A DNA stretch of 42,041 bases from an uncultured Saprospiraceae bacterium. GTDB lineage: Bacteria > Bacteroidota > Bacteroidia > Chitinophagales > Saprospiraceae. This document shows positions 1 through 42,041 of this stretch, piece by piece. Below the pieces are notes generated by a model. The model searched no databases. It was not told the origin of the DNA and worked only from the letters and a program-made list of their open reading frames with translations. Both the position numbers and the translations under genes were made by a program. Position 1 is the first letter of the stretch. The number at the start of each line of letters is the position of its first letter. The stretch is from the NCBI GenBank assembly GCA_937924495.1, contig CALDSS010000109.1, forward strand, positions 1 to 42,041, read 5' to 3'.

Positions 1-771
1 TCGTCGAGCTGACAATTGAAATGCTTTTAATCTAGAAAAAGTACCTGGAAAAACTAATCCGCGCCCCATCGTCAAACCAGCGGCTCCTGCAATTACAATT
101 GCCGAAATTTCTAAAGTTCCGTGTGTCCAAATGGTTAAAAAGGATTCCCAAAACACCCCTTCATTCACAAAGAAATATTGGAACGCACCGACCATCACTC
201 CGTTCTTTATCAAAATCCAAATTGTTCCAACGGCATAAATTGCTCCCATGACAAAAGTGAGAAAGGCCACCCAAAGGTTATTGGCTGCAATTCCAATTGA
301 CATCCCGAATTCTCCTTTTTCTTTGTAAACCGCCATGGGGTCGCCTGACTCTATATTCTCAAGCGTCATATTTACATACGAATCCCCCATGATGTGTCGA
401 GGAAATTCTGGGTCAAAATGACTGGAAACCGCTCCAATTATCATGGCCAACCCAAAAACCGCCAATGCAGTTCTGAATTCATTTCGAGATTCATAAACCA
501 ACTGAGGAAGTTCCTCTTTCCAAAACTGAACCAGTCGATTTCGATCCGTTTTTTTACCACGATAGATGCTTGTGAAAATCTTTTGCGCCAGATAGTTCAG
601 ATAAACTCGTACCGAGCGATTAGGATAAAAAGTGCGGGCATGCGCCAAATCATCCGTCACCTGAATGAAGTGCTCATTCAGCTTTTCGGGATTTTGATCG
701 GTCGTTTCCATGAGCCGTTCAATCTCTTCCCACTTCTCCTTATTTTGTTCTATGAATTTAGTTTCGCGCAT
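1..771 (-). CDS. SpoIIM/DUF95-family integral membrane protein (3' end outside window)
   Basis: The first 257 codons are visible; the gene runs off the left edge. The product begins MRETKFIEQNK and has a charged, soluble N-terminal region of about 100 residues. Several hydrophobic segments follow, the first around residues 105-120 and then a cluster from about 155 onward rich in Gly, Ala and Ile. Motifs such as WTHGTLEI and GLVFPGTFSR are typical of the stage II sporulation protein M-like family. In non-sporulating Bacteroidota this family has no settled function and often sits beside RDD-family membrane proteins and MoxR/DUF58 genes, which would lie beyond the window. A very good promoter ends only six bases before the ATG, so the message may be leaderless. 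Family assignment is fairly sure; function is unknown. Confidence 0.82.
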   Translation of the reverse strand, partial: MRETKFIEQNKEKWEEIERLMETTDQNPEKLNEHFIQVTDDLAHARTFYPNRSVRVYLNYLAQKIFTSIYRGKKTDRNRLVQFWKEELPQLVYESRNEFRTALAVFGLAMIIGAVSSHFDPEFPRHIMGDSYVNMTLENIESGDPMAVYKEKGEFGMSIGIAANNLWVAFLTFVMGAIYAVGTIWILIKNGVMVGAFQYFFVNEGVFWESFLTIWTHGTLEISAIVIAGAAGLTMGRGLVFPGTFSRLKAFQLSARR

Positions 772-777
772 CTGCTC

Positions 778-809
778 CAAATATAGTATGCGAAACTTTA
801 GTTCCGCAA
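778..809 (-). promoter_or_regulatory. Bacteroidota-type promoter for the SpoIIM-like gene
   Basis: On the minus strand TTG (809-807) is followed after 21 bases by TATATTTG (785-778), matching the TTG/TAnnTTTG pattern of the primary sigma factor in this phylum. The -7 box ends six bases before the ATG at 771, so transcription should begin at or next to the start codon. Confidence 0.7.
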
Positions 810-861
810 GTATTGGAGGTAATTTATTATGGGTTGGCCAAACTGAGAATACCGCAATCTG

Positions 862-1245
862 TTAATTCAATCGATATGCAGCAATCAAATGAAACTCAGG
901 GATTCGAACACGAAATCGCCTGTTGTCTTTTTTTTGCATCAGGTAAGAACCTTCCATTTTTCCCATTTCCGTTTTTAAGTTGCACCACGAAACATACTCA
1001 TGTGCATCTCCTGGATTCAGGACTGGTTGCTCACCAACGACACCTTCGCCTTCTACTTTTCTGGAAATATTATTGGAATCAAATATCTGCCAACGGCGGC
1101 TGAGCAACTGAACAGTTTCAGCTGAATTATTTTCAATCCTAACTTTATAAGCAAAGAAAAACTTGTCGTTTTGAGGCTGAGAATATTGATCTTGGTAGAA
1201 GATATTGACACTCACTCGAATGTCGTGGGTAATTTGTGTGTTCAT
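862..1245 (-). CDS. apaG: ApaG-family protein
   Basis: The 127-residue product starts MNTQITHDIRVSVN and is full length for ApaG, a small fibronectin-type-III-like beta-sandwich protein. Recognisable family features are the FFAYKVRIENNS strand, the RRWQIFDSN segment, the VGEQPVLNPGDAHEY turn and the MEGSYLM strand near residue 100. ApaG was named from a cobalt/magnesium efflux phenotype in enterobacteria, but its biochemical role is not settled; the same fold occurs in eukaryotic F-box and PolDIP2 proteins. It lies 90 bases upstream of the SpoIIM-like gene, which has its own promoter, so the two are probably not one operon. A weaker -7-like box, TATACTTG, lies at 1280-1273. Confidence 0.9.
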   Translation of the reverse strand: MNTQITHDIRVSVNIFYQDQYSQPQNDKFFFAYKVRIENNSAETVQLLSRRWQIFDSNNISRKVEGEGVVGEQPVLNPGDAHEYVSWCNLKTEMGKMEGSYLMQKKDNRRFRVRIPEFHLIAAYRLN

Positions 1246-1375
1246 AATGTGGTGGAGGATTTAATACGGGCACAAGTATAAATTAAAAAATATCGATTTT
1301 TGTAATATATCTTTTGATTTCCGACTTACGCCTTACAAAATACTTGTTTTTTGGGATGCTTTAGAGCTTCCAAAA

Positions 1376-2785
1376 TTAATTTTGACTTGGATCATTTCCT
1401 CCTTTTCTGATGCCTTCTATGTCTTCTACAATTTTTGGAACTGGTTTTCCCAAAATAGAAGAACCTCTATCTGTTATCAAAACATCATCTTCAATGCGAA
1501 CGCCTCCAAAGTCTTTATAAGATTCAACTTTATCGTAATTGATAAAATCTGTGAATTTCTTCTCTGCCTTCCATTTATCAATCAATTCAGGAATAAAATA
1601 ACACCCTGGCTCGACCGTCAAAACAAAACCCTGCTCCAACTCTCTACCTAATCGCAAATAGGCCGTTCCAAATTGATCACTTCGTTTCACCGTATCAGAA
1701 TATCCGACATAATCTTCTCCTAAATCTTCCATATCATGCACATCTAGCCCCATCATGTGGCCAAGTCCATGCGGAAAAAACAAAGCATGTGCCCCTGCTG
1801 CCACTGCCTCTTTCGAGTCTCCTTTCATCAAGCCCAATTCTTTCAAACCATCCGTCATTTTCTCAGCCGCTAAAAGGTGAACGTCTTTATATTTTACTCC
1901 TGGTTTTAAGGCACTCAGCGAGTAAGTTTGCATTCTTAAAACAATATTATAAATGTCTTTTTGCCTGTCGGTGAAAGTTTTACCTGCTGGATAAGTTCGG
2001 GTCAAATCACCTGCATAATGCTTGGCGGTGGCTGCTCCAAAATCTCCCAAAATCAAATCTCCTTCTTTGAAAATATTTCCATGATAATGGTTGTGCAGCG
2101 TCTGTCCATCCTTCGATAAAATAACTGGATACGCCAAAGAGCAACCCGCACTTGAGGCGATTCCTTCCACAATTCCTACAATATTTGCCTCTGTTTTTCC
2201 AACTGCTGCTGCATGCATCGCTGCAAAATGCATCGCCCCAGAAATGGTACAAGCCGTATGTAATTCTATGATTTCTTCTGGAGATTTATAAGAGCGTTGT
2301 GCCACCACTGCTTTAATGAACTCCTCAGAAGCATTTGCTTTTAATTCACTGATTGGAATATCTAACCATTGATTGAGTTTGTACATATTTTCATAGCGGT
2401 AGGGTGGTAGGTAATGAATTTTTCTACCTGCACTTTTTGCCTTTTTCAAAACGTCTTCCAGTTTCGAATAAGAAGCTGTTTTTTCTATACCTACTTGCGA
2501 AGCCAACTCTTTCACAGAAGGTTGAGGCCCCATCCAAACGACATCATCAATTGTAAAATCATTTCCAAAAACCGTTTCTGTTCCTTCATCCAAATCAATC
2601 ACCCCAGCAAAGCCTTGCTTATCAATTCCAAAAAAGTAAAGAAAATTACTGTCTTGTCGAAAGTGGTAAGTATTGGCTTTGTAATTCATTCCGACATCAT
2701 CATTGCCCATCACGAGCAGCAGTCCTGAATCAACTTGAGTATGTAATTTTTTTCGACGTTGGATGTATGTGTTGGCTGGAAACAT
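1376..2785 (-). CDS. pepP: Xaa-Pro aminopeptidase (M24B metallopeptidase)
   Basis: The 469-residue product has the two-domain layout of aminopeptidase P: an N-terminal creatinase-like domain (to about residue 165) and a C-terminal pita-bread catalytic domain. All five metal ligands of the M24 family can be placed: Asp248 and Asp260 in LGDFGAATAKHYAGDLTRTY, His343 in HGLGHMMGLDVHD, Glu392 in VEPGCYF and Glu432 in RIEDDVLIT. It should remove N-terminal residues preceding proline, using two Mn or Zn ions, in the cytoplasm; no signal peptide is present. The gene is divergent from the small gene at 2887. The first ATG gives the expected N-terminal strand (MFPANTYIQRRKKL). Confidence 0.93.
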   Translation of the reverse strand: MFPANTYIQRRKKLHTQVDSGLLLVMGNDDVGMNYKANTYHFRQDSNFLYFFGIDKQGFAGVIDLDEGTETVFGNDFTIDDVVWMGPQPSVKELASQVGIEKTASYSKLEDVLKKAKSAGRKIHYLPPYRYENMYKLNQWLDIPISELKANASEEFIKAVVAQRSYKSPEEIIELHTACTISGAMHFAAMHAAAVGKTEANIVGIVEGIASSAGCSLAYPVILSKDGQTLHNHYHGNIFKEGDLILGDFGAATAKHYAGDLTRTYPAGKTFTDRQKDIYNIVLRMQTYSLSALKPGVKYKDVHLLAAEKMTDGLKELGLMKGDSKEAVAAGAHALFFPHGLGHMMGLDVHDMEDLGEDYVGYSDTVKRSDQFGTAYLRLGRELEQGFVLTVEPGCYFIPELIDKWKAEKKFTDFINYDKVESYKDFGGVRIEDDVLITDRGSSILGKPVPKIVEDIEGIRKGGNDPSQN

Positions 2786-2831
2786 GGATTTTTTAATTTT
2801 GGTAAAAGTAGGAAAGCTGAGGGGATTTATC

Positions 2832-2864
2832 TTGATTCAACTTTGTTGAAAAATAATAAATTTG
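2832..2864 (+). promoter_or_regulatory. Promoter of the small orphan gene with embedded palindrome
   Basis: TTG (2832-2834), a 22-base spacer and TAAATTTG (2857-2864) form a Bacteroidota promoter. Inside the spacer lies a perfect inverted repeat, TTCAAC-ttt-GTTGAA (2836-2850), in a position where a repressor could block polymerase. The ATG follows 22 bases downstream. The promoter call is reasonable; an operator role is speculative. Confidence 0.55.
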
Positions 2865-2886
2865 ACGAAAATTAAATCATCATAAA

Positions 2887-3213
2887 ATGAATGATCCAAA
2901 GGAAGTATTAAAAAGTATTTTGGGTGGCTTCTTTAAATATAATTTTTATAAAAAAGGCATTATTGATTTACGTGAAGCCTTGGAAAACACACCTCATTAC
3001 AAAAATTCGTGGGATGAAGTCACCATTATTATTTTGACTAAAAATCTTTTTGAAGGAGAAGCATTGTCTTTTATGAATAATAGCGCCAACATTCCGCTCT
3101 TTGAAAATTCTGATGAAGAAGCCTACAACTGGTTAAATTTGATGCTTGTAAATGCTTCTAGACCAATAGGACAGTCAATTATAAATTATGATGATGTTTT
3201 TTCACCCAAATAA
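2887..3213 (+). CDS. Small hypothetical protein (108 aa)
   Basis: I do not recognise this gene. The product is a 108-residue acidic soluble protein without signal peptide or membrane segment. It starts MNDPKEVLKSILGGFF and has a WNDEV-like amphipathic middle part (SWDEVTIIILTKNLFEG) and a Trp-containing C-terminal helix (YNWLNLMLVN). A clear promoter lies upstream, and the stop codon sits at the edge of the gyrB terminator hairpin, so gyrB and this gene converge and share termination space. Its size, acidity and lone position are seen in orphan immunity proteins, but nothing here demonstrates that and no toxin partner is adjacent. Confidence 0.6.
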   Translation: MNDPKEVLKSILGGFFKYNFYKKGIIDLREALENTPHYKNSWDEVTIIILTKNLFEGEALSFMNNSANIPLFENSDEEAYNWLNLMLVNASRPIGQSIINYDDVFSPK

Positions 3214-3245
3214 AAAGGGTGAGCAAAAAACTTTCACTCACCCTT
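3212..3245 (-). terminator. Intrinsic terminator of gyrB
   Basis: AAGGGTGAG (3215-3223) pairs with CTCACCCTT (3237-3245) over a 13-base loop. Read on the minus strand the stem is followed by a T-rich run (TTTTTA), as expected for termination of gyrB. The hairpin touches the stop codon of the convergent small gene. Confidence 0.8.
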
Positions 3246-3268
3246 CCCTAAAAATATATCGTTATTGT

Positions 3269-5335
<2,067 letters not shown>

Positions 5336-5424
5336 TTAATTACGAATATTTTTTTTATAAAATTTTAAATCCTGAAAAAGAAGTAGTTTTTCGTCATTTT
5401 TTTAACTCTTTTTGAAAAAGAAAT

Positions 5425-5432
5425 TACCTTTG
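5425..5432 (+). promoter_or_regulatory. -7 promoter box of the LOG-family gene
   Basis: TACCTTTG matches TAnnTTTG perfectly and lies 19 bases before the ATG at 5452, giving a predicted leader of about a dozen bases. The -33 position is only a T-run. Confidence 0.6.
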
Positions 5433-5451
5433 CTAAAACACAAAATTTGCC

Positions 5452-6024
5452 ATGCAGTCTGTTTGTATTTATTGTGGGTCAAGTAAAGGCAACAACCCCA
5501 TTTATAGCAAAATTGCCAGAGAAACGGGAGCTTATTTCGCTGCCAGAAATATCAAAATTGTTTATGGGGCAGGAAAGGTCGGATTGATGCAAGAAGTTGC
5601 TGACGGCGCCTTAGAAACGGGAGGAGAGGTGATTGGTGTGATTCCCGAATTTTTAAAAAAGTGGGAAGTATGCCACGAGGGACTTACCGACTTACATGTC
5701 TTCGAAACGATGCATCAGCGCAAATCATTTATGGCTGAAATTTCTGAGGGATTCTTGGCACTTCCGGGTGGATTTGGGACATTGGATGAATTGTTTGAAA
5801 TCCTGACTTGGAAACAATTGCATCTCCATAATAAACCGGTTGGCATCTTGAATGTCAGTGGGTATTTTGACCATGCCTTGCGCCAAGTAAATCACATGGT
5901 AGATGAGGGATTTTTAAAGGCCGAAAATAGGGATATGATTCACCTGGATACTGATTTAGACAGCTTGGTGGAAAAGATGCTTCAAAACTCAGCAATTCCC
6001 TCACAAGGGAAATGGATCAAGTAA
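5452..6024 (+). CDS. LOG family protein (nucleoside 5'-monophosphate phosphoribohydrolase type)
   Basis: The 190-residue product is a full-length member of the Lonely Guy/TIGR00730 Rossmann-fold family. These enzymes cleave ribose 5-phosphate from (cytokinin) nucleoside monophosphates; many bacterial members are annotated from old literature as lysine decarboxylases, which is wrong. The signature residues are present: Arg90-Lys91 in MHQRKSFM and the PGGFGTLDE motif at residues 105-113 with catalytic Glu113. The N-terminal strand-turn CIYCGSSKGNNP is also typical. The physiological substrate cannot be read from sequence. The gene is divergent from gyrB and precedes GGGP synthase, which has its own promoter. 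Confidence 0.9.
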   Translation: MQSVCIYCGSSKGNNPIYSKIARETGAYFAARNIKIVYGAGKVGLMQEVADGALETGGEVIGVIPEFLKKWEVCHEGLTDLHVFETMHQRKSFMAEISEGFLALPGGFGTLDELFEILTWKQLHLHNKPVGILNVSGYFDHALRQVNHMVDEGFLKAENRDMIHLDTDLDSLVEKMLQNSAIPSQGKWIK

Positions 6025-6085
6025 CTCGAATTACAAAAAAATATTTTGTTCCATTCATCTGAACTACTCAATCAACTAAAACACC

Positions 6086-6093
6086 TACCTTTG
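6086..6093 (+). promoter_or_regulatory. -7 promoter box of the GGGP synthase gene
   Basis: TACCTTTG is a perfect TAnnTTTG match, the same sequence as in front of the LOG gene. It predicts a 5' untranslated region of about 100 bases that contains the 13-bp inverted repeat at 6113-6191. No convincing -33 TTG is seen. Confidence 0.55.
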
Positions 6094-6112
6094 CTTTCCG
6101 ATAAAAAAATCG

Positions 6113-6191
6113 TTTCTAAATAAATCTCATGTTTGAGCCAGTTCAAAAAAAAAATTTCATTTTCGAACTGAACACGAAATTTATTTAGAAA
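6113..6191 (+). promoter_or_regulatory. Long inverted repeat in the GGGP synthase leader
   Basis: TTTCTAAATAAAT (6113-6125) is repeated as its exact complement at 6179-6191. An inner CAGTTC/GAACTG pair (6139-6144, 6165-6170) lies between them. The RNA could fold into a two-tier stem-loop that ends nine bases before the ATG at 6200 and would hold the start region next to a stable stem. It has no T-run suitable for termination of the LOG gene. Confidence 0.5.
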
Positions 6192-6199
6192 TATGAGTA

Positions 6200-6988
6200 A
6201 TGAACATGATAGATAAGCATATTTACAAATCGTTGGTCGATGCAAAAAAAGCCGGAGAAAAGAAGTTCGTGGTTTTGGTTGACCCAGATAAGTTGAGTTT
6301 AAAAAACCTTGAAAAGACGATCGACCTCGCTGCTAAAGCAAATGTTGATTACTTCTTTATTGGAGGTAGCTTGATAGTGAACAATATGCTGGATGAAACC
6401 CTGAAAAAAATCAAAGCGGTTGCTCCTAATATTCCGCTTATCCTTTTCCCGGGCAATGCTTTTCAGTTAAGTTATCGAGCAGACGGCTTGCTTTTTCTTT
6501 CCCTTATTTCAGGTAGAAATGCTGAACTTTTAATTGGTAAACATGTCATTTCTGCTCCTTATTTAAAAATGAGTCCATTAGAAATTTTACCAACTGGCTA
6601 CATGCTCATTGAAGGCGGAAAACCAACTACTGTAAGTTACATCAGTAATACTAGTCCTATTCCTGCCGAGAAAGATGATATTGCTCTTTGTACAGCGATA
6701 GCAGGTGAGTTGCTTGGATTGAAATTAATTTATATGGACGCAGGAAGCGGTGCGCTCAAACCCATTAGCGAAAGCATGATTGAAATGGTCAGTGGTGCTA
6801 CGAATATCCCGCTGATTGTAGGTGGAGGCATCAGAACACCAGAAAAAGCATTGGCTAATGTGAAGGCAGGCGCTGATGTAATTGTGGTCGGAAATGCTAT
6901 CGAAAAGGATCCTGAATTGATTTTAGAAATGGCTCAAGCCGTTCATTCTATGAATCCTGAGAAGCTATCCAACCTTCCTTATAATTAA
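6200..6988 (+). CDS. Geranylgeranylglyceryl/heptaprenylglyceryl phosphate synthase
   Basis: This 262-residue TIM-barrel prenyltransferase joins a polyprenyl diphosphate to sn-glycerol 1-phosphate by an ether bond. That is the committing step of archaeal lipid synthesis, and homologues are also found across Bacteroidota. Visible family motifs are LVDPDK (about residue 28), the LFPGN loop, YMDAGSGA, and the phosphate-binding VGGGIRT and GADVIVVGNAIEKD segments near the C-terminus. Length matches group II enzymes. No glycerol-1-phosphate dehydrogenase gene is in the window. The start at 6200 (MNMIDKH) is preferred; the ATG six bases on is equally possible. It converges on the peroxiredoxin-like gene with only three bases between stop codons. 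Confidence 0.93.
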   Translation: MNMIDKHIYKSLVDAKKAGEKKFVVLVDPDKLSLKNLEKTIDLAAKANVDYFFIGGSLIVNNMLDETLKKIKAVAPNIPLILFPGNAFQLSYRADGLLFLSLISGRNAELLIGKHVISAPYLKMSPLEILPTGYMLIEGGKPTTVSYISNTSPIPAEKDDIALCTAIAGELLGLKLIYMDAGSGALKPISESMIEMVSGATNIPLIVGGGIRTPEKALANVKAGADVIVVGNAIEKDPELILEMAQAVHSMNPEKLSNLPYN

Positions 6989-6991
6989 GAA

Positions 6992-7537
6992 TTAAATAGC
7001 GCAGCAATCAGCTAACTTCTCATAGTCAGGGCGACTAGAAGCTAATTTGTGAACGTAGCTCTCTTGAATTTTTCCATTTTGTAAAACGAATACTCCTGGC
7101 ATTTGGAAACTATCTCCAAGATGACCTCCATTGTATTCGATAGGTTGCTTTTTATTTACCACAACATCAAATCCTCGGATGAAAGTACTCAAACCAAACA
7201 ACTGAGTAATCGTACCTTTTCCCAAACCAAATAAGCGATAATATTGAGAGGTCGGATCACTGATTCTTGAAATACCCTCTAAGCCAAATTTTTCCAAATA
7301 TTCTTGAGCAATCTCATCAGTAGCCATGTGGACAAAAATAATTTTTGTTCCCTTTTCTTTAATTGCCTCCCTTTTACTGGAAATTTCAAGCAAGGCTTCT
7401 TTACAGAATATACATCCAAAATGCCGCAGAAAAACTAACATGACGGGCTGCGTGAAGGTAGTGCGATACAAATTCAGACCATCGTTGGTCATCATTCGTT
7501 CTAACATTTCTTGTTTAACTTGCTGGACGTACATCAT
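6992..7537 (-). CDS. AhpC/TSA-type peroxiredoxin-like protein (SelL/PRXL2-related)
   Basis: The 181-residue product has a thioredoxin fold with the redox motif FGCIFCKEAL near residue 40. This is a CxxC in the place where selenoprotein SelL relatives carry CxxU, and it marks the AhpC-TSA_2 group (human PRXL2/FAM213 relatives). The family is thought to act in thiol-dependent peroxide or protein-disulfide reduction, but substrates are mostly unknown. There is no signal peptide, so it should be cytoplasmic. Further cysteines sit at the very C-terminus (DCCAI) and could take part in resolving disulfides; that is inference. It stands as a single-gene unit downstream of the aspS terminator. Confidence 0.82.
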   Translation of the reverse strand: MMYVQQVKQEMLERMMTNDGLNLYRTTFTQPVMLVFLRHFGCIFCKEALLEISSKREAIKEKGTKIIFVHMATDEIAQEYLEKFGLEGISRISDPTSQYYRLFGLGKGTITQLFGLSTFIRGFDVVVNKKQPIEYNGGHLGDSFQMPGVFVLQNGKIQESYVHKLASSRPDYEKLADCCAI

Positions 7538-7603
7538 TAAAAAAGTAAATTAGCAAGGCTAAAACACAAGTCATCATAAATGGTTCATTTTCAGTGAAAA
7601 GGG

Positions 7604-7640
7604 TAAAAAATAGGCGACACTAATGAAAGTATCGCCTACT
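7604..7640 (-). terminator. Intrinsic terminator of aspS
   Basis: A 12-bp stem with two G-U pairs (7609-7620 with 7629-7640, 8-base loop) is followed on the minus strand by a run of T residues (complement of 7604-7610). It lies 30 bases after the aspS stop codon. Confidence 0.82.
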
Positions 7641-7669
7641 TGAGTTCTATGTTTTCCATAAAAGAAGTC

Positions 7670-9457
7670 TTAAACTTCTGCTTCGTCTTTTACGGTCGAT
7701 TCCAAATACAACTCCTCATATTGCTCATCATGAATCGGCGATGGCGCATCAATCATCATATCTCGTCCCTGATTATTTTTCGGGAAGGCAATGAAATCAC
7801 GGATACTTGACTGACCATTCATCACTGCACACAGTCTATCAAAACCGAAAGCGATACCTCCGTGCGGAGGTGCGCCATACTCAAATGCTCCCAACAAGAA
7901 TCCAAACTGTGCTTCCGCTTCTTCAGGTGTAAAACCGAGCAGTTTGAAATTTTTCGATTGTAGTGCACGGTCGTGGATACGAATCGAACCACCGCCAATC
8001 TCTGAACCATTGATAACCAAATCATACGCATCTGCACGCAATGACTTCATGGTTTCGTGGTCGCCGTTGAGCATCATTTCTACGTGCTCTTTTTTCGGAG
8101 AAGTGAACGGGTGGTGCATCGCGTGGAAACGCTCTGACTCTTCATCCCATTCTAAAAGTGGGAAATCAATTACCCATAATGGTTTGAAATCACCTTCTTT
8201 CATGAGTCCTAAATTACGGCCCATTTCGAGTCGTAATTCACCCATTTGCTTACGAGTTTTATCTAACTCACCACTGAGGATCAACAACATGTCGCCTTTC
8301 TCTGCACCGTACAATTCACCCCAAGCTCGGAGGTCTTCGTCGCTATAAAATTTACCGATTGGCGATTTGATAGTGCCATCCTCATTGAACTTGACATAGA
8401 CCAAACCTTTTGCTCCAATTTGAGGACGTTTGACCCAATCCGTCAATTTATCAATCTTCTTTCGAGAGTAATCTTCTGCCACTCCTTTTGCACAAATTCC
8501 AACGACCAATTCAGCTGATTCGAAAACGCCAAAACCTTTACTTTGAGATTTGATGATGTCGTTGAGTTCAACGAATTCCATCCCAAAACGCAAGTCTGGC
8601 TTATCAATTCCGTAGCGTTTCATTGCCTCGTCGTAGTTCATACGAGGGAAATCAGGCAACTCAATTCCTTTCAATGTTTTGAAAACGTGCTTGGTCAAAC
8701 CTTCAAACGTATTCAAAATATCTTCTTGTGTCACGAAGGACATTTCGCAGTCTATTTGCGTAAACTCTGGCTGACGATCTGCTCTCAAATCTTCATCACG
8801 GAAACATTTTACAATCTGAAAATATTTCTCAAAACCTGCTACCATCAAAATCTGCTTGAACGTCTGCGGTGATTGCGGCAACGCATAAAACTGTCCCGGA
8901 TTCAAACGACTTGGAACAACGAAATCACGAGCACCTTCTGGTGTACTTTTGATCAAGTTTGGCGTTTCTACTTCAATAAAATCATTGCCTGATAAGTACT
9001 TGCGTGTTTCAATTGCTAAGCGAGATCTGAAAAATAAATTCTCTCTAACTGGCGCACGACGCAAATCGAGGTAACGATATTTCATACGCAAATCATCGCC
9101 ACCATCTGTTTCTTCTTCGATGGTAAACGGAGGTGTTTTGGAAGCATTCAACACTTCAAAATTGGTCACCTTTATTTCCACCTCACCCGTAGGAATTTTA
9201 TCATTTTTAGAAGAACGCTCTATTACTTCTCCCGTCACCCGAACGACCCACTCACGCCCAACTGAACGTGCAGTTTCCAGCAACTCAGCCGAGGAAGCAT
9301 TTTCATCAAAAATCAATTGCGTAATCCCGTATCGATCACGCAAATCAATCCACATCATGAATCCTTTATCACGAGCTTTCTGAACCCAGCCGCTAAGGGT
9401 TACTGTTTTTCCTATATCTGCTATGCGCAGTTCTCCGCAGTTATGTGTGCGATACAT
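7670..9457 (-). CDS. aspS: Aspartyl-tRNA synthetase
   Basis: This class II synthetase charges tRNA-Asp. The 595-residue length is normal for the bacterial form. An N-terminal OB-fold anticodon-binding domain (to about residue 105) is followed by the catalytic core interrupted by the bacterial GAD insertion (roughly residues 280-420). Class II motif 2 appears as [18 protein letters not shown] and motif 3 as [10 protein letters not shown] near the C-terminus. The [10 protein letters not shown] aspartate-binding segment is present. The start is supported by a perfect -7 box at 9532-9525. Whether the enzyme is discriminating or also charges tRNA-Asn cannot be decided here. Confidence 0.96.
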
Positions 9458-9524
9458 TTCTTTCTTATTTTAAAATGAAATATCTAAGACGCTATTTGAA
9501 CGCCACCACCTTAAAAATGGTGCG

Positions 9525-9532
9525 CAAAATTA
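9525..9532 (-). promoter_or_regulatory. -7 promoter box of aspS
   Basis: TAATTTTG on the minus strand is a perfect TAnnTTTG match 67 bases before the aspS ATG. Just downstream in the leader, CACCA and TGGTG could pair as a weak hairpin (about 9501-9521). No -33 TTG is seen. Confidence 0.6.
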
Positions 9533-9651
9533 GGAAGTTCTTTAATATGAAGAAATAAAACTTAAAAGAGGAGTTTAAGTAATAATCGACCACTACTTAA
9601 CTCAAGTTGAGATCTATTTGAGTCAAGGAGATCAAGGCTAAATTATTATAG

Positions 9652-9697
9652 GGTTTCATGGTTTTTTAAAACAATTCAACCATATAACCATAAAACC
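9652..9697. repeat. Imperfect inverted repeat between aspS and the secreted protein gene
   Basis: GGTTTCATGGTT (9652-9663) pairs with AACCATAAAACC (9686-9697) at 11 of 12 positions. Within it the motif AACCATA is tandemly repeated. It lies 38 bases after the stop codon of the minus-strand gene at 9735 and may act as its transcript end, but it lacks a clear T-run. Confidence 0.4.
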
Positions 9698-9734
9698 ATT
9701 GATAAGCTACCTCATTGATCACGACTGAGATTAA

Positions 9735-11144
9735 TTAATAGGTTACTCGAACCAATTTTATTCGATTCTTCCGTTCGCTGGCAACGATGATTTCATTGCT
9801 TGCTACTTGTACCGCATCTCTAAATCGTAAACGTAAACTTTGACTCTCTGTATTGAAGACACTATTGCGATCTGCAACACCTCCTGGTGATAAAATATAT
9901 TCACTTACGGTGTTTTCATTTCGAATTTCATCATTGAAAATGACACGGATGTTTCTCGGTGTTTTCATTAAAAAATAGGAAGAATAGGATGCACCGTCGT
10001 CTTGTGAAAATTGTTTTTTATGTAAAATATCTTCCCAATGAATAGAACCATCAGGATGAATGGCAGCAACAAAAACATTGTCATAATAATAATCAATCAT
10101 ATAGCCCATATATCGATCATTCATTCCAACAGGCGCGCGTTCGTCTAATTTCACTCTTTCTGTAAAAAGCAAAACGCCTCCATCTCTTCTTAAAACAATT
10201 TCTTGCACCTCCATTTGAGGCACTCCTTTTCCTTCTTCTACTTTTTTATCCACCAAAACAGAAACCACCTCGCTTGAAAAGGGGTGATAGGATTTCGTGA
10301 CAATATTCGCTGTAGGTAGATTTCCGCTTATGTAAAAGTAGCCTGCCGCACGGCCAATCGATTTATCAGAATAAAGACCTGCAAAAACAAATTTTCGATT
10401 TAGGTTGTCAATTACAAACGATGCATCATACGTCAAATAATCTTCAAGCGGGATAACGATATGTTGTTGTTGCGCATAATCAGTTCCACAAGCAAAAATT
10501 TCCAGCCGGTGCTCAGCTCTGTTTGATTTTCGATTGTCTTTATTAAAAATGACATAAGCATTCCCACGATTGTCCGCTACAATTTCTTTCATGGCCCTTA
10601 TCGGGAAAAAGTCATCTGATTCGAATTTATGCTCCCACATCACTTTCATTGAATCGAGATCAATCATCGTGGCATTGAATTTCGAAATTCTATCAAAATC
10701 AACTAACAACAATTTTCGTTCGTCTTCTGAGAGAATCGTCTCAAACTTCGGAGTAAAAAATGAAGACCCTAACTTTTTAATCGTTGTCGAATCTACCAAA
10801 TTGGCAGAAGAATTATAACGATGCATTTTTAAGTAAGACTTTCCTTTTCTTTTGTGGCGATAAAGCACCTCAAACATTCCATTATTATCTATGATTGATA
10901 ATACGTTAGGTTTCCCCCTGTCTAAGTCTATTTCTTTTTCCCACTTCAAATGCATTTTGCTATCGTATGCCTGCACCCCTACTTTTGAAACCTGTTCGCG
11001 TACCAAAAGCACATGATCTTCTTGTTCCCCTAAAATATGATAAGCAATTTCATTCCGCAAATTGATAGGTTCGGAAACAGTGATCACCTGACCAATAATG
11101 AATTGAGAAAGAAAAGTGAAAAGGAGTATAAGATTCAGCTTCAT
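9735..11144 (-). CDS. Secreted protein of unknown function, probably beta-propeller-like
   Basis: I do not recognise a named family. The 469-residue product begins with a signal peptide (MKLNLILLFTFLSQFIIGQ, cleavage likely before or after Gln19). The rest is beta-rich, with repeated strand patterns and aspartate-glycine turns (SIIDNNGMFEVLYR, IVADNRGNAYVIF, FVIDNLNRKFVFAG), suggesting a beta-propeller such as those in PQQ- or Kelch-like folds. No T9SS sorting domain, lipobox or membrane segment is seen, so it is likely periplasmic. It is a single-gene unit transcribed away from tRNA-Val. Fold is inference and function unknown. Confidence 0.7.
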   Translation of the reverse strand: MKLNLILLFTFLSQFIIGQVITVSEPINLRNEIAYHILGEQEDHVLLVREQVSKVGVQAYDSKMHLKWEKEIDLDRGKPNVLSIIDNNGMFEVLYRHKRKGKSYLKMHRYNSSANLVDSTTIKKLGSSFFTPKFETILSEDERKLLLVDFDRISKFNATMIDLDSMKVMWEHKFESDDFFPIRAMKEIVADNRGNAYVIFNKDNRKSNRAEHRLEIFACGTDYAQQQHIVIPLEDYLTYDASFVIDNLNRKFVFAGLYSDKSIGRAAGYFYISGNLPTANIVTKSYHPFSSEVVSVLVDKKVEEGKGVPQMEVQEIVLRRDGGVLLFTERVKLDERAPVGMNDRYMGYMIDYYYDNVFVAAIHPDGSIHWEDILHKKQFSQDDGASYSSYFLMKTPRNIRVIFNDEIRNENTVSEYILSPGGVADRNSVFNTESQSLRLRFRDAVQVASNEIIVASERKNRIKLVRVTY

Positions 11145-11351
11145 TTCAAATCGGATTAAAGTGGAAAACTACAACAGCAAATTACAAAAAAACTTGCATA
11201 GATGTGACCCTAAATGCTGGTTTTACCATTACGAAAAGCCTTTGAATATTAAACTCCAGAAATCAAAAGCAGTTCAAAATCGAAATTTGAAGTCTTTTAT
11301 GTTCTTATATTAAGCTGTTTAAAATATTTTTAAAAAATAATTTGTTCAAAC

Positions 11352-11382
11352 TTGCACTACAATATTACTAAAACTATATTTG
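11352..11382 (+). promoter_or_regulatory. Promoter of tRNA-Val
   Basis: TTG (11352-11354), a 20-base spacer and TATATTTG (11375-11382) form a near-ideal Bacteroidota promoter, 39 bases before the mature tRNA. Confidence 0.75.
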
Positions 11383-11421
11383 CACCCGCTTTGAAAGAAA
11401 GGCGTTTAAAATATACAATTC

Positions 11422-11496
11422 GGGCAATTAGCTCAGCTGGTTCAGAGCACCTCGTTTACACCGAGGGGGTCGGAGGTTCGAATCCTTCATTGCCCA
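11422..11496 (+). tRNA. tRNA-Val (anticodon UAC)
   Basis: The 75-base cloverleaf is complete. The acceptor stem is GGGCAAT/ATTGCCC with discriminator A, the D-stem is GCTC/GAGC, and the anticodon stem is CCTCG/CGAGG around loop TTTACAC (anticodon TAC at 11457-11459). The T-loop is TTCGAAT. CCA is not encoded. It has its own promoter and terminator, so it is a single-gene transcription unit. Confidence 0.96.
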
Positions 11497-11500
11497 CTTA

Positions 11501-11527
11501 AAGGCTTCCATTTTGGAAGCCTTTTTT
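11501..11527 (+). terminator. Intrinsic terminator of tRNA-Val
   Basis: AAGGCTTCC (11501-11509) pairs with GGAAGCCTT (11515-11523) over a five-base loop, followed by TTTTTT. Confidence 0.9.
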
Positions 11528-11604
11528 ATTTTCAACTAAAATATCTTTTTCAAATATTTAATTTATTTCTAACGTTTGATAGCCATTGAAATTCTCCTTT
11601 TCAC

Positions 11605-11612
11605 TAATTTTG
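11605..11612 (+). promoter_or_regulatory. -7 promoter box of the AsmA-family gene
   Basis: TAATTTTG is a perfect TAnnTTTG box 22 bases before the ATG at 11635. The nearest TTG (11586-11588) is too close to be a normal -33 element. Confidence 0.55.
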
Positions 11613-11634
11613 GAACTCCCATACTCGCTATCGC

Positions 11635-14274
11635 ATGTTAAAAAAAATTCTTCTTTGGTTTGGTGGCTTTTTTCTCCTCTTTTTGATTGCAACGGTCGTG
11701 CTTTCTGCCTTTTTTGAAAAGGAAATTGGGGATACCATTATTTCACAAGCCAACCAGTCACTCAAAACTAAATTGTCGGTGAAGGATTTCGATCTTGATT
11801 TTTTTAGGGGCTTTCCTAATGTTTCAGCCGAGTTGTTGGATGTGACTATAAAAGACACCAAAGGGAAAAATTTATTAGTAGCCGAATCTATTGGTTTCAA
11901 ATTGGGATTGTTTAGCCTTTTTAAAACGAAAAAGAATATCAAAGAAGTCCTTATTGAAGAGGGCGCCTTGACGGTAGTTTTCGACAAAAAAGGAAGAGCC
12001 AATTATGATATTGTAAAATCAAGCGGCGCAACAGAAGAGGAATCGAATACTTCAATCGCTCTGAAAGAAGCTGTTTTGAAAAATATAGAGCTCATTTATG
12101 AAGACAAACGAACAGAGCAAGAAGCTTACATCGTAATAAAAGATGCTGTTTTTTCAGGAGAATTTTCAGCAGACAAGTTTGCCATGACCAGCGATGCCAA
12201 TCTAATCTCTAAATTCGTTGACCTCGGAGAGTATCGATATTTAATAGGAAAAGATTTAAAGTATGATGCAATATTATATATCGACAGCAAGGGAGGATTA
12301 TATGATTTTGAAAAACTGAATGTCTCAATTGATGATAATATTTTCAGAGTTGGAGGATTTGTTGATAATGATGCTAAACGAAAAGAAACTGATTTTGATC
12401 TCACCATAACTTGTAGTGAAGGAAGTGTGGGATCAATTATTCAACTATTGCCAGAGCAATACCTCCAACCACTCAGTGATTTTTCAGGGAATGGGCGTTT
12501 TTTATTTGAGTCAAAAATTAAAGGTCGTATGAGTGGCAAGGCACAGCCTGCTATTGATACAAAATTCATTTTAAAAGATGGGCGCATCACCAGTCCTCGC
12601 CTCGAGAATGACTTGAAAGATGTTTCTTTTTCCTCCACTTTCACGAATGGTGCCTATCGCAAAGCATCCAGTTCTGTTTTTGAAATCAAAAATTTTAAAG
12701 GTTACTTTAATCGAGAGTTGGTGGAGATGAAAATGAAAGTTGAAAATATTGATGATCCGAAAATTAACTTTCAATTGGATGGCGCAGTACCGATGAAATC
12801 GATTTTTAAATTTTTTAATAATCCGAATATAACGGACGGGCGCGGTGAAGTAGAAATCCACAATGTAAAAGTGAAAGGTCGATACAAGGATATGGTCAGT
12901 ACCTCTCGCATTCATCGAGTCGATGCTTCAGGCAAATTAGTTTTGGATGACGCCTCACTTGCCTTTAAGGATGAAAAACTGGTTTTTGATAGAGGGACGA
13001 TTTCATTAAAAGATAATGATTTGAAAGTTGATGGTTTAAAGTTGGAAGGAGCAGGTAGTGAGATGATCTTTAATGGAGATTTTAAAAATTTCCTTCCTGT
13101 GCTCTTGGCAGATTCTTTAAACTCTAAAAACGCAGAATTGGTTTTTGATGCAGAATTAGTAGCTGAAGAATTTGATGGAGATAAATTAATGGCATTGACT
13201 GCAGTGCCAGAAAGTCAAATTGATGAGGAGCAAAAAGTAGTAGATTCTTTAAACGTAGAAGTCAATGAGGGGCGGGAATTTCTCACCAGTTTTTTGAATG
13301 GAACCTTCAATGCAACTATCGAAAATTTCAATTATAATAAAATTGAAGGAAAGAATTTTGAGGGAGAAATAGCATTTGAAGATAATCAAATTGAAATTGT
13401 TGGAGATGCAGAAGCGATGGATGGCATGTTTGAAATTGACGGAACGCTTTTCGTTGATAAAAAACCAAACTTGACAGCAAAAATAAAATGTGATGGCATC
13501 GATGCTCATGAATTTTTCCGTCAATCCGAAAACTTCGGTCAGGAATTTTTGAAGGCAAAAAATGTTACTGGTACGCTCAACTCTCGAATGCTCATCAATG
13601 CTTTTTGGGACGAGAAAGGAGAATTTTTGTACGATGATTTAGCTGTTTTTGCGGGCGTAGGTATTCAACAAGGAGAGTTGAAAGACTTCGAGATGTTAGA
13701 ATACTTTTCTACATTCATTAAAATGCGAGATTTAGAAAACATCAAATTTGTCGATGTTGAAAATTGGATAAAAGTACAAAACCAAAAGGTGTATCTGCCT
13801 GCCATGTTTATCAGGAGTAATGCCGTGAACTTGGAGGTTTCGGGGACACACACTTTTGAACAAGACATCGATTATAATGTAAAAGTCAATGCTGGCCAAG
13901 TATTAGTCAATCGGCTAAAACCGCATAATCCGAACCTCAATCCACAACCGACCAAGCGTCGTGGTTGGTTCAATCTTTTTTATAAAATCAAGGGCAATCT
14001 TGAGGAAGATTACGATACGAAATTAAGTAAGCGGTCTGTCAAAAAAGCAATGGCTCAAAGCGAATTATTGAAGAAACGTATTCAGTCTGAATTAGAAAAA
14101 AAGTTTGGTCCTATTCAATTGCTCGATGAGGAGAGTCTGGAAGAACGAGAAGAAATTTTTCTTGATGAAACGCCTTCGAAAACAACCGCCTCGACGAAAA
14201 CAAAACCCAAAACTAAATCGAAACCAAAGGTGCAAGAGGAAGATGATGACGAAGAATACATTGATGGATTTTAA
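11635..14274 (+). CDS. AsmA-family envelope protein
   Basis: The 879-residue product has one N-terminal transmembrane anchor (about residues 4-28) followed by a very long beta-strand-rich periplasmic region. This is the layout of AsmA/TamB/YhdP-type proteins, which form hydrophobic grooves bridging inner and outer membranes and are implicated in phospholipid transport. The N-terminal part shows the AsmA pattern (FRGFPNVSAELLDVTIKD; VAESIGFKLGLFSLF), and an AsmA-like C-terminal region occupies roughly residues 560-790 (VTGTLNSRM, VSGTHTFEQDIDYNVKV). The last 30 residues are a Lys/Thr-rich stretch followed by an acidic tail ending DDDEEYIDGF. It is probably transcribed alone. Family is fairly sure; cargo is unknown. 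Confidence 0.85.
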   Translation: MLKKILLWFGGFFLLFLIATVVLSAFFEKEIGDTIISQANQSLKTKLSVKDFDLDFFRGFPNVSAELLDVTIKDTKGKNLLVAESIGFKLGLFSLFKTKKNIKEVLIEEGALTVVFDKKGRANYDIVKSSGATEEESNTSIALKEAVLKNIELIYEDKRTEQEAYIVIKDAVFSGEFSADKFAMTSDANLISKFVDLGEYRYLIGKDLKYDAILYIDSKGGLYDFEKLNVSIDDNIFRVGGFVDNDAKRKETDFDLTITCSEGSVGSIIQLLPEQYLQPLSDFSGNGRFLFESKIKGRMSGKAQPAIDTKFILKDGRITSPRLENDLKDVSFSSTFTNGAYRKASSSVFEIKNFKGYFNRELVEMKMKVENIDDPKINFQLDGAVPMKSIFKFFNNPNITDGRGEVEIHNVKVKGRYKDMVSTSRIHRVDASGKLVLDDASLAFKDEKLVFDRGTISLKDNDLKVDGLKLEGAGSEMIFNGDFKNFLPVLLADSLNSKNAELVFDAELVAEEFDGDKLMALTAVPESQIDEEQKVVDSLNVEVNEGREFLTSFLNGTFNATIENFNYNKIEGKNFEGEIAFEDNQIEIVGDAEAMDGMFEIDGTLFVDKKPNLTAKIKCDGIDAHEFFRQSENFGQEFLKAKNVTGTLNSRMLINAFWDEKGEFLYDDLAVFAGVGIQQGELKDFEMLEYFSTFIKMRDLENIKFVDVENWIKVQNQKVYLPAMFIRSNAVNLEVSGTHTFEQDIDYNVKVNAGQVLVNRLKPHNPNLNPQPTKRRGWFNLFYKIKGNLEEDYDTKLSKRSVKKAMAQSELLKKRIQSELEKKFGPIQLLDEESLEEREEIFLDETPSKTTASTKTKPKTKSKPKVQEEDDDEEYIDGF

Positions 14275-14276
14275 TG

Positions 14277-14405
14277 GGTGCATTTCATTTTTTCGCTATC
14301 TATCTATAAAAGGTTCTATAGAATTCCAGTTTGACAGTAAACACGCTAAAGATTTTTTTCTGTCGAGCTGGGGCTCGACAGAACAGCGAAAAATTGAAAT
14401 ACACC
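14277..14405. repeat. Palindromic intergenic element between the AsmA-family and YpdA-like genes
   Basis: Two 21-base arms (14277-14297 and 14385-14405) are inverted complements at 19 of 21 positions. Inside lies a perfect 11-bp hairpin, TTCTGTCGAGC-tggg-GCTCGACAGAA (14358-14383), whose T-run precedes rather than follows the stem. It fills almost the whole gap between the two genes. A classical terminator would need a T-run after the stem, so this looks more like a nested mobile or structural repeat. Confidence 0.6.
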
Positions 14406-14422
14406 ATCACTAAACGAATCGA

Positions 14423-16000
14423 ATGTTAGATTTACTAATCATCGGAGGAGGGCCAACGGGCATCAGTACAGGCATTGCAGCTACCAAAGCAGGTCTTGAT
14501 TTCTTGATTGTTGAAAAGGGGGTTTTAGTTAATTCCATTTTTCATTTTCCCACTAATATGACTTTTTTCTCTACTTCCAAATTATTGGAAATAGGGGACG
14601 TACCATTCATTTCTCATACAGACAAACCAACAAGAAGAGAAGCACTTGAGTATTATCGCCGATTGGTTGAAACGTGGAAACTACCCGTCCATACTTATGA
14701 AGAAGTTTTAGAGTTGAACAGAAAGGAGCATAAATTTTATGAGATAAAAACTTCTAAAAAAGTCTATCAAGCAAAGCAAGTTGTTGTCTGCACTGGTTTT
14801 TACGATGTTCCTCGAATGTTGAATGTGGCAGGAGAAGATTTGCCGAAGGTTAAGCATTATTATGATGAGGCTCATCCTTATATTGGCAAAAAAATCATAG
14901 TGGTGGGTGCTGCAAATTCTGGTTGTGATGTCGCATTGGAGCTTTGGCAAAAAGGAGCTGAAGTAACCATGGCTGTGCGCAAACCTACCATTTATGAAAA
15001 GGTAAAATATTGGATAAAACCAAATATCGAAAATCGAATCAAAGAGGGGAGCATCAAAGCATTTTTCAACACAAATGTTCAGGAAATTAGAGAAACCTAT
15101 GTTGTTTTGAACACACCTGAAGGAGCAATCGAGATTGAAAATGATTTTGTTTTTGCTATGACGGGTTATCATCCCAACTTCAAACTTTTAGAAAAATTAG
15201 GAATTGAAATTTCTAATACAGACAAACCAACAAGAAGAGAAGCACTTGAGTATTATCGCCGATTAGTTGAAACGTGGAATCTACCCGTCCATACTTATGA
15301 AGAAGTTTTTGAGCTGAACAAGAAGGAGCAAGAATTTTATGAGGTAAAAACTTCTAAAAAAACCTATCAAGCAAAGCAAGTTGTTGTCTGCACTGGTTTC
15401 TACGATGTTCCTCGAATGTTGAATGTGGCAGGAGAAGATTTGCCGAAGGTCAAGCATTATTATGATGAGGCTCATCCTTATATTGGTAAAAAAATTCTGG
15501 TGGTAGGGGCAGCAAATTCTGGCTGTGATGTTGCATTGGAGCTCTGGCAAAAAGGAGCTGAAGTAACCATGGCTGTGCGCAAACCCACCATTTATGAAAA
15601 AGTAAAATATTGGATAAAACCAAATATCGAAAATCGAATCAAAGAGGGGAGCATCAAAGCATTTTTCAATACTAATGTTCAGGAAATCAAAGAGACCTCT
15701 GTTGTTTTGAACACACCTGAAGGAGCAATCGAGATTGAAAATGATTTTGTTTTTGCTATGACGGGTTATCATCCCAACTTCAAACTTTTAGAAAAATTAG
15801 GAATTGAAATTTCTAATACTGAAGAAAAAATCCCCACTCACCATTCTGAAACTTTAGAAACAAATTTACCTGGGGTTTATCTGGCAGGAGTCGTTTGTGC
15901 GGGGATGCTCACGAGTAAGTTGTTTATTGAAAATACACGGGAACATGGGGAGATAATAGTGGATCATATTCTTCAAAAAACAAAACAGCCGATGAGTTAA
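14423..16000 (+). CDS. YpdA-like FAD/NADPH disulfide reductase with internal 200-residue duplication
   Basis: The product resembles the YpdA/Bdr family, NADPH-dependent flavoproteins proposed to reduce bacillithiol disulfide. Family landmarks are the FAD-binding GGGPTG at residues 8-13, FPTNMTFFSTSKLLE, TRREALEYYRRL, the NADPH-binding VVGAANSGCDVALE, KYWIKPNIENRIKEG, FVFAMTGYHPNF and the C-terminal LAGVVCAG...IENTREHGE. Normal length is about 325 residues; this one has 525 because residues 66-265 are repeated as 266-465 (period exactly 600 bp, about 95% identical). The frame stays open throughout. Position 12 is Thr where the characterised Firmicutes enzymes have their catalytic Cys (GGGPCG). 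Its neighbours, AsmA and prs, say nothing about its role. It could be functional, misfolded or a decaying fusion. Confidence 0.85.
   Translation: MLDLLIIGGGPTGISTGIAATKAGLDFLIVEKGVLVNSIFHFPTNMTFFSTSKLLEIGDVPFISHTDKPTRREALEYYRRLVETWKLPVHTYEEVLELNRKEHKFYEIKTSKKVYQAKQVVVCTGFYDVPRMLNVAGEDLPKVKHYYDEAHPYIGKKIIVVGAANSGCDVALELWQKGAEVTMAVRKPTIYEKVKYWIKPNIENRIKEGSIKAFFNTNVQEIRETYVVLNTPEGAIEIENDFVFAMTGYHPNFKLLEKLGIEISNTDKPTRREALEYYRRLVETWNLPVHTYEEVFELNKKEQEFYEVKTSKKTYQAKQVVVCTGFYDVPRMLNVAGEDLPKVKHYYDEAHPYIGKKILVVGAANSGCDVALELWQKGAEVTMAVRKPTIYEKVKYWIKPNIENRIKEGSIKAFFNTNVQEIKETSVVLNTPEGAIEIENDFVFAMTGYHPNFKLLEKLGIEISNTEEKIPTHHSETLETNLPGVYLAGVVCAGMLTSKLFIENTREHGEIIVDHILQKTKQPMS
14618..15817 (+). repeat. Direct tandem repeat, 2 x 600 bp, in frame inside the YpdA-like gene
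   Basis: Unit 1 is 14618-15217 and unit 2 is 15218-15817. I count about 32 mismatches by eye (roughly 95% identity) and no indels; the last ~120 bases of the units are identical. The entry point reads ttctcatac and both exits read ttctaatac, a nine-base micro-homology with one mismatch that could have seeded the duplication. About 10 of 200 residues differ, fewer than random change would give. Confidence 0.95.
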
Positions 16001-16017
16001 TCCCACCGGCTGTTTTG
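15981..16017. terminator. Bidirectional terminator between the YpdA-like gene and prs
   Basis: CAAAACAGCCG (15981-15991) and CGGCTGTTTTG (16007-16017) are exact complements over a 15-base loop that contains the stop codon of the YpdA-like gene. Read on the minus strand the stem is followed by TTTTTT, so it mainly ends prs; on the plus strand the T content is weaker. Confidence 0.78.
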
Positions 16018-16055
16018 AATGAATTTTGCCAACTGCTAACTGTCAATTGAATTCA

Positions 16056-16991
16056 TCACCCATCCACAAACAAAGCAGAAATTGAACGATGCTCATGCGT
16101 ATTTCGAATAGCACGTGCAAACAATTTTGCGGTAGAAAGGACTTTTATCTTTTTCGATTTTTTATCATTTAATGGAATCGTATCACAAACAATCAATTGA
16201 TCCAATTTTGAATTATTGATGTTTTCGATAGCATTGCCAGAAAGAACTGGATGCGTACAAATCGCACGAACACTTCTTGCTCCATTTTCAATCAAAGCAT
16301 CTGCTGCTTTGCAAAGCGTGCCTGCTGTATCTACTAAATCATCCACTAAGATTACATCTGCACCAATTACATCACCGATTACGGTCATGCCTGCTACTTC
16401 ATTCGCCACTTTTCGATATTTATCACAAATCACTAATCGCTTCTCGAAATGCTTTGCGTAAGTTCTCGCCCTTTTTACGCCACCAACATCTGGTGAAGCA
16501 AAAATTGCATTTGACAAATCTTGCTCTTGCAAATAAGGAATATAAATCGCTTGACTCTTCAAGTGATCCACCGGTATGTCAAAAAATCCCTGAATTTGAT
16601 CAGCGTGAAAATCCATGGTCATGATTCGATTGGCACCTGCTGCTTGTAAAAGATTTGCAATCAACTTTGCTGAAATTGGAACTCGTGGTTTGTCCTTTCG
16701 ATCTTGACGTGCATATCCAAAATAAGGAATTACGGCGGTAATGTAACCCGCAGATGCTCGCTTGGCAGCATCAACTAAGAGTAGCAATTCCATTAAATTT
16801 TCAGATGGAGCAAAAGTCGATTGAATAAAGAAAACATACGCACCTCTCACAGATTCATTGATAACCGGCTGCATTTCGCCGTCTTTGAAAGTGTGTAGTG
16901 TGTAGTCTCCTAAATCCTGATTGTAGTAATCTGAAATTTTAGAAGCCAGGTATCTAGAGTTGACACCTGAGAACAATTTGACATCAGTCAT
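16056..16991 (-). CDS. prs: Ribose-phosphate pyrophosphokinase
   Basis: PRPP synthetase transfers pyrophosphate from ATP to ribose 5-phosphate, feeding purine, pyrimidine, His, Trp and NAD synthesis. The product shows the N-terminal LFSG turn, the flexible loop YFGYARQDRKDKPR, the DFHADQIQGFF segment and the PRPP-binding VILVDDLVDTAGT. The start at 16991 (MTDVKLFSG) gives 311 residues, normal for the family. An upstream in-frame ATG at 17042 would add 17 Ser/Pro/Thr-rich residues and also lies downstream of the likely promoter, so it cannot be excluded. Confidence 0.94.
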   Translation of the reverse strand: MTDVKLFSGVNSRYLASKISDYYNQDLGDYTLHTFKDGEMQPVINESVRGAYVFFIQSTFAPSENLMELLLLVDAAKRASAGYITAVIPYFGYARQDRKDKPRVPISAKLIANLLQAAGANRIMTMDFHADQIQGFFDIPVDHLKSQAIYIPYLQEQDLSNAIFASPDVGGVKRARTYAKHFEKRLVICDKYRKVANEVAGMTVIGDVIGADVILVDDLVDTAGTLCKAADALIENGARSVRAICTHPVLSGNAIENINNSKLDQLIVCDTIPLNDKKSKKIKVLSTAKLFARAIRNTHEHRSISALFVDG

Positions 16992-17062
16992 AGTAGAGCG
17001 AGATTGTGGCGTTAGGAGTTCGGGAGACGATGATGGTATCATGAATTAAGTTAGCGTTTACG

Positions 17063-17070
17063 CAAAGTTA
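17063..17070 (-). promoter_or_regulatory. -7 promoter box of prs
   Basis: TAACTTTG on the minus strand is a perfect TAnnTTTG box, 20 bases before the ATG at 17042 and 71 bases before the preferred ATG at 16991. No -33 TTG at normal spacing. Confidence 0.55.
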
Positions 17071-17120
17071 ATAACCTGTAATAATAAACGTTTGAAATTT
17101 CATTTCATTTTTCAACATGG

Positions 17121-17167
17121 ATAAAAAAGAACACCCTTTGTGAGGACAAAAGCCAAACAAAGGGTGT
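17121..17167 (-). terminator. Intrinsic terminator downstream of the large T9SS gene
   Basis: ACACCCTTTG (17131-17140) pairs with CAAAGGGTGT (17158-17167) over a 17-base loop. On the minus strand it is followed by a T-rich run (TTCTTTTTTA). It lies beyond repeat copy A, about 185 bases after the stop codon, so the repeat would be transcribed as part of the 3' untranslated region. Confidence 0.72.
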
Positions 17168-17191
17168 ATAAACGTATTCTTCAAAATATAT

Positions 17192-17351
17192 GAAGTTGTT
17201 TAAAAATGGAGTTCAGAAGCGAAAATTAGAAGATTAAGGCTCTGAGGAAGTGAAATTAATTAGGCATAGCATCGCTATGGCTAATTAATTTCACGAAATC
17301 AGGTTCTTTAGATTCAAATTTGCAGCTTGAAGGTCATTTTGAAACAACTTC
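17192..17351 (+). repeat. Palindromic intergenic repeat, copy A (160 bp)
   Basis: The terminal inverted repeats GAAGTTGTTT (17192-17201) and AAACAACTTC (17342-17351) extend inward with one mismatch to 17 bp. A central hairpin pairs 17250-17270 with 17274-17294 (20 of 21 bp, 3-base loop). The core shares GGCTCTGAGGAAGT and AGCATAG with copy B. Its outer end overlaps the stop codon of the large T9SS gene at 17351-17353. It encodes no protein. Confidence 0.85.
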
Positions 17352-20300
17352 TATCGCATTAATGTGATGTCTCCTCTGTAAAGTAGCGTCACCTCATCTT
17401 CAAACTCTACTTCTATCAAATAAACATAGACATACGGATCCATTGGTTTTCCTTGGAAAAATCCATCCCATGTTGGAATTCCACTTACGTCTGGCTCAAT
17501 ATCTGTTTGTTCATAAATCAAATTCCCCCACCTGTCAAAGATGCGCACATAATTTACATTCTGTACTCCTACGCCAGTGAATACTCTGAATTCATCATTG
17601 ATACCATCACCATTCGGAGAGAAAGCATTTGGTAGGAAAACATTTCTGTTTTTATCAACCTCGATAAATACTTCTGCATCTCCCACACAACCATTTACAT
17701 CATAAGCTGTAATCAAATAGGATTGATCTTCAAATGGACGCACGGTCGGATCTGGACATCTATCACATGATAATTGATCACCAGGCGTCCAAAAAATACT
17801 ATCAGGATTAATCGGCGCACCGCCAGGATTAAACTGTGGTAATAAACGCATGCTATCTCCCAATTCAACTTCAATCACTGGATCAATATTAATCACAACT
17901 GGATTTGGCTGAGTAATATTGATTGTTGTATCAATAGAACAATTTCTACTATCAAAAATCTCAATTATGTGCGGGCCAGAAAAAACATTGGTTCCAAAAC
18001 TAATATCTTGTAATGGCGCTTGATCCACAGAGTAGGCATAAGACCCTCCGTTCCCTCCATCTACTGTTGCAATATTGATTGAAGTAGTAAATCCAAAACA
18101 TTGAATTGCTGGAATGTCTTCTAAAGTAAATGTAATTGGTGGCGGTTCGTTTATGGTGTGTGAAACGGTAGATTGGCACCCACGTCCATCCGTTACCAAA
18201 ATAGAATACATCCCAGATGTCAAATCAAATGCTCCTGGAGAACTATTTGGGGCTACGCTTGGCGTCCATTGGTAACTTACATTGCCTGTGTTTCCTCCCA
18301 TTGTAATAATTGCAATTTGACCATTATCTCCTCCCGGGCATTCAACATCAAAAGTGTTATCAATATCGACATCGGCAATAAACTCATTAGGCTCAGTAAT
18401 AATGACTGACGAATTGAAAGTACAGTTATTATTATCAGTAATGTTTACAAAAAAGGTATCCGCAGGTAAACCTGGAATTATTTGAGGATTTCCTGTTGCA
18501 GGCGGAAGCGTAACACCAGCTGGTAGATTTATCCAGTCAAATGTGTATGGCCCTTCGCCTCCAATAGCTCGGATCGTAATCTCACCATCGGCTCGTCCAG
18601 AACAACTTACAGGAGTCGCACCCTCAACAATAGAAGAAAGCGGATCTCTTGATGGAAACATCATTTGAACAAAAACATCACAAGTACCATCAGAAACTAT
18701 AAGTTGTTGATTTCCTGCACACAACTGAATGGCAGTACTAGAAATAACACCCATCTCAACTTCTCCAGAAGGCCATGTAAAATTGAACGTTCCTGACGAG
18801 CCATCACTATATGTTGCAGTTGCAGTTGCCGAACCGTCACAGCTAGTTCCGGTAGCTCCAAAACAACTCACTGGCATAACAATATCTATATCAACCTCTA
18901 TTGAAGGTGGGTCAACAATTTCAAAAGTGGTATCTACCGAAGGACATTGATTTGCATCTGTTATGGTAACGCCGTAAGTACCTGCCGTAGTTTCTAAGAA
19001 AGGTGAGCCAAGTGATCCTGATGGAGAACTCCAATTGTATATGTAAGGTGCTGTCCCTCCACTCACTATTAAACTGGCAAAACCATTAGCATCTTCAGGG
19101 CATGTTGGTGACTTGAGTATTATATCATCAATACTTACAAGAGATGGCGCTAATACGTTTGCAGTATCAATTGTCTCACATCCATCTGCCGACACAACAG
19201 TAACATAGTATTCTCCATTTGTCAATCCATTAATTGAAGTTAGCGTCGCTCCACTTTGAGTTGTTGACCAACGATAATCTGTAATTGGTGCACTTCCGTC
19301 ATTTGCAATGACCATTAGTTCACCATCCATATCACCCTCACAAGCAATAGAGTCGTTTCTGAAATCAATTATCACTGGAGGAGAAGCACCGCTGATTGTA
19401 AACTGAAGAGAATCAATACACGTATTATCATCTGTAACGGTCAATGTATAATCTCCAGCAGATAATCGGTTTATAACATTTGAGGTCTGACCAACAACTC
19501 CCCAATCATACATGTAATTAACGACAGCTGTTCCTCCAGTCACATTCACCTCTGCGGTTCCATCCATTCCAACACACGTTTCATCTGTTTTATTGAGCAA
19601 CGTAATGGTTATTGGATCAGGTTCCGTAACGATAAAGGTTGTATCAATAAAGCAACCATCAGTATCTCTCATCCTTATTCGGTAATTTCCTGCTCGAAGG
19701 TTTTCAATATTACTTGTCGTTTGGGTGTTGGTCGTGTTACCACTTCCTATTGGAGGATTTGAGTTCCACAAAAAAGTATAAGGTAGTGCAGCTGGCCCAG
19801 GAGTAGATACTCCTTCAATAAATATTTGACCATCATCTCCACCATTACAAGAAACATTTGCTACAGTAACGTTAGTAAGTGATAATGATCTCAAAGCACC
19901 TACAATTAAGAATGTATCTAATCGACACCCATTGTCATTGACAATCGAAATGTCGTACCTACCAGGAAAAGCCCCGTTTCCTAAATTGTACTGATTGCTT
20001 CTAATCATTTGAGAAGTCATGTCTGGAAACGTGACTTCAATATCATAGGATCTTGGTGTTGGATCATTTGGATCAACATCAACGGAGAACATTATCGAAC
20101 CATCATCATTACCAGAACAAGTTGCAGGCATAGAAGAACCAGTGATGGAAATTGGAAAAGGATCATCCAAAACTCTATTTGCATTAGCTACACAGCCAAA
20201 TTGATCTTCTACCCTAACATCATAAAGTCCTCTGCTGAGGTTTGAAATTATAGACGTCTGTTGGCCTCGATTCCATTGATATGTATATAGATTAGGATCG

Positions 20301-22027
20301 GGGTTTGGAACTCTTGTACCATCAACAATAACATCAGCCATTAATGCGCCATCAACCCCATTAGGACAACTTATATCCTGAATCGGATTAATATTTACTG
20401 CTAATTGAGGACGTTCAATTACGTCAACTGTTGTTGTAAAAGTTTCAGCAGGCATAGAGCTATCTGTTACTGTTACTTCGAATGTTGCTGCTGATTGATT
20501 TGAAGCAGTAATTTCATCTCCGTCAACATTTAGTGTAAAAGGTCCTTGAACTGGGCCATTGGTTGTGATATTTCTGTAAGTCACCGTGTAAGGTGGCGTT
20601 CCAGAAATTGGTCTAATCGTTAATGCTCCATTGTTTTGTGCAAAACACGCTGTATCCACCTCAAACTCTAAATCAACAGCAGCATTAGATATTTTTACAA
20701 AACCTGAAACTGTTGTAGAGAAACCAATGCGTTCATCATTCTCATTGGTAACCTCAATTGGAGTTTGAGCACTTGAAAAAATTATATCACTGAAGTCTCC
20801 GACTTGACCAACAGCAATGAAGCATAATCTATAAAACATAGTTCCATCAGCAACAGTAACTCCATTTGGAAGATTTGGACTTATCCAAGAAAAAGTCAAT
20901 TGACCATCATTCACAAAAGGAGTCCCCGTACTTATTGATCCTGGAAAAATTGGAGTTGCATCATCAATGCCATCATATTGAAGTACTGTTTCATCCCATT
21001 CGATGGTATATTGCACACCAGTTATATCTTCAAAATCATTGACGCTAACCTCAACGCAAACTCTATCTCCCGGTGCTACTAGTTCTCTACTACCATCAGA
21101 TTTTGTGCCTTGACACCCAATCATATCTAATCTAAAAACCGCTGAACAGCTTTTCCCATCCTCAACCGTAACCTCATAAGTCCCTTGCTCTGGAACGGAA
21201 AATTCAACTCTGGATGCATTAGTCGCTGGACCACTTGTAATCGTTCCTGTTGTACTTCTGTCTCCAACTTTTTCAATTCTAATATCATAGTTCGAGTTAT
21301 CATATCTGGGCAGTCCACCCAAAACTTGAAAAGAAGCATCACACCCCTCATTTGTTGATAAAAATTGAATCTCATCATTAGGAACCGATATTGGAGAAAG
21401 GTAAACAACCGAAAATGCTTGATCCGCTCTTAAGTTCACACAAGGTCCTACTACACCTGATACTGTAGTAAAACTTCTATCATTAAAATCATCGAAAGTC
21501 ATTGGAGCAAACCAAAACTGCTGCCATCCATCTACAGAGCTGAAAGCCCTTCTCAAACTACCATCATTTGAAAAAACGGCATCTCCATTTTGCTGATCCG
21601 CTGCTACCCAAATTTCGTTTTCTTGAAAGACTGTATTTCCGTTAAGGACAATATAGTCTGTATTATTTACACACGGATCGTTTTGAATAACAGATAACTC
21701 TGGCCCTGTGGCTGACGGCTCACAATCAAAAAACACATATCCAACACCAGCTTGAGCAGAATTGGGGCTATCCAATAAATTGAAGTCCCCTGCGTGATCT
21801 ACCTGAATCTGATCATTATGACAAAGGAAGGTTATCGCAGAACCTATATCATTACTTTGTGCCGTGATAGCAGTAATCGATGCTACAGTTCCTGCATCTT
21901 GCTGATCACAATCCATCAGGATTTCAGCACTACTGCCTGGCGTTATCTTGATAGGTTCCGGTTTTTGAGCCGATACTGTATTTACAAAAAACAAAATCAG
22001 CATCAAAAAAGTGAGTCGAGACATCAT
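17351..22027 (-). CDS. Large T9SS surface protein with cohesin-like domain and SprB-type repeats
   Basis: The 1558-residue product starts with a signal peptide (about residues 1-20, ending VSAQ) and ends with a gliding-motility-type (type B) T9SS sorting domain of about 85 residues opening NVFLPNAFSPNGDGINDEF and containing the IFDRWGNLIYE and PVYVYLIEV-like strands. An N-terminal region of about 300 residues is followed by a cohesin-like domain (VAPGDRVCVEVSVNDFEDI ... YTIEWDETVLQYDG, roughly 315-450). After that come around ten SprB-like Ig repeats, each opening with a Cys-x-Gly/Asp-Gly pattern (VSCNGGDDGQI, VSCSGRADGEI, VECPGGDNGQI). It should be exported by Sec, then T9SS, and sit on the cell surface as an adhesin or matrix protein. 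Ligand unknown. Confidence 0.92.
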   Translation of the reverse strand: MMSRLTFLMLILFFVNTVSAQKPEPIKITPGSSAEILMDCDQQDAGTVASITAITAQSNDIGSAITFLCHNDQIQVDHAGDFNLLDSPNSAQAGVGYVFFDCEPSATGPELSVIQNDPCVNNTDYIVLNGNTVFQENEIWVAADQQNGDAVFSNDGSLRRAFSSVDGWQQFWFAPMTFDDFNDRSFTTVSGVVGPCVNLRADQAFSVVYLSPISVPNDEIQFLSTNEGCDASFQVLGGLPRYDNSNYDIRIEKVGDRSTTGTITSGPATNASRVEFSVPEQGTYEVTVEDGKSCSAVFRLDMIGCQGTKSDGSRELVAPGDRVCVEVSVNDFEDITGVQYTIEWDETVLQYDGIDDATPIFPGSISTGTPFVNDGQLTFSWISPNLPNGVTVADGTMFYRLCFIAVGQVGDFSDIIFSSAQTPIEVTNENDERIGFSTTVSGFVKISNAAVDLEFEVDTACFAQNNGALTIRPISGTPPYTVTYRNITTNGPVQGPFTLNVDGDEITASNQSAATFEVTVTDSSMPAETFTTTVDVIERPQLAVNINPIQDISCPNGVDGALMADVIVDGTRVPNPDPNLYTYQWNRGQQTSIISNLSRGLYDVRVEDQFGCVANANRVLDDPFPISITGSSMPATCSGNDDGSIMFSVDVDPNDPTPRSYDIEVTFPDMTSQMIRSNQYNLGNGAFPGRYDISIVNDNGCRLDTFLIVGALRSLSLTNVTVANVSCNGGDDGQIFIEGVSTPGPAALPYTFLWNSNPPIGSGNTTNTQTTSNIENLRAGNYRIRMRDTDGCFIDTTFIVTEPDPITITLLNKTDETCVGMDGTAEVNVTGGTAVVNYMYDWGVVGQTSNVINRLSAGDYTLTVTDDNTCIDSLQFTISGASPPVIIDFRNDSIACEGDMDGELMVIANDGSAPITDYRWSTTQSGATLTSINGLTNGEYYVTVVSADGCETIDTANVLAPSLVSIDDIILKSPTCPEDANGFASLIVSGGTAPYIYNWSSPSGSLGSPFLETTAGTYGVTITDANQCPSVDTTFEIVDPPSIEVDIDIVMPVSCFGATGTSCDGSATATATYSDGSSGTFNFTWPSGEVEMGVISSTAIQLCAGNQQLIVSDGTCDVFVQMMFPSRDPLSSIVEGATPVSCSGRADGEITIRAIGGEGPYTFDWINLPAGVTLPPATGNPQIIPGLPADTFFVNITDNNNCTFNSSVIITEPNEFIADVDIDNTFDVECPGGDNGQIAIITMGGNTGNVSYQWTPSVAPNSSPGAFDLTSGMYSILVTDGRGCQSTVSHTINEPPPITFTLEDIPAIQCFGFTTSINIATVDGGNGGSYAYSVDQAPLQDISFGTNVFSGPHIIEIFDSRNCSIDTTINITQPNPVVINIDPVIEVELGDSMRLLPQFNPGGAPINPDSIFWTPGDQLSCDRCPDPTVRPFEDQSYLITAYDVNGCVGDAEVFIEVDKNRNVFLPNAFSPNGDGINDEFRVFTGVGVQNVNYVRIFDRWGNLIYEQTDIEPDVSGIPTWDGFFQGKPMDPYVYVYLIEVEFEDEVTLLYRGDITLMR

Positions 22028-22047
22028 ATCGGTTTATAATTTTTATG

Positions 22048-22078
22048 TCAATGTTGTGAGAACATTGAGGCAAAAGTA
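22048..22078 (-). promoter_or_regulatory. Promoter and start-site palindrome of the large T9SS gene
   Basis: TACTTTTG (minus strand, 22078-22071) matches TAnnTTTG. Immediately downstream a perfect palindrome, TCAATGTT-gtgag-AACATTGA (22048-22068), covers the expected transcription start. It could be an operator or a 5'-terminal mRNA hairpin. Repeat copy B begins 25 bases upstream, at the -33 region. Confidence 0.5.
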
Positions 22079-22102
22079 GTTATCGTTTTTGGTAATAATT
22101 CA

Positions 22103-22260
22103 GAGTTTGTTTAAAATTCGGATTTAGAAGCAAAAATTGAAGGTTTTTGGCTCTGAGGAAGTCATTTTTTTCAGCATAGTCAAATTATGGTTCAAAAAAT
22201 TGGCGAAGTCAGATTCAAAAAATTCAATTTGTAGCTTAAAGATGAGTTTTAAAGAAACTC
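22103..22260 (+). repeat. Palindromic intergenic repeat, copy B (158 bp)
   Basis: Terminal arms GAGTTTGTTTAAAA (22103-22116) and TTTTAAAGAAACTC (22247-22260) are complementary at 13 of 14 positions. The middle shares GGCTCTGAGGAAGT, AGCATAG, GAAGTCAGATTC and TAGCTTAAA-like segments with copies A and C in the same order. This is the most diverged copy. A 77-codon reading frame across it looks accidental. Confidence 0.75.
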
Positions 22261-22388
22261 GCAGGAGTGCAATTTTTTGAAAACGTCTTGCGAAACTCTT
22301 TATTGCTCGATTTTTAACAATTAGTAAAAAAAGAAATATGAGACAAAACCCTGCCAATTTCAGCTATTTACAAACAACAAAAGAACTG

Positions 22389-23624
22389 CTACAAAACCTT
22401 ACCTTTCAAGATGACTTTTTCGACCAAATTGCTGCCGAAGGCATACGGTAAATAGTCTATTGAAGGCATTTTTTTAGAAATAAAAAGATTAGCAATTTTT
22501 CCTTTTGCAATTGAGCCTACTTCATTTTCTACATCCATTGCAACGGCTCCATTAATTGTGGTTGCATTTACGACCTCTTCTGGCAACATTCTCAATCTAA
22601 TACAACCCAAAGAAAGTACAAAGGGCATTTTCACAGAAGGAGTCGTTCCCGGATTAAAATCTGTGGCCAGTGCAATTCCTAATCCGCCGTCAATCATTTT
22701 TCTGGCTGGCGGGGTGTGTTCTTGATTTAAAAAAAATGGAGCAGTAGGCAATAGTGTAGGAATTGTATCCGATTTTTTCAAAACCTCTATCTCTTCATCC
22801 GTCATTACTTCTAAGTGATCAACTGATTTTGCTCGGTATTTTACAGCCATTTCAATTCCTCCTAAACTATAAAATTGATTGGTGTGAATTTTTGCAGGAA
22901 GGTTGTATTTCGCCCCTGCTTCCAAAATTTTTGCCGTCTCATCTACTGAAAAAGCGACTTTTTCACAAAAGACATCAATATAATCTGCAAGTCCTTCATC
23001 TGCTATTTGCGGCAACATTTTATTCAACACTAAATCTAAATACTTTTTTCGGTCAGACCGAAATTCCATTGGAATGGAATGAGCGCCTAAGAAAGTAGAT
23101 TTGATAATTACATCTGTATTTTCTTTCAATCTCCTGATGACGCGAAGCATTTTCAGCTCGCTATCCACTGTCAATCCGTAACCGCTTTTTATTTCGATGG
23201 CACCCGTTCCAAAATGAGTTGCCTCTCCTAATCGCTCCAACGCTTGATCGTATAATTCTTCCTCATCTGCTTTTTGAAGTTTTCGAGCAGAATTTAAAAT
23301 TCCACCACCTCTTGCGGATATTTCTTCGTAAGAAAGTCCTTTTATTCTATCTACAAATTCTCCTTCTCTGCTTGCCGCAAAAACAAGGTGTGTATGCGAG
23401 TCACAAAAAGAAGGAAAAACGAATTTTCCAGAAGCGTCAATTTCTTGATCTGCTCTTGCAGGCGCATTTTTCATTAAACCAAAATCAGCGATCCGATCGC
23501 CTTTAGTTAATAAAAATGCATTTTCTATACTTGGCAAGTCTTTCATCTTCTCGCCGCGGACGAGTTGATTGCCCTTCTGCGTCTGAACCAGCCTTTTTAT
23601 ATTCTTTATTAAAATAGACGTCAT
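22389..23624 (-). CDS. hutI: Imidazolonepropionase
   Basis: This amidohydrolase opens the ring of 4-imidazolone-5-propanoate to N-formimidoyl-glutamate, the third step of histidine breakdown. The 411-residue product has the metal-binding DSHTH (Asp75-His79), the substrate loop FAASREGEF, the ARGGGILNSARK segment, STFLGAHSIP, KIHTNQFYSLGG and the late ATDFNPGTTPS motif. No hutH, hutU or hutG is in the window, so the pathway genes must be elsewhere. It is the last gene of a three-gene unit, nine bases after the small secreted protein gene, downstream of an RNA methyltransferase. Confidence 0.94.
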   Translation of the reverse strand: MTSILIKNIKRLVQTQKGNQLVRGEKMKDLPSIENAFLLTKGDRIADFGLMKNAPARADQEIDASGKFVFPSFCDSHTHLVFAASREGEFVDRIKGLSYEEISARGGGILNSARKLQKADEEELYDQALERLGEATHFGTGAIEIKSGYGLTVDSELKMLRVIRRLKENTDVIIKSTFLGAHSIPMEFRSDRKKYLDLVLNKMLPQIADEGLADYIDVFCEKVAFSVDETAKILEAGAKYNLPAKIHTNQFYSLGGIEMAVKYRAKSVDHLEVMTDEEIEVLKKSDTIPTLLPTAPFFLNQEHTPPARKMIDGGLGIALATDFNPGTTPSVKMPFVLSLGCIRLRMLPEEVVNATTINGAVAMDVENEVGSIAKGKIANLFISKKMPSIDYLPYAFGSNLVEKVILKGKVL

Positions 23625-23633
23625 GAATTGCGA

Positions 23634-23918
23634 CTAATATTTTTCTATTTTCTTTTCGAGGTAATCCACATGCTGTACATCACCTAGGCGAAACTTGATT
23701 GGCACCTTTGTAGATTTTTCCATTTGAACTTCCATTTTACAGAAGAAGGCCAAATCTTTATAACTGTATGCCTGTGGCACATTAGTTTTTTCGATTTTCA
23801 AATCTTTTTGAAGAATAGAATTGAGCGCAGGGAATTGTTGCTCATTAGGCAGCTCTGCTTGAGCCATCAAAAATTGACAGCTTACCATTACTACAAATCC
23901 CAATATCAATTTCCTCAT
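23634..23918 (-). CDS. Small secreted protein of unknown function (94 aa)
   Basis: I do not recognise a family. The 94-residue product has a clear signal peptide (MRKLILGFVVMVSCQFLMAQ) and a mature part of about 74 residues that is charged and ends LEKKIEKY. One cysteine remains in the mature part (FFCKMEVQM). Its start codon overlaps the stop of the upstream RNA methyltransferase gene (ATGA, 23915-23918) and its stop is nine bases from hutI, so it is translated within one operon and is very probably real. Likely periplasmic. Confidence 0.75.
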   Translation of the reverse strand: MRKLILGFVVMVSCQFLMAQAELPNEQQFPALNSILQKDLKIEKTNVPQAYSYKDLAFFCKMEVQMEKSTKVPIKFRLGDVQHVDYLEKKIEKY

Positions 23919-25066
23919 GATTTACTTTTTAAGAAATCCAATCGTTTTCCCTTGAAGAGTTCAAATTTCTGGAATTTACACTCCAGCTTGCCATTATATA
24001 AGGTATATTTTTTGGAAGGACGAAGACCTACCTTCTTTAAAGCATCCTTATTTGAAGAAATCATCCAAGCTGTCCATCCCTGAAATTTATTTTTGAAGTG
24101 ATCACCCATTTCTTGATAAAACGCCTCTGCATCTTCCAGTTCCAATCTTTCATGATAAGGTGGATTCATAAGAATCATTCCTTCCTCACTTTCTGGTTCA
24201 ACCGCATAAAAATCTTTTCTATCAAAATTCAAATCTTCATCCAAGCCTACTATCATCGCATTCTTTCTACTATAATGTCTAGCCTGAGGATCTTTATCAG
24301 ATGCCTGAATTTTTAATTCATTTTGGTTCGTACGTTCTTTTGCTTCTTCGACCACCTCGTCCCAAATTTTTCTATCAAAGTCCTTCCAAACATGAAAACC
24401 GAATCGCTCTTTCAAAATCTGAGGAGGAATATTTCGAGCAATCATCGCTGCTTCAATTGGAATAGTGCCCGCACCACACATCGGATCAAGTAATGTCTTT
24501 TCGTTTTTCCAACCAGAAAGCAAAATCATACCTGCAGCCAGTGCCTCATTAATAGGTGCTTGCAAGGCGTTGAGTCGATAACCACGTTTATGTAACGAAT
24601 CTCCCGAGCTGTCCATTGCAATTTCACATCTATCTTCCTGAATTAATAAATGAAATCGACGATCAGGCGTTTGCGTATCAATGTTTGGTCGATCTCCCGT
24701 ATTTCTACGAAACTGATCGACGATGGCATCTTTCATTTTCAATGACATGTATTTCGAGTGTGTGAAATACTTTGAGCTCACTGCCGAAGCAATTGCAAAG
24801 GTGTCATGATTAGAAATTATCGTTGACCAATCAAATTCACTGACTTTTTTGTAGAAATGATTTTCGTGTCGAGCACGAAATTTATAGAAAGGAACTAAAA
24901 TTCGAAGCGCAGTTCTTAATTCATAATTTGCGCGGTAGAGTAATTTCTTATCTCCTTCAAATTCGACTGCTCGAGTGACTTTTTTGATGTTTTGTGCGCC
25001 CAAAGCTTCCAACTCTTGAGCAAGCACATCCTCCAATCCATGGAAAGTTTTGGCTACTATTTGCAC
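23915..25066 (-). CDS. THUMP-domain class I SAM-dependent RNA methyltransferase (RlmL-type)
   Basis: The 383-residue product joins an N-terminal ferredoxin-like/THUMP RNA-binding region (residues 1-150) to a Rossmann methyltransferase domain. The SAM-binding motif is DPMCGAGT (194-201) and the catalytic motif is NPPY (301-304), the signature of N2-guanine (or N6-adenine) methylation. It matches the RlmL/YpsC group that modifies 23S rRNA; a tRNA m2G (Trm14/TrmN) role is possible. The start is GTG at 25066: an in-frame stop lies six codons upstream and a perfect promoter box lies at 25094-25087. It heads the operon with the small secreted protein and hutI. Confidence 0.9.
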   Translation of the reverse strand: MQIVAKTFHGLEDVLAQELEALGAQNIKKVTRAVEFEGDKKLLYRANYELRTALRILVPFYKFRARHENHFYKKVSEFDWSTIISNHDTFAIASAVSSKYFTHSKYMSLKMKDAIVDQFRRNTGDRPNIDTQTPDRRFHLLIQEDRCEIAMDSSGDSLHKRGYRLNALQAPINEALAAGMILLSGWKNEKTLLDPMCGAGTIPIEAAMIARNIPPQILKERFGFHVWKDFDRKIWDEVVEEAKERTNQNELKIQASDKDPQARHYSRKNAMIVGLDEDLNFDRKDFYAVEPESEEGMILMNPPYHERLELEDAEAFYQEMGDHFKNKFQGWTAWMISSNKDALKKVGLRPSKKYTLYNGKLECKFQKFELFKGKRLDFLKSKS

Positions 25067-25086
25067 GATTTTAGCATTTTGTCATC

Positions 25087-25094
25087 CAAAGGTA
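25087..25094 (-). promoter_or_regulatory. -7 promoter box of the RNA methyltransferase operon
   Basis: TACCTTTG on the minus strand is a perfect TAnnTTTG box, 20 bases before the GTG start. Repeat copy C begins 22 bases upstream, where a -33 element would be, so the repeat may supply or disturb the upstream promoter half. Confidence 0.6.
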
Positions 25095-25116
25095 GTTTTT
25101 GTGGCCGAAAAGCATG

Positions 25117-25276
25117 GAAGTTGTTTAAGAATAGATTTTAACCTGCAAATTGGATACTAAAGAACCTGATTTTGCCAAATTTTAAATCCGTAGCACTACT
25201 ATGAATTGAAAATTTGACTTCTTCAAAACCTTTATTCTCAAATTTTCGGTTCTAAACTCCACTCTTAAACAACTTC
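25117..25276 (-). repeat. Palindromic intergenic repeat, copy C (160 bp, inverted)
   Basis: Terminal arms GAAGTTGTTTAAGA (25117-25130) and TCTTAAACAACTTC (25263-25276) are perfect 14-bp inverted repeats. Read on the minus strand it aligns with copy A along its length, sharing the GAAGTTGTTTAA start, TGGAGTT-AGAA, the CGAAAATT block, an ATCAGGTTCTTTAG block and GCAG-TT near the end. It lies between the divergent RNA methyltransferase operon and rplS. Confidence 0.85.
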
Positions 25277-25297
25277 ATAGATAAATATGTTTTTTGG

Positions 25298-25330
25298 TTG
25301 CACTTTATTAGAAAGAAAATACTATCTTTG
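25298..25330 (+). promoter_or_regulatory. Promoter of rplS
   Basis: TTG (25298-25300), a 22-base spacer and TATCTTTG (25323-25330) form a Bacteroidota promoter 36 bases before the ATG. Repeat copy C ends 21 bases upstream. Confidence 0.7.
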
Positions 25331-25366
25331 CCGCCCATTTCAGAAAAAGTGTAAATTATCAATAAA

Positions 25367-25735
25367 ATGAATGCACAAGACGCGATTAACTTCGTACACG
25401 AGCAGTTCAACTCTAAAAAAGAGTATCCAGCGTTTCGCCCAGGCGACAATATCGCTGTAAGTTATAAGATTATTGAGGGAAGTAAAGTACGTATTCAGGT
25501 TTTTCGTGGAGACGTAATCCAAATCAATGGAGAAGGTGCCACTAAGACTTTTACTGTTCGTAAAAAATCGAACGGAGTAGGTGTAGAGCGTATCTTTCCG
25601 TATGCTTCTCCAAATATTGACGAAATTAAAGTTTTGAAATTCGGTAAAGTTCGCCGTGCTAAACTTTATTATTTACGTAACGCCATCGGTAAGAAGGGGC
25701 GTATCAAAGAGAGAAAACTTTTCACAGCTAATTAA
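25367..25735 (+). CDS. rplS: 50S ribosomal protein L19
   Basis: The 122-residue product is full length for L19, located at the 30S-50S interface. Typical segments are FRPGDNIAVSYKI, RIQVFRGDVI, KTFTVRKKSNGVGVERIFP and the basic end KVRRAKLYYLRN. In many bacteria rplS sits with rpsP, rimM and trmD; here it is a single-gene unit with its own promoter and terminator. No autoregulatory leader structure is obvious in the short leader. Confidence 0.97.
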   Translation: MNAQDAINFVHEQFNSKKEYPAFRPGDNIAVSYKIIEGSKVRIQVFRGDVIQINGEGATKTFTVRKKSNGVGVERIFPYASPNIDEIKVLKFGKVRRAKLYYLRNAIGKKGRIKERKLFTAN

Positions 25736-25774
25736 TTATCTTCGGATCTAAAGCTGCTAAAGTGAAAAAACTAT

Positions 25775-25810
25775 AAAGAGTCATCGGTTTTCCGGTGGCT
25801 CTTTTTGTTT
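25775..25810 (+). terminator. Intrinsic terminator of rplS
   Basis: A 13-bp stem (25775-25787 with 25792-25804; two G-U pairs, TTTT loop) runs straight into a T-rich tail ending at 25810. Confidence 0.88.
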
Positions 25811-25952
25811 TGAGAGAGATGAGGAGTCAGCTGTCAGGAGCGGCTTCGCCAACTTTCAGGATGGACTTTGTTCATTTTCAGATCTTCTCTGACTCCTGAT
25901 ACCTTACTCCTGAAAGTTGCCGAAGACAAGCTTAATTTCTGACCTCTCAAAA
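25808..25952. repeat. Nested palindromic element between rplS and tgt
   Basis: Outer arms TTTTGAGAG (25808-25816) and CTCTCAAAA (25944-25952) are exact complements. Inner arms CTTCGcCAACTTTCAGGA (25844-25861) and its inverse (25908-25925) match at 17 of 18 positions. GAGGAGTCAG (25821-25830) also matches an inverse copy at 25889-25898, crossing the inner arms. The element ends just before the tgt promoter region and makes it unlikely that tgt starts at the upstream ATG (25917). Confidence 0.65.
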
Positions 25953-26006
25953 AAAATCACATTCAACACCTCAAACTTAACTCCTCCTAATTACCTTCGC
26001 CCTCCG

Positions 26007-27137
26007 ATGAAATTCAACATTCAACATACCGCTGATAAAACTTCTGCTCGCGCAGGTGTGATCGAAACCGATCACGGAAAAATAGAAACGCCCATCTTCA
26101 TGCCAGTTGGCACATTGGGAGCCGTCAAAGCTGTGCATATCCATGAATTAGAAGAGCAGATCAATGCTCAAATCATTTTAGGAAATACGTATCATCTTTA
26201 TTTGCGGCCTGGGATTGATATTATTCAGGAAGCGGGGGGATTGCATAAATTCAATAATTGGTCAAAACCGATTTTGACAGATAGTGGTGGTTATCAAGTT
26301 TATTCTTTGGCGGCCAGAAGGACGATCAAAGAAGCTGGTGTAAAATTTCAATCCCATGTAGATGGTTCAAGGCATTTGTTTACTCCTGAGAATGTGATGG
26401 ATATTCAACGAGTAATCGGAGCAGACTTCATTATGGCATTTGATGAATGTACTCCATATCCGTGCGATTATAAATATGCAAAAAAATCTATCGCCATGAC
26501 ACATCGGTGGCTCAAGCGATGTTGCGATAGATTTGACAATACTGATCCAATTTATGATTACGATCAAACTTTGATTCCGATAGTACAGGGGAGTACTTAT
26601 AAAGATTTACGTCTTGAATCAGCGGAGGCAATTGCTGAGTTTGACCGACCTGCTAATGCAATTGGAGGCCTTTCTGTTGGTGAACCTGCTGAAGAAATGT
26701 ATGCCATGACGGAAATCGTTACCAACATTTTACCAAAAGATAAACCTCGGTATTTGATGGGCGTTGGTACGCCAGCTAATTTACTAGAGTGTATTCACTT
26801 AGGTATTGATATGTTTGATTGTGTTCTGCCTACTCGAAATGCTCGTCACGGTTTACTCTACACTGCAGAAGGAATTATCAACATCAAAAACGCGAAGTGG
26901 AAAACGGATCACACTGCCATTGATCCAAACAGTCCAAGTAAAACAAGTCGTGTTCATTCCAAAGCTTATTTACATCACTTGATTCGTTGTAAAGAACTAC
27001 TTGGTGCTCAAATTGCCTCGCTTCATAATCTTTCCTTCTTCTTGTGGCTCGTTGGTCAAGCTCGAGAACATATAATTGCGGGAGATTTTGAGACTTGGAA
27101 AACGAAGATGGTTCCTATTTTGGAGGGGAGGCTTTAA
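26007..27137 (+). CDS. tgt: tRNA-guanine transglycosylase
   Basis: This enzyme exchanges guanine-34 for preQ1 in tRNAs for Asp, Asn, His and Tyr, on the route to queuosine. Landmarks are IETPIFMPVGT, the catalytic TDSGGYQVYSL (nucleophile/base Asp), FDECTPYP, PIVQGSTYKDLR, AIGGLSVGEP, the second catalytic Asp in GIDMFDCVLPTRNARHG, and a C-terminal zinc site. The zinc site reads LHHLIRCKELLGAQIASLHNL; only part of the usual Cys4-His type ligand set is visible, so metal binding is uncertain. The start is taken at 26007 (MKFNIQHTADK, 376 residues); the longer frame from 25917 would read through a palindromic element. A weak -7 box, TACCTTCG, ends seven bases before this ATG. Confidence 0.94.
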   Translation: MKFNIQHTADKTSARAGVIETDHGKIETPIFMPVGTLGAVKAVHIHELEEQINAQIILGNTYHLYLRPGIDIIQEAGGLHKFNNWSKPILTDSGGYQVYSLAARRTIKEAGVKFQSHVDGSRHLFTPENVMDIQRVIGADFIMAFDECTPYPCDYKYAKKSIAMTHRWLKRCCDRFDNTDPIYDYDQTLIPIVQGSTYKDLRLESAEAIAEFDRPANAIGGLSVGEPAEEMYAMTEIVTNILPKDKPRYLMGVGTPANLLECIHLGIDMFDCVLPTRNARHGLLYTAEGIINIKNAKWKTDHTAIDPNSPSKTSRVHSKAYLHHLIRCKELLGAQIASLHNLSFFLWLVGQAREHIIAGDFETWKTKMVPILEGRL

Positions 27138-27148
27138 ATTCATAAAAA

Positions 27149-27178
27149 AATAGCACGAGCAAAACTACCCGTGCTATT
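27149..27178 (-). terminator. Intrinsic terminator of the alpha-oxoamine synthase gene
   Basis: AATAGCACG (27149-27157) pairs with CGTGCTATT (27170-27178). On the minus strand the stem is followed by TTTTT. It may also serve tgt, which converges on it from the other side 11 bases away. Its stem sequence closely resembles that of the terminator at 28584-28610. Confidence 0.82.
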
Positions 27179-27210
27179 CTGAAAACTATTTATTACTCTA
27201 AAAGAGTCAA

Positions 27211-28422
27211 TCAAAAAGATTCATTATTAGAAATATTTGCACTCTTTAAAACTTCAGCTAAATAGTCAATTTGCTCTTTTGTGTGATCGGTGTTGATACT
27301 CAATCTCAACCTTGCTTTTCCTTTTGGAACTACTGGATACGGAATAGCTTGAATATAAATGTTATGATCATGGCAATGTTTGGCTAACTCTAAAGCATTC
27401 CAATCTGCCCCGCAAATTATTGGTAGTATAGCAGTATCCGAATTTAGCGTATCAAATCCACTTGCTTTTAATTTTGCTTTTGTATAAGCTACATTTTCAT
27501 GCAGTTTCGCAACCCTTTCCGGTTCGTCCATAATAATATCAAGTGCTGTCGCAGATGCTGCATCATTGGTAGGCGTATTTGCACCTGAATAAATAAAGCC
27601 TCTTGATTGGTGTCTTAAAAAATTACATACCTTTTTGCTCGATGCAATATATCCTCCTTGGCTTGGTATTGCTTTGGATAGTGTCCCCATTTTTATATCG
27701 ACACTATTTTTAGGAAGGCCAAAGTGCTCCTCTATCCCTCTTCCTGTTTTTCCAATCACTCCAATAGAATGAGATTCGTCAATCATCAAAAGAGCATTAT
27801 GCTCTTTGCACAACCAAGCTGCTCTTGGTAAATCAAAAATATCTCCATCCATTGAAAAGACACCATCAGCAATTACTAAAACTCTTCCAGAATTGTTCTG
27901 CTTGAGGAGCGTTTCCAAATGCTTCATATCATTATGCCTGAACTTTCTAAAGGTTGCTCTACTCAATAAGCAACCATCCACAATCGAGGCATGATTCAGC
28001 CGATCAGAGATTATAGTATCATGTCTTCCAACTAAAGAACTTATAGATGAAATATTGGCCACATACCCACTAGAATAAGTAACAGCATCTTCAGTACCTT
28101 TAAATTCACTAATTTTCTCCTCTAACCTTCTATGTACACTTGTGGTTCCAGCTAACAGCCGAACCCCGTGTCCTCCACTTCCATATTCTTTGAGTGCTCG
28201 AAGGGCATTACGTTCAATTTTCTTGTTTTTGTGTAAAGAAAGGTAGGAGTACCCTCCAAACATTATCATCTCACCCTTGTCTCTAACTTTAACGGTAGTA
28301 GTTGATAAGTACTTTTCAATTGGAATGTTGTAAAAATAGCAATCTGCTTCTTTAATTTTTTCGACAGGCCATAGCATCTTCAGCTTAGCCTCCATTTCTT
28401 TTTGAAGGACATTCATGTACAT
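27211..28422 (-). CDS. Alpha-oxoamine synthase family PLP enzyme
   Basis: The 403-residue product is a fold-type I PLP enzyme of the group that condenses an amino acid with an acyl-thioester: 8-amino-7-oxononanoate synthase (BioF), glycine C-acetyltransferase (Kbl), aminolevulinate synthase, serine palmitoyltransferase and CqsA. Key residues are the HGVRLLAGTTSVH loop (86-97), the PLP-stacking His144, Asp215 in MIDESHS, and the Schiff-base Lys250 in GTLSKAIPSQGGYIA. No neighbouring biotin, sphingolipid or autoinducer gene narrows the substrate. Serine palmitoyltransferase is a natural candidate in this sphingolipid-making phylum, but other members cannot be excluded. The start at 28422 or at the ATG six bases on are both possible. 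Confidence 0.85.
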   Translation of the reverse strand: MYMNVLQKEMEAKLKMLWPVEKIKEADCYFYNIPIEKYLSTTTVKVRDKGEMIMFGGYSYLSLHKNKKIERNALRALKEYGSGGHGVRLLAGTTSVHRRLEEKISEFKGTEDAVTYSSGYVANISSISSLVGRHDTIISDRLNHASIVDGCLLSRATFRKFRHNDMKHLETLLKQNNSGRVLVIADGVFSMDGDIFDLPRAAWLCKEHNALLMIDESHSIGVIGKTGRGIEEHFGLPKNSVDIKMGTLSKAIPSQGGYIASSKKVCNFLRHQSRGFIYSGANTPTNDAASATALDIIMDEPERVAKLHENVAYTKAKLKASGFDTLNSDTAILPIICGADWNALELAKHCHDHNIYIQAIPYPVVPKGKARLRLSINTDHTKEQIDYLAEVLKSANISNNESF

Positions 28423-28583
28423 AGTTTTTGTAGTATGTTAATTGTTTAAAAGTAACTCTATTGTTTCATTGGCAGGACTTATATTTACATTTATAACACA
28501 ATTAACACAAATATTTATAATTTCCATAATCTGATAACAAAATAGTTTCAAACAACAAAAAATAGGGGATACATCAAAAAAAA
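28423..28583. other. AT-rich gap upstream of the alpha-oxoamine synthase gene
   Basis: No gene or RNA is seen. On the minus strand a weak -7-like box TACTTTTA (28457-28450) could serve the alpha-oxoamine synthase. The right end carries the terminator of the 907-residue protein gene. Confidence 0.5.
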
Positions 28584-28610
28584 ATAGCACAAGCGAACTG
28601 CTTGTGCTAT
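28584..28610 (-). terminator. Intrinsic terminator of the Ig-repeat outer-membrane protein gene
   Basis: ATAGCACAAGC (28584-28594) and GCTTGTGCTAT (28600-28610) form a perfect 11-bp stem with a five-base loop. On the minus strand the stem is followed by nine T residues. Confidence 0.9.
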
Positions 28611-28652
28611 CCAAAATGATTTTATCACCAACGACCTTAAATTCTTTAGGCC

Positions 28653-31376
28653 TTAAAAATTCTTTCTATTTTCTTTACCACCTAACTTGATCGGCCTATC
28701 GCTCTTCTTACTTTTCACTGACGAGTCTGAAGTTGTTCCAACTCCTGATGTTGGAGCCGATTTTACTATTGTATTTTTTACCTTTTCAATTTCTTTAATA
28801 GGTTTTTCTACTTTATCTCTGAAGATGACCGTTACTTCTTCGGCTGTTATGCCGCCACTATTCGTTGCCTTTACCTCGACCGTATTTGTCCCTTTTTTCA
28901 ATTTCAGCATGGTAATCAATTTATTCCCGTCAAGGGAAACGTTTCTCAATTTTTTGCCATTGACTAAAACTTCCACCTTATCAGCTCCATCAACAGTTGC
29001 TTCTAATTTTGCGAAAGCTTTATTGACAGTTGCTTTATCAGTTGGTTTGGTAATATCAATTACCGGCGTAAATACTATAGCTTCTTTCTTTTTGAAAATG
29101 ACTTTCACCACTTTCTCTGCTTCACCACCTTGGTTTGTGGCAGTTACTTTTATTGTATTTTCTCCTTCTTTCAATTTCGCTGTAGCGGTAAAGTTTTTTC
29201 CTCTTTTGGTCACGTTTGTCAATTTTACCCTATTAACGTAAACTGAAGCGGTTGCATTTATTACTTCTCCTTTAATTGTAATCGTTTTGGTGGATACCGT
29301 TTGATTGTTCGTAGGAGTAGCAATCTTGATTACTGGCCCAGCAATAACTACTGCTTCTTTCTTAGGCTCAAATTTTACCACCATTGTCTGTGCATCACGA
29401 CCATCGGTGTTCGATACTCGAAGTGTAATTTTATTAGAACCTTTTTTCAAGGTCAAATTTGCTTTTAAGGTTCTGCCATTAAAACCAAAATCACTAATTT
29501 TTACATCATTTAACAATAATTCAACATTTCGCTTGCGATTCACCTCAGCAATGTCTGCTACCAATTCAACTATCTTTTTGGTATGCGTTGAATGATCTTT
29601 CGGAGAAAGGATCTTTACGATTGGTAATCTCAAATCAGGCTGAACTACTTTGTGAAAAACGACCACCTTCGTTTCATCAAAACCAGTAGGATTGTCCACA
29701 CGAATTCTGATTACATTTCTTCCTTCTTCTAATGTTACCACCTTGGATAAACAATCATTTCTAAAATCAAAATGACGAATTTCTCTTCCATTGACGATAA
29801 ACTGTATATCTCTTTTACTTGTAACAAACTCAGTTTCAGCAACTACTTTAACCGTATTTCTCCCTGTTCTAAATTGAGGTTCAGGTTGTGTGATTTCTAC
29901 TCTTGGAGCAGGAATACGATCTTCAAAAACAATAATCATTCTATCCTCTGTTTCACCTGCCTCATTGAATGCTCTTAATATAATGTCATTCTCACCTGAC
30001 AATAAGTAAACGGTAGCCTCAATTTCCTGACGGTAAGCATCGAAACGAAATCTCTCATTTCTACCATTTACCAACAATTGAATATCCTCAGCAAAATCAA
30101 CATTTCCTACGCGTCCCGTAATTTGAATTCTATCCTCACGAATCGTTCGATTGGTGTTTAAAATTTCTACCACAGGTCTGTAAACTGTTGGCGCTGGCGG
30201 AGGAATGTTTCTCACCGGCGGCGGGGGAGGAAGGACTACTTTTCTTTCTTCATAAAAAGCACGTACTACTTGGCGATCTTCTCCACCGAAATTACCCGCG
30301 ATGATTTCAATATTATTTTCCCCTTTATCTAAAAATACCGTTGCACTCAATTTTTCTTTTCTAAAATTGAAAGGTTTTGGCTGACCATTTACCAACAACT
30401 CCACATCAGTGGCGTGTTCAATATTTTTGATCTTTGCGTAAACTCTTATCTGAGGAACATCAGTGGCAATTGCATCTCTTGGCTGCAGGATGGTAATTTC
30501 TGGTGCTAAGTATGCCTTTTCTTTTTTGTTAATATTGACATTTGCGCCCATATAGGTATAATGTAAAATGTCATTATCTCCATTCATTCCTTGCTCACCA
30601 TCCAACAAATCAGTATTTGAAAAAGTCGTGCGATGCCCTAAATCAATTGAAAACTTAGGAGACACTTGAAATCCTACTTCTGCTCCAATGGAAGGCATGA
30701 TGCCTGCTTTTGGTCCAAATTCAAAACCATCAGCTTGACTTTCATAAACGCCATCCAAAATTGCACTTCGCAGATTTCTCTTAATCTCACGTGTTGGGCC
30801 ACGATCATTCACACTTGCGTATCCTTCAAAATATTCGTTGCCATTTTGATCGGCCTGATCAGTCTTTACATTATATACTGCTCCACCAAGTCCACCATAA
30901 AGAGACAACTTAATTCCCGTTTTTTCTTTCAATTCATTGAAAGTCAAAACGCCTTCTAATCCAGCCTCTACCAAATCTGTTTTATGATTTGAAAAAATGA
31001 ATCCACGATCTTCTCCCAATTTATCAGGAAACGAAAGGTAATCCAATCCTTCCTGACCATTTACTGCTGTATTGTTAGAAATGTTATAATTTCTAATCGG
31101 ACTCAATCCTTTGGTTTTATTGTAATTCAACCTACCTCTCAATCCGAAATCCAAAACAGCACCAGGCTTGTAGTAAAGATTTTTTCCAAAAGTTGCTCCC
31201 ACTCCGAATCCACTTGGAGAAGCATCGAGGTCACTACTTTGGTAAGCTTTTCCAGTATTCAACCCAAAACTCCAGTAGCCAGAATTGAGCGGTTGGATCA
31301 ATTGCTGTGCATTTAGGCTAACTGTTGTAGCCAATATCGACAGCATCAAAGCGATAATCTGCATGTAAGGTCTCAT
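28653..31376 (-). CDS. Outer-membrane-type protein with six Ig-like repeats
   Basis: The 907-residue product begins with a signal peptide (ending VSLNAQ, about residue 24). Residues 25-285 have alternating hydrophobic strands and aromatic ends (NSGYWSFGLNTGK, GATFGKNLYY, LSLYGGLGGAVYNV, YTYMGANVNI), like an outer-membrane beta-barrel of PorV/OmpA-like size. Six Ig-like repeats of about 85-95 residues follow, each running from a PxIxIxxP strand through VELLVNG to GxNxIxVxAxNxxG and a VVVxF strand. A Pro-rich linker (PPPPPVRNIPPPAPT, about 383-397) separates repeats 1 and 2. The basic C-terminus lacks a T9SS domain. The repeats are probably periplasmic or surface spacers. Specific function unknown. 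Confidence 0.72.
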   Translation of the reverse strand: MRPYMQIIALMLSILATTVSLNAQQLIQPLNSGYWSFGLNTGKAYQSSDLDASPSGFGVGATFGKNLYYKPGAVLDFGLRGRLNYNKTKGLSPIRNYNISNNTAVNGQEGLDYLSFPDKLGEDRGFIFSNHKTDLVEAGLEGVLTFNELKEKTGIKLSLYGGLGGAVYNVKTDQADQNGNEYFEGYASVNDRGPTREIKRNLRSAILDGVYESQADGFEFGPKAGIMPSIGAEVGFQVSPKFSIDLGHRTTFSNTDLLDGEQGMNGDNDILHYTYMGANVNINKKEKAYLAPEITILQPRDAIATDVPQIRVYAKIKNIEHATDVELLVNGQPKPFNFRKEKLSATVFLDKGENNIEIIAGNFGGEDRQVVRAFYEERKVVLPPPPPVRNIPPPAPTVYRPVVEILNTNRTIREDRIQITGRVGNVDFAEDIQLLVNGRNERFRFDAYRQEIEATVYLLSGENDIILRAFNEAGETEDRMIIVFEDRIPAPRVEITQPEPQFRTGRNTVKVVAETEFVTSKRDIQFIVNGREIRHFDFRNDCLSKVVTLEEGRNVIRIRVDNPTGFDETKVVVFHKVVQPDLRLPIVKILSPKDHSTHTKKIVELVADIAEVNRKRNVELLLNDVKISDFGFNGRTLKANLTLKKGSNKITLRVSNTDGRDAQTMVVKFEPKKEAVVIAGPVIKIATPTNNQTVSTKTITIKGEVINATASVYVNRVKLTNVTKRGKNFTATAKLKEGENTIKVTATNQGGEAEKVVKVIFKKKEAIVFTPVIDITKPTDKATVNKAFAKLEATVDGADKVEVLVNGKKLRNVSLDGNKLITMLKLKKGTNTVEVKATNSGGITAEEVTVIFRDKVEKPIKEIEKVKNTIVKSAPTSGVGTTSDSSVKSKKSDRPIKLGGKENRKNF

Positions 31377-31697
31377 GGCAATTAATTTTAAGGTGAATAA
31401 ATAATTTAGGGGTGTAATTGCTCGACGAGACCGTTTTGTGATTTGTTATTCGTTTAAAACAAAACAGTTAATTATTTTAACACAACTATAAATAATTGAT
31501 AATCAGAATTTTAAATCAAAAAAAGCGAAATATAAAGAGAGTAGATATAAAGAAAAGAAGTGTTTTGTCAATTACTTTTATTCCTAAATAGAAAGGACTT
31601 TAACAATTAAATAAGTGCTCAATGAAAATAATTTGGAAGGATTGATTCAAAATAAATAAGTGGTTCTACGGAGAGAAACTGAATATCGCAAGGAATT
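31377..31697. other. AT-rich intergenic region without a visible gene
   Basis: About 320 bases of low-complexity AT-rich sequence between two minus-strand genes. A weak -7-like box, TATAGTTG, is readable on the minus strand near 31483-31490 and could drive the Ig-repeat protein gene. I see no RNA gene, hairpin terminator or conserved reading frame. Confidence 0.5.
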
Positions 31698-32150
31698 TTA
31701 TTGGTATTGATCTATAATTTTTTCGCAAGCACGATCCAACATTTGGAATACACCTTCAAAGCCATCACTATTCCAATAGGGATCGGGGACGGCTTGGTTG
31801 TAGCCTGGTTTTTCATAATTCATAATCAGTTTTACTTTTCGTTTTTGTATTTCACTTGAAGCCTTTCTTAAAATATCTTGATAGTTCAAACTATCCATTG
31901 CCAATATCAAATCAAATTCATCTAAGTCTTCTTTTACAAAAAGTCGAGAACGCTGATCCGTAATATCTATACCATGAGCTTTAGCAACTGCTATTGAACG
32001 AGGATCAGGCAAATCGCCATTGTGAAAGCTACTTGTGCCAGCAGACTCAACATCCCAGTCCAAATCTTTTGCTTCCACTTTTGCTTTTAGGATTCCTTCG
32101 GCAAGAGGAGAGCGACAAATATTTCCAAGACAGACCATTAAAATTTTCAT
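31698..32150 (-). CDS. Low-molecular-weight protein tyrosine phosphatase
   Basis: The 150-residue product is a full-length LMW-PTP. The P-loop CLGNICRS gives catalytic Cys7 and Arg13 (CX5R), and the general acid is Asp123 in VPDPYWNSD. The family dephosphorylates tyrosine kinases of exopolysaccharide systems and related targets; arginine phosphatases share the fold but usually carry a Thr in the loop, whereas Ile11 is present here. Because the P-loop begins at residue 7, the ATG at 32150 must be right. It lies only five bases from a perfect -7 box, so the mRNA should be leaderless. Confidence 0.94.
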   Translation of the reverse strand: MKILMVCLGNICRSPLAEGILKAKVEAKDLDWDVESAGTSSFHNGDLPDPRSIAVAKAHGIDITDQRSRLFVKEDLDEFDLILAMDSLNYQDILRKASSEIQKRKVKLIMNYEKPGYNQAVPDPYWNSDGFEGVFQMLDRACEKIIDQYQ

Positions 32151-32154
32151 GTTG

Positions 32155-32186
32155 CAAATTTACTTTGAATCTACTGCAAATTTCAA
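32155..32186 (-). promoter_or_regulatory. Promoter of the LMW-PTP gene
   Basis: TTG (32186-32184), a 21-base spacer and TAAATTTG (32162-32155) on the minus strand form a complete Bacteroidota promoter. Only four bases separate the box from the ATG. Confidence 0.75.
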
Positions 32187-32322
32187 GCACAAAATTTAAA
32201 TAATATCTTAACGCAACAATCGATTAAATTTTCATTTTAAATAAATAGAAAAAACTGTTTTTTTCTTGGCAAAAAATTTGCAAAAAACACACACAACTAA
32301 CTGATTATCAATTAATTACGCA

Positions 32323-33624
32323 ATGATTCTCTATAGCACAAAAAATAAAAAACACAAGGTTTCTCTGAAAGAAGCTGTTTTGAAAGGACTTCCACCTGAT
32401 AATGGCCTATACATGCCCGAGCATATTCCTCAACTATCTGATTCATTTCTTAGAAGTTTAGAGCATCATTCATTTCAGGAAATTGCTTTTGAGGTTTCAA
32501 AAACTCTAATTGGCAATTACATTCCTGAAAAGGATTTAAAAAGGATAATTGAAAACTCAATCACTTTCCCAGCACCAGTTGTCAATTTGGATGAACAGAA
32601 AAAAGTACTTGAATTGTTTCATGGGCCATCCTTAGCTTTCAAAGATTTTGGAGCAAGATTCATGGCTCAGTTGATGTCATACTTTAATCAAGGAGAAGAA
32701 AAAGAACTGGTTATTTTGGTGGCTACATCAGGAGATACGGGTGGGGCAGTAGCCGCTGGTTTTTATAAAACGGCTGGAGTCAAAGTCGTAATACTTTATC
32801 CTTCTGGAAAAGTGAGTATGCTGCAAGAGAAGCAACTAACAACTCTGGGAGAAAATATTGAAGCAGTTGAAATCAACGGTACATTCGATGATTGCCAAGC
32901 CTTGGTAAAACAATCATTCTTAGATTCCGATTTGAATAAATCAATAAGACTTAGTTCAGCTAACTCTATCAATATTGCTCGTCTGATACCTCAATCGTTT
33001 TATTACTTCGAGGCCTTTAAACAAATCAAAGGAGCCAAAGACAATGTTGTTTTCTGCATTCCAAGTGGCAACTTTGGAAATCTTACTGCAGGTCTTTTTG
33101 CAAAAAGAATGGGCTTACCTATTCATCATTTCATAGCTGCTACCAATGCTAATGATGTTGTCCCTGAGTATTTATTCTCAGGAAAATACCAACCTCGACC
33201 ATCTGTAAGAACCATATCCAATGCAATGGACGTTGGCAATCCATCTAACTTTGCGCGCATGATGGATCTATATGGTTCCACGTGGAACAGTATCAAAAAT
33301 GAAATTTCTGGTTACTTCTTTTATGATAACGAAACAAGAGAAGGAGTAAAAGAGGTTTTTCAGAAATACAATTACACCATTGATCCTCATGGAGCAGTAG
33401 GATATTTAGCATTAAAAGAATATCAAAGAGAACACCCTAATACAAAAGGTGTTATCCTTGAAACTGCCCATCCTTCTAAATTCATTGATGATATGGAAGA
33501 TATATTGCAAAGCAAAATTGAGATTCCAAAAAGGTTGGAAATTTTAAAATCAAGAAAAAAGCACTCGACTAAGATGGAAAACAATTACAGTTCATTTAAA
33601 GACTGGCTACTTAAGAAGTATTAA
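32323..33624 (+). CDS. thrC: Threonine synthase
   Basis: This PLP enzyme converts O-phosphohomoserine to threonine. The 433-residue length, the N-terminal YSTKNKK start and GLPPDNGLYMPE fit the family. The PLP lysine is Lys107 in FHGPSLAFKDFG, ATSGDTGGAVAAGF carries the phosphate-binding turn, and CIPSGNFGNLTAGL lies farther on. No thrA or thrB is adjacent, and the gene has its own upstream region without a perfect promoter box. Codons 318-322 (GSTWN) are spelled so that they contain a perfect parS-like palindrome (33274-33289), so the sequence does double duty. Confidence 0.94.
   Translation: MILYSTKNKKHKVSLKEAVLKGLPPDNGLYMPEHIPQLSDSFLRSLEHHSFQEIAFEVSKTLIGNYIPEKDLKRIIENSITFPAPVVNLDEQKKVLELFHGPSLAFKDFGARFMAQLMSYFNQGEEKELVILVATSGDTGGAVAAGFYKTAGVKVVILYPSGKVSMLQEKQLTTLGENIEAVEINGTFDDCQALVKQSFLDSDLNKSIRLSSANSINIARLIPQSFYYFEAFKQIKGAKDNVVFCIPSGNFGNLTAGLFAKRMGLPIHHFIAATNANDVVPEYLFSGKYQPRPSVRTISNAMDVGNPSNFARMMDLYGSTWNSIKNEISGYFFYDNETREGVKEVFQKYNYTIDPHGAVGYLALKEYQREHPNTKGVILETAHPSKFIDDMEDILQSKIEIPKRLEILKSRKKHSTKMENNYSSFKDWLLKKY
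33274..33289. promoter_or_regulatory. parS-like ParB-binding site inside thrC
   Basis: GGTTCCACGTGGAACA contains the perfect 14-bp palindrome GTTCCACGTGGAAC (33275-33288). It matches the bacterial chromosomal parS consensus (TGTTTCACGTGAAACA; the TTCC/GGAA variant is used in pseudomonads) apart from the first base. It lies in frame over Gly-Ser-Thr-Trp-Asn of threonine synthase. Confidence 0.75.
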
Positions 33625-33735
33625 CTGCAAGACAATTTAGAGACTTACTAAGCTCACATGTCACCCCAAAATCCTACCTTCACTTCTTTATTAATTTTCA
33701 GAATAATTTTTGCATTAAACCTCTTGTAAGGTTTT

Positions 33736-33753
33736 ATGTTCCACGTGGAACAT
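33736..33753. promoter_or_regulatory. parS-like ParB-binding site upstream of the M1 peptidase
   Basis: ATGTTCCACGTGGAACAT is a perfect 18-bp palindrome whose 16-bp core TGTTCCACGTGGAACA is a full parS variant. It ends 17 bases before the ATG at 33771 and 463 bases from the thrC site. Chance occurrence of two such 14-mers this close is very unlikely. Confidence 0.82.
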
Positions 33754-33770
33754 TCAAAATATATTTTACC

Positions 33771-36104
33771 ATGAGAAGAAGTTTACTCTTATCATTTTTA
33801 ATCATTTTATGTATAAATCTTTTCTCTCAGGATAGACCTGAAAGAAATAAATTTCAGCAATTACATGAAGAGCTACCAACTCCGAATGTATATAGAACTG
33901 CATCGGGAGCACCTGGTCATTTGTACTGGCAACAGCAGGCAGACTATAAGATGAAGATTACTATAGACGATGACAAACAAAGAGTCTATGGCGAAGAAAC
34001 TATCACATATCACAATAATTCGCCAGACCAACTCTCCTACCTATGGATTCAGTTAGACCAAAATATGCGAGCAAAAGACTCTGACACTTATAAAATCAGA
34101 GAGAATAAGATAAACGAAAGAATGACCTTCAAAGAGATTAAATCAATCACACCAACCTTTGAAGGAGGTTTCAATATCGACTATGTCAAGAATACTTCAG
34201 GTAAAGAAATGAACTATTCGATAGTCAAAACCATGATGCGATTAGACCTTCCTCAGCCTCTAAAAAACGGAGAGTCTGTTTCTTTTGATATTAAATGGTG
34301 GTACAACATAAACGACAGAATGGAGATTGGTGGTCGTTCTGGATTTGAGTATTTTGAAGAGGACGATAATTACTTATATACCATTGCACAGTTCTTTCCT
34401 CGCATGGCCGTTTATAGTGATGATGAAGGGTGGCAGAACAAACAGTTTTTAGGTCGCGGAGAGTTTACTTTACCTTTTGGAAACTATGAGGTAGATATAA
34501 CTGTACCTTCCGACCATTACGTAAGCGCTACAGGCGTTTTACAGAACGAGTCGGATGTATTATCACAAAAAGAGTTAGAACGCTTTAGAGAGGCTGAAAA
34601 AGAGCGAGAACAACCAGTTCTCATTGTAACTGAAAAAGAAGCCAAGAACAATGAAAAGAGCAAAGCTTCTGGTACAAAGACCTGGAAGTTCAAAGCAGAG
34701 AATGTAAGAGACTTTGGTTTTGCTTCTTCTCGAAAATTTATTTGGGATGCTATGGGTGTTGAAATGAGTGATGGGCGAGTAGTGATGGCCATGTCCATGT
34801 ATCCAAAAGAAGGCAATCCGCTATGGGAAAAATATTCTACAAAAGCAGTTGCGCACACTTTGAAATGGTACAGTCATTACACTATTGATTATCCATACCC
34901 AGTAGCATGGTCTGTTCATGCAGATAGAATTGGAATGGAATATCCGATGATTTGCTTCAACTTTGGTCGCCCAGAAAAAGATGGCACTTACAGCAAGCGA
35001 ACCAAGTACGGAATGATCGGTGTAATTATCCATGAAGTTGGTCACAACTTCTTTCCAATGATTATCAATTCTGATGAACGACAATGGACTTGGATGGACG
35101 AAGGCTTGAATTCATTTGTGCAGCACTTGGCAGAAGTTCAATGGGAGAGAGACTTCCCATCAAGAAGAGGTCCTGCTCACAAAATCGTGGACTACATGAA
35201 AGGAGACAAATCAAACATTTCTCCAATCATGACCAACTCAGAATCTATCTTTCAATTTGGAAATAACGCTTATGGTAAGCCCGCAACAGCACTCAATATT
35301 TTGAGGGAGTCCATCATGGGACGAGAATTATTTGATTTTGCTTTTAAAAATTATTGCGAGCGCTGGGCATTCAAACATCCATCTCCTGCAGATTTTTTCA
35401 GAAGTATGGAAGATGCTTCAGGGGTTGATTTAGATTGGTTTTGGTGGGGCTGGTTTTACACAACCGACCATTGTGATATTGCGATTGATAATATTAAAGC
35501 GTATAATTTCAATACCAAAAACCCAGATATTGAATTTGCTAAAAACAAAAGGCAAGCCGAAGAACAACCAAAAGATATTGAGCATTATAGAAACAAAGAA
35601 GAAATTGCTCAAACCTATGATGAGCAGGATCGCTCTTTGAGAGATTTTTATACCGATAGAAATGTTTTTGAAATTAACAGTCTAGATCGTCAAGCGTATC
35701 AGAGATACTTAAAGAGCCTTTCAGAAGAAGAAAAAGAGTTGTTAAAAAATTCAGATAATTTTTACGAGATTACTTTTGAGAATAAAGGTGGCTTGGTCAT
35801 GCCCTTAATTTTTGAAATGATCTATACAGATGGATCGAAAGATTTGCATAAAATTCCGGCAGAAATTTGGAGATACAATCAAAAGAAAGTTTCAAAAGTA
35901 TTCACGAGCAGTAAGGAATTGAAAGAAGTAAATCTTGATCCATATCTCGAAACCGCAGATGTAGATACTTCAAACAACACATATCCACCTCGTCAACAAA
36001 TTAGTCGATTCGAGCTTTTCAAACAAAATAGAAAACAAGAAAACCCAATGCAACGTGCTAAACGTGCTAAAAAGAGCAGCAACTCAAGAAGCGGAACGAA
36101 TTAA
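33771..36104 (+). CDS. M1-family metallopeptidase, secreted
   Basis: The 777-residue product has a signal peptide (MRRSLLLSFLIILCINLFSQ) and the gluzincin active site HEVGHNFFP (His421, Glu422, His425), followed after 18 residues by Glu444 in MDEGLNSF, exactly the M1 spacing HExxH-x18-E. The exopeptidase GAMEN motif is replaced by GMEYP, as in the Bacteroidota subgroup related to TATA-associated factor-like M1 proteins. The N-terminal saddle domain (residues 40-280) precedes the catalytic domain. The basic, Ser/Asn-rich C-terminus has no T9SS domain, so it is likely periplasmic or outer-membrane associated. A parS-like site lies just upstream. Confidence 0.88.
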   Translation: MRRSLLLSFLIILCINLFSQDRPERNKFQQLHEELPTPNVYRTASGAPGHLYWQQQADYKMKITIDDDKQRVYGEETITYHNNSPDQLSYLWIQLDQNMRAKDSDTYKIRENKINERMTFKEIKSITPTFEGGFNIDYVKNTSGKEMNYSIVKTMMRLDLPQPLKNGESVSFDIKWWYNINDRMEIGGRSGFEYFEEDDNYLYTIAQFFPRMAVYSDDEGWQNKQFLGRGEFTLPFGNYEVDITVPSDHYVSATGVLQNESDVLSQKELERFREAEKEREQPVLIVTEKEAKNNEKSKASGTKTWKFKAENVRDFGFASSRKFIWDAMGVEMSDGRVVMAMSMYPKEGNPLWEKYSTKAVAHTLKWYSHYTIDYPYPVAWSVHADRIGMEYPMICFNFGRPEKDGTYSKRTKYGMIGVIIHEVGHNFFPMIINSDERQWTWMDEGLNSFVQHLAEVQWERDFPSRRGPAHKIVDYMKGDKSNISPIMTNSESIFQFGNNAYGKPATALNILRESIMGRELFDFAFKNYCERWAFKHPSPADFFRSMEDASGVDLDWFWWGWFYTTDHCDIAIDNIKAYNFNTKNPDIEFAKNKRQAEEQPKDIEHYRNKEEIAQTYDEQDRSLRDFYTDRNVFEINSLDRQAYQRYLKSLSEEEKELLKNSDNFYEITFENKGGLVMPLIFEMIYTDGSKDLHKIPAEIWRYNQKKVSKVFTSSKELKEVNLDPYLETADVDTSNNTYPPRQQISRFELFKQNRKQENPMQRAKRAKKSSNSRSGTN

Positions 36105-36113
36105 ATAGCAAAT

Positions 36114-36187
36114 GAGAAAGCGAGCGTGTGAGAAAATTCTCATTTTCTCACACGCTCGCTTTCTCACACGCACACCTTCTCACACGC
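36114..36187. repeat. 24-bp perfect hairpin plus three 16-bp tandem repeats
   Basis: Left arm 36114-36137 and right arm 36142-36165 are perfect 24-bp inverted complements around a TCTC loop. The right arm merges into three direct copies of TTCTCACACGC starting at 36145, 36161 and 36177 (period 16). The element begins nine bases after the stop codon of the M1 peptidase. A transcript would fold into a very stable hairpin and may end there, although no T-run follows. Confidence 0.85.
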
Positions 36188-36303
36188 TCTCAAGCCTTTG
36201 CGGCTAAATTTTTGCAATTAATTTCGTCGGAAGAAAATCTATTTCAGGGATTTACGTTAGAAAACTATCTCCTGAGTAGTAAATAATTATATTTTTATAA
36301 TAT

Positions 36304-37950
36304 ATGAAAAAATATACTTCAACTTTAGTTACGCTTGTCGCACTATTTATTTTAGGAACAACCGTTTCTACGACCACTTTTAAAGGTGATCATGGCAAAT
36401 ATTTCGAGATTTCGAAGAACATAGAAATCTTCACGAATCTTTATCGAGAACTCAATACCTATTATGTAGATGAGTTAGACCCATCAAAATTGATGCGTGT
36501 CGGAATTGATGCAATGTTGGAATCACTCGATCCTTACACCAATTATATTTCCGAATCAGATATTGAGGGTTATCGATTTATGACAGAAGGAAAATATACA
36601 GGTATTGGAGCGCAGTTCGCATTAATGAACAGCTACCCAACTATCACAGAAATTTTCGAAAACACACCTGCTCAAAAGGCTGGCTTGAAAGCTGGAGACA
36701 TTGTTGAGCAAATTGATGGTCGCTCAGCCCTGAGCAAATCAGCTGAGGACGTCAACGATGTTATGAAAGGTTATCCAGGTACTTCTTTGGAGCTAACGAT
36801 TAAACGTCCAGGCGAAAGCAAAACTCAAAAGGTAACTTTGACTCGCGAAGAAGTAAGTGTTGAAAATGTTCCTTACTCGGGATTGATTGCCGAAGATGTT
36901 GGTTATGTGGTTTTGACCACTTTTACCCGTCAAGCGGGAAAAAACATTGCTGATGGTTTCAAAAAGCTAAAAGAAGAAAATCCAAATCTAAAAGGACTTG
37001 TCCTTGATCTTCGTGGCAACGGAGGTGGTCTTCTGACAGAAGCGGTAAATCTCTGTAATATATTCGTTCCAAAAGGAGAAGTAATTGTTTCTACCAAAGG
37101 AAAAATCCAGGATAGAGATAGAAGTTTCAAAACTTTGAACAATCCAGTTGATATGGATATGCCATTGGTTGTTTTGATTGATAAAAACTCTGCCTCTGCT
37201 TCTGAAATCGTTTCTGGAACAATTCAGGATTTGGATAGAGGTGTTTTGATTGGCCAACGTTCTTATGGAAAAGGGTTAGTGCAAAACATGCACGACATTG
37301 GCTACAATTCAAAATTAAAGGTCACAACTTCTAAATATTATATCCCAAGTGGACGCTGTATCCAAAGTGTTCAATATAAAAAGGGAAAACCAGTTGATAT
37401 TCCAGATGAGAAAAGAGAGGTGTTTAAAACACGTGCAGGACGTAAAGTTTTGGATGGCGGCGGTGTAAAACCAGATTTATTCGTCGATCCTGATGACAAT
37501 TCAAATATCTTAGCTACTCTCAAGGATAAGCATTTGATTTTCGACTACGTAACTCAATTTGCTTTAAAGAACAAAACTGTTGCATCTGTTGAAGATTTTC
37601 ACTTTACAGATTGGAATGATTTCATTGCTTTTTTGGACAAAACAGGATTTGATTATGATACAGAGACTGAAAAATTATTGGAGCAAATGAAAGAGCGCTC
37701 TAAAGAGGATGGCTATTTGGTAGAAAGTGATTTAAAAAGTCTTGAAAACAAAATCATCGAATCCAAAAAGAACGATTTAAATAAACACAAAGATGCTATC
37801 ATTGATTTGATCGAAAAAGAAATCGCGGGTCGTTATTACTTCCAAAATGGAAAAATTCAGATTGGCTTGAGAAACGACATTGAAATAAAAGAAGCAGTTG
37901 ATCTAATTAATGATCCTGCACGATACAAGAGCCTTTTATCAGGAAAATAA
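36304..37950 (+). CDS. S41-family C-terminal processing peptidase
   Basis: The 548-residue product has an N-terminal hydrophobic segment (residues 7-23) acting as signal or anchor, a PDZ domain (about 95-180, GIGAQFALMNSYP ... AGLKAGDIVEQIDG), and the S41 catalytic domain. The nucleophile is Ser298 in NSASASEIVSG and the general base is Lys323 in YGKGLVQ, 25 residues later as in Prc/CtpA. LDLRGNGGG forms the oxyanion region. A charged C-terminal extension follows (about 430-548). It should trim C-termini of periplasmic proteins. It ends at a strong terminator. Confidence 0.93.
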   Translation: MKKYTSTLVTLVALFILGTTVSTTTFKGDHGKYFEISKNIEIFTNLYRELNTYYVDELDPSKLMRVGIDAMLESLDPYTNYISESDIEGYRFMTEGKYTGIGAQFALMNSYPTITEIFENTPAQKAGLKAGDIVEQIDGRSALSKSAEDVNDVMKGYPGTSLELTIKRPGESKTQKVTLTREEVSVENVPYSGLIAEDVGYVVLTTFTRQAGKNIADGFKKLKEENPNLKGLVLDLRGNGGGLLTEAVNLCNIFVPKGEVIVSTKGKIQDRDRSFKTLNNPVDMDMPLVVLIDKNSASASEIVSGTIQDLDRGVLIGQRSYGKGLVQNMHDIGYNSKLKVTTSKYYIPSGRCIQSVQYKKGKPVDIPDEKREVFKTRAGRKVLDGGGVKPDLFVDPDDNSNILATLKDKHLIFDYVTQFALKNKTVASVEDFHFTDWNDFIAFLDKTGFDYDTETEKLLEQMKERSKEDGYLVESDLKSLENKIIESKKNDLNKHKDAIIDLIEKEIAGRYYFQNGKIQIGLRNDIEIKEAVDLINDPARYKSLLSGK

Positions 37951-37973
37951 TCACCGATTTTTTCGGTAGTTCG

Positions 37974-38010
37974 AATGGCAGTGTGGTTTTCGCACTGCCA
38001 TTTGTATTTT
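37974..38010 (+). terminator. Intrinsic terminator of the S41 peptidase gene
   Basis: A 12-bp stem (AATGGCAGTGTG, 37974-37985, with 37991-38002; one G-U pair) is followed by TTTGTATTTT. It overlaps the longest possible reading frame of the next gene, which is a reason to start that gene downstream at 38020. Confidence 0.82.
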
Positions 38011-38019
38011 CAGCCCGCA

Positions 38020-38925
38020 ATGCAAATTCAACTTTTAAAAAGATCGGAAATTGATGTAGAAAAATGGGATGCCCTTGTCGAATCTTATGGTAATGGTTTC
38101 CCCTACTCCTTTTCATGGTATCTTGATATTGTGGCTCAAAAACAATGGAGTGCATTAATTGCTGATGACTACTCTACAATTCTCCCTTTCTGTTGGAATC
38201 GAAAATTCGGAATCCCGCAGATTTACCAACCATTTTTCACTCAACAACTGGGAATTATATCAAATCAAACTATTTCTCAAGAAGATTTTCAGGAATTTTT
38301 GGAAGCAATTCCTTCAAAATACTGGCGTGTTCAAATCTCTTTTAATTTTAAAAACCAATATGAGCATCAAAATTTTCGAGAAAGAGCTAATCATTGCCTC
38401 CCTCTCTCCCATTCGTTTGAAGAAATCCAAAAAAAATTCTCTAAAAGTCTAAAACGAAATCTAAAACGTGCCAAAGAGTTAGGAGTAAAAATTAAGGAAC
38501 CATTGAGTGTTGAAGAACATCTGATCCATTTTCAAAAAGAAATGGCCATCAAAAAAGTGAACTTATCCAATTCACAAATTGAAATTTTACAGCAACTCCT
38601 AACCACTTGCATTGAAAAGAAAAAAGGATTGATAAAAACAGCTTATAGCCAAAATGGTGAAGTTTTATCCTCTACCTTTTTATTAGACTCTCCTACTCGC
38701 ATTATTAATTTGATTGTTTGGTCAAACTTAAAAGGCAAACAACAATCTGCAACGCACTATTTATTGAGTGAAATCATGCGAGCCAATGCCAATCAAGATA
38801 AGGTTTTTGACTTTGAGGGGTCAAACATCCCAACTATAGCCGATTTTAATCGAAAATATGGGGCAGAGAATGAGGCTTACTTGCTTTATGAGAAATGGAA
38901 GTTCCCAATAAACTTAATTAAGTAA
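38020..38925 (+). CDS. FemAB/GNAT-fold acyltransferase-like protein
   Basis: The product (301 residues from 38020, MQIQLLKRSEID) shows an early conserved aromatic block (PYSFSWYLDIV) and the motif FSKSLKRNLKRAKELGVKI around residues 145-165, which resembles the SxRRNIRRAxxxG helix of FemAB-like and GNAT proteins that transfer aminoacyl or acyl groups. A C-terminal FDFEGSNIPTIADFNRKYGAE segment also fits that family. The frame is open from 37975, but that start lies in the preceding terminator stem. Substrate is unknown; peptidoglycan or polysaccharide modification is possible. There is no promoter box between it and the S41 gene. Confidence 0.72.
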   Translation: MQIQLLKRSEIDVEKWDALVESYGNGFPYSFSWYLDIVAQKQWSALIADDYSTILPFCWNRKFGIPQIYQPFFTQQLGIISNQTISQEDFQEFLEAIPSKYWRVQISFNFKNQYEHQNFRERANHCLPLSHSFEEIQKKFSKSLKRNLKRAKELGVKIKEPLSVEEHLIHFQKEMAIKKVNLSNSQIEILQQLLTTCIEKKKGLIKTAYSQNGEVLSSTFLLDSPTRIINLIVWSNLKGKQQSATHYLLSEIMRANANQDKVFDFEGSNIPTIADFNRKYGAENEAYLLYEKWKFPINLIK

Positions 38926-39023
38926 ATATTTTGTATTTCACATTACATTTACAATATTCTTCAAACACTTCAAATACATAAATTGTTATTTTGCAATATT
39001 ATTTAACCAAAAAACTTTTAGTT

Positions 39024-40698
39024 ATGAACTACCTAACAATCCCCCCCCCGTACCCTTTCATTAAAAATTCTACTTCTACTACTCACATTCAGTTTAACCG
39101 TTATTAATTTAGCAGCTCAAGGTTTTCATGATTGTGGAAACAACCCCTCTACACCTCCGAATCCACTCGATCCTGAATCATTAGATCACTGTTTTGATGT
39201 AGATGAAATAATAGAACATTGCATTCCAATTTACTTGAAAGTAAATATTCATTATTTTCTTGAAGATGATTGTACGGGTTCAGTACATCCTGACCCAAAT
39301 CAAAATGTATCAAAAGAAGATGCAATAGCACAAGCAGAGGAAATGATAAATAATGCCAATGCTCATTTAGAAAACAATCGAGAGCAATGGAATACAGGCG
39401 CTAATCCCCCTCCAGAACCTCAATGTGTTCCAATAAGATGGGTCCTTAATGATATTATATTCCACTGCAATTCTCAACAAAAAAATGATGGTGTAAACTT
39501 AGGAGGTATCACTAACCTAAATAATCAATTTGGCCTTAACTCAAATACAGAGTTTAACATCTATTTTCTCAATCATAATCAGGCTTCAGGAGAAGCAGAT
39601 GGTGCACCTGGTCATTCAATGGTTACTACTAATTTTGGACGTGGATTATTTAATCATGAAATGGGGCACGTATTAGGTTTAGGCCATTCTTGGGTAAGTG
39701 ACGGGATAAGTGATACTCCTGAATTAGGAATTGATTTTGACTTTAATTGCGATGGAACGATTGATTTTAGTGAAAGAAATAAACAATGCTGGGATCATTA
39801 TTATGACCAAAATAGTTATCCAAATGGCCCACCAGGGTGGGATTATGATGGAGATGGCATAGAAGAATTTCCGAATGCATGTGAGCCAGAACTTCCTTGC
39901 ACAGAAGAACATCCTTGCTGTAACTGGGGAAATCAAAATAACAATGTAATGGCATATTCTAAATATGTGGATTATTGTGGAGCGTTTACTGAAGGTCAAA
40001 TTAGAAGAATGGTAGAACTTTTAAGCACAGAAGAGTATTGTGAATACATAGAGGTAATTGGGGATGCATGCCCACCGCCAATGCCAAATATTGAAATCAT
40101 ACCCAATACTACCATGACAGAAAACTGCGCATTTTGTTTTAGTATTGGTGCGAGCATGAATGAAAGCGAATATTTAATCGAATTTTTTGCTGGTAGCAGT
40201 TCAGCACAAACATCTCCAATATATTCTACAAATTGGATAACAGGTTCTGCCCCAAATCAATATTGTATTGGTCAAAATTTAAAATATAGTGGTCAATATG
40301 CACACGGTTTTCAACCAAATACAACTTATACTATAAAATTAACAGTTCAAAGTCCATGTGGTAAACAAAAATCAAAAGAAATCAGTTGTACACTGCCTCC
40401 AATTAATTGTGATCCAGAGGAGCCAGATTTTCACTTATTATTAAAACCTTCTCCTAATCCACATCAAAATTCCTTTAGTTTTGAATATGAATTAACTCAA
40501 CCAAGAAGTTTAAGTGTTTTTCTCGTAAATGCTATAAACCCGTCGGAAACAATAAACATTCTTACACCAACCGATTTATTACCCGGTTCGTATAGTCATA
40601 CAGTGCAATCTGATAATTTATCAGATGGGGTTCATTCACTTATTTTTCTTGTTGATGATCGGGTTTATTCACTTAATGTAGTAAAACAATCAGAATGA
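39024..40698 (+). CDS. T9SS-secreted M43-type zinc metalloprotease, frameshifted at a poly-C tract
   Basis: The downstream frame encodes a metzincin: the zinc site is FNHEMGHVLGLGHSW (HExxHxxGxxH), followed by SDGISDTPELG and the Met-turn NNVMAYSKY, as in the pappalysin/cytophagalysin family (M43). A fibronectin-like section and a C-terminal type A T9SS sorting domain (KPSPNPHQNSFSFEY to the end) follow. The only start codon, ATG 39024, is in another frame. Nine C residues (39041-39049) intervene; with eight, the ATG would read through a perfect signal peptide (39052-39120, ending INLAAQ) into the protease. As given, the ATG frame stops at 39105-39107 after 27 codons. No ATG, GTG or TTG opens the long frame before TTG 39235, which would drop the signal peptide. 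Confidence 0.85.
39041..39049 (+). repeat. Poly-C tract (9 C) in the signal-peptide region of the M43 protease
   Basis: A run of nine C residues is the only long C homopolymer in this AT-rich window. It lies six codons after the ATG and separates the start codon from the protease frame by one base. Confidence 0.95.
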
Positions 40699-41600
40699 AA
40701 ATATTTTATATTACTTTCTGTATTAATATCTTATCCTTTATAGGGTATTCTCAAAATCGAATTGCTACTTTCAGTACAACTATCTGGTTTGAAGATGCAA
40801 TAGGCAATATAGATTCTGTTATTATTGGACATGATTCTATGGCAACACTTGATATTGATCCAGAGTATGGAGAAGTTGAGCTTACAGAACCCTTCAACTC
40901 TTTATTTGAAGTACGAGCCGGCACTTTAATAAACTGGCCGATGCCTACAGGTGGTTGGTCAAGAGAAAAATTATCAAAAAAGATTATCACATCAGCTGAA
41001 CAAGTAATTGGCGGAGCAGCTGACGGTTGTTGGGGAGGTCCTGATATTCTTATTTATATATGGGCCAAAAATCAACCAGTTAAAGTTTTTTGGGATAAAT
41101 CTGAATTTGAAAATCAATGTGCTCAAGGTTCGTTATTGACAGAACATTACACCGATCAATTAGCAACCCCATATGATTGGTCAAGAGATACTTTCTTTAA
41201 ATGTCTTTCTGTTGAAAATAATTTAACAGTAAATTCCGCGAATTGGCATCATGTAAACATTGAAAAAGAAGTAGAAAGTCTTGGATTACAAACTATATTT
41301 GGATTAAGATACTTCCAACAACCTTATCCTGGTTGGACTCCTTGCAACGAAATTGTGGATGTAGAAAAAGTCGAAATTGATAGAAACTTGGTTTTGTATC
41401 CAAATCCTACTTATAATGTTTTAAACATCAACTCAGAGAATATTAAATCCGCTATTATTTATGATTTTCAAGGTAAACAGGTTTCACATATAGGCCAATC
41501 ATCCAAAATTAATGTTGAGTATTTATCTAATGGAATTTATTTTTTAGAAATTTTTGATAATAATGGGATCCGTCAAATAAAGAAGTTCATAAAATTATAA
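40695..41600 (+). CDS. T9SS cargo protein of unknown function
   Basis: The 301-residue product has a signal peptide (MKIFYITFCINILSFIGYSQ) and a type A T9SS sorting domain over the last ~75 residues (VLYPNPTYNVLNI ... LSNGIYFLEIFDNNG ... KKFIKL). The middle part of about 200 residues contains Cys pairs and several Trp residues (GGAADGCWGGPDILIYIWAK, NSANWHHVNIE) and matches no family I know. Its ATG overlaps the stop of the M43 protease gene (ATGA, 40695-40698), so the two are translationally coupled and may act together outside the cell, for example as protease and partner. A strong terminator follows. Confidence 0.82.
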   Translation: MKIFYITFCINILSFIGYSQNRIATFSTTIWFEDAIGNIDSVIIGHDSMATLDIDPEYGEVELTEPFNSLFEVRAGTLINWPMPTGGWSREKLSKKIITSAEQVIGGAADGCWGGPDILIYIWAKNQPVKVFWDKSEFENQCAQGSLLTEHYTDQLATPYDWSRDTFFKCLSVENNLTVNSANWHHVNIEKEVESLGLQTIFGLRYFQQPYPGWTPCNEIVDVEKVEIDRNLVLYPNPTYNVLNINSENIKSAIIYDFQGKQVSHIGQSSKINVEYLSNGIYFLEIFDNNGIRQIKKFIKL

Positions 41601-41609
41601 TTTAACTTA

Positions 41610-41646
41610 AGAATGGAGGCTATTAACAAGCCTCCATTCTTTATTT
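41610..41646 (+). terminator. Intrinsic terminator of the M43 protease operon
   Basis: AGAATGGAGGCT (41610-41621) and AGCCTCCATTCT (41629-41640) form a perfect 12-bp stem with a 7-base loop, followed by TTATTTT. The convergent gene stops at 41641, so both genes end at this hairpin. Confidence 0.87.
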
Positions 41647-42041
41647 TAACGCAACCACACAACACTCAAAAGCCAGCAATAAAGATTTTCCAGAATAATG
41701 CTTCTCCCCCAATCGTCTCTGATGCAACAACATCAACTCCTCATCTTTCTCAATAAATTTATAAACCGTATTCATTACTTTAAAATAGCGATTCAAATCA
41801 TTGACTTGAGGAAGATTCTTGACACCCAATTTGTTTAAAAAAGCCTGAAAAACTTCAAAATCATAATAAGCATACGCTTCTGGAAATTCAAAAGCCAAGT
41901 ACAATGAAATGATCTGATAATTATCATCATGGAAATGTCGATTCTCTATCGAACTCCGATTGATATTTTTAAATTCCTCCAAAAGAATATCTGAATGAAA
42001 AATAAAACGATCTGCTCTACCAACGATATCTTTCTCCTCAT
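41641..42041 (-). CDS. C-terminal part of an unrecognised protein (5' end outside window)
   Basis: The frame is open from the right edge of the window to a TAA at 41643-41641, giving at least 133 residues. The visible part is helical and soluble, with EEKDIVGRADRFIFH near the edge, AYAYYDFEVFQAFLNKLG, DLNRYFKVMNTVYKFIEKDEEL and a C-terminus LLLAFECCVVALK. I do not recognise the family. The middle vaguely recalls helical segments in front of AAA+ domains in McrB-like proteins, but here the protein ends, so that is only a hint. An apparent TTG start at 41982 is not needed because the frame continues upstream. Confidence 0.65.
   Translation of the reverse strand, partial: EEKDIVGRADRFIFHSDILLEEFKNINRSSIENRHFHDDNYQIISLYLAFEFPEAYAYYDFEVFQAFLNKLGVKNLPQVNDLNRYFKVMNTVYKFIEKDEELMLLHQRRLGEKHYSGKSLLLAFECCVVALK

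Follow-up and report, generated by a model that had tools for sequence, protein, structure and literature searches.

A single reading frame in this Saprospiraceae contig appears to encode the NADPH-binding part of a YpdA-like flavoenzyme twice. This raises the question of whether the duplication exists in the organism or was created during assembly and, if it is real, how it arose and what kind of protein it specifies. The window analyzed here is one complete contig (42,041 nucleotides) from a draft genome that comprises 211 contigs, totals 3.26 Mb and is 85.9% complete. The closest named relatives of this genome are Saprospiraceae MAGs, and it behaves like an uncultured Saprospiraceae MAG itself.

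The frame starts with ATG and contains a repeat with a period of exactly 600 bp, free of indels and with the reading frame intact, so that codons 66–265 appear again as codons 266–465 (Table 1). The internal in-frame duplication of 200 codons described in the first-pass annotation is thus borne out. At the DNA level the 600-bp unit spans 14620–15219 and 15220–15819, while the aligned repeat overall covers 14609–15219 versus 15209–15819 (611 bp, 94.8% identity). The annotation had the unit contain the whole NADPH-binding domain, which is correct, but the unit also extends into the FAD-domain side, of which it takes in residues 66 to about 118. Its count of about ten residue changes likewise stands, while its 32 base differences are made up of 31 inside the unit, producing 10 residue changes, and one outside it, at 14615/15215 in the junction homology. 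The assignment to the YpdA family is supported by a score of 742.5 bits against TIGR04018 (YpdA; curated cut-off 339.9 bits), obtained over two stretches, and the GGGPTG sequence near the N terminus corresponds to the FAD Rossmann motif GxGxxG.

Table 1. Features of the ypdA-like locus (window coordinates).
Feature	Position	Strand	Remarks
AsmA-like gene, upstream	11635..14274	+	879 aa; syntenic in congeners; product name presumed
ypdA-like gene with internal duplication	14423..16000	+	525 aa; TIGR04018, 742 bits, two stretches
Codons 1–65, single: N-terminal FAD-binding part (GGGPTG)	14423..14617	+	
Unit 1, codons 66–265: FAD-side segment, hinge, NADPH-binding domain	14618..15217	+	
Junction, 11-bp imperfect microhomology ATTTCT[A/C]ATAC	15209..15219	+	partner 14609–14619
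Unit 2, codons 266–465: second copy of unit 1 segment	15218..15817	+	DNA 94.8% identical
Codons 466–525, single: C-terminal FAD-binding part	15818..15997	+	
prs-like gene (ribose-phosphate pyrophosphokinase), downstream	16056..17042	-	328 aa; syntenic in congeners; product name presumed

The neighboring genes, which from family knowledge we take to be an AsmA-like gene and prs, allow the locus to be compared between genomes. Two congeners have the order AsmA-like–ypdA–prs at the same locus, with one ypdA of 324–326 aa. Since the orthologous locus of the congeners holds a single ypdA, the duplication arose within the host lineage. For the same reason, a fusion of two full tandem genes was rejected, and the suggestion that two former tandem genes had later fused finds no support among the relatives. 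A YpdA match was found in 251 of 398 genomes in the family scan, and among the matches listed there was no second doubled architecture of 525 aa. The YpdA proteins of the relatives are 317–354 aa long; a usual YpdA has about 320–330 aa and a single NADPH domain, features that lie outside the curated cut-off and from which the 525-aa product departs. A 681-aa open frame in another genome (G160) was considered as a second long form and was found to consist of an ordinary single YpdA preceded by a long open frame. In one of the congeners (L033, 4008–5336) an unrelated 442-aa ORF is located between ypdA and prs. In the window, a tRNA gene (11422–11496) also precedes the AsmA-like gene, and there are two copies, at 17187–17351 and 25117–25276, of a dispersed palindromic MITE-like element of about 160 bp with the terminal inverted repeat GAAGTTGTTT...AAACAACTTC. 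The first copy lies directly 3' of a 1558-aa ORF, and about 15–18 related copies are present in 1.15 Mb of the host genome.

In a genome of this kind the repeat could be an assembly artefact, in which the single-copy ypdA alleles of two strains were strung together. The draft is fragmentary, its close relatives are MAGs, the divergence of the copies is at strain level, and closely related strains are known to cause metagenomic misassembly (PMC9661791). A host-genome sample of 100 stretches (1.15 Mb) was searched for similar repeats. It holds no further tandem repeat matching that of ypdA in length and identity, and the shorter ones in it are mostly decayed or intergenic. Partial tandem duplications decayed with indels are present in the same genome on L217 (8892–9144 / 9234–9485) and L206 (1–360 / 305–665), and the clean ypdA repeat contrasts with them. 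No N-gap scaffolding was seen in the sampled contigs, the only N runs being whole masked contigs of less than 3 kb.

The contig ends carry a further trace of the assembly procedure. Among the sampled contigs, 22 ends overlap by exactly 141 bp, repeated 142-mers are completely missing from the sampled 1.1 Mb, and 141-mers repeat at contig termini only. Such a pattern is the hallmark of a de Bruijn assembly run at k=141 with no scaffolding step; the overlaps lead us to infer an assembler such as MEGAHIT with its default largest k. The two ends of the window itself have no partner in the genome, and k was taken from other contigs. The longest exact run common to both units is 120 bp, which is shorter than k, and the graph path through the repeat is therefore unbranched. 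When k=141 graphs were built explicitly, two single-copy alleles gave no junction node, the tandem together with either single-copy allele gave a broken contig, and the tandem alone was the sole case to give an unbroken one. The 137 junction 142-mers are absent from both single-copy alleles, so that two such alleles offer nothing from which the graph could form the junction, and the contig would break. The graph tests thus indicate that the junction sequence was very probably present in the reads and that any single-copy alleles were either missing or too rare to survive pruning. Neither the tandem-repeat search, the inspection for N gaps, the contig-end k nor the explicit graphs support misassembly of a strain mixture, and the position of the junction at a microhomology is what real recombination would be expected to leave. 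We consequently regard the artefact as unlikely.

The junction homology, ATTTCT[C/A]ATAC, is 11 bp long with one mismatch. Out of the 208,125 position pairs that the gene offers, only 8 match equally well (3.8e-5). Such a homology suggests illegitimate recombination at short homology or slippage, in agreement with the microhomology origin proposed earlier.

The differences between the units are distributed over codon positions 1, 2 and 3 as 5, 4 and 22. The resulting dS is 0.174 and dN 0.025, a ratio of 0.14 that lies far below 1 (Fisher 1.7e-7), which confirms the low dN/dS that the first-pass annotation had anticipated. The ratio is somewhat higher than that between two congeners (0.054; p = 0.09 for the difference). 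All 10 changed residues are located at columns that vary in relatives. There was no signal of asymmetric decay of either unit; the changes are spread over both, and none is strongly assigned to one of them. Both units thus look constrained, and decay is detectable in neither. The annotation had read this as purifying selection on both copies; the data are consistent with it, but the mutations are not strongly assignable to each unit and the units may have diverged before they were joined.

The latter possibility leads to a different account of a real tandem, in which already diverged alleles, from conspecific strains or a transient merodiploid, were joined by illegitimate unequal recombination at the microhomology. 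The tandem would then be young, and the low dN/dS would reflect the earlier, ordinary evolution of a single-copy ypdA. Conspecific strains show a divergence of 5% and a dN/dS of 0.14, and the changes are spread over both units without asymmetry. In bacteria, tandem merodiploids are known to arise by unequal crossing-over with incoming DNA, in a transformation-driven process that involves far larger segments (PMC3784515). On the other hand, this account needs two rare events together, a microhomology join between alleles and a homologous integration, and a second haplotype was not seen in the sampled bin, where no cross-contig match exceeded about 220 bp. We consider it rather unlikely, although one genome cannot decide between divergence after the duplication and the joining of pre-diverged alleles. 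Over these two accounts jointly, the duplication is probably real.

An AlphaFold2 (AF2) model of the 525-aa protein had a mean pLDDT of 80 and a pTM of 0.59. The pLDDT was about 75–98 in both NADPH domains and below 50 at the unit junctions. In structure comparison the complete YpdA fold was recovered (Z 37, 314–317 residues, 2.1–2.2 Å), leaving about 200 residues outside it; the alignment used for modeling is deep on unit 1 only and cannot show which unit completes the core. The closest solved structures were 7a76 and 7a7b. The NADPH motif VVGAANSG is intact in both units and, as both domains are placed with good confidence, the prediction of two NADPH domains in one protein is supported. Judging from the model, the product is likely to comprise one complete YpdA fold with one FAD site and one additional NADPH domain. 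A literature search brought up no domain-doubled relatives of this fold.

The interpretation that we favor, with a probability of roughly 60%, is a real, lineage-specific partial tandem duplication within a single-copy ypdA. In this reading, illegitimate recombination or slippage during replication would have duplicated 600 bp in frame at ATTTCT[C/A]ATAC, after which the copies would have diverged by about 5% with both under constraint, perhaps because a frame-breaking or misfolding change in either unit would destroy the enzyme. Residues 1–65, one unit and residues 466–525 would form a normal FAD-bound YpdA core accepting hydride from NADPH, while the other unit would fold as an extra NADPH-binding domain inserted in a loop. 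This extra domain might be redundant or act as a second NADPH donor to the same FAD. An arrangement in which one FAD site is served by two NADPH domains per chain and kept by selection in the species seems to us quite unlikely; if true, it could, for example, raise the hydride supply or let the two domains take up two positions simultaneously. Counting against the favored duplication within ypdA are its occurrence in a single genome, the derivation of k from contig-end overlaps and the pTM value. Moreover, homologous recombination should readily remove a 600-bp tandem repeat of 95% identity; for the repeat to have persisted to a dS of 0.17, either selection, low recombination or an origin from already diverged copies is required.

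The family assignment does not settle the activity. In Staphylococcus aureus YpdA, the NADPH-dependent reduction of BSSB needs the active-site Cys14 of GGGPCG (PMC6591457). The corresponding position is Thr here (residue 12 of the product), and Cys occurred at it in none of 45 homologues, mostly from Bacteroidota and Calditrichota, and in 29 of the 31 sequences of a mostly Bacillales set. In the set of 45, Cys is common at residue 16 (73%) and at residue 292 in single-copy numbering (60%), which represent a possible relocated redox site. A shift of the redox Cys to position 168 in the NADPH domain was rejected, as Cys168 is found in just 19 of the 45 relatives and is not clade-wide. Among the bacillithiol synthesis genes, BshC is present (426 bits, above cut-off), and no BshA was found above its cut-off in this 85.9% complete genome. 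Because the catalytic Cys14 is replaced by Thr, bacillithiol disulfide reductase activity appears doubtful; the protein is a YpdA-family flavoprotein, for which the sequence does not justify the name bacillithiol disulfide reductase.

The doubled ypdA is a mildly surprising variant of a known family rather than a new type of system; one genome is known to carry it, and a benefit of the second NADPH domain is unproven. Provided that the duplication is real, the protein is a naturally occurring example of domain doubling in a well-studied flavoprotein fold, and the gene gives a snapshot of intragenic tandem duplication. It could serve to ask whether a second NADPH domain is beneficial, harmful or just tolerated. 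Being a single case, its broader weight is modest. The graph check, i.e., deriving k from contig-end overlaps and then examining whether a strain mix could yield the junction, can be reused for other duplications in MAGs.

In sequence and in the FAD-N / NADPH / FAD-C layout, the product resembles YpdA/Bdr (TIGR04018; 7a76, 7a7b, 7apr), from which it differs by its length (525 versus about 325 residues), the doubled NADPH-domain segment and Thr in place of the catalytic Cys14. It also resembles flavoenzymes with the same two-domain FAD/NADPH fold and a mobile NADPH domain (Z about 24–28; PMC8564101), but its identity to them is about 18–28%, it has no CXXC motif, and these enzymes are described with one NADPH domain per chain. 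With illegitimate (short-homology) tandem duplications in bacteria, the ypdA repeat shares the short imperfect direct repeat at the junction and the head-to-tail copies. It differs from them in being smaller, strictly intragenic and in frame, and in the 5% difference between its copies, which would stem from long retention or from formation between alleles.
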